Shown here one piece after another: positions 1 to 64,000 of a stretch of DNA of 64,000 nt. Numbering within the stretch: position 1 is the stretch's first letter; each line of letters opens with the position of its first letter. The translations under genes and the position numbers were made by a program. The notes under the pieces are model-generated. The model was not told the origin of the DNA. It did not search any database and saw only the letters and a list, made by a program, of their open reading frames with translations. The stretch is from Acidimicrobiales bacterium (lineage in GTDB: Bacteria > Actinomycetota > Acidimicrobiia > Acidimicrobiales > Aldehydirespiratoraceae): contig JAKMFW010000082.1 of the NCBI GenBank assembly GCA_022425325.1, forward strand, positions 1-64,000. The letters run 5' to 3'.

Positions 1-1631
1 GGCTGACCGACGACCACGCTCTCTTCGATCTCGGCCATCGTGTCGACCCGCCGGTAGATCTCGGCCGTCCCGATCCGCACACCGCCCGGGTTGAGGGTCG
101 CATCGGAACGGCCCGAAATCACGTACCCGCCGGCCTCGCTTGTCGAGATGAAATCTCCGTGGTGCCACAGGCCCTCGAACCGATCGAAGTAGGCGGCGTC
201 GTAGCGGGTGTGATCGGGATCGTTCCAAAAACGCAACGGCATCGACGGGAACGGAATGCGACATACCAACTCCCCCTCGACCCCGACTGGAACCGATGCT
301 CCATCGCTATCGACGACGTCGACGGCAAGGCCGAGCGCGGGCACCTGGATCTCCCCGGCGTGCACCGGCAACATCGGGTTACCGATCACCAGACAGCCAC
401 AGAGATCGGTACCCCCGGAGATCGACGCCAGGTGAAGATCGGACTTGATCGCGTCGTACACGAACCGGAAGCCCTCGGGCGACAGTGTCGAACCGGTCGA
501 TGCCAACGTGCGGACCGTGCCGAGATCATGGGTGTCGACCGGCCGAATTCCGGCGTTCGCGCACGCGTCGAGAAACTTCGCCGACGTGCCGAAGAAGGTC
601 ACCCCGACCTCGTCGGCAAGATCGAAGAGCCGGCTCGCATTCGGGTACGTCGGCGCGCCGTCGAACAGCACCAGCGTCGCTCCGGTCGCAAGCGCGGACG
701 CAAGCCAGTTCCACATCATCCAGCCCGCGGTCGTGAAGTAGAACACCCGGTCGCCGGGGCCGAGATCGGAATGGAAAACGTGTTCGGTCAGGTGCTTCAG
801 CAGCACACCACCGGCGCGGTGCACGATGCACTTGGGCTTGCCGGTGGTGCCCGACGAGAACAGCACGTACCACGGGTGATCGAACGGCAACGGCACGAAC
901 GTGATCGGCGTCGACTCGACTGCGTCGAGCCAGCCGGGCTCGACGACGATCGATGCACGAAGGGATGGGAGCGCCGCGACGATCTCGTCGAGACGACCCG
1001 CGCAGTCGTGGCGCTTGCCGTTGTAGGCGTAGTCCTGAACCGAGAACAGCACGGTCGGCTCGATCTGCCCGAAGCGATCGATCACACCATCGGTCCCGAA
1101 GTCCGGTGACGTGCTCGCGAAGACCGCCCCGAGGCCGGCGCATGCGAGCATCACCGCAGAGGTCTCCGGCCGGTTCGGCAGCCACGCGACGACCCGGTCA
1201 CCGACCCCGACGCCCGCATCGCGCAGCAACACCTGGATCCGACCGACCATGTCGTGGAGTTCGGCACGGGTCACATCGACCGCCTCGCCGTCTTCCCCTC
1301 GGAACACGATCGCGAGTTCGTCAGACGGCTCACGAAGCAGGTTCTCGGCCACGTTCAGCGTGGCGTCCGGAAGGAAGCGGTGATCACGCAACCGCGTCCC
1401 GGGTTCGTGCAACCGCTTCCCCCGGTCACCGATCACGCCGAGTTCATCCCAGACCATCGCCCAGAACTCGCCCGGATGCTCCGTCGACCAGGCGTGCAGC
1501 GTCGAATAGTCCTCCGCCGGAGCGCCCCCGAACACCAGACCGTGCTCAGCCGCGCAACGAGCGAAGAGTCGATGGAGATTCGCACCGGCGATCCGATCGG
1601 CATCCGGTGTCCACAAGGGCGCAAACGTCAT
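1..1631 (-). CDS. acetoacetate-CoA ligase (acetoacetyl-CoA synthetase), AMP-binding; 3' end truncated by window
   Basis: Minus-strand frame reads [23 protein letters not shown]...[21 protein letters not shown]...[32 protein letters not shown]-binding motif plus acetoacetyl-CoA synthetase-specific segments. Frame is open at the window edge so it is absent from the ORF track. Confidence 0.88.
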
Positions 1632-1654
1632 GTCCGCCACACTACGGTCTCGGC

Positions 1655-2680
1655 GTGGCCAGCCTCCCCAGACCACTCGTTCGTCGACCGACCACGATCG
1701 GCGCCGCGACGCTGCTCGCGCTCGGCTTGGCCGTCCTCACCCCGATCACCATCCCGCTGCTCTACCTCGTCGATCTCATCACCGGTTCGTTCCAGGGGCG
1801 TCGGGTGCGGACCTACCTGCTGATCACGGCCACCCTGTGGACCGAACTCGTCGGCGTCATCGGCGCCACGGCACTCACCGTCTGGTTCCTCAACGGTCGA
1901 CGGAACCCCGATGGCTGGCTGTCGGCGAACTACCGACTCGAGTTCTGGTGGTGCAAGCGCCATGTGACCAACCTTGGCGCATTCGCCGGCGTCTCGATCA
2001 CGATGCCGGATCCATCGCCGCTCACCGGTGGCCGCAGCATCATGGTCGCCCGCCACTCCAGCCACATCGACGCCATCGTTCCCTTGCTCGTGCTCGAGGA
2101 CGCCGACCGACTCGCCCGCTACACCCTCAAGGAAGACCTCAAGTGGGCCCCGGCAATGGATCTCGTCGGCGACCGCACACCGAACGTGTGGATCAACCGG
2201 TCCACACCGAGTTCGGAAATGTTCCAGCAGATCGAGCAACTCGCCGCCGAGATGCCCGACAACAGCACGTGTGTGATCTTCCCCGAGGGAACCTTCCGCA
2301 CACCGGAGCGTCACGAGGCAGCAATCGAACGGCTTCGATCCAGCCGCGACGATCTCGCCGACAAGGCGAACGGACTCCGCTACGTCCTCCCGCCCCGGCC
2401 AGCAGGAACACTTGCCTTGATGCGTGGTGCCCCCGACGCCGACATCATCGTGTTGGCGAATGTCGGTGTCGAGGGCAGGAGTTCCATCAAGGAAATCATC
2501 GCCACGATCACCGACAAGCGACCCATTGAGGTCCATGCCGTCCGCCATCCGCGATCGACCGTCCCGACCGACGACGATGAGATCAACGCATGGCTGATCG
2601 AGCGCTGGATCGAGATGGACGACTGGATCCACCATCACGTTCTTGCACGCACCACTGCGCCGGAGGAAACCGAGCGATGA
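1655..2680 (+). CDS. 1-acyl-sn-glycerol-3-phosphate acyltransferase-like (PlsC-type) membrane protein
   Basis: In ORF 953..2680; GTG start at 1655. N-terminal hydrophobic segments, ARHSSHIDAIV (HxxxxD-like) and FPEGTFRT motifs. Confidence 0.7.
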   Translation: MASLPRPLVRRPTTIGAATLLALGLAVLTPITIPLLYLVDLITGSFQGRRVRTYLLITATLWTELVGVIGATALTVWFLNGRRNPDGWLSANYRLEFWWCKRHVTNLGAFAGVSITMPDPSPLTGGRSIMVARHSSHIDAIVPLLVLEDADRLARYTLKEDLKWAPAMDLVGDRTPNVWINRSTPSSEMFQQIEQLAAEMPDNSTCVIFPEGTFRTPERHEAAIERLRSSRDDLADKANGLRYVLPPRPAGTLALMRGAPDADIIVLANVGVEGRSSIKEIIATITDKRPIEVHAVRHPRSTVPTDDDEINAWLIERWIEMDDWIHHHVLARTTAPEETER

Positions 2681-3453
2681 GCAACCCCACCGCCGATCCG
2701 GCCGATCTTGCGTTCGCAATCGAACTCGCCGAGGACGCCGGCGCCAGCACGCTCGCGTGGTTCCAGAGCGCCACACTGGCCGTGGAACACAAGGGGGATG
2801 GTTCGCCGGTGACCGCCGCCGACCTCGCCGCTGAAGCACGCGTCCGAGAGCGGCTTGCCGCGACGCATCCCGGTGACGGGATCATCGGCGAGGAGGACGA
2901 CGACGTCGAGGGCAGTACCGGGCGGCGGTGGGTCGTCGACCCGATCGACGGCACGAAAGCCTTCACGAAGGGCGTGCCGCTGTACGCCACCCTGATCGCG
3001 CTTATCGACGACCACGGGCCGGCCGTCGGCGTGATCCACCTCCCCGCCCTCGGCGAAACCATTGCCGCAGGCCGGGGACTCGGCTGCACCTTCAACGGCG
3101 CGCCGTGCCGCGTGTCGGGACACGACACGCTCGACGGTGCGTACGCCACCACCAGCGGCTTCGGGTACTGGCCCTCGACGGCACTGCAGCGGGTACTCGA
3201 CAGCGACGTCGTCTTTCGAACGTGGGGCGACGCCTACGGCTACGCCCTGGTCGCCACCGGCCGAGCCGAGGCGATGATCGATCCCCTCGCCAACCCATGG
3301 GACATCGCCCCGATGGCCGTGATCATCCCTGAGGCAGGTGGACGCTTCTCCAACTTCGACGGCGTTGAACGACCCGACTCGTGGAACCGCAACAGCGGCG
3401 TCGCGACGAACGGCATACTCCACGACGACCTCATCGGGCTCTTCACCGATTGA
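2677..3453 (+). CDS. hisN: inositol monophosphatase family / HisN-type histidinol-phosphatase
   Basis: GEEDDD, WVVDPIDGTKAFTKG and WDIAPMAVIIPEAGG motifs; ATGA overlap with the upstream gene. Confidence 0.75.
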   Translation: MSNPTADPADLAFAIELAEDAGASTLAWFQSATLAVEHKGDGSPVTAADLAAEARVRERLAATHPGDGIIGEEDDDVEGSTGRRWVVDPIDGTKAFTKGVPLYATLIALIDDHGPAVGVIHLPALGETIAAGRGLGCTFNGAPCRVSGHDTLDGAYATTSGFGYWPSTALQRVLDSDVVFRTWGDAYGYALVATGRAEAMIDPLANPWDIAPMAVIIPEAGGRFSNFDGVERPDSWNRNSGVATNGILHDDLIGLFTD

Positions 3454-3468
3454 GTGGGGTGCCCTCGC

Positions 3469-4101
3469 TCAGTTGTCCATGAAGAACGCTTCGGCATCGG
3501 CAAACCCACGATCGGGATCCTCCGGCGCAACACCGATTGCATTCGCGCACGACACACCGGCTTCCGGCGCCGTCTCGGACACTCGACCGAGTTGACGATC
3601 GAAGAACTCGGTGACCGCCGGATCGGCCATCGACATCACCGCAAGCTGACGTTGCCAGGCGGTGAGGACAATTGGGTGCTTCAGGCCCGGATACGGCGCA
3701 GCGAGAACATGGCCGTCGAGGTCGACGGTCGCAGCGATCGTGTCCCGGGTGGCTGCGTCGACGTTGGGGTCATAGGCGATCCAGATCGCCCCGTGCTCGA
3801 GTGAGTGGACCGCGGTCTCGTCGCGGATCGGCTCGGTGTAGAAGCCACAGTTCTGCCAGGTCGGAAAGTGGTCCCCACTCGCAGGCGGCCTCATTTCGTA
3901 GGCAACCTCACACAGCACATGCGTCGCGCCGAAATCCTCCAGTTCGAGGATCACCCCGACCTCGATTTCGGCCGGATCGCGCCGATCGACCGGCGGGCAC
4001 TCACCATCGGCGTCGGCTAGCGGCGCCTCGGCTGGCCGAAGCCCACAGCCTGAGACGAAGACGGCGACGACGGCGGTCAGAACGGCGAGGTGGCGGCCCA
4101 T
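3469..4101 (-). CDS. DUF3105-like lipoprotein
   Basis: MGRHLAVLTAVVAVFVSGCGL lipobox, YEMRPPASGDHFPTWQNCGFYTEPIRDETAVHSLEHGAIWIAY as in DUF3105. ORF extends to 4137; the internal ATG gives a better signal peptide. Confidence 0.7.
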   Translation of the reverse strand: MGRHLAVLTAVVAVFVSGCGLRPAEAPLADADGECPPVDRRDPAEIEVGVILELEDFGATHVLCEVAYEMRPPASGDHFPTWQNCGFYTEPIRDETAVHSLEHGAIWIAYDPNVDAATRDTIAATVDLDGHVLAAPYPGLKHPIVLTAWQRQLAVMSMADPAVTEFFDRQLGRVSETAPEAGVSCANAIGVAPEDPDRGFADAEAFFMDN

Positions 4102-4182
4102 ACGGACCGCCACCCTACCCAATGGGGGTGCGGCCACTACGACGTGTGAAGAACACCGCCCACGGCAAAAGGGGGTGCTTGG

Positions 4183-5133
4183 TCACGTCATCCGAGCTGT
4201 GAGCGCCGGTGCATCCGATTCGATCAGGTTGATCTCCTCCATGCGGTCAGCGAACGCTGACGCCGTCGCAATTTCCTCAGCGAACGTGGCCTTGCGACGT
4301 GCAACTCGACCGCTGCCCCCGGAGGGATCGGACAGCTCGCTCGTGTACTGGGCGTCGATGCCTTCCCGCAGCATCAACAGCGCCTCGCTTCGGAGCTGGG
4401 AGATGCGACTGACCGTCACCCCGAGGAAGTCGGCGAGCTCCTGCGATGTTCGCCCTTCGAGGAACGAGCCGACCACGACGAGACGGTGACGATCAGGCAG
4501 GAGACGGATGGCGTCGCGCAGGTAACTGTGGAGTTCGCGCAGCTCGAGCTCGGCGGAAGGTTCGATCGAGTCGTCATCGGCGAGCAGGTCGACCAGCGTG
4601 AGATCCTTCTCGCCCTCGTGTGGCGTCGCGTGTTCGAGATTGAGCACGACACTGCGGAACCTCCGGTGCTGCAGTTGGTCGAGTTCATCTCGGCGCATAT
4701 CGAGGGCCTCGGCCACTTCGTTACTGTCGGGCGTCCGACCCAACTCGGCAGCCAGGTGCTGCTCGGCCTGCTCAAGTTGACGAGCGAGCGTTCGTACGGA
4801 TCGAGGAGCCCAGTCGGCGGCGCGGACGGCGTCGAGGATGGCGCCTCGAATGCGCTGCGCAGCAAAGCGCTCGAACGGTACGCCACGAGCCGCGTCGTAC
4901 CGACGGGCCGCCTCGACCAGGCCGAGTGCGCCAGCACGAGCGAGCTCGTCACGGTCGACGTGGCGGGGAAACTGCACGGCCACCTGGAAAACGACGTGTT
5001 TCACGAGGGGGAGGTGCTCCTCGATCAACGTCGCCAGCTCGACATCCATCGAGCCCACACCCTGGCTGGGTAGCACCTGCGTTCGGTGGGCTCGGATGCG
5101 TCGTCTCCGATCGTCGTTGTCGCTCTGGTTCAT
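4183..5133 (-). CDS. RNA polymerase sigma factor, FliA/WhiG-like sigma-70 family
   Basis: LATLIEEHLPLVKHVVFQVA...GALGLVEAARRYDAARGVPFERFAAQRIRGAILDAVR and C-terminal HTH ELADFLGVTVSRISQLRSEAL. Confidence 0.85.
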   Translation of the reverse strand: MNQSDNDDRRRRIRAHRTQVLPSQGVGSMDVELATLIEEHLPLVKHVVFQVAVQFPRHVDRDELARAGALGLVEAARRYDAARGVPFERFAAQRIRGAILDAVRAADWAPRSVRTLARQLEQAEQHLAAELGRTPDSNEVAEALDMRRDELDQLQHRRFRSVVLNLEHATPHEGEKDLTLVDLLADDDSIEPSAELELRELHSYLRDAIRLLPDRHRLVVVGSFLEGRTSQELADFLGVTVSRISQLRSEALLMLREGIDAQYTSELSDPSGGSGRVARRKATFAEEIATASAFADRMEEINLIESDAPALTARMT

Positions 5134-5282
5134 CGCCCCAGAGGCCTCTCGATTGCCATACGAGGGGTTTCGGCAGAGTCGACGACGACCTTGAGCGATT
5201 CTGCGAGATTTCCTCCCCGTCGCCCACACCAACGCCGTGCGTTGGCGTTTCAGCAAGGCTGACGATCGACCTCGCTGGCTCC

Positions 5283-6275
5283 TCAGACGAAGGTCGAGAT
5301 GCCCTCGAAGCGAACCGGCTTCACACCCCGATCGGCGAGCGTAGTGAGCAGACCCACGGTGTCGGCATGACCAGCAAGGCCTCGAGCACCGGTCACAAGA
5401 TCGTTCGCAAGGACATGCATCGTCGCGGCCGCAGCCACCGCACCAGCCGCCACGGCCGGCCGTTCGATCGCTCCGTACACCGACACGCGACGCTCGACCC
5501 CAACCCGCCCACGCAACTCGACGCGGATAGCGCCGATGCCTCCTTCGGCGTGCGGGGGCCGCAGCATCGGGAGCGGTGCGGTGAGACGGTCTCGTCGCGT
5601 GGCTGCCTGACGAGCGGTGACGCGTTGGACCCCGTCGAACTCTGGCACCAACAACAGGGCATCCGGGAGCGCAGCCCGGTAGCAATCTCGACCACCGACC
5701 GGATCCGGAAACCAGGCGAGTTCCCGTCCTGACCCACCGGCCCGACGCATCCATCGACCGTCGCGCCAGTCGATACCGGTTGAACTCAAGGCTCGGTGAT
5801 GCTGTCGGGCGCAGGCCGGGCCGCCGGTGCCGACCTTCGCAACATGAATCTCCTCGACCTCATCGAATTCACGAGCACCATGCCGGGCGAGGACACAACT
5901 GAGACCGGGCATGAATCCGGCGCCCACGACAACCGGAACGCGACGAGAGCGGGCTTCGTCATCAAGTTCAAGCAGACGGCGGACCTCGGATGTCTGATTG
6001 GAGGTCGTGACCGCGGCGATGCCCTCACGCATCGCCCGACGAGCGACATCGAGTTGCGTACCGGGCGGCGTGGCAATGACGACCACGGCTGGGTCGTCGC
6101 TGATCCGGCGGCCATGCCCTGCGACCGCACCGTCGCCGAGATCGTCGACAAGTCGGTCACGTCGTTCGAGGCTGGGATCGCGGATCTCGAGCGTGTCGAC
6201 AGCGCCGCTGGAGCGCAACTGCCGGGCGATCCGAGCACCGGTCGCGCCGGCACCGAAGAGCAAGACCCGAGCCAT
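5283..6275 (-). CDS. saccharopine dehydrogenase-like NAD(P)-binding protein
   Basis: VLLFGAGATGARIARQL Rossmann motif; ATG at 6275 overlaps the TGA of an upstream small ORF, favouring this start over 6308. Confidence 0.65.
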   Translation of the reverse strand: MARVLLFGAGATGARIARQLRSSGAVDTLEIRDPSLERRDRLVDDLGDGAVAGHGRRISDDPAVVVIATPPGTQLDVARRAMREGIAAVTTSNQTSEVRRLLELDDEARSRRVPVVVGAGFMPGLSCVLARHGAREFDEVEEIHVAKVGTGGPACARQHHRALSSTGIDWRDGRWMRRAGGSGRELAWFPDPVGGRDCYRAALPDALLLVPEFDGVQRVTARQAATRRDRLTAPLPMLRPPHAEGGIGAIRVELRGRVGVERRVSVYGAIERPAVAAGAVAAAATMHVLANDLVTGARGLAGHADTVGLLTTLADRGVKPVRFEGISTFV

Positions 6276-6427
6276 CAGCGCAAATCGTCGCCGCGAAGCT
6301 CGCGCCATCCGCCGGTCTGAGGTGGGATGCCGCCATGGCCACGAACCCTGATCGCGGCCGCCACGGCAATGCCGGCGCCGATGGCCACGAACGCTCGGCG
6401 GATCAAGGTGATCAGGCCTCCGCCCAC
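6275..6427 (-). CDS. small hydrophobic protein, 50 aa (VGGGLITLIRRAFVAIGAGIAVAAAIRVRGHGGIPPQTGGWRELRGDDLR)
   Basis: GTG start preceded by AGGAGGC; stop overlaps the next start (TGATG), suggesting translational coupling. Below the ORF-track length cutoff. Confidence 0.5.
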   Translation of the reverse strand: MGGGLITLIRRAFVAIGAGIAVAAAIRVRGHGGIPPQTGGWRELRGDDLR

Positions 6428-6486
6428 GATGCCTCCTGACGCCGTCAGCACGGGTTCACACTCACCGGGTCACGGGGTGTGGTGCG

Positions 6487-6560
<74 letters not shown>

Positions 6561-6575
6561 GTGCGGCCGACAACG

Positions 6576-7424
6576 CTAGCGGTCGTCGTCGCCATTGACG
6601 ACCCCTTCGTCGGGGCCATCGATTTCGGGATCGGCACCCGACTCGGCGTTCGCTGGGGTCGGATGGAGCTCGTCTGTTGCGCTGGACTCCGGAGCAACGT
6701 CTGCGACGGGAGCGCCCTCGCTGGGGGCCGATTCAGCAGCCTCGGCGCTGGGTTCGCTGGCCATCGCGGGAGCAGGTACCACGCCAGGCTGAGGCTGACT
6801 CGTGCCGACGACACGATCTAGCATCCCGCGGCGGGGACGAAGTCGCTTCGGCCGGGGACGAGCGGTCTCTTCCTCGACAACGGTGAACCGGACACCACCA
6901 GTCACGTCGGAGATCAGGTTGAACAACACCGCCATCAAGACGGTGAAGCCCGCACCGGCAACAACCAGCACCAAGCCGCCGATCGCACTGGCACGAAAGA
7001 TCTGATCCGCATTGAACGTGAAGCTCTCGAGCGCGAACAGCTCGGTAACGAAGGTCTCGACATTGTCGACCGTGCCGGAACTGACCGCGAGACTCCACAG
7101 CATCACACCGGCGATCAACAGAATCACCCAGAGACAGAAGTAGAAGATCAGCGCGACTTTGAGCACCGACCACGGCTCGACATGGCGGACGAGTCGACGG
7201 ACCTTGCGGGCACGAAGACGCCCGGCAGTGCGTTTGTCGCGCCACGTCGGCCGAGCGACCGGACGAGGACCGACCGGCGTGAGACCGGCGGGAACACCCT
7301 GCTGCGGCGCACCACCATTCGGTGATGCCGAGGCGGCAGCGGGTGGGGTGTCGGCAGGCAGCACGAACTCTTCGCCGGTGGCGAGCTTGAACATCGCATC
7401 GTCGAGGTCGGGAAGTTCGCTCAT
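6576..7424 (-). CDS. DUF3566 domain membrane protein (Rv0007-like)
   Basis: Two TM segments (VALIFYFCLWVILLIAGVMLWSLA; ASAIGGLVLVVAGAGFTVLMAVLFNLISDVTGGVRFTVVEEE); position between gyrA and tRNA-Ile. Confidence 0.8.
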   Translation of the reverse strand: MSELPDLDDAMFKLATGEEFVLPADTPPAAASASPNGGAPQQGVPAGLTPVGPRPVARPTWRDKRTAGRLRARKVRRLVRHVEPWSVLKVALIFYFCLWVILLIAGVMLWSLAVSSGTVDNVETFVTELFALESFTFNADQIFRASAIGGLVLVVAGAGFTVLMAVLFNLISDVTGGVRFTVVEEETARPRPKRLRPRRGMLDRVVGTSQPQPGVVPAPAMASEPSAEAAESAPSEGAPVADVAPESSATDELHPTPANAESGADPEIDGPDEGVVNGDDDR

Positions 7425-7465
7425 GAGCAGTCAGCAGTGTACGGGACGCGGGCCGGTCGACCGCT

Positions 7466-8284
7466 TCACCCTCCCCCATCGAGATGGGCGGCCAACTCGT
7501 GACGCCAGTGGTCGAGGTTCTTGTACGTGGCGACGTCGACGGGCAACGCTCGCAGTTCCACCGCAAGCGCCTGATCGATCTCTCCGAGCACCTCACCGAG
7601 TGGCCACCGATGAATACGGACCGTGAACACGAGCGCATCCGAGGTGCGTTCGAGGCGCCGCACGGTCTGTCGCTCGACTCGCAACAGCAGGTCACGGTCC
7701 GGATCGGCGGGAAGCGAGCGAGGGGCCTGGCGATCGTCGGCCTCAAGCCGCAACGCTGCGTCGCCGACCACCGACCAATTCGCCCGCCACGCCAGGCGGC
7801 CCGGTTGGAGACGGTCGAAAAAACGATCGACGGCCGTGGCGATGTCGTCGTAACGCGGCACCGGCTCGTGGATCGCGGCCATCGTGCGGCCGATCTTCTC
7901 GGACGGGCGCCACCGGGTGGGAAAGCACACGACGCCGGCGGTCATGACCCAGGCCCCGTTGCGCCGCTCCATCACGACGAGATCCTCATGAATCCGCCGA
8001 GCCGCCACTTCGAGCGGGTGACCAGCATCGTCGAGCTCCTCCCCCAGCGCCGCCGCGACGAGTTCGCGAACCTCCTCACACGCCGCTTCCGACCCCGGTG
8101 TGGTGACCAACGCGTCGGCGCCGGCAGCGAGGAGGCGTTCTTTCTCTGCGAGGTCGCCAGGAAGATCGTCGGGATCGAACTGCAGCCAGGCATCGCTCGT
8201 GAGCGCTCGCGACGCAACCCGCCACCGGAACGGCTCGGCGTGAAAGAGGGTCGTCGGCACGACCTCGGCGAAAGGCAGGACCAT
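7466..8284 (-). CDS. DUF3445 / heme-dependent oxidative N-demethylase-like protein
   Basis: FPTRWRPSEKIGRTMAAIHEPVPRYDDIATAVDRFFDRLQPGRLAWRANWSVV and RVERQTVRRLERTSDALVFTVRIH are typical of DUF3445. Confidence 0.7.
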   Translation of the reverse strand: MVLPFAEVVPTTLFHAEPFRWRVASRALTSDAWLQFDPDDLPGDLAEKERLLAAGADALVTTPGSEAACEEVRELVAAALGEELDDAGHPLEVAARRIHEDLVVMERRNGAWVMTAGVVCFPTRWRPSEKIGRTMAAIHEPVPRYDDIATAVDRFFDRLQPGRLAWRANWSVVGDAALRLEADDRQAPRSLPADPDRDLLLRVERQTVRRLERTSDALVFTVRIHRWPLGEVLGEIDQALAVELRALPVDVATYKNLDHWRHELAAHLDGGG

Positions 8285-8302
8285 CGCTGCAGTCTGGCCG
8301 CA

Positions 8303-8629
8303 TCACCCCGAACTCCGCACCCACACAGTCGATGCCGACGCCTCGGCCTGAGCCTGGACGTCGCCGACCCGCACCTCGACCCGTACACCGCGCCACGTGT
8401 GCTCGAACGAGAGAAGCTCGGCACCGTTGCGCTCGGCGAGGTCTCTCGCCGCCGGTTCGCCCGCGGCCGCACCCGCCAACGCTGCGGCATCAGCGGCCGT
8501 ACGGGCTCGTGCCGCATCGTCCACCACGATCGCCAGATGCACAGCAACAACGACCAATGTCATTGCCGCCGCCACGACCAGCATCATCCAGGGAAGCGCC
8601 TGGCCCCGATCACATCCGTGGTCCAGCAC
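8303..8629 (-). CDS. TadE/TadG-like pilus-type protein (Rv3654c-like)
   Basis: DRGQALPWMMLVVAAAMTLVVVAVHLAIVVDDAARARTAADAAALAGA typical single-TM Tad/flp N-terminus. Confidence 0.6.
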   Translation of the reverse strand: MLDHGCDRGQALPWMMLVVAAAMTLVVVAVHLAIVVDDAARARTAADAAALAGAAAGEPAARDLAERNGAELLSFEHTWRGVRVEVRVGDVQAQAEASASTVWVRSSG

Positions 8630-8707
8630 GGATCAACCTCCTCCGGGACGGGCCCGGTTCGTCACGTTGACGGGGAAGTCGTGCTGAGGGCGGGTTGGAC
8701 CCGAGAA

Positions 8708-11248
8708 TCAGGTGTCGTCGGCGCCGGTGGCGGAGTCGTCCTCCACCCCGTCCTCGCCCTCGTCGTCATCCTCGACGCTGACGAGGGCGATTGAAGCGAC
8801 CTGGTCGTCGTCGTCGGGCGAGATCACCTTGACCCCCGACGCCGATCGGCCCTGGATCGAGATGTCGTCGGCGCGGGTGCGGATCATGACGCCTTGGCGG
8901 GTGACCGCGAGAACTTCATCATCGTCGTCGACCACGAGCGTGCCCACGACCGGGCCCTTCTCGTCGACGATCTTGATACCGACCACGCCCATACCGCCCC
9001 GGCCCTTGGTCGGGTACTCGTCGACGGGCGTGCGCTTGCCGAATCCCTGCTCGGTGATGTGCAGGAGCGTGGCGCCATCTCTGGCGATGTCGCAGGCGAC
9101 GAGTTCGTCGCCTGCCTTCTTGAACTTCAGACCGATGACACCAGCTGCGTTTCGGCCCATCTCACGAACCTGGCTCTCCTTGAACCGGATCGTCTGGCCG
9201 AACCGGCTCGAGAGCAGGATGTCGAAGACACCGTTGGTGGGGATGACCTCGACGAGCTCGTCATCGTCGTTGAGCTTGATGGCGATGAGCCCAGCCTTCA
9301 GTGAGGAGTCGTAGGCGTTGAAGCGGGTCTTCTTCACTCGGCCCTTTGCGGTGGCGAAGAACAGGTAGCGCATCGTCTCGTAATCGCGCGTGTCGATGAT
9401 CGCTTGGATCGTCTCCCCATCCTGCAAGGGGAGGAGATTGACGATCGCCGTGCCACGCGACGTCCGACTGGCAACCGGAATCTCGTGGGCCTTGAGTCGA
9501 TAGACCCGCCCGCGGGTCGAGAAGAACAACAGGTACGAGTGCGCGGACGTCTGGATCATCTGGGTGATCGTGTCCTCGTCCTTGAGTTTGGCCCCGGCGA
9601 TCCCCCGGCCACCGCGGCCCTGCGCCCGAAACTCTTCGGCGGGCGTGGTCTTCACATACCCGGTGGCGGTCATCGTGAACACCAGTGGGTCGTCGTCGAT
9701 GAGATCCTCGATGTCGAACTCACCCGGATCGATCTCCAGGCTCGAACGGCGGGGCTCGGCAAAGGTCTCGCGCACCTCGCCCAACTCGTCGATGATGACC
9801 TCCCGGAGCTTGTTCTCGTCGCCGAGGATCTCCTGCAAACCGGTGATGGTCTCGGTGAGTTCGGTCTGTTCCGTCTCCAGATCGGCACGGCCGAGACGGG
9901 TGAGCCGACCAAGTTGCATGTCGAGAATGTGGTTGGCCTGGACTTCGGAAAAGGCAACGGCTTCTCCCCCACCCTCCGGGGTGATGCCGGCCATGAGCGC
10001 TTCGCGGGCCGCAGCGCGATCCTCGCTTGCGCGGATCGTCGCGATGATCTCGTCGATGAGATCGAGGGCCTTGATGAGACCTTCGACGATGTGCAGGCGC
10101 TTTTCGGCAATATCGAGGCGGTACTGCGAGCGGCGGGTGATGACATCGATCTGGTGATCGACATAGGCCTGCAGCGCATCGAGCAGGTTGAGTGTGCGAG
10201 GCACACCACCGACGAGGGCGACCATGTTGACGCCGAAGCTCGTCTGCAGCGGCGTGGCCCTCCAGAGGTTGTTGAGTACGACCTCGGGGTTGGCGTCTCG
10301 CTTGAGCGTGATCACGAAGCGGGTGTCGTCGCCGGACGATTCATCGTTGATGTCGCGAATGCCTTCGAGTTCACGGTTGTTGACCAGCTCGGCAATCTTG
10401 CGAGCGACGGCACCAGCCGAGACCTGATAGGGCAGTTCGGTGACGACGATCGACTGGGTCTGGCCCTTCTCCTCGATCTCGACCTTCGCCCGCATCTTCA
10501 CCGAACCCCGCCCGGTGCGATACGCGGATTCGATCCCGACCCGACCGAGGATCTGCCCGCCCGTCGGGAAGTCAGGACCTCGCACGAACTCCATCAGGTC
10601 ATCGACCGTGGCGTCGGGATTCCGCAGCAAGTGCACCACCGCTGCGCAGACCTCGTCGAGGTTGTGCGGCGGAATATTGGTGGCCATGCCGACGGCAATG
10701 CCCTGCACCCCGTTGACCAGCAGGTTGGGGAAGCGAGCCGGCAGAACCGTCGGCTCCTGGAATTCGGCCGAATAGTTGTCGGCGAAGTCGACGGTGTCCT
10801 CATCGATGTCGGCGAGCATCTGCATCGCTAGCGGGCTGAGCCGGCATTCGGTGTATCGGTCGGCGGCAGGAGGATCCTCGGGCGAGCCGTAGTTGCCGTG
10901 GAAGGCGATCAACGGGTGACGCAACGAGAACGGCTGTGCCATTCGCGCCAGCGCGTCGTAGATCGCCGAGGTGCCGTGCGGATGGAAACGAGCGGCGACA
11001 TCGCCCGAGACGCGGGCGCACTTCACAAAGTTGCGATCCGGCCGGAATCCCTGGTCGAACATTCCCCAGAGGATCCGACGGTGAACAGGCTTGAGGCCGT
11101 CGCGCACGTCCGGAAGTGCACGGCTGATGATGACCGACATCGCATAGTCGAGGAAGGAGGACTCCATTTCCTCCTGAATCTCGATGACCGTGATGTCATC
11201 GGGTTCGTCGGTGTCGTTGTCGATGTCGGTGGGTGGCACGTCGCTCAT
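8708..11248 (-). CDS. gyrA: DNA gyrase subunit A
   Basis: SSFLDYAMSVIISRALPDVRDGLKPVHRRIL, HPHGTSAIYD, RYTECRL, C-terminal GyrA repeats; no intein. Confidence 0.97.
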   Translation of the reverse strand: MSDVPPTDIDNDTDEPDDITVIEIQEEMESSFLDYAMSVIISRALPDVRDGLKPVHRRILWGMFDQGFRPDRNFVKCARVSGDVAARFHPHGTSAIYDALARMAQPFSLRHPLIAFHGNYGSPEDPPAADRYTECRLSPLAMQMLADIDEDTVDFADNYSAEFQEPTVLPARFPNLLVNGVQGIAVGMATNIPPHNLDEVCAAVVHLLRNPDATVDDLMEFVRGPDFPTGGQILGRVGIESAYRTGRGSVKMRAKVEIEEKGQTQSIVVTELPYQVSAGAVARKIAELVNNRELEGIRDINDESSGDDTRFVITLKRDANPEVVLNNLWRATPLQTSFGVNMVALVGGVPRTLNLLDALQAYVDHQIDVITRRSQYRLDIAEKRLHIVEGLIKALDLIDEIIATIRASEDRAAAREALMAGITPEGGGEAVAFSEVQANHILDMQLGRLTRLGRADLETEQTELTETITGLQEILGDENKLREVIIDELGEVRETFAEPRRSSLEIDPGEFDIEDLIDDDPLVFTMTATGYVKTTPAEEFRAQGRGGRGIAGAKLKDEDTITQMIQTSAHSYLLFFSTRGRVYRLKAHEIPVASRTSRGTAIVNLLPLQDGETIQAIIDTRDYETMRYLFFATAKGRVKKTRFNAYDSSLKAGLIAIKLNDDDELVEVIPTNGVFDILLSSRFGQTIRFKESQVREMGRNAAGVIGLKFKKAGDELVACDIARDGATLLHITEQGFGKRTPVDEYPTKGRGGMGVVGIKIVDEKGPVVGTLVVDDDDEVLAVTRQGVMIRTRADDISIQGRSASGVKVISPDDDDQVASIALVSVEDDDEGEDGVEDDSATGADDT

Positions 11249-11259
11249 GATTCAGCCCC

Positions 11260-13317
11260 TCAGAAGTCCAGGTTCCGGACTTCGCGTGCGTTGGTGACGA
11301 TGAAGTTCTTGCGCTGTTCGACGTCGTCACCCATGAGGATCGACATGACCTCATCAGCGATTGCCGCCTGTTCGACCGAGACCTGCAGCAGGGATCGGCT
11401 GGCGACGTCCATCGTCGTGTCGCGCAATTCGTCCCAGTCCATCTCACCGAGACCCTTCAACCGCTGGAAATCCTTGGTGTAGTTGGGGCGTTCGGCCATA
11501 AAGGCGTCCTTTGCCGCATCGTCTTTCAGGTACACCGTCTCCTTGGTGGAGACCTTCGTGCTGTAGAGCGGCGGTTGGGCGATGTAGACATAGCCGGCTT
11601 CGACCAACGGGCGCATCTGCCGGAAGAAGAAGGTCAGCAGCAGTGTGCGGATGTGGCTGCCGTCGACATCGGCGTCGGCCAGCAGGATCACCTTGTGATA
11701 GCGGGCTTGGGTGACATCGAAGTCGTCGGCGAATCCGGCGCCGATCGCGGTGATCAACGATTGGACCTCGTTGTTCTTCAGCATCTTGTCGACGCGGGCC
11801 CGCTCGACGTTCAGGATCTTGCCTCGGATCGGCAGAATCGCCTGGGTCTCGGGGTCACGGGCCCGAACCGCCGAACCCCCCGCAGAGTCACCCTCGACGA
11901 TGAAGAGTTCACGACGTTCGGGCTCCTTCGCGGAGCAGTCCTTGAGCTTGTCGGGCATGCCGGCCCCGTCGAGCAACGACTTCGAGCGAATCGCCTTGCG
12001 GGCGTCAGCCGCCGCGACACGAGCTCGGGCGGCGTTGGTGGCTTTGGTGATGATGGCCTTGCCCTCAGCCGGGTGCTCTTCGAGCCACTCAGCCATCTTT
12101 TCGTTGGTGACCTTCTCGACCAGCGAACGCATCGAAACATTGCCGAGCTTCGACTTGGTCTGACCTTCGAACTGTGGCTCGCCGATGCGAGCGGAGATGA
12201 TCGCCGTGAGGCCTTCACGGATGTCCTCGCCTGTGAGGTTGTCGTCCTTTTCCTTCAGCAGGCCTTTGTCGCGTGCGTAGTTGTTGACCGTACGGGTCAC
12301 CGCAGTGCGGAAGCCCTGCTCGTGCATGCCGCCTTCAAGGGTGGAGATGCCGTTGGCGAAGCTGTGCAGACCATCGGAGTTGAAACCGGTGTTCCACTGG
12401 AACGCGATCTCGACCTCGTGTGGGTTGTCGTCGATGGTCTCGGCACCCGCGAAGTACCCGACTGCCTGGAACAAGGCCTCTTTGGAGGAGTTCACATGGA
12501 TGACGAAATCCATGATCCCGCCGTCGTACTTGAAGCTGAACCACCCATCAGGATCGTCGGTCTCGACGGTCGCATTAGGACGTTGGTCGCGAACACGGAT
12601 CTCGAGACCGCGGTTGAGAAACGCCATCATCTGGAAGCGTTCCTGCAGGGTCTGAAAGCGGTAGTCGGTCTCGTCGAAGATCGAACCGTCGGGCCAGAAC
12701 CGAACTGTGGTGCCGGTGCGAGATGCGCCGTCAGCGTCGGTCGGTGCATCGCCGATGACGGCGAGGCGATCCTTGAGTTCGCCGCCATCACCGAACGCCA
12801 TGGCATGGCGTTTGCCGTCACGGTCGATCTCGACCTCGACTCGTGCCGAGAGCGCGTTGACCACCGAGATACCCACGCCGTGGAGGCCGCCGGACACCTT
12901 GTACCCGTCGCCACCGAACTTGCCGCCGGCGTGCAGCACGGTGAGCACGACCTCGGCAGCGGTGAGGTCTTCATACTTGGGGTGCTTTCCGACCGGAATA
13001 CCACGGCCGTCGTCGCGAACCTCGATGCCGCCGTCGGGAAGAATCGAGACGTCGATACGGCTGCAGTGGCCGGCCATCGCCTCGTCGACGGAGTTGTCGA
13101 CAACTTCCCAGACAAGGTGGTGCAGACCCGTCGGGCCAGTCGAGCCGATGTACATACCCGGGCGTTTGCGGACGGCTTCGAGGCCTTCGAGAACGGTGAT
13201 GTCCTGCGCGCCGTACGACGACGGTTCGGTGGTGGTCAAAGGAGACTCCTGACTGGCCGCGGACGAAGCGTCCTCAGACGGTGTCGCGGGGGTGTTCAGC
13301 TCGCCGTCACCGCTCAC
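11260..13317 (-). CDS. gyrB: DNA gyrase subunit B
   Basis: LEAVRKRPGMYIGSTGPTGLHHLVWEVVDNSVDEA, EGDSAGGSA, PIRGKILNVERAR; adjacent to gyrA. Confidence 0.97.
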   Translation of the reverse strand: MSGDGELNTPATPSEDASSAASQESPLTTTEPSSYGAQDITVLEGLEAVRKRPGMYIGSTGPTGLHHLVWEVVDNSVDEAMAGHCSRIDVSILPDGGIEVRDDGRGIPVGKHPKYEDLTAAEVVLTVLHAGGKFGGDGYKVSGGLHGVGISVVNALSARVEVEIDRDGKRHAMAFGDGGELKDRLAVIGDAPTDADGASRTGTTVRFWPDGSIFDETDYRFQTLQERFQMMAFLNRGLEIRVRDQRPNATVETDDPDGWFSFKYDGGIMDFVIHVNSSKEALFQAVGYFAGAETIDDNPHEVEIAFQWNTGFNSDGLHSFANGISTLEGGMHEQGFRTAVTRTVNNYARDKGLLKEKDDNLTGEDIREGLTAIISARIGEPQFEGQTKSKLGNVSMRSLVEKVTNEKMAEWLEEHPAEGKAIITKATNAARARVAAADARKAIRSKSLLDGAGMPDKLKDCSAKEPERRELFIVEGDSAGGSAVRARDPETQAILPIRGKILNVERARVDKMLKNNEVQSLITAIGAGFADDFDVTQARYHKVILLADADVDGSHIRTLLLTFFFRQMRPLVEAGYVYIAQPPLYSTKVSTKETVYLKDDAAKDAFMAERPNYTKDFQRLKGLGEMDWDELRDTTMDVASRSLLQVSVEQAAIADEVMSILMGDDVEQRKNFIVTNAREVRNLDF

Positions 13318-13464
13318 TCCGACCCTCCGAAATCCCTGTCGTGGCGAGCGAGATCCAGGGTTTTCGCGTTGCTTGAGGCGATCACATCGCGCTGGTCGAT
13401 AGGGCTGAACACGGTCCCCTCATCTTACCAGTTACACGCGTGTGATTTGTGGCAGTCAGACCCC

Positions 13465-13773
13465 TCAGGAACTCCTCGAAACGCGCACGTGAAGGCGGCG
13501 GATTCGATCGGTTCCGGTTGCTTCCGCGAGACGAGCCACCACCTCGCGTTCAAGCCACCGGAACTCTGCCGCCCAGGTCGGATCATCGGCTGTGACGGTC
13601 AACAAATCACCGTCGATCGAACCGGGTTTGGTGTGCTCTGCGAGGTCGGGACCGACGATCGATGACCAGGCGCGAAAGATGATGTCGAGGACGTCGACCG
13701 AGGGTGCGTTGAGGTTGCCGAGCAGCTTCTCCAGGCTTGCGTCGATCCGTTGTGGTCCCCGGTTCGTGTTCAC
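13465..13773 (-). CDS. DUF721 / DciA family protein (Rv0004-like)
   Basis: FRAWSSIVGPDLAEHTKPGSIDGDLLTVTADDPTWAAEFRWLEREVVARL; position between recF and gyrB. Confidence 0.85.
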   Translation of the reverse strand: MNTNRGPQRIDASLEKLLGNLNAPSVDVLDIIFRAWSSIVGPDLAEHTKPGSIDGDLLTVTADDPTWAAEFRWLEREVVARLAEATGTDRIRRLHVRVSRSS

Positions 13774-14855
13774 GGTGCTTCCAGCGTCAGTGTGCTGTCG
13801 TGCACCCGGATCACGTGATCAGGGCGGGCCGCGGAGGGTAGGCCGGTCGCCGTCGTGAGGATCCGCTGCCCCCCCGGCAGCGCCTCGAGCAGCGCAGCCG
13901 CGCGATTTGGGTCGAGCTCGGAAAAGACATCGTCGAGCAACAGGACCGGTTCCGCCACACCGATGGCGCGGATCACACCATCGGCCGCGAGGCGAAGGGC
14001 AAGTGCGAGGGAGCGTTGCTCGCCCTGTGACGCGTGCGTTCGCGCCGGTGCCCCTGCAATCGTCACATGAATCTCGTCACGATGCGGGCCGACGGTGGTG
14101 ACGCCGCGGCGAACATCGAGATCTCGACTGGTGAGCAGCGCCTCGGCCAATGGACCGCTCCACGACGACTCGTAGTGGCATTCGACCATCGCCGCTTGCT
14201 GTGCGACGGCGTCGTAAGCCGTCGCGAGGATCGGTGCCATGTCATCGAGGATTGCCCGACGAGCAGCGCGCAACCGCTCCCCGACATCGGCGAGCTTCGC
14301 ATCCCACACCTCGAGCGTGAACTCGGCATCGGCGTCAAGTCGGCCGTGCGCACTTCGCAGCAATGCGTTGCGCTGCTTGAGCACCCGCTCCACCTCGCCA
14401 CGAAGTGCCGTATCACGAGGGTGGCGAGCTGCGACGGCGGCATCGATCCAGCCGCGACGCAACGACGGGCCGCCCTTGATCAATTCGAGATCGTCAGGAG
14501 AGAACACGGTGACCTGGACGACACCCAGGAGATCACTCGCCCGGTTCACCCGCTGGCGATTGATCTGGATCCGGTTGCGTCCCACCCTTGGGATCTCGAT
14601 CTCGACGAGCTGCTCTCGGCCGTCATCGGCCTCGATCGTCGAGCGGATCACCGCAGCCTCGGCACCAAGTCGGACCAGGGCGTCATCGGGAGCACCCCGA
14701 AAAGAGCCGGCGCCGGACATCCACGCGATGGACTCGATGAGATTCGTCTTGCCGTGGCCGTTCTCCCCGACAACCGCGGTCAGGCCGTCGCCAAACGACA
14801 CCTCGACACTTCGATACGAACGCCAGTCGGTGAGCGACAGGCTTCGGATCTTCAC
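13770..14855 (-). CDS. recF: DNA replication/repair protein RecF
   Basis: Walker A GENGHGKTNLIESI, SQGEQRSLALALRLA, LLLDDVFSELD; between dnaN and DciA. Confidence 0.96.
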   Translation of the reverse strand: MKIRSLSLTDWRSYRSVEVSFGDGLTAVVGENGHGKTNLIESIAWMSGAGSFRGAPDDALVRLGAEAAVIRSTIEADDGREQLVEIEIPRVGRNRIQINRQRVNRASDLLGVVQVTVFSPDDLELIKGGPSLRRGWIDAAVAARHPRDTALRGEVERVLKQRNALLRSAHGRLDADAEFTLEVWDAKLADVGERLRAARRAILDDMAPILATAYDAVAQQAAMVECHYESSWSGPLAEALLTSRDLDVRRGVTTVGPHRDEIHVTIAGAPARTHASQGEQRSLALALRLAADGVIRAIGVAEPVLLLDDVFSELDPNRAAALLEALPGGQRILTTATGLPSAARPDHVIRVHDSTLTLEAP

Positions 14856-14862
14856 GCGTCGG

Positions 14863-15963
14863 TCAGCTCACGCGTACCGGCATCAGCAGGTACAAGAAGT
14901 TGGGATCATCAGACGACTTGAGCAACGCCGGCTTCAACTCGTCGACCGTCTCGAGAATGATCTCGTCGCCGGGAGCGACCTCGATCCCGTCGATCAGGTA
15001 CTCCGGGTTGAAGGCAACCGTGAGATCGTCACCGTTGTACGACGCTTCGACTGCCTCGTGAGCCTGGCCGACGTCCTGCGTTACCGCCACAAGTTCCAGA
15101 CCTTCGGACGACATCGCCAGACGAACCGGTGTCGATTCCTGCGCCAGGAGACGAACGCGGCGGACAGCATCGAGCAGGGTCTCCCGGTCAACCGTGAGAG
15201 CGTTGGGATGGTTACTCGGGATCAACCCGCGGTAGTTCGGGAAATCACCTTCGATCAACCGGGTTGTGACCTTGACCGGGCCGACTTCGAACCCAGCGTC
15301 GCGCTCGCCGAGACGAAGCGTGATCTCGTCGGCATCCCCGACCACACGCGACAGCTCCTTGAGTGCACGACTTGGCACGAGCACCTTCTGGCCCTCGCCG
15401 AGAATTGTCGTGCCCGCCAGGTCACGCACCGACAGACGGTACGAGTCGGTGGACACAAGACGAAGGCCGTCTTCCTCGGCCGCCATGAGCACACCGGTGA
15501 GAATCGGGCGAGCGTCATCGCTCGACGCAGCCTTCTCGACCTGATCGATCGCCGCTCGGAAAGCGGACGCGTCGAGCGTGACCGCGTTGCCGTCGGCAGA
15601 CGACAATTCCGGGAACTCGTCGGCAGGAATCACCCGGATCGAGAACTCCGAGGGTGCCGAGACAATGCGGGCGTCCTCGTCCTCGATGGCGATGTCGACG
15701 GCGCCTGGGCGAAGCGAGCGAGCCACATCGGAGATGAGCTTCGATGGGAGGACGGCGACACCGTCCTCACCGCCGGCTACTTCGACCTCAACCGTGATCG
15801 TCAGATCCAGGTCGCTTCCGGTCACGGTGAGGCGATCGCCGACCAACTCCATCCGCACGCCGGCGAGCACTGGAAGGGCGCCCCCGCGGGTGGTGACCGC
15901 TCGACCGGCGGCGCTGAGTGCTTCGACGAGCGTGTCGCGTTCGCAGCGGAACTTCATGCTCAT
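14863..15963 (-). CDS. dnaN: DNA polymerase III subunit beta (sliding clamp)
   Basis: MSMKFRCERDTLVEALSAAGRAVTTRGGALPVLAGVRMEL...LLMPVRVS. Confidence 0.97.
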   Translation of the reverse strand: MSMKFRCERDTLVEALSAAGRAVTTRGGALPVLAGVRMELVGDRLTVTGSDLDLTITVEVEVAGGEDGVAVLPSKLISDVARSLRPGAVDIAIEDEDARIVSAPSEFSIRVIPADEFPELSSADGNAVTLDASAFRAAIDQVEKAASSDDARPILTGVLMAAEEDGLRLVSTDSYRLSVRDLAGTTILGEGQKVLVPSRALKELSRVVGDADEITLRLGERDAGFEVGPVKVTTRLIEGDFPNYRGLIPSNHPNALTVDRETLLDAVRRVRLLAQESTPVRLAMSSEGLELVAVTQDVGQAHEAVEASYNGDDLTVAFNPEYLIDGIEVAPGDEIILETVDELKPALLKSSDDPNFLYLLMPVRVS

Positions 15964-16191
15964 GGTGTTACGACTTCTCCGAGTTGATTGAGATCCAGAT
16001 AGTAGAGGTACATAGGGCCTGTGGATTGTGGATGACACAGATTCTTCGTTGCGGTGACGCGGATATTGCTTCCCCACCGCGTCCCCGGCTGTCCACACGC
16101 ATGTCGGTGACCGGCCTCAACGCGGTGGACAAACCCACTGTCATCCCCGCGGTGTCCACCACTGATGGACATGCTGTACCCAGCATGATCC
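15964..16191. other. oriC: putative oriC (dnaA-dnaN intergenic region)
   Basis: DnaA-box-like 9-mers: TGTGGATTG 16020-16028, TGTGGATGA 16027-16035, CTGTCCACA 16089-16097, GGTGGACAA 16124-16132, GTGTCCACC 16152-16160; adjacent GGGCC and a relatively AT-rich, TAG-containing tract 15978-16014. Confidence 0.85.
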
Positions 16192-17568
16192 TCAGGAGGG
16201 GGCGTTGAGCCGTTGCTGCAGCTCAGTGACCCGGTCGAAGATTTGCTGACGTTCCCCCATCCGACCCTCGATCTTGCGGCAGGCGTGCATGACGGTGGTG
16301 TGGTCACGAGCGCCGAACTCCTTCCCGATGTCAGGGAATGAGAGATCGGTCATGTTCCGGGTGACGTACATCGCAACCTGGCGAGCATCGACGAGCGGCC
16401 GGCGACGGCTACCGCCGATGATCTGTTCGACCTCGAAGCCGAACATCTCCGCGGTCATCTCGATGATGCGCTTGGCCGTGACCGGCTTCTTCTGGTTGTT
16501 GGTGATGAGGTCGCCGAGTACGAGCGAGGCGAGATCGACGGTGAGTGGTTGTTGCGTCAGGTTGGCGTAGGCCGTGACCTTGATGAGTGCACCTTCGAGT
16601 TCACGGATCGATTCAGTGATGTTCTCGGCGATGAACAACAGGACGTCGTGGGGGATCTCGATCGTCTTCGACTCGGCCTTCTTCGACAGGATCGCGATAC
16701 GGGTCTCGAGGTCCGGGCGTTGGATGTCGGTGATGAGACCCCACTTGAAACGGCTCCGAAGCCGATCCTCGAGCGTGGGCATTGCGTCCGGGGTGCGGTC
16801 CGACGAGAGCACGATCTGCTTGTCGTTCTGGTGGAGTTCGTTGAAGGTGTGGAAGAACTCCTCCTGGAGACCGTCCTTGCCTTCCATAAACTGAATGTCG
16901 TCGATCAAGAGCACATCGATGTCGCGGTAGCGACGTTTGAACTCCGGAAGGGCGTTGGTGCGGATCGCCTCAACGAACTCGTTTAGGAATGTTTCCGTCG
17001 AGACGTACCGGACGCGGTACGTCGGGTAATGGCTTGCCACATAGTGGGCGATTCCTCGGAGAAGGTGCGTCTTGCCGAGGCCGGAATCACCGTGGATGAA
17101 CAGGGGGTTGTAGCTCGCTGCCGGCGTCTCGGCGACGGACAGTGCGGCAGCGTGGGCAAAGCGGTTCGACGGGCCGATGACGAAATGTTCGAAGGTGAAT
17201 TTCTCGTCGCGTCCTGCCGGCGCCGAGTTGGTGGTGGCTGGAGCCGTGAGCCCGAGATCGGCGTTCGGGAGCTCGATCTCGAGAGTGTCATCGGTCGACC
17301 AATCGGTGTCGATCTCGACTCGAACGGAGACGTCGTGCGCAGCCGTCTCGTCGATCGCGTCCTGCACGAGACCGAGGTAGCGGCCCTCGATGCGTTCTTT
17401 CTGCAGCCCGTTCGGGACAACCAGGACGAGCTCTCCTTCGTCGAAGGCCACCGCCTTCGCCCCACTGAAGGTAGTTCGCCACACGGCGTCACTTACCTGC
17501 GCCCGAATGCTGGCCGCACAGTTGTTCCACAGACCGTCAGCGTCCCCAAGATCACCCACGCTCTTCAC
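16192..17568 (-). CDS. dnaA: chromosomal replication initiator protein DnaA
   Basis: GDSGLGKTHLLRGIAHYV, LLIDDIQFMEGKDGLQEEFFHTFNEL, DHTTVMHACRKIEG; GTG start. Confidence 0.97.
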   Translation of the reverse strand: MKSVGDLGDADGLWNNCAASIRAQVSDAVWRTTFSGAKAVAFDEGELVLVVPNGLQKERIEGRYLGLVQDAIDETAAHDVSVRVEIDTDWSTDDTLEIELPNADLGLTAPATTNSAPAGRDEKFTFEHFVIGPSNRFAHAAALSVAETPAASYNPLFIHGDSGLGKTHLLRGIAHYVASHYPTYRVRYVSTETFLNEFVEAIRTNALPEFKRRYRDIDVLLIDDIQFMEGKDGLQEEFFHTFNELHQNDKQIVLSSDRTPDAMPTLEDRLRSRFKWGLITDIQRPDLETRIAILSKKAESKTIEIPHDVLLFIAENITESIRELEGALIKVTAYANLTQQPLTVDLASLVLGDLITNNQKKPVTAKRIIEMTAEMFGFEVEQIIGGSRRRPLVDARQVAMYVTRNMTDLSFPDIGKEFGARDHTTVMHACRKIEGRMGERQQIFDRVTELQQRLNAPS

Positions 17569-17571
17569 TTC

Positions 17572-17603
17572 CTCTCCACAGTGTCGTCCACAGGTGTGGA
17601 TGA
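17572..17603. promoter_or_regulatory. DnaA-box cluster upstream of dnaA
   Basis: CTCTCCACA 17572-17580, TCGTCCACA 17584-17592 and TGTGGATGA 17595-17603, the last identical to an oriC box. Confidence 0.55.
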
Positions 17604-17789
17604 CGCATCACGTTCAGGGCGCGAACAACAAGCGTTCGTGGAGTGGTTAAGGCCCCCCGAAGACCCGCAGCCCGTGCGCAGGCGCCGAACATATCAACAA
17701 GGCAACGGGGCGCAAGTTGGGATTGTCGAATACCTCGAAACCCCAGGTCAGAGGGGGTTTTAGGCCACCAAGTGACATTGATGAAAGAT

Positions 17790-17811
17790 GAAATGACATG
17801 AATGTCATTTC
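17790..17811. repeat. 10-bp perfect inverted repeat GAAATGACAT-GA-ATGTCATTTC in dnaA/rpmH intergenic region
   Basis: Direct reading of sequence. Confidence 0.8.
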
Positions 17812-17875
17812 ACGACCACGTCGTTCGTCGGCGACTCGGCAGCGGTTGTATCACATGCCCCACTCCATTCGGGCG

Positions 17876-17904
17876 TTGTCGCGCGGTTCTGCATGCCATA
17901 GATT
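17876..17904 (+). promoter_or_regulatory. candidate sigma70-type promoter for rpmH-rnpA operon
   Basis: TTGTCG (17876-17881), 17-nt spacer, TAGATT (17899-17904) about 90 nt before the rpmH ATG. Confidence 0.4.
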
Positions 17905-17993
17905 TGATGGGTTGACACCTCAGGTTTGTCATCAAGAACAAGCCACCCCTGTCGATCCACACCTCGATCGACAGCAGACGAAGGACTCCGCAG

Positions 17994-18128
17994 ATGAAGC
18001 GTCCCTATCAGCCCAATGTTCGCAAACGTGCCAAGAAGCACGGGTTCCGGTCACGGATGAGCACACGAGGCGGCCGTGCCGTCCTCCGTTCTCGTCGTCA
18101 GAAGGGCCGCGCCCGTTTGTCGGCGTGA
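17994..18128 (+). CDS. rpmH: 50S ribosomal protein L34 (bL34)
   Basis: [44 protein letters not shown], 44 aa; below ORF-track cutoff. Confidence 0.97.
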
Positions 18129-18475
18129 TCGAACGGCTTGCCGGCCACCGTGCGTTCGCCCGGCTCCGGGCGGAGGGCACGCGACGAGGCCGGGGGCCGA
18201 TCCGACTGGTCGTCCGACCTGACACCACCCACCGACCACGCTTCGCGTTCGCAATCCCACGCACAGTGGGAACTGCGGTTGTCAGGAATCGAACGAAACG
18301 TCGCCTCCGTGCGGTTCTTATCGACCTGGATGGGACACCACCGGGCCTTCCCGGAGGTGACCACCTGATCCGGGTCACCGCACCGATCGACGACTGGTCA
18401 CATGCGACACTGCACACCACGATGGCAATGCTTCTCCTCCCCGATCCGAGCGCTCTCGACGGAGATCGTCGATGA
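18125..18475 (+). CDS. rnpA: ribonuclease P protein component
   Basis: GTG start overlapping rpmH stop; [29 protein letters not shown] motif. Confidence 0.92.
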
Positions 18476-18714
18476 GCCCGGTCGCGCGTCTGTTGCGTGC
18501 TGGTGTGCGGATGTATCAGCGTTTCGCTGACGGCCGGCCGTCGCCGTGCCGGTACACCCCGTCGTGTTCCCTCTACGCCGTTGAAGCGCTCGAGCTCCAC
18601 GGCGCCGTCCGAGGTGGCTGGTACGCCACCCGCCGCCTGTGCCGGTGTCACCCGTGGAGCAGCCACGGCTATGACCCGGTCCCACCCGCCCAGGAGCCCT
18701 CATGTTCGACCTGA
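18472..18714 (+). CDS. yidD: membrane protein insertion efficiency factor YidD
   Basis: [46 protein letters not shown]. Confidence 0.95.
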
Positions 18715-19772
18715 TCGCCCAGGTCCTCGCCTTCTTCTACTCGCTGGCCCCGTCCTACGGCGTCGCGATCGTCCTGCTCACGTTGGCCGTGATGATCGTC
18801 GTCACCCCGTTGACGCTCAAGAGCACGCGCTCGATGCTGCAGATGCAGCGCCTGCAACCTGAGCTCAAAGCGATCCAGACGCGGTACAAGGACGATCGCC
18901 AGAAGATGAACGAGGAGTTGATGGCGTTCTACCAGGAGAACGGCATCAACCCCTTGGGTGGCTGTCTGCCGCTCCTCGTACAGTTGCCCGTCTTCCTCGT
19001 CCTGTTCCGGGTCGTCCAAGGCATCACCCGTCACGCCACCGACGCCGGACTTGCCGGGGGGTGGGCCGCCGGAAGCGCATCGTCGGGTCGCACCGACGTG
19101 GTGCAACTCAATGATGATGATCTCGTCTTCGACCCCGAGAACCTGCCGGTCGAGAGCGACATGTACCAGGATCTCATCCAGACCAACGAGATGAACTTCC
19201 TGGGGATGGATCTCTCCAAGACCGCCCTCGATGTGGTCGGGGAGAACTTCCTGGGGGCACTCCCCTACTTCGCCCTGATCGTCGTCGTCCTCGTTTCGAG
19301 CCTCGTTCAGCAAAAGCAGATCCGGGGCCGCAATACTGGCGCTCAGATCAATCCTCAGCAGGAAATGATCATGCGCATCTTGCCGTGGATGCTGCCGGTG
19401 TTCTCGTTCACGATGCCTGCCGCCCTTGTCGTCTACTTCGTGATCTCGAACCTGTACCGCATCGGTCAGCAGGGCTACATCACCCGATCGCTGTACAGCG
19501 GTGAAGAGAGCCTCGGCGCGCAGGCCCGCCGTTCGCGAGAGGAAGCGCAAGCCAAGGAAAACGCAGGTGGCGGACGGAAGCAAGCCGGTGGACGAACCAC
19601 GCCGAAGAAGGGTGAGCCGACACCGAAGCGCGCCGATGCCAAGGCGGCGACGAAACAGAAGAGTTCTCGGGGGAGTGGCGCCGGCCGAACCGGCAAGGCG
19701 CCCACTCGCCAGCGATCCGGTGGCCGAACCACTGATCCCGGCGCACCCCAGCACAAGAAGCGCAAGCGCTGA
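18702..19772 (+). CDS. yidC: membrane protein insertase YidC/Oxa1, with basic low-complexity C-terminal tail
   Basis: [80 protein letters not shown]. Confidence 0.95.
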
Positions 19773-19818
19773 GCCTCCTGGCCCGCTGCGCGCCAACGGA
19801 AAGAAAGGGTGATCCCTC

Positions 19819-20700
19819 ATGGAATGGGTGGAAACTACCGGTAAGACCGTTCACGATGCCAAGGAAACGGCGCTCGACGCCCTTGGTGTGGACACTGATG
19901 ACGCTGAATTCGAGATCATCAACGACGCTCGGACCGGCCTGTTCGGCCGGGTAAAGGAAGAAGCTCGGGTTCGTGCCCGCGTTCGTCCAACGACACCACG
20001 TGCCAAGGATGACCGTCGCCGTCGCCGTCGTGGCGGAAAGAGCCGTGGTGGCCAGGGTGAGGGTGGTCAACGGACGTCGAACGGAAAGAACCGGGGTGGA
20101 CAGAAGGCCGAAAACGGGGGAGAGTCGAGGGGTTCGTCCCGAGGCGCGAAGCCCAAGCAAGGCAACGACCACGAGAAGAACACCAACAAGGGAAAGCAGA
20201 AGAACGTGAGCGACGAGCCCACCATGCCACTCGAGGAGCAGGCCGACATCGCTGAGGCGTTCGTTGCTGACCTGGCCAAGAACTTCGGTACCACCGTGAC
20301 CTTCGATCGTGAGCAGGTTGCGGACGACGAAATCCGTGTGACGGTCAATGGCGAGAACATCGGCCGCATGATCGGCCAGCGAGGCACGACCGCCGGCGCC
20401 ATCGACGAACTCGTCCGTACGGTGCTTCAGCGCCATGCTGGCAGTGGGCGTGGTGGACGCATTCGGGTCGATATGGGCGGTGTACGTGCTCGTCGGGCGG
20501 AAGCTCTTGCGGCCTTTGTTCGTGAACAAGCGGCCGCTGTCCGTGAATCAGGGGTGTCCCGTGCGCTTGAGCCCATGGGTGGTGCCGACCGAAAGGTCGT
20601 GCACGACACCATCTCTGACGAGGCTGGCGTCGATACGGCTTCCGAAGGCGAGGATCCCAACCGTCGGGTGATCATCGTCCCTGCTGGGGATGCTGACTGA
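19819..20700 (+). CDS. jag: Jag/KhpB family RNA-binding protein (Jag_N, basic linker, KH, R3H)
   Basis: Jag_N EWVETTGKTVHDAKETALDALGVDTDDAEFEII; KH VNGENIGRMIGQRGTTAGAIDELV; R3H-like C-terminus; position after yidC. Confidence 0.9.
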   Translation: MEWVETTGKTVHDAKETALDALGVDTDDAEFEIINDARTGLFGRVKEEARVRARVRPTTPRAKDDRRRRRRGGKSRGGQGEGGQRTSNGKNRGGQKAENGGESRGSSRGAKPKQGNDHEKNTNKGKQKNVSDEPTMPLEEQADIAEAFVADLAKNFGTTVTFDREQVADDEIRVTVNGENIGRMIGQRGTTAGAIDELVRTVLQRHAGSGRGGRIRVDMGGVRARRAEALAAFVREQAAAVRESGVSRALEPMGGADRKVVHDTISDEAGVDTASEGEDPNRRVIIVPAGDAD

Positions 20701-21337
20701 CGATCAACTGGCCTCGCTTGACGAGGCCTGGACGCCTGCCCGTGCGGCGGGCGTCATTGGTACGGCGCCCGTTGAGGCGCTTGTCGAACACACGGTCTGG
20801 TTTGCCCGGGCCGTGTGTTCGTCGTTTTCGGCATCCTTTGATGAGTTCCACGGCCGCATCGTCGATGTGGGAACTGGCGCGGGGCTTCCTGGAGTGATTC
20901 TGGCGGCGCTCCTCCCCCATGCGGAACTTCGTCTCGTGGACGCCTCTGAACGGCGCCTTGACCACGCCCGTCGTGCGTCACGCGCACTCGGCGTTGGAGA
21001 TCGGGTGGAGATTGCGCATGGACGAGGTGACGAATTGGCGCATGATGCCGCATGGCGTGGCACCCACGATGTGGCGGTGGCCCGACTCCTGGGAGATCCA
21101 GCCGAGACCATCGAACAGTTGGCGCCACTCGTTCGGCCGGGCGGAGTGATTACGATCGCTGCCGCTGAGTCGGCGACGGATCGGTGGGATGCGCTGCCGG
21201 TCACAGAACTTCCCACCTCGTCGGTTTCCTGGGCAGACTCCCCTGTCGGCCTTTTCGCGTCGGTCAGCGTCCTGGCCCCCATGCCGTCGTCGTTTCCGCG
21301 CCGTGAGCGAAAGCGCCGCCAGTCCCCCCTCTTCTGA
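20690..21337 (+). CDS. rsmG: 16S rRNA (guanine-N7) methyltransferase RsmG
   Basis: IVDVGTGAGLPGVILAALLPHAELRLVDASERR; position jag-rsmG-parA. Confidence 0.93.
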   Translation: MLTDDQLASLDEAWTPARAAGVIGTAPVEALVEHTVWFARAVCSSFSASFDEFHGRIVDVGTGAGLPGVILAALLPHAELRLVDASERRLDHARRASRALGVGDRVEIAHGRGDELAHDAAWRGTHDVAVARLLGDPAETIEQLAPLVRPGGVITIAAAESATDRWDALPVTELPTSSVSWADSPVGLFASVSVLAPMPSSFPRRERKRRQSPLF

Positions 21338-21342
21338 CTCGA

Positions 21343-21358
21343 TGTTCCACGTGGACCA
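21343..21358. promoter_or_regulatory. parS: degenerate parS-like site (TGTTCCACGTGGACCA)
   Basis: 3 mismatches to TGTTTCACGTGAAACA. Confidence 0.5.
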
Positions 21359-21384
21359 CGGCTGCGTGCGTCCGGCTGGATTCA

Positions 21385-21400
21385 TGTTTCACGTGAAACA
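21385..21400. promoter_or_regulatory. parS: parS centromere site (TGTTTCACGTGAAACA)
   Basis: Exact match to canonical 16-bp parS, next to parA-parB. Confidence 0.98.
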
Positions 21401-21455
21401 CTCGACCATCAATCCAGGAACACCCCAGGGACGGGCGGGCCAACCCGGCTGAGAG

Positions 21456-21471
21456 TGTTCCACGTGAAACA
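21456..21471. promoter_or_regulatory. parS: parS centromere site (TGTTCCACGTGAAACA)
   Basis: One mismatch to canonical parS. Confidence 0.95.
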
Positions 21472-21563
21472 CCGCCACGTTGGCGCGAATTGGTGGGGGA
21501 GGGTCCTTGCGACGCACGGCAGGCTCCGCGAGGATGACAGCCGTCGTTCGGAAGGAGATCCCG

Positions 21564-22379
21564 ATGTTACGACGGTCTGCGAAGACGCAAGAGCCTGCTC
21601 CGCCACCCGGTCCCCGAGTTTTCGCGGTTGCCAATCAAAAGGGTGGTGTCGGGAAGACGACCACGACCGTCAATCTCGGCGCGTGCTTTGCCGAGTTGGG
21701 GCGTCGGGTTCTGATTATCGACCTCGATCCACAGGCCAACGCCAGCACCGGGCTCGGCTTGAACCCACGCCAACTCGACCACTCGCTGTACGACGTTCTC
21801 TTGCAGGACGTTCCGCTGGAAGACGCAATCGAACCGGTCTCGGTCAAGAACTTGTTTGTCGCGCCAGCGAGCCTTGACCTTGCGGGCGCGGAGATCGAAC
21901 TCGTGCCGGCCATGAACCGTGAGCGGAAGCTCAAGGATGCCATCGAGTCCGTGAGTGAGGACTACGACATTGTCCTTATCGATTGTCCCCCATCGCTTGG
22001 CTTGTTGACGATCAACGGGCTGACTGCTGCGACCGAGGTACTCGTACCGATTCAGACCGAGTACTACGCACTCGAGGGCCTTGGACAATTGATTCGCAAT
22101 GTCGATCTCGTCACTCGCAACCTGAATCCGACCTTGGAGTTGAGCACGATCGTCCTCGTCATGTTCGACGCCCGAACGAAGCTGTCGGGCCAGGTGGCCG
22201 ACGAGGTTCGGGAACACTTTGGCGACAAGGTCATGAAGCATGTGATCCCTCGCACGGTTCGGCTGAGTGAGGCGCCGAGCTTCGGCCAGCCGATCACCAC
22301 GTTCGATCCAGAATCCCGGGGCGCGATCGCCTACCGGACACTTGCAAAGGAGATTCTCGGTGAGTCCGACGAGGCGTAG
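21564..22379 (+). CDS. parA: chromosome partitioning ATPase ParA (Soj)
   Basis: VFAVANQKGGVGKTTTTVNLGACFAELGRRVLIIDLDPQANASTGLG; AAGGAG RBS before ATG at 21564 (ORF open to 21480). Confidence 0.95.
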   Translation: MLRRSAKTQEPAPPPGPRVFAVANQKGGVGKTTTTVNLGACFAELGRRVLIIDLDPQANASTGLGLNPRQLDHSLYDVLLQDVPLEDAIEPVSVKNLFVAPASLDLAGAEIELVPAMNRERKLKDAIESVSEDYDIVLIDCPPSLGLLTINGLTAATEVLVPIQTEYYALEGLGQLIRNVDLVTRNLNPTLELSTIVLVMFDARTKLSGQVADEVREHFGDKVMKHVIPRTVRLSEAPSFGQPITTFDPESRGAIAYRTLAKEILGESDEA

Positions 22380-23274
22380 CGGCTTGGGCAAGGGCCTGAG
22401 TTCACTCATCCCGGCTGACGTTGAGACCGACGGCAGCACGTTCCGTGAGATCAATGTCGACGCGGTGGTTCCCAACCGGTATCAGCCACGTGATCACTTC
22501 GATGAAGAGACCTTGTCCTCATTGGCTGACTCGATCGCCGAGGTCGGGGTCATCCAACCGATCGTGGTGCGGGCAACCGACGAGGGGTATGAACTCATCG
22601 CAGGGGAGCGGCGCTGGCGAGCGGCTCGTCGGGCCAATCTGCCGTCGATTCCGGCGATCATTCGAGATTCCGATGATCTTGGATCGCTCGAAACCGCGGT
22701 TGTCGAGAACCTTCATCGCCAGGACCTCAACGCACTCGAGGAGGCGGCGGCGTACCAGCAACTCATCGAGGACTTCAATTTCACCCAGGAGCAAGTCGCG
22801 ACCCGGGTCGGTCGGTCTCGCTCGGCGGTTGCGAACACGATCCGGTTGCTCCAACTGCCGGGCGCTGTGCAGCGACTCGTCATCGAAGGTCAGCTCAGTG
22901 CCGGCCATGCGCGGGCCCTCCTAGTAGCGGCCGATCTGGCCGAGCAGGAGCGAGTCGCGCAACGCATCGTCCGTGACCGTCTGACGGTTCGCGAGACCGA
23001 GGAGTTGCTTCGCGGTGAGGACGCCGGCGAGGCAGATGATGATGACGCCGACACCGACACTGGTGCAGGAAAGACAAAACCGTCCAGCAAGACGGCCGGT
23101 GAGACCAAGGACGCCGGTGTTCTCGAACTCGAAGAACTCTTGGCGACACGACTGGAGACACGCGTCAAGGTCCAGTTGGGGAAAGGTCCAGGCCGCCTGG
23201 TGATCGATTTCGCCGATCTCTCCGACCTCGAGCGGATCTACCGCGTGATTACGCCGCCTGGAACCACCAGCTGA
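22360..23274 (+). CDS. parB: chromosome partitioning protein ParB (Spo0J)
   Basis: GTG start overlapping parA end; VSPTRRSGLGKGLSSLIP, NRYQPRDHFDEETLSSLADSIAEVGVIQPIVVR, ELIAGERRWRAARRA. Confidence 0.96.
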   Translation: MSPTRRSGLGKGLSSLIPADVETDGSTFREINVDAVVPNRYQPRDHFDEETLSSLADSIAEVGVIQPIVVRATDEGYELIAGERRWRAARRANLPSIPAIIRDSDDLGSLETAVVENLHRQDLNALEEAAAYQQLIEDFNFTQEQVATRVGRSRSAVANTIRLLQLPGAVQRLVIEGQLSAGHARALLVAADLAEQERVAQRIVRDRLTVRETEELLRGEDAGEADDDDADTDTGAGKTKPSSKTAGETKDAGVLELEELLATRLETRVKVQLGKGPGRLVIDFADLSDLERIYRVITPPGTTS

Positions 23275-23282
23275 CGACAAAG

Positions 23283-23298
23283 TGTGACATTTGTCACA
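23283..23298. promoter_or_regulatory. CRP/GlxR-type binding site TGTGACATTTGTCACA
   Basis: Perfect TGTGA-N6-TCACA within the 20-bp inverted repeat AGTGTGACATTTGTCACACT (23281-23300). Confidence 0.65.
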
Positions 23299-23375
23299 CT
23301 CGCTACCTGTGGATATCTCTGGGGAAGCACCACGGACATCCTCTGGATGACCCTGGGGATACCGGTGGACGATGC

Positions 23376-24356
23376 TCAGTCGGCTCGAAGGACCGGCCGG
23401 TCGCACCAGCGGGCGAGTGCGTCGCGCAATGACAACGCCAGTGCTGGTGCCCGCTCGACGACACGAGCGGGGTCGCCGACGCGGCACCACACGGCCGGCA
23501 TGCGTGTCTCGCGCAGAATCGGGATCCGCATACCGACGGCCGGGTGGGGCGCATCGAGAGGCCCGACGATCGCGTGACTGGCGTGCTCGGCCAGACCTCG
23601 ACCACCGGCCGAGACGAAGCCCTCGGTCTGGAAGTACGCGACTGAGAGGTCCTCGGTTGCGAGCGTGACGCCGAGGTACACCGCCCCGTCCCACTCGTTG
23701 GCTGTTTTGGCGTGTGCCGAGAGATCGGGCTGATGAAGTGTCAGCACCTCCGCACCGTCGGCACGAAGACGACGGGCCAAGGTGTCGATGAGTGCGGCGA
23801 CGCCACCCGTTTCACCGACGACGATGCGACGGCCTTGGAGGCCTTGCTGACTGCGAAGACGCTCGGTCTCGCGAACTTCGGCGATGGTCTTCTCTCCCGA
23901 GCGTCGGCCGGCAAGGCGTCCGAGCGCCATCACGGTGTCGGGGCCGACGACACCATCAGGGGTCAGGCCCTGGTTGGCCTGGAAGTTCCGAACCGCCGAC
24001 TCGGTATCCGGCCCGAAGATGCCGTCGACATAGCCGGCGTCGAAGCCGAGGCTTCCGAGTCGTTGCTGCAGATCGGTGATGTCGTCGCCGCGGGTCATGG
24101 GGGAGCGCAGGTAGAGCATGCGATCGCCAAGCCGGAAGTCGGCCTCGATCAGTGCTGCCCAGGTGTGGGCACCGCATTCGCCGTCCTCCATGAGACGGCG
24201 TGTGGCTTGAAAAGCCCGAACGGCGGCCACCGTGTCAGCGTCGTAGATCCCGGGGTCGCTGGTCGCTGGAAAGCCGGCCGCAGCGAGGCGGCGGTGGAGG
24301 TCACGGACAGCGCCTCCTTCATCGCCCGCACACAGCGGTAGCCCCTGATCGGTCAT
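23376..24356 (-). CDS. CwlM-like protein: two peptidoglycan-binding domains plus degenerate N-acetylmuramoyl-L-alanine amidase (Amidase_3) domain
   Basis: GDEGGAVRDLHRRLAAAGF...GIYDADTVAAVRAFQ and ITDLQQRLGSLGFDAGYVDGIFGPDTESAVRNFQANQGLTPDGVVGPDTVMAL; locus order parA-parB-cwlM-trxA-trxB. Confidence 0.8.
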   Translation of the reverse strand: MTDQGLPLCAGDEGGAVRDLHRRLAAAGFPATSDPGIYDADTVAAVRAFQATRRLMEDGECGAHTWAALIEADFRLGDRMLYLRSPMTRGDDITDLQQRLGSLGFDAGYVDGIFGPDTESAVRNFQANQGLTPDGVVGPDTVMALGRLAGRRSGEKTIAEVRETERLRSQQGLQGRRIVVGETGGVAALIDTLARRLRADGAEVLTLHQPDLSAHAKTANEWDGAVYLGVTLATEDLSVAYFQTEGFVSAGGRGLAEHASHAIVGPLDAPHPAVGMRIPILRETRMPAVWCRVGDPARVVERAPALALSLRDALARWCDRPVLRAD

Positions 24357-24404
24357 CGTCCCGAGGCTATCGGCCTTCGGCGCACCCGACCGGAAGTGCA
24401 AAAT

Positions 24405-24437
24405 CGAAACAGCCGACCCGGTGGGCCGGCTGTTTCG
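24405..24437 (-). terminator. intrinsic terminator after trxA
   Basis: CGAAACAGCCG ... CGGCTGTTTCG 11-bp perfect stem followed on the minus strand by ATTTTGC. Confidence 0.75.
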
Positions 24438-24486
24438 TGAAGATCGGATCGGAGAGGGTGTTCCGGTTGGAACCCCGGAATCGGGA

Positions 24487-24813
24487 TCAGATGAACTCGG
24501 CGATGTCGTCGAGGAGAGCTTGCTTGGGCTTGGCGCCGACAATGCGCTTCACTGGTTCGCCGTCCTTGAACAGGATCAATGTCGGGATCGACATGACCTC
24601 GAAGCGTCGGGCGATATCGCCAGCTTCGTCGACGTTGAGCTTTGCGACCTGCAGGGCCTCACCCTGCTCATCGGCGATCTCTTCGAGGATCGGGGCGATC
24701 ATCTTGCACGGCCCACACCATTCGGCCCAGAAGTCGACGAGGACGGGGGCGCCATCGCTGGCGACGGTTTCGTCGAAGGTGCTGTCGGAGAGGGTGGTGA
24801 CGGCTCCTGCCAT
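24487..24813 (-). CDS. trxA: thioredoxin
   Basis: [24 protein letters not shown]. Confidence 0.97.
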
Positions 24814-24938
24814 GGCGGAGCTCCTTTCATTCGCAGCGCCGAGGCACTGGTGGTTCCGGTGCCGACGTTGCCGCCGGCGTCCACCGGAGAGAACCCGTTG
24901 CGATCGCTCGCTATTCCCGGGACCGGTGTGGGGCAGGG

Positions 24939-25904
24939 TCAGGCGTCGTGGAGCGCCTCGAGGTAGCGCTCGGCTTCGAGTGCACCCTGGCAGCCTGACC
25001 CGGCGGCGGTAATCGCCTGTCGGTAGTAGTCGTCGGTGACATCGCCGACGGCGAAGACGCCGGCGACGTCGGTGGCGGTGCGTCCGGGAACGGTCTCCAG
25101 GTAGCCGTTCTCCTTCATGGCCAGTTGCCCCTTGTACAGGTCGGTCCCGGGACGGTGACCGATGGCGATGAACATGCCTGTCACGGGAAGTTCGGAGGTT
25201 TCGCCCGTCTTGACGTTTTCGACCTTCACCCCGGCAAGCGACTGGTCACCGAGATATTCCGTGACGACCGTGTCCCACAGGAACTCGATCTTCGGGTTGT
25301 TGAACGCTCGGTCCTGCATGATCTTCGATGCCCGCAGCTCATCGCGGCGGTGGATGATCGTGACCTTCTCCGCAAAGCGGCTGAGAAAGTTCGCTTCCTC
25401 GAGTGCGGAATCGCCGCCGCCGACCACGGCAATGTGGTGATCACGGAAGAAGAAGCCGTCGCAGGTGGCACAGGTCGACAGACCGTGACCGATGAGTTCG
25501 GTCTCACGATCGAGGCCCAGCATGATCGACTGCGCACCGGTGGCGATGATGAGGGAATGGGCCCGATAGGTCGGTTCGGCCGAATCGGGATCGCCGACCC
25601 ACACGCCGTAGGGCGCAGCGGAAAGGTCGACCCGGCTGACCTTCACGGTCTGGATCTCCGCCCCGAAGCGCTCGGCCTGCATGCGGAAGTTCATCATGAG
25701 CTCGGGACCCATGATCCCCTCGGGGAACCCTGGGAAGTTCTCGACGTCGGTGGTGAGCATCAGCTGCCCGCCGGGCTGATCGCTGGTCGAGCTGGGCTCA
25801 CCCTCGAGCACGAGCGGGGCAAGGTTCGCGCGAGCGGTGTAGATCGCCGCGGTGAGGCCGGCGGGGCCGGAGCCGATGATGATGACGTCGCGTACGTCGG
25901 ACAT
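24939..25904 (-). CDS. trxB: thioredoxin-disulfide reductase
   Basis: [47 protein letters not shown]. Confidence 0.96.
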
Positions 25905-26004
25905 GGATTGCCTTTCGAGAGCGTTCGCTCCGGTGCATTGCGGGCTGCCGGGGGACCGTAGTGGCAACCTCAGGACGGGTCAGGAATCTTCAGGGTGGAC
26001 CAGC

Positions 26005-26397
26005 TCAGCTGAAAAGGCCGTAGCAGACGACCACGACGATGATGACCAGATCCAAGATCGCGGCACCGAGCAGTGGCCGCGAGCTGGAACGACGCGACAG
26101 CCAGGCACCGAGACCGAGAATCGACAGCAGGCTGCCGGCGAAGAGGTGGGCAGCCCAGGTGGCATCACCGACGCCGGCGCCGATCGGCAGGTACGCATCG
26201 GCCATGCGAACCACGGCGACCAAGAAGATGGTGGCTGCCGCAATACCGAGCACGGCGATGACGAGCCCGAAGACGACAGCTCGCAGGACGGTGACGGCAC
26301 GGTCTGTGGTCTGTGCCTTGACCTTGTCGATCACGTCGATGACGCGGTCGGTCTGCTTCGCTGCCCAGTCCGGCTCGGTCTCCTGCTCGGTCGTCAT
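26005..26397 (-). CDS. small membrane protein, unknown function
   Basis: MTTEQETEPDWAAKQTDRVIDVIDKVKAQTTDRAVTVLRAVVFGLVIAVLGIAAATIFLVAVVRMA...; three hydrophobic segments. Confidence 0.65.
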   Translation of the reverse strand: MTTEQETEPDWAAKQTDRVIDVIDKVKAQTTDRAVTVLRAVVFGLVIAVLGIAAATIFLVAVVRMADAYLPIGAGVGDATWAAHLFAGSLLSILGLGAWLSRRSSSRPLLGAAILDLVIIVVVVCYGLFS

Positions 26398-26422
26398 GGA
26401 CGCCGAGCCTATCGCCTCCCGG

Positions 26423-27334
26423 CTAGGGCGATTCTGGTGAGACCACCGAGCTCGCGGCGCAGTCGTCGATCGGGTGCACGATGATGATGCGGCCACTTGG
26501 CTCCGTGCCGGTGATCGCATCGAGTGCGACGAGCACGGTGACGCGTTCGGCGTCGATTTCCACGATGGTCGACTCGACGCTGACGGTTGTGTCGCCCTGG
26601 ACGTCGGTGATCAGTCGGATCGCTTCAGGACAGATTCCATCAAAGGGGTCGCTGCGGCGGGGGGTAGCGATCACGTCGGCGTAGGCCGTGTCGACGAGAT
26701 CGACGATGTCGCCGACCGTCTCGACCGGCGCCAGCTCGTCCGGCAGGACGTCGACACTCGGCCCCTCCATCGTTGCCTCATCACTGCCGCTGGACTCGGG
26801 TGCGATGTCGTCGCCGAACTCCTCGCCAGCCCAGTCGTCGGTCGCGGCGGCAGCTGACTCGGCCATGTCTGCCGCCTCCTCGGTCGCCATGTCGTCGGCG
26901 AACATCTCCAGTGCCTCGTCGGCCGCAGCGTCGCTGTCGCCGGCGCTGTCGGCGGATTCTGTGGCGACGTCGCCCTGATCGTCGTCATCGAGATCCACTC
27001 GTTGGATCGCCGTGAACGCAACGGCGAGGAGCACAACGGCTGCCGCTACGGCGACGAACCGGTTGCGTCGCTCGATCGTGCGGGCCCGGACTGCCGACAG
27101 ATCGGTGACCCCGGCTGACGTTGAGCTTGCCTCGACTGCGATGGCGCGCCGCTGGTCGAGGTCGATCATCGGAATGTCGACCGGGCCGGCGACGGCCTCG
27201 ATTGCCGACCGCATTGCGTCGGCACGTGCCAGGAGTTCTGGATCCGATTCGACGCGCGCGGCCTCCTCGGCGGTGACCTCGGCATCGAGGTACCGGCTCA
27301 CGAGTTCGTCGAGCGCGTCGGTGTTGTCGTTCAT
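26423..27334 (-). CDS. putative membrane anti-sigma factor for the adjacent ECF sigma (RsmA/Rv3912-like position)
   Basis: N-terminal MNDNTDALDELVSRYLDAEVTAEEAARVESDPELLARADA, single TM FVAVAAAVVLLAVAFTAIQ, immediately downstream of the ECF sigma. Confidence 0.65.
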   Translation of the reverse strand: MNDNTDALDELVSRYLDAEVTAEEAARVESDPELLARADAMRSAIEAVAGPVDIPMIDLDQRRAIAVEASSTSAGVTDLSAVRARTIERRNRFVAVAAAVVLLAVAFTAIQRVDLDDDDQGDVATESADSAGDSDAAADEALEMFADDMATEEAADMAESAAAATDDWAGEEFGDDIAPESSGSDEATMEGPSVDVLPDELAPVETVGDIVDLVDTAYADVIATPRRSDPFDGICPEAIRLITDVQGDTTVSVESTIVEIDAERVTVLVALDAITGTEPSGRIIIVHPIDDCAASSVVSPESP

Positions 27335-27335
27335 G

Positions 27336-27920
27336 TCATGTCCTCTGACGTTCGTCAGGGGGGCTGTGGTTCCCGGCGATGATGTCGGCAAGCCGACCGC
27401 GCCCACGAGCGATGCGACTCCGCACTGTTCCGGGTGCGAGGTCGAGCACCTCGGCGATCTCGGCGTAGTCGAGCCCGGCGAGATCTCGGAGTACGACCGG
27501 TGCCTTGAATTCCTCGGGGAGTTGCGCAAGCGCATCGTCGATATCGATGCGGGCGGTGACGGCGTCGCCGGGATCGAGCGACGGGCGACGGCCGAGGGCC
27601 TCATCTGCGACACCCTCGTGATCAGGGAGGCCGGGTTGCGGGCGGCGACTCCGCCGACGGAGCTCGTCGAGGCAGGCGTTGGTGGCGACCCGGTACGACC
27701 AGGTCGTGAACGCCGCGCGGCCGTCGAAGCGTTCGAGTCCCTTGACGATGGCGATCAACGCCTCCTGGGTGGCGTCGAGCGCGTCGGCGTCGTTTCCTGC
27801 GAACCGGCGACAGATCGCATAGATGCGGGCCTGATGCTTCTGCAAAAGGGCATCAAGAGCGCGGCGATCGCCGCGCTGCGCGGCGGTGATCAGCCGGAGA
27901 TCGTCGGGATCGGGTGCGAT
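27336..27920 (-). CDS. ECF RNA polymerase sigma factor (SigM-like position)
   Basis: ARIYAICRRFAGNDADALDATQEALIAIVKGLERFDGRAAFTTWSYRVATNACLDELRR and AEIAEVLDLAPGTVRSRIARGR. ORF track starts at TTG 27845, but frame upstream reads IAPDPDDLRLITAAQRGDRRALDALLQKHQ, ECF-like, back to an ATC at 27920 (see findings). Confidence 0.85.
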   Translation of the reverse strand: MAPDPDDLRLITAAQRGDRRALDALLQKHQARIYAICRRFAGNDADALDATQEALIAIVKGLERFDGRAAFTTWSYRVATNACLDELRRRSRRPQPGLPDHEGVADEALGRRPSLDPGDAVTARIDIDDALAQLPEEFKAPVVLRDLAGLDYAEIAEVLDLAPGTVRSRIARGRGRLADIIAGNHSPPDERQRT

Positions 27921-27941
27921 GCCGCGACGCTAGCGGCGCAA

Positions 27942-28775
27942 CTATTCCGGAACGGTGAACGCGTAACCGACGACACGAGGACCACCGTGGGTGCCGACCA
28001 CCGGCCCGATGACCTCGGTGCGAGCATTGCTGACGTCGGCGACCTCGCTGATGAGCGCAACGAAGTCGTCGATATCGGGCGCTTCGCCGTGCATGATCGC
28101 CAGATTCTCGATCTCGCCGAACTCCGCAAGCTTGTCGCGTAACCAGATCATCGACTTCTTGCGGGTGCGCTGTTTGCCGGCTTCCTCCACCTCACCGGTG
28201 GAGATGTCGATGAGCGGTTTGATCGAGAGCATTGAGCCGAGCAGCGCCTGGGCGCCGCCGATGCGACCGCCCTTCTGAAGATTCTCGAGGGTGTCGAGTG
28301 CGCCGAAGACATGGGTGCGGGCCGACATCGACTCAGCGATAGCCACGACCTCGTCGGCCGACGCACCGTTTTTGGCGGCCTCGGCGGCTGCGATCACGAT
28401 CGAGCCCAGACCGACGGTGATCGATGTGGAGTCGACGATGCGAATGTCGGCATCCATCGAATCGGCAGCGGTGATCGCCGACTGCATCGTGGCCGACAGG
28501 GCGGCGCTGATGTTGATGCACACAATGGCGGTGGCACCGGCGTCGAGATGACGCTGGAACGATTCAGCGAACCGGCCGGGTGCCGGTGCGGCCGTTTCCG
28601 GAAGTGTGTCGGAGCTGGCAAGAAGCTCGTAGAACCGGTCGACCGACAACTGTTCTCGGTCGGTGTATTCGTCGTCGCCAAAGCGGATCGACAAAGGCAC
28701 CACCTCGATGTTGAGGTTGGCGACCTCATCGCCACGGAGGTCGCAGGACGAGTCGGTGACGATGCGAACGGTCAC
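27942..28775 (-). CDS. DegV family protein (fatty-acid binding)
   Basis: MTVRIVTDSSCDLRGDEV...LENLQKGGRIGGAQALLGSMLSIKPLI...GPVVGTHGGPRVVGYAF. Confidence 0.93.
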   Translation of the reverse strand: MTVRIVTDSSCDLRGDEVANLNIEVVPLSIRFGDDEYTDREQLSVDRFYELLASSDTLPETAAPAPGRFAESFQRHLDAGATAIVCINISAALSATMQSAITAADSMDADIRIVDSTSITVGLGSIVIAAAEAAKNGASADEVVAIAESMSARTHVFGALDTLENLQKGGRIGGAQALLGSMLSIKPLIDISTGEVEEAGKQRTRKKSMIWLRDKLAEFGEIENLAIMHGEAPDIDDFVALISEVADVSNARTEVIGPVVGTHGGPRVVGYAFTVPE

Positions 28776-30748
28776 GATGTGGATTCCTCGTTGACAGAGA
28801 CGGCAGGGTTCCCGTCGTCAGCCGACGGGGTGGACGACACGGTAGCAGCGCGCCGGGATCGGCGGACACGGATGATCGTGCGGAGCCACCAGGTCAGCAG
28901 GACCGCAAGTGACACTAGTGACACCATCAAGCCGAGACCGGAGATCGCCGTCGAGCGCACGTTGACCGAACCATCAGTGAGGTCAAGGTGTCCGTCGGGC
29001 GAGGTAACGGTGATGAAAATGCGAGCGTCACCCGACGTGACGGTCTCAATCGGGATTGAGAGCTCATTCAGGCCCGGCTCGAGGGTGATCCGAAGCTCTT
29101 CGCCATCAGGGAAGCGCAACTTCTCGCTCGTCGTCTTGACGGTGACGTTCATCGCAAGGTTCGCGCCGTTGTGGATTGCGACCGGAAGAGCGGCTGTCTT
29201 CGACGCCAACGTGATTCGACCGGAGTCGATCAACTCCACCTGGGCAGTGACATCGGCAACGACATCGAAGATCACGTCGGCGAAGATCCGGCGGGAATCC
29301 GTATCAAGTTCGTCCGACATTGCCGCAGTGAGAATGTCGCGCAGCGGTGCCAGTAGCCCTTCGGCGGGGGCCAGCATGAACGCGTAGGAGTCGAGCACGG
29401 CCTCGGCCATCCGCAGCCGAAGATCGCTCGCGGCGAGTTCGGTGCTGCTTGGCGGTGTCGCCAGCAACTCAACACGGAGCACCGAGCCGGCGTCATCGCG
29501 GGCTGAGGGGCGCGCGAGGAGATCGTCAACCGAGGTCAGGCCCAGGCGGTCGGTGGTCTCGAAGAGATCGATCAGCAAGACGAGCGGTACCCGGTCGACG
29601 GTCGAGAGATCGAGCAGAATGCCGCGATCAGTGCCCACGGTCTTGGCCTCGAACAGCAACTCGGTGAAGCGGTGTTGGGCGATCAACTCGGGATCTTCAC
29701 CGATGAGGCTGGCTTCGAAGGCACGGTCGACGACGAGGACGGGCACGGTGATGCCGTTGGCGTCGAGGACCTCGATCGGACGCCGATCGGCTTGTGTCAG
29801 AGCGACGTCGTCGATTTGGCTGGGTTCAACGACGCCGCCGGTCAACCCAACCGACCGAAGGAAGGCGACGGTGTCGGCGGTTGTGTCGGCGTCGATGCGG
29901 GCGATCGGCATGGGCGCACGACCGAGCAGCTTCTCGGTCACCTCCCGGCCTTGGGCGAAGAGCCGGATGAGTCGTTCGGTTTCGCCGGTGAGCCGCCAAG
30001 CCTCTTCGTCAATCGATACCCAAGGCGAGAGTGGAATGAGATGACCGTCGAGAAGTCGGCGGATCCGGTCAAGCGCGCGTTGGCCCCCGTCCGTTGTGGG
30101 GTCAGCAAGCGCAGTGAGCGTTTCCGGAGCAAACGAGATGAGCACCGGCGCTGGCGCGTTGTTCACGGCATCAGCGACCCGATCGACCGCATCTGCAGGA
30201 TCAAGTTCGATGGAGTCGGCACGCCGAGCAAGCGGCGACTGGGCGTCGGCCACGAAGCCGAGGTCGATCCGGGCGGACAGCGCGGTGTCTTCGGCGATGA
30301 CGAAGGTGACGAGCGTGTCGAGGATGGCTTGGTCCTCGTCTGTGAGATCGATTCGAACCGGAATGGCCCCCGGCGAGCGTCGGAACATCTCGCCGACCTC
30401 GTCGTCGGGCAAGGTGATCATGAACAGATCACCCGACCCGACTGCGATCTCGCTCAGGTCTTCGATGACAAAGTTTGCGATTTCCGGGTTCTCCGTCGGC
30501 GGGTTTGTGATCGTGTCGAGAATGCGCTCGGGCTCGTTGATCGGCCGAAAAACCCGAATCTGCATGTGTCTTCCCGGCTGCAGGTTCGGCAACCGGACGG
30601 TGAGCGACACCTCGGCCTCGCTGACAAAGGTGGTCTGGGACACGAGGTCGATGCGGTCAGGTCCACGCTGGGCGCTGGCGGCTCCGCTCGTGACGCCGAA
30701 CGCAACGGCGACGACCGCCACGAGCAGGAGCGTGAAGCGACGGATCAC
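28772..30748 (-). CDS. secreted/membrane protein, Rv3909/DUF6049-like
   Basis: Signal peptide VIRRFTLLLVAVVAVAFGVTSGAASA, long extracellular region, C-terminal TM GLGLMVSLVSLAVLLTWWLRTIIRVRR; syntenic position near sigma and pcnA. GTG start. Confidence 0.6.
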   Translation of the reverse strand: MIRRFTLLLVAVVAVAFGVTSGAASAQRGPDRIDLVSQTTFVSEAEVSLTVRLPNLQPGRHMQIRVFRPINEPERILDTITNPPTENPEIANFVIEDLSEIAVGSGDLFMITLPDDEVGEMFRRSPGAIPVRIDLTDEDQAILDTLVTFVIAEDTALSARIDLGFVADAQSPLARRADSIELDPADAVDRVADAVNNAPAPVLISFAPETLTALADPTTDGGQRALDRIRRLLDGHLIPLSPWVSIDEEAWRLTGETERLIRLFAQGREVTEKLLGRAPMPIARIDADTTADTVAFLRSVGLTGGVVEPSQIDDVALTQADRRPIEVLDANGITVPVLVVDRAFEASLIGEDPELIAQHRFTELLFEAKTVGTDRGILLDLSTVDRVPLVLLIDLFETTDRLGLTSVDDLLARPSARDDAGSVLRVELLATPPSSTELAASDLRLRMAEAVLDSYAFMLAPAEGLLAPLRDILTAAMSDELDTDSRRIFADVIFDVVADVTAQVELIDSGRITLASKTAALPVAIHNGANLAMNVTVKTTSEKLRFPDGEELRITLEPGLNELSIPIETVTSGDARIFITVTSPDGHLDLTDGSVNVRSTAISGLGLMVSLVSLAVLLTWWLRTIIRVRRSRRAATVSSTPSADDGNPAVSVNEESTS

Positions 30749-31449
30749 AGGTCTCGCCGAAGGACGATCAGTTGATGCGCAGCCGGCACAAAGCCGAGCC
30801 TCGTATAGAGCGAAAGCGCCGCGGCATTGGCCTCTTGGGTGTTGACCCAACAGGTGGTGACGTCGCGGCGGCGGAGCCAGTGGAGCGCGTCCGCAACGAG
30901 GTCAATCCCGAGTCCGAGCCCCTGCCGGTCGGGGTGCACGGCCAAGCGCTGGAGGTAGCCCTGGGTGCCGGCCCGGCCGGTGACTGCGTAACCAACGACG
31001 TCGGGGTCACGAACGACACGAAGACGGGTGACGGGCGTGGCGTTGATCGCTTCATACAGCCCGTCGCGGTCGAGTTGCCAGAACGCCTCGAAGGTCTGCC
31101 GGTCGACGTCAAGGATCGCATCAATGTCGCGGCGATGACCTCGGCGGAGCCCTCGGGCCCGGCGCGGGCGTTCGGGCAGCGGACCTCGCAGGTCATGGCT
31201 CAAGAGATGCAGGGCTTCGTGTTCGGTGAAGCCATCGGCAGCGAGCATGTCGCGCTCGGATGGGCCGACGGCGGCGGTGACGACGGAGCGGAAGCCGTCC
31301 GCTCGGAGATGCGCCCGGATGCGTTGGAGGGTCGAGGGGGTGAGCGTCGAGGCACCCGAGAGCGGCACGAGATAGGCGAGGTCGTCACTTCCTCGCCAGC
31401 TCCCGGCCCGGACTCGGGCCGAGTCGACGGTCAATGCATTCATCCCCAT
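30745..31449 (-). CDS. GNAT family N-acetyltransferase
   Basis: YLQRLAVHPDRQGLGLGIDLVADALHWLRRRDVTTCWVNTQEANAAALSLYTRLGF. Confidence 0.85.
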   Translation of the reverse strand: MGMNALTVDSARVRAGSWRGSDDLAYLVPLSGASTLTPSTLQRIRAHLRADGFRSVVTAAVGPSERDMLAADGFTEHEALHLLSHDLRGPLPERPRRARGLRRGHRRDIDAILDVDRQTFEAFWQLDRDGLYEAINATPVTRLRVVRDPDVVGYAVTGRAGTQGYLQRLAVHPDRQGLGLGIDLVADALHWLRRRDVTTCWVNTQEANAAALSLYTRLGFVPAAHQLIVLRRDL

Positions 31450-31497
31450 GCCGGAAGCAACGATACGCCGTCAGGTCCGAGGGGTACGCTCGGCAGG

Positions 31498-32502
31498 GTG
31501 CTGTTGCTGGTGAGTGACGAGCGGTGCCTCGAGCACACGGCAGGGACGTCTCACCCCGAACGTCCCGATCGGCTGCGTGCGGCGATGGCCGGCGTCGCCG
31601 AATCGGGGGTCGTTGATGCGGTCGCCGCCCGGCTGCCGCGCCTCGTGACCGACGACGAGATCTGTCTCGTCCACGACCGTGCGCTCCTCGATCAGGTCGT
31701 CGCCGTCGACGCCGACGGCGGGGGTCGACTCGACCCGGACACGGTGATGAGCGCCGGGAGTCTGCTCGCCGCCCGTCTGGCCGCTGGGTCGGTGCTCACG
31801 GCGGTCGAGGGTTTGCAGGAATCCGAGCAGTACCGCAGCGCGTTCTGTGTCGTTCGCCCACCGGGCCACCATGCGACCCCCACCGATTCGATGGGGTTCT
31901 GTCTTTTCAACTCGGTCGCGATCGCCGCTGCGACACTCACTGACGCTGGTGAGCGGGTGGCGATCGTCGACATCGACGCGCATCACGGCAACGGCACGCA
32001 GGACATCTTCTACAACGATCCGCGGGTGTTGTTCGCGTCGATCCACCAGTCGCCCCTCTACCCCGGCACAGGAATGCTCGACGAGCGGGGGAGTGGTGTC
32101 GCGGTCGGCACCACGATCAATGTGCCGCTCCCGCCCGGCGCGACGGGCGATATCGCCCGGGCCGCGGTCGACGACATCATCATCCCGGCCATCGAAGCCC
32201 ACAGGGCATCGTGGCTGCTCATCTCCGCCGGCTTTGACGGCCACCGGGCCGACCCGATCACCGAACTTGGCTATTCGTCGGCCGACATGGCCGACCTGGT
32301 CGGGGCACTCGCCGCCACGGTTGCGCCGGGCCGAGTCATCACCGTGCTCGAAGGTGGGTACGACCTCGACGCCGTCCGTGATTCGTCTGCGGCGGTCACG
32401 GCGCAACTCGTCGGCGAACGCATCCGGCCCGAACCGCCCACGAGCGGCGGGCCCGGCATTGAGGTTGTCCGTGCCGCCCGCGACCTGCATCGCAACCCGT
32501 GA
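31498..32502 (+). CDS. histone deacetylase family protein (AcuC/HDAC-like)
   Basis: RPPGHHATPTDSMGFCLFNSVAIAA, VDIDAHHGNGTQDIFY, SAGFDGHRADP, LEGGYDL; GTG start. Confidence 0.9.
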   Translation: MLLLVSDERCLEHTAGTSHPERPDRLRAAMAGVAESGVVDAVAARLPRLVTDDEICLVHDRALLDQVVAVDADGGGRLDPDTVMSAGSLLAARLAAGSVLTAVEGLQESEQYRSAFCVVRPPGHHATPTDSMGFCLFNSVAIAAATLTDAGERVAIVDIDAHHGNGTQDIFYNDPRVLFASIHQSPLYPGTGMLDERGSGVAVGTTINVPLPPGATGDIARAAVDDIIIPAIEAHRASWLLISAGFDGHRADPITELGYSSADMADLVGALAATVAPGRVITVLEGGYDLDAVRDSSAAVTAQLVGERIRPEPPTSGGPGIEVVRAARDLHRNP

Positions 32503-32512
32503 GGCTGGAGCC

Positions 32513-33793
32513 ATGAATTCCGTGCCGGGGTCCGCAGTCGCCACCGCCCGAGCGGTCGTGGCACCGCTCGCCACCGCCTTCTCCGAGGCGGGGTATCGGC
32601 TCTACCTCGTCGGTGGGCTCGTCCGCGACGACCTCCTCGGCCGCGTGCGCGACGACGTCGACTACGACCTCACCACCGATGCCCGTCCCGAGACCATCAA
32701 GAGGCTCGTCGATCCGTTCGCCGATGCGGTGTGGACCGCGGGTGAGCGATTCGGCACGATCGCCTGCCGCATCGACGGGGTCGTGTACGAGATCACGACC
32801 CACCGAGCCGATGCGTACGACGAGTCGTCGCGCAAGCCGATCGTCGAGTTCGGCGACAATGTCCACGACGATCTCGCTCGGCGCGACTTCACCGTCAATG
32901 CCATTGCGATCGATCTCGCCGACGGCTCACTCGTCGACCCGTTTGGGGGCGGTGCCGATCTCGATGCCGGCCGGTTGCGTACCCCCCTCGATCCCGAGAT
33001 CTCGTTCTCCGATGATCCGTTGCGGATGCTTCGAGCGGCGCGCTTCATCGCCACCCTCGATCTCACACCTGAACCCGCACTCGTCGCGGCCGTGAGCGCC
33101 ATGCGCGAACGCATGGCGATCGTGTCGGTCGAGCGCGTGCGAGACGAACTGCAGAAGATGCTCCTGCTGCCGGATCCTCGTCCGGGCTTCGTGTTCCTGT
33201 CGTCCACCGGCCTGTTGAGCGATGTGCTTCCGGCGATCGCAGCGCAGGGATTCGACGCGGATCGCGTCGCCGCTCGAACGGTCGCCGTCGCCCCCGAACC
33301 GGTCGACCGCTGGGCGGCCCTGCTGCTCGACGCACCGACTGCCGATCGTGAGGGCGAACTCCGTCGCCTGAAGCCCAGCGGGGAACTCGCCCGGTCGGTG
33401 GCGTGGCTCACCGATGCCGCATCATGGCTCGAGGCGGGCGCGGTGCCGACGACACCGGAGGCGCTGCGGCGGGCGGCGGCAGCGGCCCCGGACGGTCTCA
33501 CCCTCGAGGCGCGTCTGTCGTTCGTGACGGCCCTGCGGGCCGGCGTCGACACGACCGATCTCGAGACGGCGATGGCCGAACTCAGCCGGTTGCGTCAGAC
33601 GGAACCCGATCTCGACAAACCGGTCGCACCGCTGTCGGGCACCGAGGTCGCTGCGGTGCTCGACATCGAGTTCGGACCAGTGATCGGGCAGGCCCACGCC
33701 GCGCTTCTCGAGCACCGGTTCGTGCACGGCCCCCTGCAGCGTGACGAGGCGATCGATGTCGTGCAGCGGTGGTGGGCCGAGACGTCGGCCTGA
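32513..33793 (+). CDS. CCA tRNA nucleotidyltransferase / PcnA-like
   Basis: LYLVGGLVRDDLLGRVRDDVDYDLTTDARPE, RRDFTVNAIAIDLADGSLVDPFGGGADLDAGRLRT, FSDDPLRMLRAARF. Confidence 0.93.
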   Translation: MNSVPGSAVATARAVVAPLATAFSEAGYRLYLVGGLVRDDLLGRVRDDVDYDLTTDARPETIKRLVDPFADAVWTAGERFGTIACRIDGVVYEITTHRADAYDESSRKPIVEFGDNVHDDLARRDFTVNAIAIDLADGSLVDPFGGGADLDAGRLRTPLDPEISFSDDPLRMLRAARFIATLDLTPEPALVAAVSAMRERMAIVSVERVRDELQKMLLLPDPRPGFVFLSSTGLLSDVLPAIAAQGFDADRVAARTVAVAPEPVDRWAALLLDAPTADREGELRRLKPSGELARSVAWLTDAASWLEAGAVPTTPEALRRAAAAAPDGLTLEARLSFVTALRAGVDTTDLETAMAELSRLRQTEPDLDKPVAPLSGTEVAAVLDIEFGPVIGQAHAALLEHRFVHGPLQRDEAIDVVQRWWAETSA

Positions 33794-34432
33794 TCAGGCG
33801 CCGAGTCGCCGGGCTCGGGCGAGCAACGTGACCGGTGTAGGGCCGCCATGGTGACGTTCGAGGAGTACGTCGACGGCGAAGTTCGTGCGGGTGAAGGCGG
33901 TGACGAGATCCTCGGCGGTGTGCACGTGGCGTTCGCCGATCGGATCGTCGGTCGTCCACGACTGCACCACACGGGTCGGATCGTCGGGATCAGCGGTCAG
34001 GAGGGCCGGGTGGGGGAGCGAGACGACGACATGTCCGCCAGCACGAACGCACCGGTGGACCTGGCGGAAGACTCGATCGAGATCCTCGACGAGGCTCAAT
34101 GCCCACACCGACACGGCGAGATCGATCTGATCGGCTCGAACGAAGGCAAGCTCGGCCGGTCCGGCCTCGTGAAATTCGATCGCAACGTCGTGTTCGGCCG
34201 CCAGGGCGCGAGCCGCGGCAACTTGCTCGGGGTCGCTGTCGGTCGCGATCACGCGGGCGCCGCGGCGAGCGAGCCCGACGGCCGTGTGGCCCGCACCGCA
34301 GCCGAGGTCGAGGACCTTGCGGCGGCGAGTGTCGCCGATCACGCGGCGGTCGATGTCGTCGACGAGTCCGGGGCCGAATTCGACATAGTCGAGTGGACGT
34401 CGGCTCGGTGTCCGCGGGTCGTAGCTCGACAT
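33794..34432 (-). CDS. class I SAM-dependent methyltransferase
   Basis: KVLDLGCGAGHTAVGLARRGARVIATDSDPEQV. Confidence 0.85.
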   Translation of the reverse strand: MSSYDPRTPSRRPLDYVEFGPGLVDDIDRRVIGDTRRRKVLDLGCGAGHTAVGLARRGARVIATDSDPEQVAAARALAAEHDVAIEFHEAGPAELAFVRADQIDLAVSVWALSLVEDLDRVFRQVHRCVRAGGHVVVSLPHPALLTADPDDPTRVVQSWTTDDPIGERHVHTAEDLVTAFTRTNFAVDVLLERHHGGPTPVTLLARARRLGA

Positions 34433-34490
34433 GGCCGACACGGTAGGCCGCAGCGACAGGGGGAGCGGGGGAGGGGTACCCTCGCCAGGC

Positions 34491-34883
34491 ATGACGGCGC
34501 GAACCAAGCTGGGCCTCCAGCACGTCGCCACCTCCGGCGGGATCGACTACCGGTTGGCGCGCGAGGCGACACTGGCGGCGTTCCGCGACGGTGATCTGAG
34601 CCGAGAACAGCTCTGCGATGCGCAACGCGAACTCGTCCGCAATGCGGAGTTCTGCGGCACACCCGCCAGCCGAGACTGTCCGATGTGCGAGCAGCCGACC
34701 CTCGTCGAGGTCACCTATGTCTTCGGACCTCGGTTACCCAAGCACGGACGCTGCGTCACGTCGGACCGTGAGATGGATCGGATTGCGAGCCGCAAGTCGG
34801 TCAGCACGGGCTATGTCGTCGAGGTCTGCCCGGCCTGTCGGTGGAATCACCTCACCGAGAGCCGCGCCATCGGGGGCACCTGA
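34491..34883 (+). CDS. DUF5318-like protein with two CxxC-type motifs
   Basis: DYRLAREATLAAFRDGDLSREQLCDAQRELVRNAEFCGTPASRDCPMCEQPTLVEVTYVFG...VEVCPACRWNHL. Confidence 0.75.
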   Translation: MTARTKLGLQHVATSGGIDYRLAREATLAAFRDGDLSREQLCDAQRELVRNAEFCGTPASRDCPMCEQPTLVEVTYVFGPRLPKHGRCVTSDREMDRIASRKSVSTGYVVEVCPACRWNHLTESRAIGGT

Positions 34884-34981
34884 GTTCGCGCCGCAGCCCC
34901 TTGTGTCGGGGACTGCGGGGTCGGTATCGTGATGTTGTCGCCGGCAGCCGAAGGGCGCTGGACGAGTCAAAGGAGTCAGTC

Positions 34982-35833
34982 ATGGGCCTCTCTGCCCCTG
35001 CAATCGCTTCGCGCAAGGTGCGTGATGGTGGTGAGCCGCTCGTGATGGTCACGGCGTACGACGCACCTGGTGCTCGCATCGCGAGCGAGGCCGGTGCCGA
35101 CCTCATTCTCGTCGGCGACTCCGTCGCCATGGTCGTGCTCGGGTACGACGACACCTTGCAGGTGACGGTCGACGACATGGTGCACCACACGGCGGCGGTC
35201 GCCCGGGCCAAGCCCGACTGCCACATCGTCGCCGACCTGCCCTGGATGAGCTACCACGTCTCGCCGGAGGAGACGGTGCGCAATGCCGCTCGGCTGATGC
35301 GGGCCGGTGCGCACTCGGTGAAGCTCGAGGGCGGACGCAAGCGACTCCCGATGATCGAGAAGATCATCGACGCCGAGATCCCGGTGATGGGCCATATCGG
35401 TCTCACTCCCCAGTCGATCCACACGATGGGTGGTTTCAAGGTGCAGGGCACCGAGCCCGAGCACGCCCGCAAGCTCGTTCAGGCCGCCAAGTCGCTCGAA
35501 CACGCCGGCTGTTTTTCGGTCGTGCTGGAGGGTGTCCCGGTGCGAGTGGCCGAAATGGTCACAGAGGCAATCACGATCCCGACCATCGGCATCGGGGCCG
35601 GGATGCACACCGATGGGCAGGTGCTCGTCTATCACGACCTGCTCGGCATCGAAGATCGTTTCGTGCCGAAGTTCGTCCGCCGCTACGCCGACCTCAAGGG
35701 CCAGTCGGTCGAGGCGATGACGGCGTTCGCCGATGATGTGCGTTCGGGTGCGTTCCCGAACCACGAGGAGAGCTACCACATGGCCACGTCCGAAGCCGAG
35801 GAACTCGCCGGCCTGTGCGGCTCGCAGGGGTAG
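34982..35833 (+). CDS. panB: 3-methyl-2-oxobutanoate hydroxymethyltransferase
   Basis: VMVTAYDAPGARIASEAGADLILVGDSVAMVVLGYDDTLQVTVDDMVHHTAAVARA. Confidence 0.96.
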   Translation: MGLSAPAIASRKVRDGGEPLVMVTAYDAPGARIASEAGADLILVGDSVAMVVLGYDDTLQVTVDDMVHHTAAVARAKPDCHIVADLPWMSYHVSPEETVRNAARLMRAGAHSVKLEGGRKRLPMIEKIIDAEIPVMGHIGLTPQSIHTMGGFKVQGTEPEHARKLVQAAKSLEHAGCFSVVLEGVPVRVAEMVTEAITIPTIGIGAGMHTDGQVLVYHDLLGIEDRFVPKFVRRYADLKGQSVEAMTAFADDVRSGAFPNHEESYHMATSEAEELAGLCGSQG

Positions 35834-35878
35834 GCAGTCCGGGCGGGTACGAGATCCCGCAGCCTCACCCCATCGGCA

Positions 35879-37093
35879 TCACCGCAGACGCAGGAGTTCG
35901 GTGATCAGCTGATCGATCTCGTCCTCGGTGTTGTAGTAGTGCACCGACGCTCGAATCATCGGAGGAAGGTCGCGTGTGCGGGTGTCGATGAGGGCACTCG
36001 CAGGCGGAACGATCGAGACATTGATGCCTGCGTCGCGCAGCGCAGCGTGCACGGCGGCGAGGTCGGCTCCGTCGAGGGAGAACGTGACGATCCCGCACCG
36101 CTCCCGACCAAGATCGCGCACCGTGGCCTGCGCAACGTCGTCGGTGAGGCGCCCGCGAAGTGTCTCGGCAAGACCCTGAACCCGAGCAGCGATGGCGTCG
36201 AGCCCATGATCGAGCGCCTCCTGGACGGCGTGCCCAAGGCCGAGCAGTGCCGCATGGTTGCGCTCCCACTGCTCGAACCGCCGGGCCGTCGGATCGATCT
36301 CGTAGTGATCCGGCTCCAGCCACTCGGCCGTCGAGTGGTCGAGCATGATCGGCTCGATCGACGGCAGGATCGACGATCGAACATAGAGGAAGCCGGTGCC
36401 CCGCGGCCCCCGGAGGAACTTGCGACCGGCGGCGGTGAGGGCATCACAGCCCAACTCGTCGACATCGAGGGGGATCTGACCGGCGGACTGGCAGGCATCG
36501 AGGAGGTAGGTGATCCCGTACTCGCGGGCGATCGCACCGACACCGGCGGCAGGATTGATCAGGCCGCCGTTGGTGGGGATGTGGTTGAGCGCGATCAGCG
36601 TGACGGGGCCGACGTCGGTTCGTCGGATGGTGGCCTCGAGTGCGTCGAGATCAAGTTCTCCGTGGTCGTTGGAGGGAACGACCTCGACCTCGATGCCGAA
36701 CCGCCGGCCGAGGTGGAGGTAGGCGACGAAATTCGCGCCGTACTCGGTCTCGGTCGTGAGGATGCGATCACCGGGATTGGGCGCATGGGCCGGTGAGATC
36801 GCCCACGAGTAGAGAAAGAGATCGAAGGCTGCGGTGTTGTTGACCGTGAGTGCGATCTCGTCACCGCTGGGGTCGGCCCCGATCAGACGGGCGATCGTCG
36901 GGCGGATCTCGTCGATACGGGCCTGTTCGTGCGTGTACGCCTCGTAACCCCCGATCCGCGCCTCGAGTTGCAGATAGTCGATCTGGGTGGTGAGGACGGC
37001 GTGCGTCGGCAGTGCTGCGCCGGCGTTGTTGAGGTGGATCAGATCCTGACAGCCCGGTGTCGCAGCTCGTGCTGCGGTGACGTCGATCGGCAT
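35879..37093 (-). CDS. aminotransferase class V family protein
   Basis: IHLNNAGAALP, LLDACQSAGQIPLDVDELGCDALTAAGRKFLRGPRGTGFLYVR (PLP lysine). Confidence 0.88.
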   Translation of the reverse strand: MPIDVTAARAATPGCQDLIHLNNAGAALPTHAVLTTQIDYLQLEARIGGYEAYTHEQARIDEIRPTIARLIGADPSGDEIALTVNNTAAFDLFLYSWAISPAHAPNPGDRILTTETEYGANFVAYLHLGRRFGIEVEVVPSNDHGELDLDALEATIRRTDVGPVTLIALNHIPTNGGLINPAAGVGAIAREYGITYLLDACQSAGQIPLDVDELGCDALTAAGRKFLRGPRGTGFLYVRSSILPSIEPIMLDHSTAEWLEPDHYEIDPTARRFEQWERNHAALLGLGHAVQEALDHGLDAIAARVQGLAETLRGRLTDDVAQATVRDLGRERCGIVTFSLDGADLAAVHAALRDAGINVSIVPPASALIDTRTRDLPPMIRASVHYYNTEDEIDQLITELLRLR

Positions 37094-37134
37094 CACGCGA
37101 CCGTATCTCCCCCGATCCGGCATGCTGGGCGTCT

Positions 37135-38079
37135 ATGTCACCGCCGCTCGTCGTCGAAGTCACTCGTGGGGGAGTGGTGGAGAGCCACCACGAAGTGGAT
37201 GTCGCCATCGTCGGCGCCGATGGACATCGATCCGGGTTCGGCAAGCCCCAACGTTGGACCTTGGCCCGTTCGTCGATGAAACCGATCCAGGCCTTCCCGT
37301 TGGTCGCCACAGGCGCGGCGGATGCGTTCGATCTCGATCAGGGGCACCTGGCGCTTTCGTGTGCGAGTCACAACGGTGAGCCTCGGCACGTCGACTCGGT
37401 CGCCGAGTGGCTCCACCGACTCGGGTTCGACTCCGACACCCTCGAATGCGGTGCCCATCTCCCGCTTCACGAGGCGTCGGCGCACGCCTTGGTGCACGAC
37501 GAGATCGCACCCGACCGTCGTCACAACAATTGTTCAGGAAAGCACGCCGGCTTTCTCACGGTGTGTCGCCACCTCGGCATCGACCCTGCCGGCTATCTGC
37601 ATCCCGAGCATCCGGTGCAGGCCCACCATGTCACCAAGGCAACGGAGGCTGCGTGTGGGGTCGATCTGACCGACCAGTCGCCCGTGATCGACGGTTGTGG
37701 GATTCCGATCTGGGGCATGCCACTCGCCAACCTGGCCCAGGGGTGGGCGACCCTCGCCACGACCAACGAAGGCCGGCGTCTCTTCGCAGCGATGCAGGCG
37801 GAGCCGTTCCTGGTCGCCGGAACCGGACGGATGTGCACCCGGATCATGGAGGCTTCGGCCGGTCTCGCCGTGAAGACGGGGGCCGAGGGCGTGTTCTCCG
37901 GTGTCCATGTCGAGTCAGGCCTGGCGTGGTCGTTGAAGGCCCGAGATGGCGCAACGCGAGCGGCCGAGGCGGCGGTGCTGTGGCTGATGCGTGACCTTGG
38001 CTTCGCCGTCGACGTCGAGCTTGGTCCCGTTCGCAATCACGCCGGCCTCGAAGTGGGTGCGGTGCGGGTCGTCGCCTGA
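37135..38079 (+). CDS. L-asparaginase II family protein
   Basis: LVVEVTRGGVVESHHEVDVAIV, LALSCASHNGEPRHVDSV, HNNCSGKHAGFLTVCRHL, DGCGIPIWGMPL. Confidence 0.9.
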   Translation: MSPPLVVEVTRGGVVESHHEVDVAIVGADGHRSGFGKPQRWTLARSSMKPIQAFPLVATGAADAFDLDQGHLALSCASHNGEPRHVDSVAEWLHRLGFDSDTLECGAHLPLHEASAHALVHDEIAPDRRHNNCSGKHAGFLTVCRHLGIDPAGYLHPEHPVQAHHVTKATEAACGVDLTDQSPVIDGCGIPIWGMPLANLAQGWATLATTNEGRRLFAAMQAEPFLVAGTGRMCTRIMEASAGLAVKTGAEGVFSGVHVESGLAWSLKARDGATRAAEAAVLWLMRDLGFAVDVELGPVRNHAGLEVGAVRVVA

Positions 38080-38084
38080 GTGCC

Positions 38085-38918
38085 TTACTGCGTGGTCGGT
38101 CGGTTCACGAACCGTCCAGCGCGCGGGCTCCAGGTCCAGCCCGACTGGGCGAGGCTGCCGCCATCGACCGGGATGTTGTGGCCGGTGATGAACGAGCTCA
38201 GGTCCGACGCAAGGAACAGGATGGTGCGGGCGGTCTCCGCTGGCCACCCGACCCGGCCGACGGGCGCCCAGTCGCGCCAGGCGCTCGGGTCGGCGTCCTC
38301 GGGCCGTCGGAGATAGTCGACTTGCGGGGTCTGGGTGAGGTCGGGACCGACGCCGTTGACCCGGATGCCGTGTCGGCCGACCCCGGCGGCGAGCGAGGTC
38401 GTGAAGTGCGCCGCGCCGGCTTTCATTGCGGCGTAGACCGGTTCACCCGGGTAGCCCCGCATGCCTTCGACCGAGTGGAGGTTGACGATGCTGCCTCGTC
38501 CTGCGTCGATCATGCGGGGCAAGAAGGCGTGGGTCACGGCGAAGAGATGCAGCAGGTTGACCTCGTACATCGCCTGCCATGAGTCGGGTCCACTTTCAGG
38601 GAACCGGACGGATGGCCGGTAGTCACCGACATTGTTGACGATGACATCAGGGGTCGGGACTGCAGCGGCGAATGCGGTGACCCGATCGGGGTCTCGGACG
38701 TCGACGTGGTGGGCGATCACGCCGTCGATCGCGCCGACCTCGACCAGGAGGTCCGGGTCGAGTTCGGCGACGTGGACTTCGGCACCGTGAGCGATGAACA
38801 ACTCGGCCGTCGCTCGCCCGATCCCCGCTCCGCCACCGGTGACGACGGCGGTGCGACCGGCGAGGAGTTGGTTCCAGTCGTCGATCCCGGGGACGTCGTT
38901 GGGGGTGAGTGCAGTCAT
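38085..38918 (-). CDS. short-chain dehydrogenase/reductase (SDR)
   Basis: AVVTGGGAGIGRATAELF; NNVG; Y-xxx-K (YAAMKAG). Confidence 0.92.
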   Translation of the reverse strand: MTALTPNDVPGIDDWNQLLAGRTAVVTGGGAGIGRATAELFIAHGAEVHVAELDPDLLVEVGAIDGVIAHHVDVRDPDRVTAFAAAVPTPDVIVNNVGDYRPSVRFPESGPDSWQAMYEVNLLHLFAVTHAFLPRMIDAGRGSIVNLHSVEGMRGYPGEPVYAAMKAGAAHFTTSLAAGVGRHGIRVNGVGPDLTQTPQVDYLRRPEDADPSAWRDWAPVGRVGWPAETARTILFLASDLSSFITGHNIPVDGGSLAQSGWTWSPRAGRFVNRPTTQ

Positions 38919-39152
38919 GGTGTGACCGTAGTTCGGTGACGGCTGGAGCCGGGTGGTCGATCGTGAGCGGGGGACTGTCACACCCTGTCGGCACACTCGT
39001 GGCATGTTCCGTCGTCAGCCGATCACTCGAACGGTACCCTTGGAGGGTCCTCATCAGAGGGCTGTCACTACCCGGCCAATGCGGCCGGGACAATCCATCC
39101 AAACCCCTGCCCCGGGAAGGGGCCCCGACGAGGTCGGGTCCGTAGGAGGTGA

Positions 39153-39506
39153 GTGCCTGTGATCACACGGGCCTACGAATTGATGATCATCATCGACTCC
39201 GATGTCGTCGACATCGAGATTCCGAAGGTGATCTCCCGCACCGAAGCGCTGATCACCGAAGAGGGCGGCCGCATCGCGTCGACCGACAATTGGGGTCGTC
39301 GCAAGTTCGCGTACGAGATCAACCACAAGAGCGAAGGCACCTATGTGGTGTGGGAGATCGTGACCGAGTCGGCCGGTCTGCCCAACACCGAGCGCCAGCT
39401 GCGTCTCGCAGACGACATCGTCCGCCACAAACTGTTCCGTCTGCCCGAGAAGGAAGCGGCCCGTCGTGGTCTCCTCGGGGAGGCAGCGCCGGCCGACGCC
39501 GGCTGA
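39153..39506 (+). CDS. rpsF: 30S ribosomal protein S6 (bS6)
   Basis: RAYELMIIIDSDVVDIEIPKVISRTEALITEEGGRIASTDNWGRRKFAYEINHKSEGTYVV; AGGAGG at 39144-39149 makes GTG 39159 an alternative start. Confidence 0.95.
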   Translation: MPVITRAYELMIIIDSDVVDIEIPKVISRTEALITEEGGRIASTDNWGRRKFAYEINHKSEGTYVVWEIVTESAGLPNTERQLRLADDIVRHKLFRLPEKEAARRGLLGEAAPADAG

Positions 39507-39522
39507 CCGGGAGGTAAGCACC

Positions 39523-39966
39523 ATGGGTATCGATAACAACGTGAGCGTCACGGGCAACGTGACTCGCGATCCTGAGCTTCGGTTCACGCAGGGCGGCATG
39601 GCCGTCGCCAGCTTCGGGCTGGCCTGGAACAAGCGCAAGCAGGACGGCGAGGACGAAGTCAGCTTCTTCGACGTCACGTGCTTCCGCTCCTTGGCGGAGA
39701 ACGTCGCAGAGTCCATCACCAAAGGCACCCGCGTCATCGTCGCCGGCACGCTGTCGCAGCGCAGCTGGGAGACCCAAGACGGCGACAAGCGGTCCAAGGT
39801 CGAGATCGTCGCCGACGAGGTCGCGCCGAGCCTTCGTTGGGCGTCGGCCGACATCCGCCGCAACGAATTCAAGGGCGGCGGTGGAGCGCCGGCGGGTGGC
39901 GGCGGCAGCCGTCCCGTGCCGAACGACGCGCCTCCGGCCTACGACATGGACGAAGAGCCCTTCTAG
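39523..39966 (+). CDS. ssb: single-stranded DNA-binding protein
   Basis: GNVTRDPELRFTQGGMAVASFGLAWN; acidic C-terminal tip MDEEPF. Confidence 0.95.
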   Translation: MGIDNNVSVTGNVTRDPELRFTQGGMAVASFGLAWNKRKQDGEDEVSFFDVTCFRSLAENVAESITKGTRVIVAGTLSQRSWETQDGDKRSKVEIVADEVAPSLRWASADIRRNEFKGGGGAPAGGGGSRPVPNDAPPAYDMDEEPF

Positions 39967-40020
39967 CCCGCGCTGGAAGATCCGTAACCAACGAACGAGA
40001 ACTGAAGAAAAGAAAGAACG

Positions 40021-40488
40021 ATGGCGAAAGTCAAGAAGCGCGGCAAGCCCGGTCAGAAGAACAACGACCGGGGCCGCAAGAAGAAGGTCAGTGTCCTCTC
40101 CTCGGAGAAGATCGAGTACGTCGACTGGAAGGATGTGAACCTGCTTCGCCGGTTCGTGTCCGACCGTTCGAAGATCCGTGCCCGGCGCGTCAACGGCAAC
40201 AGCACCCAGCAGCAGAAGTTGGTCGCCGATGCCGTGAAGGTGGCTCGGGAGATGGCGTTGATTCCCTACGCCACCCGCGTCACCACCCAGCGCAACAACC
40301 GCGGACGCGACGGCGAGCGCGGTGATCGTGGAGACCGCGGTCCGCGCGCCGAGGGTCCAGCCCCGCGTCCGAGCGGCCCGCCGCCCGGCGCCGATGAGGA
40401 CACCGGCGACGAGGTCATCTCCAACGAGGAGGCCATCGCCGAGGTCGAGGGTGTCACGATGAACGCCGCTGACGAAGGGACCGAATGA
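40021..40488 (+). CDS. rpsR: 30S ribosomal protein S18 (bS18) with long C-terminal extension
   Basis: [54 protein letters not shown]; 155 aa total. Confidence 0.95.
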
Positions 40489-40934
40489 TGAAGGTCATTC
40501 TTCGCAACGACGTCGATGGTCTCGGCCGCAAGGGCGAGATCACGGAAGTGGCCGACGGCTACTTCCGTAACTTCCTCAGCCCGAAGGGTCTGGCTCTGAA
40601 GGCCACCGCCGGTGCTGAACAGCAGGCCGACGCGATGCGTCGTGCCGCCTCGTTGAAGGACGCCGCCACTCGAGCGGATGCCGAAGAGGTCGCGACGAAG
40701 CTCGTGCCGATGCGGTTCACCATCGCAGCCAAGGCTGGCGATGGTGGTCGACTGTTCGGCTCAGTTTCCGCGGCCGACATCGTCGCAGTGGTCGAGTCGG
40801 AGGCGGGCGTCGAGCTTGAGTCCCGCACGCTCGATCTCGATGCGCCGATCAAGGACCTGGGTGAGCACGTGGTGATGTGCAAGCTCCACGCCGAGGTGGC
40901 CTTCCCGGTCACGGTCGAGGTCATCGAGGAGTAA
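40485..40934 (+). CDS. rplI: 50S ribosomal protein L9 (bL9)
   Basis: [40 protein letters not shown]. Confidence 0.96.
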
Positions 40935-40942
40935 TCCCGCGC

Positions 40943-40978
40943 GGGATTGGCTGTGGGCGGTTTCCCACAGCCAATCCC
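40943..40978 (+). terminator. strong hairpin / terminator between rplI and dnaB
   Basis: GGGATTGGCTGTGGG-CGGTTT-CCCACAGCCAATCCC, 15-bp perfect stem, then CAGGGTTTTGCC. Confidence 0.7.
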
Positions 40979-41036
40979 CAGGGTTTTGCCTTGGGTCCAC
41001 TGGCGACCCACAACCGGGAGAGGGCACGATCACCCC

Positions 41037-42392
41037 ATGGTCATGAGCGAGTTCGAACAGTCAGCCGCTCAGCGTGTCCCGCCCCACAATCTGGAGGCCG
41101 AGGAATCCCTGCTCGGCGCCATGTTGCTGTCTCGCGACGCCATTGCGGACGCCGTTGAGCACGCCGAGACGGTCCACTTCTATCGGCCGGCGAATGCCCA
41201 TGTGTTCGATGCGATTTCTGGCCTGTACGCAAGCGGCGATCCGGCTGATCCGGTCACCGTTGCTGCGGAACTCGAACGCATGGGCGTGCTCGAGATGGTC
41301 GGCGGGCTCGACGGACTGATCAGTCTTCAGGTCAACACCCCAGCGACATCGAACGCCGGCAAGTACGCCCAGATCGTCGCCGAGCGATACCTGCTGCGGC
41401 GTCTGATCGAAACGGCGAACGAGATCGCCGATCTCGGCTACTCCCGCCCTGAGGACGTTCTCCGGGCGGTCGACGAGGCCGAGAACATGATGTTCCAGGT
41501 GGCGCAGGGACGCGTTGCCGACACGATGGGCAAGATCCACGATCTGCTCGACGAAACGCTCGACCGACTCGAAAAGCTCTATGAGGCAGGCGAGGGCATC
41601 ACCGGCACACCGACCGGCTTCATCGACCTCGACGAACTCCTTTCCGGTCTGCAGCCGAGCGCCTTGATCATCGTCGGGGCGCGTCCGGCGATGGGAAAGA
41701 CGGCGTTCGCGCTCAACGTTGCCGCGCACGCAGCGGTGCGGGAGCAGAAGCCGACGCTCATCTTCAGCCTGGAGATGGGCCATCTCGAACTCACGCAGCG
41801 GATGTTGTGCAGTGAGGCCAATGTCGACGCAAAGAACATGCGCGACGGCAAGCTCAACGACGACGACTGGAACCGCATCTCCAATGGCATCGGCCGTCTC
41901 GCTGATGCGCCCATGTGGATCGACGACAACCCGAACCTGACGATCATGGAGATCCGGGCCAAGGCCCGCCGACTGAAGAGCCAAGCCGGTGGTCTCGGCT
42001 TGATCATCGTCGACTATCTGCAGTTGATGTCGGGCCGGGCCGGGGCGGAAAACCGCCAGGTCGAGGTGTCGGAGATCTCCCGTGGACTCAAGATCCTCGC
42101 CCGTGAGCTCGAGTGTCCGGTCATCGGCCTGTCCCAGCTGTCGCGAACGCTGGAGATGCGGCAGGACAAGCGTCCCATGCTCGCCGACCTTCGAGAGTCA
42201 GGCGCGATCGAGCAGGACGCCGACGTCGTGATGTTCCTGTACCGCGACGAGGTCTACAACCCGGGCGGCGAGTCCGAGGGTATGGCCGAAGTCATCGTCG
42301 CCAAGCACCGTTCTGGCCCCACCGGCACGATCAACCTCGGGTTCGTTCCCCGGTTCACATCGTTCCGCAATCTCACCCGCCGAGACGTCTAG
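41037..42392 (+). CDS. dnaB: replicative DNA helicase DnaB
   Basis: RVPPHNLEAEESLLGAMLLSRDAI, IIVGARPAMGKTAFALNVA, IIVDYLQLMSG, intein-free. Start 41037 or 41043. Confidence 0.96.
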   Translation: MVMSEFEQSAAQRVPPHNLEAEESLLGAMLLSRDAIADAVEHAETVHFYRPANAHVFDAISGLYASGDPADPVTVAAELERMGVLEMVGGLDGLISLQVNTPATSNAGKYAQIVAERYLLRRLIETANEIADLGYSRPEDVLRAVDEAENMMFQVAQGRVADTMGKIHDLLDETLDRLEKLYEAGEGITGTPTGFIDLDELLSGLQPSALIIVGARPAMGKTAFALNVAAHAAVREQKPTLIFSLEMGHLELTQRMLCSEANVDAKNMRDGKLNDDDWNRISNGIGRLADAPMWIDDNPNLTIMEIRAKARRLKSQAGGLGLIIVDYLQLMSGRAGAENRQVEVSEISRGLKILARELECPVIGLSQLSRTLEMRQDKRPMLADLRESGAIEQDADVVMFLYRDEVYNPGGESEGMAEVIVAKHRSGPTGTINLGFVPRFTSFRNLTRRDV

Positions 42393-42419
42393 ACCCCGTG
42401 CCTGGCGAGGGCGGCCCGC

Positions 42420-42662
42420 TTGGCTCAGGACCATCGCCCGGGCGATGATGCCCCGGTGTTCCTGGGAGAAGACCTGCTCGCCTGGCTGGTGCTCGCCATC
42501 GGTGCTGCGCTTACCGTTGGCAACGCGCTTGCGCTGATCCGGCCACCGGAAACGAAGCGCAACGACGACGATCTGGCTCAGGCGCCGAAGGGCCGGGCGA
42601 TCGCCTACATCGTGGTTGGTGTCATCGCCGCCGTGTGGGGCCTCGCAACGCTCCTTGCGTAG
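42420..42662 (+). CDS. small membrane protein (two TM segments), unknown
   Basis: DLLAWLVLAIGAALTVGNALALIRPPE...GRAIAYIVVGVIAAVWGLATLLA; start codon uncertain (TTG). Confidence 0.5.
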   Translation: MAQDHRPGDDAPVFLGEDLLAWLVLAIGAALTVGNALALIRPPETKRNDDDLAQAPKGRAIAYIVVGVIAAVWGLATLLA

Positions 42663-42692
42663 CGGCGGCCTGCAAATGTCAGACCAGGAGCG

Positions 42693-43529
42693 CTAGCGGT
42701 TCCAGCGGGGCGGACGCCGTTCGATGAAGGCAGCGATCGCTTCGTGGTAGTCCGGCTCGGTCGACATCTGCTCGAGACGGGCCTGGGCGTCGCGCACCGA
42801 GCGGCCGGGGTCGTCATGGGTGGCGTCGATCGCCATCTGGCGCTTTGTGGCCCGGAGGCTGTGGGGGCTGACGTCGGTGACGATTGAGCGGGCGAGGTCG
42901 AGGGCGGCGTCATGGCAGTGGTCGTCGACCAGTCGGGTGACCAGACCCATGCGTTCGGCTTCGTCGCTGGTGAAGCGGCGGCTCGACAAGAGCAGGTCGC
43001 TGGCGCGGCCGTGACCGATGAGACGGGGGAGCAACCAGGAAAGGCCGTACTCGGCCGGGAGGTTGAGCTTGCCGTGGGCCGTCGTCCAGGTGGCGCCGCT
43101 AACCGCAACCCGGAGATCGCACCAGCAGGCCAGGGCGAGACCGACACCAGCAGCGGCGCCGTTGACGGCAGCGATGGTGACGACGTCGAGCCCGAAAAAG
43201 GCGGCGAAGTCGGCATCGAAGGCTGGATCGACGCCATGGCCGGGGGTGGCGATGTCGTCCGGAGTGCCGGCGTCGTAGCCACCCCGTTCGACATGGCTCT
43301 CGAGCGCCTTGCTGTCGGCCCCCGGGCAGAAGGTTCGGCCTTCGGGGTCGCCGGTGATGATCACGACGCGAACGTCAGGGTGGTCCTCGGCGATCTGGAG
43401 GAGGTGCCGCAACTCCGTGTGCATACGCCCCGTCCAGGAGTTGCGGCGTTCGGGCCGGCTGAGGGTGATGGTCGCAATGCTGGCGTCGCTGCCGGTGCCG
43501 ACATCCCAGCGGGTGGTCTTGAGGTCCAC
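42693..43529 (-). CDS. enoyl-CoA hydratase/isomerase family protein
   Basis: ITGDPEGRTFCPGADSKALE, AAVNGAAAGVGLALACWCDLRVA. Confidence 0.88.
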   Translation of the reverse strand: MDLKTTRWDVGTGSDASIATITLSRPERRNSWTGRMHTELRHLLQIAEDHPDVRVVIITGDPEGRTFCPGADSKALESHVERGGYDAGTPDDIATPGHGVDPAFDADFAAFFGLDVVTIAAVNGAAAGVGLALACWCDLRVAVSGATWTTAHGKLNLPAEYGLSWLLPRLIGHGRASDLLLSSRRFTSDEAERMGLVTRLVDDHCHDAALDLARSIVTDVSPHSLRATKRQMAIDATHDDPGRSVRDAQARLEQMSTEPDYHEAIAAFIERRPPRWNR

Positions 43530-44779
43530 TAGTCGACCGTGGCGTAGGCGGTGTCGCGGTCGTCGGTGGTGGTTCCGAGGGTCTCCGCGACGGCATCGGC
43601 AAGATCGGTAAGGAATTCGTCGGCGACCGGCGCATTGCCGTTGCTGACGGTGGCGTGTAGGGCATCGGGATTGTTCTGCCGGTCGAGATACCAGCCACGA
43701 CGGCCAAGCGCTTCACTGACCGCGAAGATGTCGAGCCGCGCGTCCCAGCCGTCGTCGACCCGGATGGCCAGGATCTGCGCCTGCGGTTCGCCGACGATCG
43801 TGATGCCGTCGATCGACCGCACGCCCGCCTGGATCTTGCGGGCGGTGTCGATCGCCGTTCGGGTGAGTTGCTCGTAGCCCTCGAGGCCGAGTCGATGCAT
43901 GACGGCCCAGGCAGCGGCCATCGGTGCGCCCGACCTCGTGCCCTGCATGCTGGGTGAGGCGTAGAAGCCACCGCGCCAGGCGTCGAAGGTGTAGGTCTGA
44001 AACCGGCGCGAGGCCTTGTCGCGATGAAGGATGATCGACGCGCCTTTGGGCGCATATCCGAGCTTGTGCACGTCGAGGCTGATCGTCGTGACGCCAGGGA
44101 CCCGGAAGTCCCAGAGCGGGAGATCCTCGCCGAGTCGTTCCATGAACGGGAGAACGAAGCCACCCATGCAGGCGTCGACGTGGACATTGGCGGACGCCTC
44201 GGCGCCGATGCGGGCGAGATCCTCGATCGGGTCGATCACCCCATGGGGGTATTGCGGAGCGGAACCGACGACGAGAACCGTGCGATCTGTGATCGCGTTT
44301 GCCGTGGCATTGATGTCGCATCGGTAGTCGTCGGCGCACGGGACGAGGACGACATCGAGCCCGAAGTAGTGGGCGGCTTTGTGAAAGGCGGCGTGGGCGG
44401 TGTCGGCGAGGACGATCTCACCGCGCTCGATGCCCCGCTCTGCCCGGGCCCGTTCCCGGGCGGTTTTGACGGCCATCAGGATCGATTCGGTGCCGCCGGA
44501 GGTCATGAAGCCGGTGGCGTCATCGCCATGGAGCAAGGCGGCCATCGTGCCGACCACCTCTCGCTGGATCTGGCCGAGCGACGGGATGGCGAGGGTATTG
44601 AGCGCATTCTCATGGAGGTACATCGCCGCTGCGTCCTCGGCGATTGCGTGCACCTCGGGCCCGCCGTCGTAGACGAGACCGAAGGTACGCCCGTCCTGCC
44701 AGCGGGCGTCGTCGCCGCGCAATGACCGGAGTCGTTCGAGTACCTCTTCGTGGCTGAGTCCGGAGTCGGGGAGGGACAT
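43529..44779 (-). CDS. PLP-dependent decarboxylase / sphingosine-1-phosphate lyase-like
   Basis: GFMTSGGTESILMAVKTARE, VHVDACMGGFVLPFME, TTISLDVHKLGYAPKGASIILHRDK. Confidence 0.88.
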   Translation of the reverse strand: MSLPDSGLSHEEVLERLRSLRGDDARWQDGRTFGLVYDGGPEVHAIAEDAAAMYLHENALNTLAIPSLGQIQREVVGTMAALLHGDDATGFMTSGGTESILMAVKTARERARAERGIERGEIVLADTAHAAFHKAAHYFGLDVVLVPCADDYRCDINATANAITDRTVLVVGSAPQYPHGVIDPIEDLARIGAEASANVHVDACMGGFVLPFMERLGEDLPLWDFRVPGVTTISLDVHKLGYAPKGASIILHRDKASRRFQTYTFDAWRGGFYASPSMQGTRSGAPMAAAWAVMHRLGLEGYEQLTRTAIDTARKIQAGVRSIDGITIVGEPQAQILAIRVDDGWDARLDIFAVSEALGRRGWYLDRQNNPDALHATVSNGNAPVADEFLTDLADAVAETLGTTTDDRDTAYATVD

Positions 44780-44837
44780 GCCCAGACCGTAGAACACCCG
44801 AACTCGCAGAGCGATCGGAGCGGTACCGTGACACGTC

Positions 44838-46664
44838 GTGCACCCCCGCCGTTTTGCTCGTCTTGCTTGTTGGGTCATGGCCGCTGCGGTCGTGTTGTCG
44901 CTCGGTTCGACCTCGGCGAGCGCGCAGGAGGCGGCGTCGCGTGCTCCGGGGCTTGTCGCTACCGAAGCGGTCACGACCGTGACGGTTGATCCGGCAACGG
45001 CGTCGTTCACCGTTCAGCACACGTACCGCTTGTCGAATACGGCCAGTGATGAGACGTTCGCCGGCTTCTACGAGATCTTCCCTCCCACGGCGCTCGATGT
45101 GACGGCGTCCGTCGGTGGCGTGTCCACCACGGCCGTGAGCGTGCCGGTCAGCGCCGGGTTTGCCGAGTGGTTCGTGCCCTTTCCTGAAGCGTTGACGCCC
45201 GACTCGAGCCCGGTCGACGTGGTGGTGCGTTGGCGGGCGTCGGGTCTGACGGGCGATCCCAATGCGTTCGACCGGGTCAGCGAAGGAGTGGTGTCGATCG
45301 CGCCGTATGCCGTCGGCCGGGGAGCCGAGGCTGAACTCATCGTCGAGATTCCCGGCGACTACGACGTCGTTGTCGCCGATGGCTATGACCTCACGACAAC
45401 TGACACCGGAATCGAGCTCCGCGCTCATCGTTCGATCGAGGAGCAGTACGTCGCCCTGCCAGTCGTCGTCGAAGCGCCGGATCAGTACGTTCGCCGGTCG
45501 ATCGACGGGCCGATCGACGTGACGGTCGCAACGCCTGACGGCCTGAGCGACTGGTTGGGGGACGATCTCGGCTTCCTGGTGGAGGAACTGGCGCGCTGGG
45601 TGCCGATCGATCGTCCCGAGGCGATCGAGTTCCGTCAGGGCTACACGGGTGGCGCCGACCTCCGTCGAGCCGAAGAGGGGGCCTTCGTCCTGCCACTCGA
45701 CGCCTCGCCGGCGGTTGCGTTGCGGGCGATCGCGATCGCCTGGCTCGATCCGCTGCCATTCTCCGACCCCGCCCTTCGCACCGATTACGCCGCTGCCTTG
45801 GCCGACCGGGTTTCGACGTCCCAGGGTGTGGCGGTGTCGCCTCGCTTCGGTCGGTGGGTCATCGCCATGACCGCCCTGGCGTCGGTGAGCGACGCTGACA
45901 TCACCGCCACGGTGTTGACCTCGCTCGAGGGTGGGGTGACCGCCTACGGAGGGACCGGCGACACATTCGTCCCCGACGTCATCGACTGGCGTCGCTTCAC
46001 CGACGTGTACGAAGTGCTCGGCGGCATCGAGTCGACCAGCGATGCCATGCGGCTCTCGGCCGACGATGATCAGCGGACCGAAATCGATCGCCGCGCCGAG
46101 GCGCTGGAGGTATACCGAGCACTTGAGATGCGTGCGGCGCCGTGGTCGCTGCCGCCGCTGCTCCGTGATGCGATGGCGACGTGGAGTTTCGACGATGTCG
46201 CAGCGATCCAGGCGGAGGTCTTGGACTTGGTCGTGGCCCGCGACGAGATGGTCGAGGCGGCGGCGACGGCCGAACTCGAGATCGGCCCGCATGTTCAGGA
46301 GCACTTCGAGACGGCATCCACCTCGATGGCCTCCACCCGGGCGCGCTACGAAGCGCAGCGGGAGGCGCTCGATCACGTCGCTGAGGCGTTGCGGCTCGAT
46401 ACCGGCGACCGGGGGCTGCTTTCGACCCTCGGCATGGCCAGTCGCGATGCCGATGCCCAACTGGCGCGGATGCAGGATCTCTGGCTTGAGGGCGCGTTCA
46501 CAGAAGCGGCAGCGGCGGCCGACCATCTGATCGAGGACTATGAGTCCTCGGTGGGCCGTGGCACCCTTCGCCTCCTTGGTCCTCTCGCCGCGCTTGTTGT
46601 GGTCATGGCGATGGTGCGGCAGTTGCTTTCTCGGCGGCGTCAGCCAGCGTCGGCCGACGCATAG
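44838..46664 (+). CDS. uncharacterised exported membrane-anchored protein
   Basis: GTG start, signal peptide LACWVMAAAVVLSLGSTSASAQ, long extracytoplasmic region, C-terminal TM LRLLGPLAALVVVMAMVRQLL + basic tail. Confidence 0.75.
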   Translation: MHPRRFARLACWVMAAAVVLSLGSTSASAQEAASRAPGLVATEAVTTVTVDPATASFTVQHTYRLSNTASDETFAGFYEIFPPTALDVTASVGGVSTTAVSVPVSAGFAEWFVPFPEALTPDSSPVDVVVRWRASGLTGDPNAFDRVSEGVVSIAPYAVGRGAEAELIVEIPGDYDVVVADGYDLTTTDTGIELRAHRSIEEQYVALPVVVEAPDQYVRRSIDGPIDVTVATPDGLSDWLGDDLGFLVEELARWVPIDRPEAIEFRQGYTGGADLRRAEEGAFVLPLDASPAVALRAIAIAWLDPLPFSDPALRTDYAAALADRVSTSQGVAVSPRFGRWVIAMTALASVSDADITATVLTSLEGGVTAYGGTGDTFVPDVIDWRRFTDVYEVLGGIESTSDAMRLSADDDQRTEIDRRAEALEVYRALEMRAAPWSLPPLLRDAMATWSFDDVAAIQAEVLDLVVARDEMVEAAATAELEIGPHVQEHFETASTSMASTRARYEAQREALDHVAEALRLDTGDRGLLSTLGMASRDADAQLARMQDLWLEGAFTEAAAAADHLIEDYESSVGRGTLRLLGPLAALVVVMAMVRQLLSRRRQPASADA

Positions 46665-48124
46665 CGCTTGCGCAGCACGCCTTTTTGGACCTTGCCCATG
46701 GCGTTGCGCGGGAGCGCGTCGATCACCTCGATCCGACGCGGGTGTTTGAACCGCGCCAGGGCGGTGTCGAGCGCGGGTCGGATGTCGGCCGCGCCGAGCG
46801 GCGTCCCCTCGCAGACGAGTACGGCCACTACCTGTTCGCCGAAGTCAGGGTCGGGAACGCCGATGACAGCGGACTCGGTGATCCCGTCGATTTCGTCGAG
46901 GACGAGCTCGATTTCCTTGGGGTAGATGTTCTCGCCACCACTGATGATCATGTCGCTCGCCCGGCCTTGCAGGGTGATCCGGCCGTCGGTGGCCATGGTG
47001 GCGATGTCGCCAGTGATGAACCAGCCGTCGTCGGTGTACGCGTCGGCTGTTGCATCGGGCTGCCGCCAGTATTCGCGCATGACCTGACGGCTTCGGATGG
47101 CGACGACCCCGGCCTCGCCGGCGGCGAGTTCAGCGCCGTTGGTGTCGACGATGCGGGCTTCGACGCCTGGAAGGGCGTAGCCGACGGTGCCGGCGATGCG
47201 GTCACCGTCGTAGGGGTTCGAGGTCGTGATGCCCGTTTCGGACATGCCGTAGCGCTCACAGATCCGATGGCCGGTACGGTCGGTGAACGCAGCGAAGGCC
47301 GGTTCCGTGAGTGGTGCGGACCCGCAGGTGAACAACCGCATCGACGCACATCGCTCGGCGGCGAGGCGCGGTGATGCGCAGAGCCGGGCGTAGTGGGTCG
47401 GCACGCCCATGAAGACGGTGCCCTCCGCAAACCCATCGAGTACGGCATCGACGTCGAAGCGACGCAGGAAGGTGACGGGAATGGCGGACAGCAGCGCGCA
47501 GTGGAGTGCCACGAAGAGGCCGTGGACGTGGAAGATCGGCAGGCCGTGAATGAGATGATCGTCAGGGGTGAAGTGCCACGTGTCGTGGAGGGCGTGGGCG
47601 TTGGCTCGAAGTCCCTCGTGGGTGAGGGCGGCGCCTTTGGGTCGGCCCGTGGTTCCTGACGTGTAGAGGATCGCCGCGAGGTCGTCGTCGCTTCGCTCAA
47701 CCGGCTCGGTGACGGGAGCGACCGCCGTCGCCCGACGGGTGAGACTTCCGGCACCGTCGGGGTCGAGCGTCAACCAGGTCGGCTCCTCGGCTACCGACGG
47801 GTCGACGACGATGACCGCCGGTTCGGCGTCGTCAATGAAGTAGCGACGTTCATCGGTGGTGAATGCGGGGTTGAGCGGCACGTGCACGGCGCCCGCCCAC
47901 AGGCACGCAAGGTAGAGCGCGACCGCTTCGGGCGATTTCTCCACGTGCACGAGCACGCGATCGCCGGGTTGTGCACCTGCGTCGATGAGGACGGCCGCGT
48001 AGACCCGGACCTGGTCGAAGAACTCGCCGTAGGTCCAGGAGCGTTGGCCGTCGAGAAGGAACGGCGCGTCGAGACGGCCGATCGCGGCGGCGTGGAATTC
48101 GGCGGCGACGTTCCCGCCGGTCAT
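46640..48124 (-). CDS. AMP-dependent acyl-CoA synthetase (malonyl-CoA synthetase-like)
   Basis: AAILYTSGTTGRPKGAALTHEGL, ERYGMSETGI, GWFITGDIATMATDGRITLQGRASDMIISGGENIYPKEIE, PRNAMGKVQKGVLR. Confidence 0.9.
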   Translation of the reverse strand: MTGGNVAAEFHAAAIGRLDAPFLLDGQRSWTYGEFFDQVRVYAAVLIDAGAQPGDRVLVHVEKSPEAVALYLACLWAGAVHVPLNPAFTTDERRYFIDDAEPAVIVVDPSVAEEPTWLTLDPDGAGSLTRRATAVAPVTEPVERSDDDLAAILYTSGTTGRPKGAALTHEGLRANAHALHDTWHFTPDDHLIHGLPIFHVHGLFVALHCALLSAIPVTFLRRFDVDAVLDGFAEGTVFMGVPTHYARLCASPRLAAERCASMRLFTCGSAPLTEPAFAAFTDRTGHRICERYGMSETGITTSNPYDGDRIAGTVGYALPGVEARIVDTNGAELAAGEAGVVAIRSRQVMREYWRQPDATADAYTDDGWFITGDIATMATDGRITLQGRASDMIISGGENIYPKEIELVLDEIDGITESAVIGVPDPDFGEQVVAVLVCEGTPLGAADIRPALDTALARFKHPRRIEVIDALPRNAMGKVQKGVLRKRYASADAG

Positions 48125-48126
48125 CG

Positions 48127-48591
48127 TCAGCCCTGGAAGAGGATCATCGACAGGTAGGTCAGTGACGGCTTCGGGCTGTCCTTCACATGGATCGCCGACT
48201 CGAAGGTGAGCAGTGTGCCGAGCGTGTGCTTCTCGGCGCTCACGACGCGGGAGCGGGCGTGCAGGGTGGCCCCGGCCGGGACCGGGCGGCGAAACTGCAG
48301 GCCGCCGGAGCCGAAGTTCACGACGTTCTTCATGCCGGTGAGTTGGACCGGCATGGAGATCAGGCTCGGCATGAGACTGAGGGTCAGGAAACCGTGGGCG
48401 ATCGGGCCACCGAAGGGGCTTTCCTTCTCGCAGCGCTCGACGTCGACGTGAATCCACTGGTGGTCGCCGGTCAGGTCGGCGAACTGGTTGATCATCTCCT
48501 GTGTGACGACGAGTTCGTCGCCCCACTCCCCGTACTCCTCGGAGGCTTGAGCGTTGATGGCGTCGATGTCGTCGAAAGCGATGGCAGTCAC
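48127..48591 (-). CDS. MaoC family (R)-specific enoyl-CoA hydratase
   Basis: INQFADLTGDHQWIHVDVERCEKESPFGGPIAHGFLTLSL; GTG start. Confidence 0.93.
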   Translation of the reverse strand: MTAIAFDDIDAINAQASEEYGEWGDELVVTQEMINQFADLTGDHQWIHVDVERCEKESPFGGPIAHGFLTLSLMPSLISMPVQLTGMKNVVNFGSGGLQFRRPVPAGATLHARSRVVSAEKHTLGTLLTFESAIHVKDSPKPSLTYLSMILFQG

Positions 48592-48663
48592 GGTCGGCAG
48601 CGTACGACCGGGGCCCACCGCCCGCACGTTGACGAGCTGTGAACGGTCATTACCATCGTCCGC

Positions 48664-49329
48664 ATGGGAACCCCTTCGATGAGCCGTACCGGTGACGTCT
48701 TCGTGATCGATGTCGGCGACGACGAGAACATGACGTCCGTCGCCTGGGTGGCGGCGATGAACGAATTGCTCGACGACGTCGATGCGGCTGAAGGGCCGAA
48801 GGCACTTGTCACTACCTCGTCGGCACTGAAGCACTTTTCCAATGGTCTCGATACGCCGTGGATGGCGATGGCCGAGAGCGGTGCTGTCGTCGCCTACGTC
48901 GATTCGTGCTTCCGACTGGTGCACCGAATGATGCTGCTCGGCGTGCCGACCGCCGCGGCCGTGACCGGCCATGCCTTCGGCCTCGGCGCGTTCATCGTGC
49001 TCGCACACGACCAGGCCGTGATGCGAGAGGATCGCGGCTTCTGGAACCTGCCCGAGGTGCACCTCGCCATGAACTTTCCGCCTGGGCTGATGAACGTGGT
49101 GCGCTCCCGGATCGCAGTGCCGGAACTCGCCCGTGCCGTCGTTGTTGGTCACCGCTACACCGGTCCTGACGCCGCGGCCGCAGGAATCGTCGACGAGGCG
49201 CTGCCGCTGGACGGACTGACCGACGCCGCAATCGCCCGTGTCGCGCCACTCTCGGGTACGGCCGGCGACAATCTGACGACGATCAAGCGCCAGCTCTATC
49301 CATTGGTCGCCGAACTCGCCGACGGCTGA
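48664..49329 (+). CDS. enoyl-CoA hydratase/isomerase family protein
   Basis: GHAFGLGAFIVLAHDQAVMREDRGFWNLPEV crotonase-fold motif. Confidence 0.8.
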   Translation: MGTPSMSRTGDVFVIDVGDDENMTSVAWVAAMNELLDDVDAAEGPKALVTTSSALKHFSNGLDTPWMAMAESGAVVAYVDSCFRLVHRMMLLGVPTAAAVTGHAFGLGAFIVLAHDQAVMREDRGFWNLPEVHLAMNFPPGLMNVVRSRIAVPELARAVVVGHRYTGPDAAAAGIVDEALPLDGLTDAAIARVAPLSGTAGDNLTTIKRQLYPLVAELADG

Positions 49330-49360
49330 ACGTCGGGTCGGCTGTTCGGGTTTCTTTGGA

Positions 49361-50569
49361 TCAGCCCCGAGGGACGTCGATCCAGGGAATCTCCTTGTCG
49401 ACCCGAGGCTCACCCGGAAGGCCGAGCACCTGCTCGCCGAGGATGTTCTTCATGACCTCGGTGGTGCCGCCTTCGATGGAGTTGGCCCGAGCCCGCAGGA
49501 AGGCGTAGCCGACACCGGCACCGGAGCCGGTGAGGTCGACCTCGCCGGGGCGACGGAAGGCGTAGTCGAACTCGATCTGGCCTTCCATGCCCTGCAGGTC
49601 GACGGCCTTTTCGAAGATGGCCTGGTTGAGTGTGGCCATCATCGACTTACCGACGGAGCCCTCCGGGCCCGGGTTGCCGGCCTTCGCGGCTTGCGATGCC
49701 CGCATGTTGGTGAGGCGGAGTGCCTCGGCCTTGATCCAGAGCTTCATGACGTCGTCGCGGTTCTGGGGCGTGCGGACCCACTCGGGGGCCTTCTCCCAGA
49801 TGGCGGTGAGGCCAGCGATTGCACCGCCGCCGCGCTTCGGACCGCCTGAGCCGCCACCGCTGCCGCCGATCGCAGTGCGTTCGTTCATCAGGGTGGTGAG
49901 CGCAGCGCGCCAGCCCTCGCCCTCGGCACCGATGCGGTACTCGTCGTGCACGCGCACGTCGGTCATGTAGACCTCGTTGAACTCGGCCTCGCCGGTGATC
50001 TGCCGCAGCGGGCGAACCTCAACACCGGGCGCCTTCATGTCGAGGGCGAAATAGGTCATGCCACGGTGCTTGGGCACGTTCGGATCGGTGCGGGTGACGA
50101 GCATGCCGAAGTCGGCGATGTGGGCGAGCGTGTTCCACACCTTCTGGCCGTTGACGATCCATTCGTCACCGTCCTTGATCGCCTTTGTGCCGAGACCGGC
50201 AAAGTCGGAGCCGGCGCCGGGTTCGGAGAACAACTGGCACCATTTCTCCTCGCCGGTGAACATCGGGCGGAGGAAGCGCTGCTTCACCTCTTCGGAGCCG
50301 TGGGTGAGGATCGTCGGGCCCGCCAAGGCGATGAAGAACATCGACGCGTCCATCGGGGGTGCCCCTGCCTCGTGCAGGCGCTGGTTGACGACCTTCTGCA
50401 ACTGCGGTCGTGCGCCGAGGCCGCCGTGGCCCTCGGGGTACATGACCCAGGCGAGCCCGTGGTCGAACTGGTGGCCTCGGAATTCCTCGTAGCTCTGGGT
50501 CGAGGGATCGTTGTCGGCGAGGAGGGTGTCGAGGGCGGCTTCAACCCTCTGAAGTTCAGCGTCACTCAT
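49361..50569 (-). CDS. acyl-CoA dehydrogenase
   Basis: CQLFSEPGAGSDFAGLGTKAIKDGDEWIVNGQKVWNTLAHIADFGMLVTRTD; EGGTTEVMKNILGEQVLGLP. Confidence 0.94.
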   Translation of the reverse strand: MSDAELQRVEAALDTLLADNDPSTQSYEEFRGHQFDHGLAWVMYPEGHGGLGARPQLQKVVNQRLHEAGAPPMDASMFFIALAGPTILTHGSEEVKQRFLRPMFTGEEKWCQLFSEPGAGSDFAGLGTKAIKDGDEWIVNGQKVWNTLAHIADFGMLVTRTDPNVPKHRGMTYFALDMKAPGVEVRPLRQITGEAEFNEVYMTDVRVHDEYRIGAEGEGWRAALTTLMNERTAIGGSGGGSGGPKRGGGAIAGLTAIWEKAPEWVRTPQNRDDVMKLWIKAEALRLTNMRASQAAKAGNPGPEGSVGKSMMATLNQAIFEKAVDLQGMEGQIEFDYAFRRPGEVDLTGSGAGVGYAFLRARANSIEGGTTEVMKNILGEQVLGLPGEPRVDKEIPWIDVPRG

Positions 50570-50645
50570 AAGTGACAGTCTGGCTGACACATGACGTCGC
50601 GAGCTACTCGGCGGTATCGGCTGTCGGCTACTACGGTCGACGCCC

Positions 50646-51431
50646 ATGACGTCGCTTGCTGACTACGCCGCCGCCCACCGCATCGCCTACGACGAACTTG
50701 CGTCCGTGATCGCGGGCCTTGATGACGACCAACTTGCCACGCAATCGTTGTGTCCGGATTGGGATGTCCGTGCGTGCGCTGCGCATGCCATCGGGATCGA
50801 CCAAGCGCTCACTGGGTGGGTGCCCGACACCGAGAACCTCTTCGACTTCGCCATCGCCGCCCGGTTCATGGAGGAAGCGGCGTCGATGTCGCCGGCCGAG
50901 TTTGCCTCCGCGATCGCGGCCATCGCCGACGCCCGAGTCGCCGATCTCGAGTCGCTTGACCCGTCGATTGTCGACGAACCGTCGATGACACCGGTTGGAC
51001 CGCAGGCGTACGGCAACTTCTTGCAGATCCGCGTCTTCGATCTGTGGGTTCACAACCGTGACATCGCCATTCCGCTCGGTGTCGAACTGCCCGACGGCGG
51101 CCCGACCGCCGAGCAAGCGCTGAACGAAGTCCACCGTTCGATGGGGTACATCGCCGGCAAGAAGATCGGCCTCGAGGACGGGATGTCGATGACCGTCGAG
51201 GTCACGGGTGGCGCCCCTCGCACGATGCATGTCGCGGTCGACGGGCGTGCCGGCCTGGTCGATTCGCTCGACGAGCCGACGTTCACCCTTACCGCCGACA
51301 CGGAGACGTTTGTGATGCTGGCGTGTGGCCGAGTCGATCCACAAGCGCGCATTGATGCCGGCCGGATCTCCTGGACGGGCGATTCCGAATGGGGCGAGAA
51401 GGCCGCCCGCAACCTCCGCTTCACGATGTAA
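50646..51431 (+). CDS. maleylpyruvate isomerase family mycothiol-dependent protein
   Basis: SLCPDWDVRACAAHAIG DinB-like motif; QIRVFDLWVHNRDIA; SCP-like C-terminus. Confidence 0.8.
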   Translation: MTSLADYAAAHRIAYDELASVIAGLDDDQLATQSLCPDWDVRACAAHAIGIDQALTGWVPDTENLFDFAIAARFMEEAASMSPAEFASAIAAIADARVADLESLDPSIVDEPSMTPVGPQAYGNFLQIRVFDLWVHNRDIAIPLGVELPDGGPTAEQALNEVHRSMGYIAGKKIGLEDGMSMTVEVTGGAPRTMHVAVDGRAGLVDSLDEPTFTLTADTETFVMLACGRVDPQARIDAGRISWTGDSEWGEKAARNLRFTM

Positions 51432-51434
51432 GGC

Positions 51435-52679
51435 TCAGCCGGCGAGCGCCATTCCGGCGTAGAGGGCCACGCCGTTGCGCATTGCGTCCTCGTTCACTCG
51501 CATGAGGTTCGAGTGGTTCGGCGCCGCCGTCGACCAGTGTTCGTCGTCGGGGCACACGCCGAGAAAGGCCATCGAGCCCGGCACGTGCTGGAGGACGTAG
51601 CTGAAGTCCTCGGCACCCATCACGGGTCGGGGCATCGCAACGAATGTGCCGCTGCCCATGATCTCGTTGGTGACCTGGGCGACGAGTTCCTGTTGACCTG
51701 AGTGATTGATCGTCACTGGGTAGCCAGGCGTGACGTTGGTGGTGCAGGTGCAGCCATGGGCGGCGGCGTTGCCTTCGGCGACTCGGCTGATGTTGTTCTG
51801 GAGGGTCTCGCGGGTGTGCTCGTCGTGGGCGCGGATTGTGCCTTCCATCCATGCCTGATGCGGGATGATGTTGTTGGTGGTTCCCGCCTCGACATGGGCG
51901 ACGGTGACGAGCCCGGACTGGGTTGCCTCGATGGAACGACCGACCATCGTGTGCAGCCCGGTGATGGTCGAGGCCATGGCGGGGATCGGGTCGGCGCACT
52001 GGTGCGGGGCCGAGGCGTGGCCACCTTCGCCATGGATCGTGATCTCGAATCGGTCGGCTGAGGCCATGATCGCGCCGTCTTTGGTTGTGATCATGCCCGA
52101 GGGCATGTTGGTGAAGGCATGGATCGCGAACGCTCGGTCGACACCGTCGAGCACGCCTTCCTCGATCATGAACTTCGCGCCGTGGAAGCCTTCCTCGCCG
52201 GGTTGGAACATGAAACGGATCTTCCCGGTGAAGGAGTCCTTGCTGTCGGCGAGAAGCTTTGCGGCGCTGACCAGCATGGCGACGTGGGTGTCGTGCCCGC
52301 AGGCGTGCATCCGTCCGTCGTGCTTGCTCTTGAAGTTGGAGGGGTAGTCCTCTTGCAGCGGAAGGGCATCCATATCGCCGCGCAGCAGCACGGTGGGGCC
52401 GGGCTTGCCTGAATCGAGATCGGCGACGACCGACGTGGTCGACTCGCCGAGCGTGATGTCGAGACCGAGGCCGGTGAGCGCCTCAGTGATCTTCGTCTGC
52501 GTCTCCGGGAGGTGCAGGCCGAGTTCGGGGTCGTGGTGGATCGCCCGCCGCAACTCGACCGTGTCGGCGTCGAGGGCTTCCGCAGCGGTGGCGAGATCGG
52601 GTCCGAGTTCAGCGAGGCTCATGAGCAACGTTGGCCCATCAGGGAAGGGCTGCGCAACGCCCGGTTGAGGTTGGGGCAT
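51435..52679 (-). CDS. M20 family amidohydrolase/peptidase
   Basis: LLRGDMDALPLQEDYPSNFKSKHDGRMHACGHDTHVAMLVSAAKLL; GAEDFSYVLQHVPGSMAFLG. Confidence 0.93.
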   Translation of the reverse strand: MPQPQPGVAQPFPDGPTLLMSLAELGPDLATAAEALDADTVELRRAIHHDPELGLHLPETQTKITEALTGLGLDITLGESTTSVVADLDSGKPGPTVLLRGDMDALPLQEDYPSNFKSKHDGRMHACGHDTHVAMLVSAAKLLADSKDSFTGKIRFMFQPGEEGFHGAKFMIEEGVLDGVDRAFAIHAFTNMPSGMITTKDGAIMASADRFEITIHGEGGHASAPHQCADPIPAMASTITGLHTMVGRSIEATQSGLVTVAHVEAGTTNNIIPHQAWMEGTIRAHDEHTRETLQNNISRVAEGNAAAHGCTCTTNVTPGYPVTINHSGQQELVAQVTNEIMGSGTFVAMPRPVMGAEDFSYVLQHVPGSMAFLGVCPDDEHWSTAAPNHSNLMRVNEDAMRNGVALYAGMALAG

Positions 52680-52721
52680 GGAGAAGATCCTCCGCGCCTG
52701 ATCACCCGCTACCGTCCGATC

Positions 52722-53543
52722 ATGCGATTGGGAGTGCACCTACCGCAGTACGGACGGGCGGCGTCGCCGGAAGCGATCGTCTCGGTGGCGGTTCGGGCCG
52801 AGGAACTCGGCTTTGCCGACGTGTGGGTCTCGGACCATGTCGCGATCCCGGCATCCCAGGGCTATCCGTCGCCGTACCTGTTCGATCCCGTGCTCACGCT
52901 TGGTTGGGCTGCCGCTGTCACGAGCCAGATCCGGCTCGGCACGAGTGTCATGGTGGTGCCCCAACATCACCCGCTCCAGCTCGCTAATCAGCTTGCGAGT
53001 CTCGATCGGCTGAGCGGAGGCAGGGTGACACTCGGTGCCGGCGTCGGTTGGTCCAAGGCCGAGTTCGAGGCGCTGGATCAGGACTTTCACACCCGTGGTC
53101 GCCGCATGGACGAGGCTCTCGAACTCATGCGACTCGCCTGGACCACCGACCCGACCACGTATCGGGGCGACTTCTTCACGTTGGAGGAGTTCAAGATCCA
53201 ACCGAAGCCGGTCGGGTCGATCCCGATCTGGATTGGTGGTACGTCGGACGCCGCGATTGCCCGAGCGGGTCGGGCCGACGGCTACCAGGGCATCTCGATG
53301 TCGCCTGACGAGATGGCGACGTTCGTCGATCGCTTGCGTGAGGCAGGCGCCGGCGACGAGTTCGTCGTGAGCTATCGCACCGGCTGGGACCCGAACGGGA
53401 TGGACCATCGCCAGATCGTCGAAGAGGCCGAGGCGTACACCGAGGCGGGCGTCCACCATGTCGTTGCGGCTCCGTGGCGGCGCACTGCCGAGGAGTGGAT
53501 CGACTCGATGGCGACGTTGGTCGAGCTGGTGCCGCTCGATTGA
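52722..53543 (+). CDS. LLM-class F420-dependent oxidoreductase
   Basis: GVHLPQYGRAASPEAIVSVAVRAEELGFADVWVSDHVA; IWIGGTSDAAIARAGRADGY. Confidence 0.88.
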   Translation: MRLGVHLPQYGRAASPEAIVSVAVRAEELGFADVWVSDHVAIPASQGYPSPYLFDPVLTLGWAAAVTSQIRLGTSVMVVPQHHPLQLANQLASLDRLSGGRVTLGAGVGWSKAEFEALDQDFHTRGRRMDEALELMRLAWTTDPTTYRGDFFTLEEFKIQPKPVGSIPIWIGGTSDAAIARAGRADGYQGISMSPDEMATFVDRLREAGAGDEFVVSYRTGWDPNGMDHRQIVEEAEAYTEAGVHHVVAAPWRRTAEEWIDSMATLVELVPLD

Positions 53544-53546
53544 GCG

Positions 53547-55808
53547 CTACTGCCGGCTCATCTCGGCTGCTAGCTCGGCCTTGCGTGCCTCGGCGTCCTG
53601 TCGGCTGATCAGCTGGAACTCCATCGTCTGAAGGTCGCCCTCGAAGGCGAACGGGGCGGCGTACTCACGGCTCACCGGCGATCCTGCGTCGAGCGCGACC
53701 GACATGCCGACGGAGGAGATCGTACTCATCATCCACGGAATCTCGCCCGACCCGACGATGTCGCCGTCGACAGTGAGCGTGACCACGGCGGTGCGCTTCG
53801 GCCCTCGGAGAAACTGTGCATGCAAGGTGGTGGAGCCGTCGGGGATCGGTGCGTCGGAACGGATGATCGTGTGGTGGTCGAATGCGTTGTAGTCGAACAC
53901 GAGGTGATCGTCTTTCACGAAGAAGGCGATGCCGGAATTCTCCGTGCCGGTCGCGAAGAGCACGCCGTCCTGCCCCGCTTCGCGACGCACGGTGGCGATC
54001 GCGTCGAAGCTGCGGCCGCCGAGCGACGCACCGGCCTGTGACGGCAGTGGTGCGATCGGTGGCCGGTAGACATAGCGCCTGTTGGCCGGGTGGGGGGATC
54101 GGTCGCGGTGTCGGGTGCCGAAAAGTTGGAGCATGCGGTCGTCAAGGGGGAGCACACCGTGGAGTTCGGCCTCTCCCCACCACCGGTCGATGAGTTCGGT
54201 GAGTTTCTCGGGGTTCGACCCGGCGAGATCGGTGCACTCCGATGGGTCGACCGCAACGTGGTACAGCTCCCACGTGTCGTCGTCGAACGAGGTGCCGGCT
54301 TCGTGCCGGGTGACCGCTTTCCAGCCGTCGAGCCAGATGCCCCGGTGGCCGCCCATCTCGAAGTACTGGACGTCCTTGCGGCTCGGCTCGTCGGTGCCGG
54401 TGAACGTGTAGCCGAGCGAGGTGCCGCTGATCGGCATCTGTTCGCGCCCGCGGTAGGTGCCCTTGGGTGTGACGCCGCACGCCTCGTAGATGGTCGGCGC
54501 GATGTCGTTGACGTGGTGGAACTGGTGGCGGAGTTCGCCACCGACATCGCCAAGGCCCTCGGGCCAGTGCACGACGAGCGGCACATGCACGCCACCTTCG
54601 TGGGTGTTCTGCTTGTACCACTTGAATGGCGTGTTGCCGGCTTGGGCCCAGCCCCACGGGTAGTTGGTGTGGCTGTGCGGACCACCGATTTCGTCGAGGT
54701 GGTCGATGGCCTGCTCCGGCGTTTCGAGAATGCCGTTGAAGAACTTCATCTCATGCATGACACCGAACGGACCGCCTTCCTGGGAGGCGCCGTTGTCGGC
54801 CAGCACCACCACGATGGTGTTGTCGAGTTGCCCGAGGTTGCGCAGCGAGTCGATCAGGCGCCCGACCTGGGCGTCGGTGTGCTCGAGGAATGCGGCAAAT
54901 GCCTCCTGGAGGCGAGCTGCGAGGCGCTGGTGCACCTCGGGCATGTCGTCCCATGCCTCGACTCCGGGGTTGCGGGGCGCGAGTTGAGTGCCTTCGATGT
55001 GGAGGCCCAACTCCTGCTGACGGGCGAACCATTCGGCGCGGACATCGTCCCAGCCTTGGTCGAATGCCCCGCGGTACTTGTCGAGGTAGGACTGCGGTGC
55101 CTGGTGTGGTGCGTGGGTGGCACCGAAGGCGGCGTAGAGAAAGAACGGACGATCGGGGCGCACCGACACGGAGTCGTGCATGAACTGGATCGCCTTGTCG
55201 ATGATGTCCTCGCTGACGTGGTAGCCCTCAGCAGGGCCCCTCGGTGGGTCGATGTGGTGGTTGTCGTAGGTCAGCGATGGGCTGAACTGGTCGGTCTCGC
55301 CGTCCAGGAAGCCGTAGAAGCGATCAAAGCCCCGTTGCAGTGGCCACTGGTCGTAGGGGCCGGCCGCTGAGCACTGCTCCATAGGCGCGAGGTGCCACTT
55401 GCCGACGGCGAACGTCGAGTAGCCCTCGTCGTGTAGCACCTCGGCCATCGTCGCGGCGTGGTCGGAGATCTGACCGGTGAGGTTGGGGAAGCCACTGTTC
55501 ATGTTCGACACGCCCCGCATGCCGACGGCGTGGTGGTTGCGGCCGGTGAGGAGGGCCGCACGCGTGGGGGAGCACAGCGGCGTCACATGGAAGTTCGTGT
55601 AGCGCAGGCCATCGGCGGCGAGGGCGTCAATGTTCGGCGTGTCGATCGACGAGCCGTAACACCCGAGCTGTGAAAAGCCGAGATCGTCGAAGAGCACGAC
55701 GACGACGTTGGGGGCGTCGTCGCCGGGATGGCGTGGTTCGGGCCAGTCCGGTATCGAGTCATCGACGGTTCGCCCGATCGTGCCGTTCCAGTCCCCGTAG
55801 GTCGTCAT
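53547..55808 (-). CDS. type I arylsulfatase, formylglycine-type
   Basis: NVVVVLFDDLGFSQLGCYGS; CSPTRAALLTGR sulfatase signature; about 750 aa. Confidence 0.94.
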   Translation of the reverse strand: MTTYGDWNGTIGRTVDDSIPDWPEPRHPGDDAPNVVVVLFDDLGFSQLGCYGSSIDTPNIDALAADGLRYTNFHVTPLCSPTRAALLTGRNHHAVGMRGVSNMNSGFPNLTGQISDHAATMAEVLHDEGYSTFAVGKWHLAPMEQCSAAGPYDQWPLQRGFDRFYGFLDGETDQFSPSLTYDNHHIDPPRGPAEGYHVSEDIIDKAIQFMHDSVSVRPDRPFFLYAAFGATHAPHQAPQSYLDKYRGAFDQGWDDVRAEWFARQQELGLHIEGTQLAPRNPGVEAWDDMPEVHQRLAARLQEAFAAFLEHTDAQVGRLIDSLRNLGQLDNTIVVVLADNGASQEGGPFGVMHEMKFFNGILETPEQAIDHLDEIGGPHSHTNYPWGWAQAGNTPFKWYKQNTHEGGVHVPLVVHWPEGLGDVGGELRHQFHHVNDIAPTIYEACGVTPKGTYRGREQMPISGTSLGYTFTGTDEPSRKDVQYFEMGGHRGIWLDGWKAVTRHEAGTSFDDDTWELYHVAVDPSECTDLAGSNPEKLTELIDRWWGEAELHGVLPLDDRMLQLFGTRHRDRSPHPANRRYVYRPPIAPLPSQAGASLGGRSFDAIATVRREAGQDGVLFATGTENSGIAFFVKDDHLVFDYNAFDHHTIIRSDAPIPDGSTTLHAQFLRGPKRTAVVTLTVDGDIVGSGEIPWMMSTISSVGMSVALDAGSPVSREYAAPFAFEGDLQTMEFQLISRQDAEARKAELAAEMSRQ

Positions 55809-55882
55809 GCTGCAAGGGTAGATGTTTTGGCATGCGTACTGCCAGTTTCTCTTCGTGCCATGGCCCACGTACGCTCTGCGCC

Positions 55883-56923
55883 ATGAAGCTGTCGATGATG
55901 CTCACGTACTCCGGCGACCCGCGGCTGGCCGCGGCCGAAGCCGCCGATCTAGAGAAGGCCGGCATCGATGTCGGCTGGGTGCCGGAGCTCTACGGCTTCG
56001 ACGCCGTGTCGATCCTGGGTTACCTCGCTGCGAAGACCGACACCATGGAGCTCGGTTCGGGCATCTTCAACATCTACGGCCGCACCCCCAGCACGATCGC
56101 CATGACCGCCGCCGGGCTCGACGCAGTCTCAAGCGGGCGCTTCATCCTCGGCCTCGGTGCGTCCGGCCCGCAGGTCATTGAGGGGTTCCATGGCGTGAAG
56201 TACGACAAGCCCCTCGGCCGTCAGCGCGAGATTATGGAGATCTGTCGTGCGATCTGGCGGCGAGAGGTCGTGGTGCACGACGGCCCGAACTACCAGCTCC
56301 CGCTTCCGGAAGATCAGGGCACGGGGCTCGGCAAGCCACTGAAGCTGATCAACCATCCTGTGCGCGAGGACATCCCGATCTATCTCGCCTCGCTCGGCCC
56401 GAAGAACGTCGAACTCACCGCCGAGGTCGCCGACGGCTGGCTGCCCGCCTTCTTCCATCCCGACAAGGCCGACGGCGTGTGGAAGGCCGATCTCGACGCC
56501 GGTCTCGCCAAGCGCGATCCTGCCCTCGGCCCGCTCCAGGTCTCGACTGGTGGCGCGCTGTGCATCACCGACGACGACGAAATGGCCCGCAAGATCCGCG
56601 ATGCCGGTCGCTTTATGACGGCGCTGTACGTCGGCGGCATGGGCGCGAAGGGCAAGAACTTCTACAACAACATCTTCCGCAAGTACGGCTACGAGCAGGA
56701 AGCCGAGCAGATCCAGGACCTCTACCTCGACGGCAGGAAGGACGAGGCGATGGCGCTCGTTCCCCAGGACTACCTCGACGCCACGGCACTCGTCGGCGAC
56801 GAGGGCTTCGTGCGCGAGCGGGTGGAGGCCTACCGGTCGGCCGGGGTGACGCACCTGCAGATCTCGCCGACCGGCCCGAATCCGATGGCCGATATCGAGA
56901 AGGTGAAGAGCTGGGTCAGCTGA
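55883..56923 (+). CDS. LLM-class F420-dependent oxidoreductase
   Basis: MKLSMMLTYSGDPRLAAAEAADLEKAGIDVGWVPELYGFDAVSILGYLAAKTDTMELGSGI. Confidence 0.9.
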   Translation: MKLSMMLTYSGDPRLAAAEAADLEKAGIDVGWVPELYGFDAVSILGYLAAKTDTMELGSGIFNIYGRTPSTIAMTAAGLDAVSSGRFILGLGASGPQVIEGFHGVKYDKPLGRQREIMEICRAIWRREVVVHDGPNYQLPLPEDQGTGLGKPLKLINHPVREDIPIYLASLGPKNVELTAEVADGWLPAFFHPDKADGVWKADLDAGLAKRDPALGPLQVSTGGALCITDDDEMARKIRDAGRFMTALYVGGMGAKGKNFYNNIFRKYGYEQEAEQIQDLYLDGRKDEAMALVPQDYLDATALVGDEGFVRERVEAYRSAGVTHLQISPTGPNPMADIEKVKSWVS

Positions 56924-56938
56924 CCCGACACCGTTCCG

Positions 56939-57430
56939 TCAGGCGCGTTGCGCTTCGAGGCTGCGCTCGAGTCCAGCAAGTGACTGGCGGAGTGTCTTCG
57001 ACAGTTGCCGCTTGAGCACGCGAAAGAGCAGCCCGGTGCGGGGCTTTGGCTGGAGTGCCATCAGGTAGGTGACCCGAACCCGGTCATCGGAGAGAACCTG
57101 GATGTCGACCCGTTCGTTCAGCGTCTCGGTGACGAGACCGAGCGGCCCCTCGGCTTCAACGACGGAGAAGCCCCAGGAACAAGGCTCGTCCCAGACGATG
57201 AACTCCTCGTGGATGGGCTTCTTCGCAACCCAGACGGTGCGGGTCGATCCGAGGCCGGTACCGCCGGTCGCCTCCGCCTTGTCGAGCGCGCTGAACCACT
57301 CCGGCCACCGTTCGTGATCGCACAGCACGTCCCACACTTCCTGGGGGGTAGCGCGGATCTCGCGCACAGCTCGGATCTTGAGCGGTGCACGGTCGGTCCA
57401 GTCGGCGGGCTGACGGGTCATCACGGCCAT
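56939..57430 (-). CDS. SRPBCC family protein
   Basis: VREIRATPQEVWDVLCDHERWPEWFSALDKAEATGG. Confidence 0.85.
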   Translation of the reverse strand: MAVMTRQPADWTDRAPLKIRAVREIRATPQEVWDVLCDHERWPEWFSALDKAEATGGTGLGSTRTVWVAKKPIHEEFIVWDEPCSWGFSVVEAEGPLGLVTETLNERVDIQVLSDDRVRVTYLMALQPKPRTGLLFRVLKRQLSKTLRQSLAGLERSLEAQRA

Positions 57431-57463
57431 GACCGGAGCGTAACCGGGCGGTACCTTGCGGCC

Positions 57464-58453
57464 ATGCCGACCGCCATCCCGCACGTCAGCCTTGCCCACC
57501 TGCCGACCCCGCTCGAACCACTCGATCGCCTGTCGGCTGCACTCGGGGGTCCCCGGATCTGGATGAAACGCGATGACACAACCGGCCTCGCGATTGGCGG
57601 CAACAAGGTTCGCAAGCTCGAGTACCTCCTGGCCGATGCGCTGGAGCAGGGCGCCGACGTCGTGCTGACGATCGGTGCGACGCAGAGCAATCACTGCCGG
57701 CAGACCGCTGCCGCCGCCGCCCGCCTCGGCATCGAGTGCGAACTCTTGCTCGAGCATCGATTCCCCGAGTGGCCCGACGCATACAACTGGGGCGGCAACC
57801 TCCAGCTCGATGCGCTGCTCGGCGCCACTGTGCTCGACCATCTGGTCGGCACCGACATGAACGCTGCGCTCGCCGCGCGGGTCGATGAACTCCTGGTAGC
57901 CGGTCGCAGGCCGTATGCCATCCCACTCGGCGGATCCTCGGTCGTCGGGGCATTCGGTTACCGCACCGCCGCAGTGGAGATCCTCCGACAGGCCGACGCC
58001 GTGGGGTTCACGCCGGCCGAGATCGTCCACGCCACGAGCTCCGGCGGCACGCAGGCGGGGCTCATCGCCGGCCTCGCGATCAAGCGGTCGGCCGTGCCGG
58101 TTCTGGGCGTGAGTGCGGGTGGTTCTGACGAGTACCTCGCACCGATCGTTCGCTCGCTCGCCGAAGGGGTCATCGAGCGGCTCGACCTCGACCGTACCTT
58201 CGGCCCCGCCACCGTCATGATCGACGACACCCACGTCGGCGACGCCTACGGGGTTCCGACCGATGCGATGCACGAGGCCGTCGAGATGTGCGCCACGCTC
58301 GAGGGGGTGCTCCTCGACCCGGTGTACACCGGCAAGGGCATGGCCGGTCTCATCCATCATGTGCGGACCGGGCGATGGTCGAGCGACGATCAGATCGTCT
58401 TCATTCACACCGGAGGAACGCCGGCGTTGTTCGCCTACCCCGAACTCCGTTAG
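57464..58453 (+). CDS. D-cysteine desulfhydrase / ACC deaminase family PLP enzyme
   Basis: IWMKRDDTTGLAIGGNKVRKLEYLLADALEQGADVVLTIGATQSNHCRQTAAAAARLG. Confidence 0.92.
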   Translation: MPTAIPHVSLAHLPTPLEPLDRLSAALGGPRIWMKRDDTTGLAIGGNKVRKLEYLLADALEQGADVVLTIGATQSNHCRQTAAAAARLGIECELLLEHRFPEWPDAYNWGGNLQLDALLGATVLDHLVGTDMNAALAARVDELLVAGRRPYAIPLGGSSVVGAFGYRTAAVEILRQADAVGFTPAEIVHATSSGGTQAGLIAGLAIKRSAVPVLGVSAGGSDEYLAPIVRSLAEGVIERLDLDRTFGPATVMIDDTHVGDAYGVPTDAMHEAVEMCATLEGVLLDPVYTGKGMAGLIHHVRTGRWSSDDQIVFIHTGGTPALFAYPELR

Positions 58454-59667
58454 ACGACCGACGCAGGCGACGGGCGGCGTGTCCCGCTTGTCGCCATCAC
58501 TGCTGCGGCGGCCATCGACAACAATCCGGACACCACATAACTCGCGCGATACGACGAGGCGTCGCGCAGCGCACCGAGCAGCAGTGGACCGCCGGCGATC
58601 CCGACGGTGACGACGAGTTGCTGGAACGCGAAGATGCGCGGGTACGCCGTGACGCCGAATGCGCTGGCGATCAGCAGCGGTTGGAGCATCAAGAGGTTGC
58701 CGATCGTGGTGCCGAAGCAGAAGGCGACGACCACGAGAGCGATGCGACCGTCGGCGAACGCAATACCGATCAGCGTGACCCCCTGCACGAGGGCGAGCAC
58801 GATGGTGAACGTCACCAACGGGAGGCGGTCGGCAAAGGAGCCCCCAACGAGCCGCCCGATCACACTTCCGACGGCGATCGCCGACAACGCGAGGGCGCCG
58901 GTCGAGGAGTCGACGCGTTCGGAGCCGAGATTCGCGATCTGGGAGAGACCGCCGACCTGGGCACCCATCGCCAAGATGAAGCCGATGAGCACGATGACGA
59001 AGAAACGGGTGCGGATGGCGATGTCGTACTCGATGCCGTCGACCGCGCCGTCGTTCGCAGCGTTCTCGGCGCCTTCTGGCTCGAGGCCCCGGTGGGCCGG
59101 TGACGGGATCAGCAACGGCAGCGTGGCAAGGATCGACACGAGGAAGACGAGGCCGAGGATCGGCGACGCATCGGCGAGACCGCGATCGCCGATCAGCCAG
59201 GCGGCGAACTGGGTGTAGGTGAGGCCGCCGACGGACAGCCCGGTCGAGGCGATGGCAAGGGCAAGTGCCCGGCGACCGTGAAACCAGCGAGTCACGAGGG
59301 TGGTGGCGGGGAGAAGACCTGCCATCGCGAAGCCGAGCGCAAGCGCGACGTAGACCGCGTAGAGCTCGACGAGTGAGTCGATCGTGCCGAGGAAGGCCAG
59401 ACTCGCGCCACCGAGTAGGGCGCCGACTGCGATCACCAGTCGGATGTCGCGCGTCTCGATGATCGGCGCGATGACCCGGCCGGCCACGCCGGCGACGATG
59501 AAGAAGACCGACGTGGCGAGCGAGACGCTGGTGGTCGAGAACGGCTGCTCGTCGGTGAGGGCGTCGAGGTAGACGGCGAGCCCGTAGAAGATCAGTCCCG
59601 AGGCCGCCGACAAGACGATGAAGACCGCAGCGACGACCCACCAGCCGGGAAAGATGCGCGCCGCCAC
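58450..59667 (-). CDS. MFS transporter
   Basis: 12-TM-like hydrophobicity; FPGWWVVAAVFIVLSAASGLIFYG; FHGRRALALAIASTGLSVGG. Confidence 0.88.
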   Translation of the reverse strand: MAARIFPGWWVVAAVFIVLSAASGLIFYGLAVYLDALTDEQPFSTTSVSLATSVFFIVAGVAGRVIAPIIETRDIRLVIAVGALLGGASLAFLGTIDSLVELYAVYVALALGFAMAGLLPATTLVTRWFHGRRALALAIASTGLSVGGLTYTQFAAWLIGDRGLADASPILGLVFLVSILATLPLLIPSPAHRGLEPEGAENAANDGAVDGIEYDIAIRTRFFVIVLIGFILAMGAQVGGLSQIANLGSERVDSSTGALALSAIAVGSVIGRLVGGSFADRLPLVTFTIVLALVQGVTLIGIAFADGRIALVVVAFCFGTTIGNLLMLQPLLIASAFGVTAYPRIFAFQQLVVTVGIAGGPLLLGALRDASSYRASYVVSGLLSMAAAAVMATSGTRRPSPASVV

Positions 59668-59669
59668 GA

Positions 59670-60467
59670 TCAGACGAGCTCCTCGAGGATTCGGGCGACC
59701 CCGAAGTCGATATTGGTCGAGGTGGTTTCGTCGGCGACGGCTTTGACCTCGTCGAGGGCATTGCCCATCGCAACGCCCCGTCCGGCCCATTCGAGCATGG
59801 TGAGGTCGTTGAGGTTGTCGCCGAACGCCACGACCTCCTCCGTCACGATGTCGAGTTGGGCGCAGAGGCGGGCGAGGGCGGTGCCTTTGTCCGCTCCATG
59901 AGGAGTGACTTCGGCAAAGTTGATCCCCGAGGAGGTTGCGTGGTGATGGCCGACATGAGGCTGGAGCCGTTCGATCAGTCGGCTGTGTCCGAGGTCGGGG
60001 TGGGCGACGAACATCTTCCCGACTCCGGTCGGCGTGGTGCCATCACTCAGGCGGTCCTCGTCTCGAAGCGCGTTGCCGGTCAATCGGTTCGGGTACAGCT
60101 CGAGAAACGGCGCTTCCCAGTGCAGTTGATCGCCGGCTTCCCATCCGAACGCGAAGCCGTCGTCCTCCGCTTCGAGACGCCGTCGAAGGTCGGCTACCTC
60201 GGCGTCGGCGAAACACAACCGCTCCTCGATCTCGCGAGTGCGGAGGTTGACCCGGTGGCCGCCGTTTGAACCGATGAACCAATCCAGTTCGGCGCCGGTG
60301 GATGTCGCGAGTGGGATCCCGCCCATGTGGCTGCGGCCGGTGACGGCGACACAGATGATGCCGGCAGCTTGAGCGGCGTTCATGGCGGCGACCGATCGAG
60401 CTTCAGGCCGGTGGTCGGCACCGAAGAAGGTGCCGTCGAGGTCGGTGGCGATCATCCGGATCTGCAC
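59670..60467 (-). CDS. HAD superfamily hydrolase (Cof-type)
   Basis: IATDLDGTFFGADHRPEARSVAAM; VVAFGDNLNDLTMLEWAGRGVAMGNA. Confidence 0.92.
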   Translation of the reverse strand: MQIRMIATDLDGTFFGADHRPEARSVAAMNAAQAAGIICVAVTGRSHMGGIPLATSTGAELDWFIGSNGGHRVNLRTREIEERLCFADAEVADLRRRLEAEDDGFAFGWEAGDQLHWEAPFLELYPNRLTGNALRDEDRLSDGTTPTGVGKMFVAHPDLGHSRLIERLQPHVGHHHATSSGINFAEVTPHGADKGTALARLCAQLDIVTEEVVAFGDNLNDLTMLEWAGRGVAMGNALDEVKAVADETTSTNIDFGVARILEELV

Positions 60468-60565
60468 GGCGCCAGTCTGGCAGTGAACGTCAGGCGCGCC
60501 TGATTCGCGAGCCGGTGCGGAGCATGCTCACTGGCGACCGATGGGCTTCGTGTAGCTCGTCGATC

Positions 60566-61066
60566 TCAGAATGGTGGCTGACGCGGCGCCTCGGCGACGG
60601 TGCCGCCACCGGCTGATCCGGGGTAGCCATGCCGTCGCCAGGTGTCGTACACGACCACGGCAACAGCGTTGGCGAGATTGAGGCTGCGGCTGCCTTCGAC
60701 CATGGGAATGCTCAGGAGTTGGTCGTTTCCGATTCGGGCTCGAGCGGTATCGGTGAGACCAGCGCGTTCTGCGCCGAACACCAGGACGTCCTCGGCGTCG
60801 ATCGGGGCGTCGGTGAACCGGGTCGAGCTGTGGGCTGAGAAGCCCCACCAGGTTCCCGGGAGTGCGGCGTCGAGCGCAGCGAGGTCGGGGTGGACGGTAA
60901 CCGTGGCGAGCTCGTGGTAGTCGAGTCCGCCTCGGGAGTAGAGCCGGTCATCCAGTTCGAATCCCAGGGGTTCGACCAGATGGAGGCCTGCACCCGTGTT
61001 TGCGGCGAGCCGGATGATCGCCCCGGTGTTCGGAGCGATCTCGGGATGGACGAGCACGATCTCCAC
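60566..61066 (-). CDS. trmL: tRNA (cytidine(34)-2'-O)-methyltransferase-like (SpoU/TrmL)
   Basis: EIAPNTGAIIRLAANTGAGLHLVEPLGF, VFGAERAGL, RSLNLANAVAVVVYDTWR. Confidence 0.9.
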   Translation of the reverse strand: MEIVLVHPEIAPNTGAIIRLAANTGAGLHLVEPLGFELDDRLYSRGGLDYHELATVTVHPDLAALDAALPGTWWGFSAHSSTRFTDAPIDAEDVLVFGAERAGLTDTARARIGNDQLLSIPMVEGSRSLNLANAVAVVVYDTWRRHGYPGSAGGGTVAEAPRQPPF

Positions 61067-61078
61067 GGGGCTGCCAGG

Positions 61079-61645
61079 TCAGCGTGAGCGCACCACGATC
61101 GTGCCGGCGACCTTGTCGTGCCAGGTTTGGCGGTCGTCGTCCCAGATCATCCACAGATAGCCGAGGTACAGGATGCTGGCGGAGACGATCCATGCGAAGA
61201 GTTCCCGCCCGAGGGCGCGCCCGATCCCCGGCACGTCGCCATTGTCCACCCGGATCACCTTGTTGCCGACGATGCGACGCCCCCAGGTCTGGCCGGTCCG
61301 GCCAAGCTGTACGACGTATCCGATCATGACCAGCAAGGGGCCGAGGGTGCCCAGTGCCACGCCACCGACAAAGCGCATTGCGTCGGTCTCGCCCGAACAC
61401 TCGGCGAGGTCGGTGAAGAAGAAGTCGCAGTCGAAGAGGGACGACGCAACCATGAACGCACCGATGTACATCGGAATGAGCATCGCCACGCCATACAGGA
61501 GAGCGTCGAGGAGATAATTCCCGAGGCGGTTGCCGAACCCGGCCCGGCCATTGGTGTCGTCACCCCAGACGTCGGCGCCGCCATGCGGGCTGTGTGCCTG
61601 CTGACCCTGGCCTGGCGGTGGTGGCGGTGGCGGCATGTCGCTCAT
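61079..61645 (-). CDS. RDD family membrane protein
   Basis: AGFGNRLGNYLLDALLYG; GRTGQTWGRRIVGNKVIRVDNG; QTWHDKVAGTIVV. Confidence 0.88.
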   Translation of the reverse strand: MSDMPPPPPPPGQGQQAHSPHGGADVWGDDTNGRAGFGNRLGNYLLDALLYGVAMLIPMYIGAFMVASSLFDCDFFFTDLAECSGETDAMRFVGGVALGTLGPLLVMIGYVVQLGRTGQTWGRRIVGNKVIRVDNGDVPGIGRALGRELFAWIVSASILYLGYLWMIWDDDRQTWHDKVAGTIVVRSR

Positions 61646-61744
61646 GGGTCGATCGTAGGACATCCACCGAACGGACATCCGCAGCCTGCGCCTTGCTCGA
61701 CCACGCCAGTCCGTCGGCGAGGCCGCTCGGCACTCCGGACGCGA

Positions 61745-61772
61745 CAACGCCGGCCCCGAGAGGCCGGCGTTG
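61745..61772 (-). terminator. hairpin immediately downstream of tRNA-Ser
   Basis: CAACGCCGGCC-CCGAGA-GGCCGGCGTTG 11-bp perfect stem; weak T-tract. Confidence 0.5.
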
Positions 61773-61774
61773 GG

Positions 61775-61864
61775 TGGCGGAAGGTATGGGATTCGAACCC
61801 ATGGTGACCCGGAGGCCACAACGGCTTTCGAGGCCGCCCCATTCGTCCGCTCTGGCAACCTTCC
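61775..61864 (-). tRNA. tRNA-Ser (CGA), CCA encoded
   Basis: Reverse complement GGAAGGTTGCCAGAGCGGACGAATGGGGCGGCCTCGAAAGCCG...GGTTCGAATCCCATACCTTCCGCCA; class II with long variable arm; anticodon CGA. Confidence 0.96.
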
Positions 61865-61980
61865 GGCGACGAGGCTAGCGGTCGCGCGAGAAGGGACCCA
61901 CCCCCACCGGGTTGTCCGCATCCGCTCGGCGATGCTCGCCAAACGCTCGGCCGTGGCCTTCTCGGCGAGATGGCAGGAGT

Positions 61981-62520
61981 TCAGGCGCGCTCGGCGGAAA
62001 GGACGACCGTGCCGTCGGCGGTTCGGAGTTCGAGGGTGGTGCCGTCGAGGACGAACCCCGTGACCTGGAGCCAGGCGGCGGGCAGGGCGATGTTCTGCTC
62101 GCCGAGGCCGAAGTCGCAATAGGCCTCTTCGGTCACGCCGGGGGCGATGGTGAGGGCCTGACCGTTGACGCCGTCGTGCACGCCGGTGGTGCGGTAGGTC
62201 GTGTCGCCTCGGTTGCAGCCGGTGTGGAAAACGAGCGAGCCGTCAGCGGTGAAGGTGAGTTCCGGTACGGCGCCGCGGATCGTTACGTCGCTGAACCGAC
62301 CTTCGCGGTCTTGATAGGCCTGAATCAACCAGCGACCGAGGAGGTCGTCGCTCGCGTCTTCGGCAATGACGGCCTCGGTCGTGGTGGTCGATTCGTCCAT
62401 CGGTGTGGGGCCGCTCGTGGTCGGTGGGCCGGGCGGACCCGGCGTGGCGGTGTCGTCGCCGCACGAGGCGCCTCCCAGGCCGAGGAGAAGTACAACGAGT
62501 GCACTGGCGAATCGACGCAC
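61981..62520 (-). CDS. lipoprotein with META/HslJ-like domain
   Basis: Lipobox LLLGLGGASCG; LLGRWLIQAYQDREGRFSDVTIRGAVPELTFTADGSLVFHTGCNRGDTTYRTTG; GTG start. Confidence 0.65.
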   Translation of the reverse strand: MRRFASALVVLLLGLGGASCGDDTATPGPPGPPTTSGPTPMDESTTTTEAVIAEDASDDLLGRWLIQAYQDREGRFSDVTIRGAVPELTFTADGSLVFHTGCNRGDTTYRTTGVHDGVNGQALTIAPGVTEEAYCDFGLGEQNIALPAAWLQVTGFVLDGTTLELRTADGTVVLSAERA

Positions 62521-62522
62521 GG

Positions 62523-62969
62523 TCAGTCCCTCGCCGCAAGGTAGGTGGTGAGCAGGGCGGCGCACTCCGGGGCTCGCACGTTGTGGATTGTGACGAATTC
62601 GCGGCCGAGTCGAGGGTCGGCGCCGACCTGGTAGAGCGATCCGACCGCACCTCCCGACAGGTCGGGAATGCCGAAGACGACTCGTGCCATGCCGGCGTCG
62701 AGGATTGCGCCGGCGCACATGACGCTCGGCTCGATCGTGACGGCGATCGTTGCACCGTCGAGCCGCCTCGACCCGACGTGAGCGGTGGCGTCGCGGATGG
62801 CGAGGAGTTCGGCACAGGCGGTCGGATCGCCGAGGCGTTCGCGTTCGTCGTGGCGGCTGGCGATCACCTTGCCGTCGAGCAGGATCACGGCACCGACGGG
62901 AACGTCGCCGTGGTCGATCGCTGCCGTGGCCTCGGCAAGAGCCAGCCCCATGAGTTCGTCGTCGGTCAC
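62523..62969 (-). CDS. TadA-like tRNA-specific adenosine deaminase homolog with altered zinc-ligand motifs
   Basis: VPVGAVILLDGKVIASRHDERERLGDPTACAELLAIRD...TIAVTIEPSVMCAGAILDAGMARVVFGIPDLSGGAVGSLYQV; adjacent to tRNA-Ser; GTG start. Confidence 0.85.
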   Translation of the reverse strand: MTDDELMGLALAEATAAIDHGDVPVGAVILLDGKVIASRHDERERLGDPTACAELLAIRDATAHVGSRRLDGATIAVTIEPSVMCAGAILDAGMARVVFGIPDLSGGAVGSLYQVGADPRLGREFVTIHNVRAPECAALLTTYLAARD

Positions 62970-63084
62970 GACTCGGAGACTAGCGAGGCGGCCGATCCTG
63001 TCGGTATGGCGGCGCCGGATCGGCGAAGCGTGCTCGAGTGGCCATTTCCCCTGCCGGCGAGCCGTGCGATCTACGCTCCCGGCC

Positions 63085-64000
<916 letters not shown>

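Follow-up and report, generated by a model that had tools for sequence, protein, structure and literature searches.

A native tadA gene with a disrupted zinc site, probably displaced by a second TadA, in a marine Acidimicrobiaceae lineage

Introduction

TadA is generally regarded as a near-essential enzyme encoded by one gene copy. The window analysed here, a 64,000-nucleotide stretch of an Acidimicrobiales genome assembly (G000; 95.3% complete, in 102 contigs), contains a tadA gene whose product reads CAE instead of HAE and PSVMC instead of PCxxC. Does this lineage edit its tRNAs with an unusual zinc site, has the protein turned to a new substrate, or is it a deaminase no longer? The initial annotation of the locus, which saw one zinc ligand swapped and another lost, offered all three answers.

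Results

The variant gene and its locus

The reading frame, its coordinates and the TGT and AGC codons are exactly as first described, and the catalytic Glu and second Cys said to be retained are both in place (Table 1). Pfam and NCBIfam put the protein in the TadA/cytidine-deaminase group. Against the NCBIfam TadA model (NF008113) it scores 110 bits, under the 150-bit equivalog cut-off, but the canonical TadA of the relative G008 also falls short at 141 bits, so the cut-off alone proves nothing about the variant. Homology to TadA spans the whole length, in sequence and in fold, as had been claimed: the closest solved chains are TadAs, and an AlphaFold model built with 30 aligned relatives (mean pLDDT 91.9) has best PDB matches that are all TadA at a TM score of about 0.92.

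Table 1. Features of the variant tadA locus in the window, and related loci elsewhere
Feature	Position	Strand	Remarks
Variant TadA (TadA-A') CDS	62526..62969	-	GTG start, 148 aa; stop codon 62523-62525; basis: frame, TadA fold, NCBIfam
Codon 52, TGT, Cys replacing zinc-ligand His (S. aureus H53)	62814..62816	-	TGT in G004, TCT (Ser) in G006
Codon 54, catalytic Glu kept	62808..62810	-	
Codon 82, AGC, Ser replacing first zinc Cys of PCxxC (S. aureus C83)	62724..62726	-	
Codon 85, second zinc Cys kept (S. aureus C86)	62715..62717	-	
Codon 41, Asp replacing invariant wobble-adenine-binding Asn (S. aureus N42)	62847..62849	-	
Codons 143-144, YL replacing near-invariant FF of RNA-contacting C-terminal helix	62538..62543	-	C-terminus ...YLAARD vs FFxxR(R)
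META-domain (HslJ-like) putative lipoprotein gene	61981..62520	-	Starts 2 bases past tadA stop, same strand as tadA
tRNA-Ser(CGA)	61775..61864	-	Native tadA locus marker in the family
KAS III-like (ACP_syn_III) gene, divergent from tadA	63085..64000	+	Extends beyond window end; syntenic in G002, G004, G006
tRNA-Leu(AAG) of G000	C61:34765-34849 (locus L065 10766-10850)		
Deaminase-like protein of G000, contig C97	L002 1465-1923		HGE/PCDMC
TadA-B loci	L033 5605-6075; L035, L036, L037, L038, L039, L267, L268		
TadA-B-linked hemB	L033 3561-4574; L282 1793-2803; L283 7729-8739		
Unrelated bases at G006 contig end C110	L068 1-250		
Second TadA of G127 (G127b)	C20:39419-39856 (loci L169 301-738, L266)		

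The tRNA-Ser gene said to lie beside tadA is tRNA-Ser(CGA), and the same neighbourhood surrounds canonical tadA in G008, G010, G012 and G076. In our protein tree the variant falls inside the family's native TadA clade (36 rows, 99/95), near the canonical copy of G008 (G008_A), on a stem of 0.73 as against 0.16 for G008_A. Judged by both locus and tree, the variant is the native tadA, in keeping with the original view of it as the orthologous copy.

The substitutions are real and rare

Sequencing error is excluded by G004 (MAG NP57), a genus-mate species whose orthologue, 92% identical at the protein level and at the syntenic locus, carries the same TGT and AGC codons. The orthologue of G006 has TCT (Ser52) and AGC (Ser82), giving SAE/PSVMC, and keeps one of the three zinc ligands. 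A sequencing or binning artefact might be suspected, given that the assemblies are MAGs and that the G006 gene falls on two contig ends, one of which carries unrelated sequence, but the recurrence of identical codons in an independent orthologue with conserved synteny leaves this explanation a practically negligible chance. At the contig end concerned, about 250 unrelated bases are joined to the variant tadA after codon 49, representing either a chimeric end or an insertion.

The initial annotation had raised the possibility that CAE/PSxxC is a common form. Alignment at the motif columns speaks otherwise: HAE and PCxxC are found in 75 of 76 other TadAs (74 from related genomes and two from a GTDB search), the sole exception being a second copy in G127 (G127b, with TALAG and EPGPMC).

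Losses beyond the zinc site

Structure work on S. aureus TadA assigns zinc binding to H53, C83 and C86, proton shuttling to E55, binding of the wobble adenine to N42 and reading of the 32-38 pair to K106 and N123 (PMC8216470). At the equivalents of H53/C83/C86/E55/N42/K106/N123 the variants have C/S, S, C, E, D, S and G. The window's protein, 42% identical to S. aureus TadA in the structural alignment, thus shows changes beyond those first reported, namely D41, S105, G122, R123, Y143-L144 and a missing C-terminal Arg. N41D, K105S, N122G, F143Y, F144L and loss of the C-terminal Arg after FF are common to the variants, which also depart from near-invariant residues by W68R and R93G. Compared with a functional TadA, then, the variants retain the catalytic Glu54, Cys85 is the only zinc ligand kept in all of them, and the residues for anticodon-loop recognition (D41, S105, G122 and Y143-L144 in the window's protein) have been replaced. 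From these combined losses, of zinc ligands, wobble-binding Asn, 32-38 readers and C-terminus, we infer that the variant has probably lost deaminase activity.

An alternative is a deaminase that has taken on a new substrate with a remodelled zinc site, Cys/Cys(/Ser). Such neofunctionalisation would fit the retention of Glu54 and the second Cys as well as the purifying selection reported below, and cytidine deaminases do use CAE. In G006, however, Cys52 is Ser, leaving one thiolate; all three variants have Ser for the first Cys; the substrate residues N41 and FF are lost too; and the H123 position is variously R, H or Q. We consider such a new enzyme improbable.

A second TadA of a different clade

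G004 and G006 each encode, along with the variant and at another locus, a canonical HAE/PCxxC TadA, here called TadA-B, that is 53-54% identical to the variant. TadA-B forms a separate clade (100/100) that also takes in the TadAs of G001, G003, G005, G007 and G021 and one TadA of G127 (G127a), a genome from a different family. From this one protein tree, of about 150 columns, TadA-B was apparently gained horizontally; an old duplication followed by many losses may be an alternative origin. In G001, G004 and G006 TadA-B is adjoined by hemB. TadA-B-linked hemB shares only about 47% identity with its counterparts in sister species, and this low identity suggests that a hemB-tadA-B cassette displaced both native genes.

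Native copies have met several fates in other genomes. G002 bears a deletion scar that joins the opening codons of tadA-A, all that is left of the gene, to the end of the adjacent META gene; most of the META gene was lost along with tadA. No native tadA copy was found in G003 or G007 (98% and 93% complete). In G127 the second copy, G127b, falls outside the TadA-B clade; it is located about 4 kb from a tRNA-Ser(GGA) and has His->Leu, Glu->Gly and Cys->Gly changes and an Arg-less C-terminus. This degeneration is independent of that of the variant and is a parallel case in another TadA-B genome.

Our preferred reading, to which we assign a probability of roughly 0.78, is that the variant is catalytically dead and has been displaced by TadA-B. 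Retention of Glu54 counts somewhat against it, since a fully relaxed relic would not need this residue.

A new tRNA-Leu accompanies TadA-B

tRNA-Leu(IAG) is known from Lactobacillales, and bacterial tRNA-Leu(AAG) genes have been described as almost confined to Bacilli (PMC13249217). We found tRNA-Leu(AAG) in 24 of 397 related genomes, spread over several families and in places replacing tRNA-Leu(GAG). This set (loci L240-L265) is an expansion of A34 tRNAs outside Bacilli. Our literature searches of open-licence papers returned no report of tRNA-Leu(AAG) in Acidimicrobiia, nor of TadA pseudo-paralogues such as the variant.

Within the family (50 genomes), tRNA-Leu(AAG) is confined to G000, G001, G003-G007 and G021, and each of these except G000 has TadA-B. 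tRNA-Leu(GAG), present in G008 and most other family members, was not seen in the genus members bearing tRNA-Leu(AAG); G021 has both. CTC makes up 52% of Leu codons in the window's ORFs, so I34 should be needed to decode them.

TadA-B has Glu and Arg as its 32-38 readers in eight of eight cases; in other TadAs the first is Lys (58/67) and the second Asn (63/67). The anticodon loop of the family's tRNA-Leu(AAG) has U32/U38, that of tRNA-Arg(ACG) C32/A38, and in G109 and G121 a tRNA-Leu(AAG) with A38 goes together with ordinary TadA reader residues. From the changed readers and this U32/U38 versus A38 pattern we infer that TadA-B would have a widened tRNA specificity and act on tRNA-Leu(AAG). 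The variant is not required for this tRNA: G003 and G007 have tRNA-Leu(AAG) and no variant.

The window's own genome

Checks suggested by the initial annotation included a genome-wide search for a second HAE/PCxxC TadA and for tRNA-Arg(ACG). Neither was found in the G000 assembly, and both are present in the relatives G004 and G006. The absence of TadA-B from assembled G000 is a point against displacement, as its presence there has to be deduced. The only other match, on contig C97 (28%), was rejected as a second TadA, being a distant nucleoside-deaminase-like protein; it has orthologues in the genus.

Could the variant then still deaminate tRNA A34 for the lineage by means of an unusual zinc site? 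No other TadA was seen in assembled G000, a genome that has tRNA-Leu(AAG) and the CTC-rich usage given above. Against this, relatives with the same variant keep canonical TadA-B, and other genes are likewise unassembled: tRNA-Arg(ACG), as noted, and hemB, which was absent from G000 and G002 and found in all the others of 12 genomes tested; the absence of the linked hemB points to a gap. We therefore think continued A34 editing by the variant very improbable. What stands of the initial three-way reading is the swapped ligand, the lost ligand and the pseudo-deaminase option; a lineage with an unusual zinc site does not stand, with the close relatives that carry the variant owning a canonical TadA of another clade and G006 down to one ligand.

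The presumed gap can be placed approximately. In G004, the hemB and tadA-B pair is flanked by a sugar ABC operon on one side and tRNA-Leu(AAG) on the other. In G000, contig C94 begins inside an apparent sugar ABC operon and contig C61 ends soon after tRNA-Leu(AAG), continuing for about 115 bases beyond it into sequence without a match in G004. The hemB-tadA-B block of G001 and G006 borders sequence homologous to G000 C94:11117 onward. A direct junction of tadA-B with tRNA-Leu(AAG) in G000 was not upheld, given the C61 tail unlike G004 and the C94:11117 border in G001 and G006. With hemB missing and the ends of C94 and C61 flanking the block, the simplest reading is that the TadA-B of the window's organism lies in an assembly gap between these two contigs, a bracketing that rests on a 71-base hairpin match and the split sugar ABC operon.

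Selection on the variant

Within the variant clade omega is 0.13-0.30 (NG86 and YN00, comparisons with most sites). TadA-B has 0.06-0.13 and two neighbouring genes 0.03-0.13. Amino-acid changes in the variant clade are significantly fewer than in neutral simulation (P at most 0.002). All three species share the loss at both ligand sites; on the simplest reading, this loss predates their divergence and the substitutions that separate them. The variant is thus under purifying selection after ligand loss, looser than that on its neighbours and with positions 52 and 123 free to vary. A displaced protein of this kind is not simply drifting, which weighs against our preferred reading in its plainest form.

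Purifying selection after active-site loss is also what a non-catalytic subunit would experience, and the variant might be an ADAT3-like partner that heterodimerises with TadA-B, an idea compatible with both catalytic death and displacement. The predicted fold core is intact, an intact TadA-B is found in the same genomes (G004 and G006; in G000 by deduction only), TadA-B genomes have an extra A34 substrate, and ADAT3 is likewise devoid of catalysis and of the C-terminal helix that contacts RNA (PMC8216470). Deletion of the variant in G002 and its absence from G003 and G007, near-complete genomes that have tRNA-Leu(AAG), on the other hand, argue that the tRNA-Leu(AAG) system can do without it. 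The variant and TadA-B moreover belong to different clades at 53% identity, and ADAT3 shows the reverse pattern, keeping all zinc ligands and losing Glu. We regard the partner role as possible, albeit unlikely.

Discussion

The history that we favour for the native tadA of this marine Acidimicrobiaceae lineage would run as follows. Its product most likely stopped deaminating tRNA, and editing would have passed to TadA-B, a canonical enzyme from another clade that was apparently acquired horizontally. TadA-B came with changed 32-38 readers (Lys->Glu, Asn->Arg), and its arrival appears to coincide with that of a new tRNA-Leu(AAG), with a U32/U38 loop, replacing tRNA-Leu(GAG). With TadA-B serving both tRNA-Arg(ACG) and tRNA-Leu(AAG), the native copy would have been free to lose ligands, substrate residues and C-terminus, persisting as a folded pseudo-deaminase in three species and being deleted in a fourth (G002).

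Set beside bacterial TadA (S. aureus 2B3J, E. coli 1Z3A; NF008113), the variant is alike in fold, length, native locus and family clade and in keeping the catalytic Glu and second zinc Cys; it differs in its zinc His (Cys or Ser), first zinc Cys (Ser) and wobble-adenine Asn (Asp) and in lacking the 32-38 readers and the FFxxR(R) C-terminus. Like eukaryotic ADAT3/Tad3p, it would be a TadA-derived pseudo-deaminase accompanied by an active homologue in the same genome, with a degraded RNA-contacting C-terminal helix. Unlike it, the variant has lost ligands, kept Glu and gained no extra domain, whereas ADAT3 has His/Cys/Cys, a Glu->Val change, an Asp as fourth zinc ligand and an N-terminal RNA-binding domain. 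The ADAT3-type Asp cap pattern is also absent: G000 and G004 have a C-terminal Asp, and G006 ends in AAVA. That the variant and TadA-B form a bacterial parallel to ADAT2/ADAT3, in which a dead, maintained native protein partners an imported TadA of wider range and the pair arose with an A34 tRNA-Leu, seems to us a doubtful proposition.

The tRNA-Leu(AAG)/TadA system of Lactobacillales (PMC13249217) is similar in that an A34 tRNA-Leu replaces the G34 form and needs a TadA able to act on it. In Lactobacillales both jobs fall to the existing TadA; here, a distinct TadA clade seems to be involved, along with the probable death of the native enzyme.

Under our preferred reading of death and displacement, a diverged homologue has apparently replaced TadA on at least two occasions, the native copy surviving in each with its active site broken. 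This displacement goes together with a newly arisen tRNA-Leu that requires inosine. The variant gene should accordingly be kept from annotation as a tRNA deaminase. The lineage may serve as a natural test case for how the tRNA range of TadA broadens, here by two residue swaps at the 32-38 readers, and for whether pseudo-deaminase partners arise readily.
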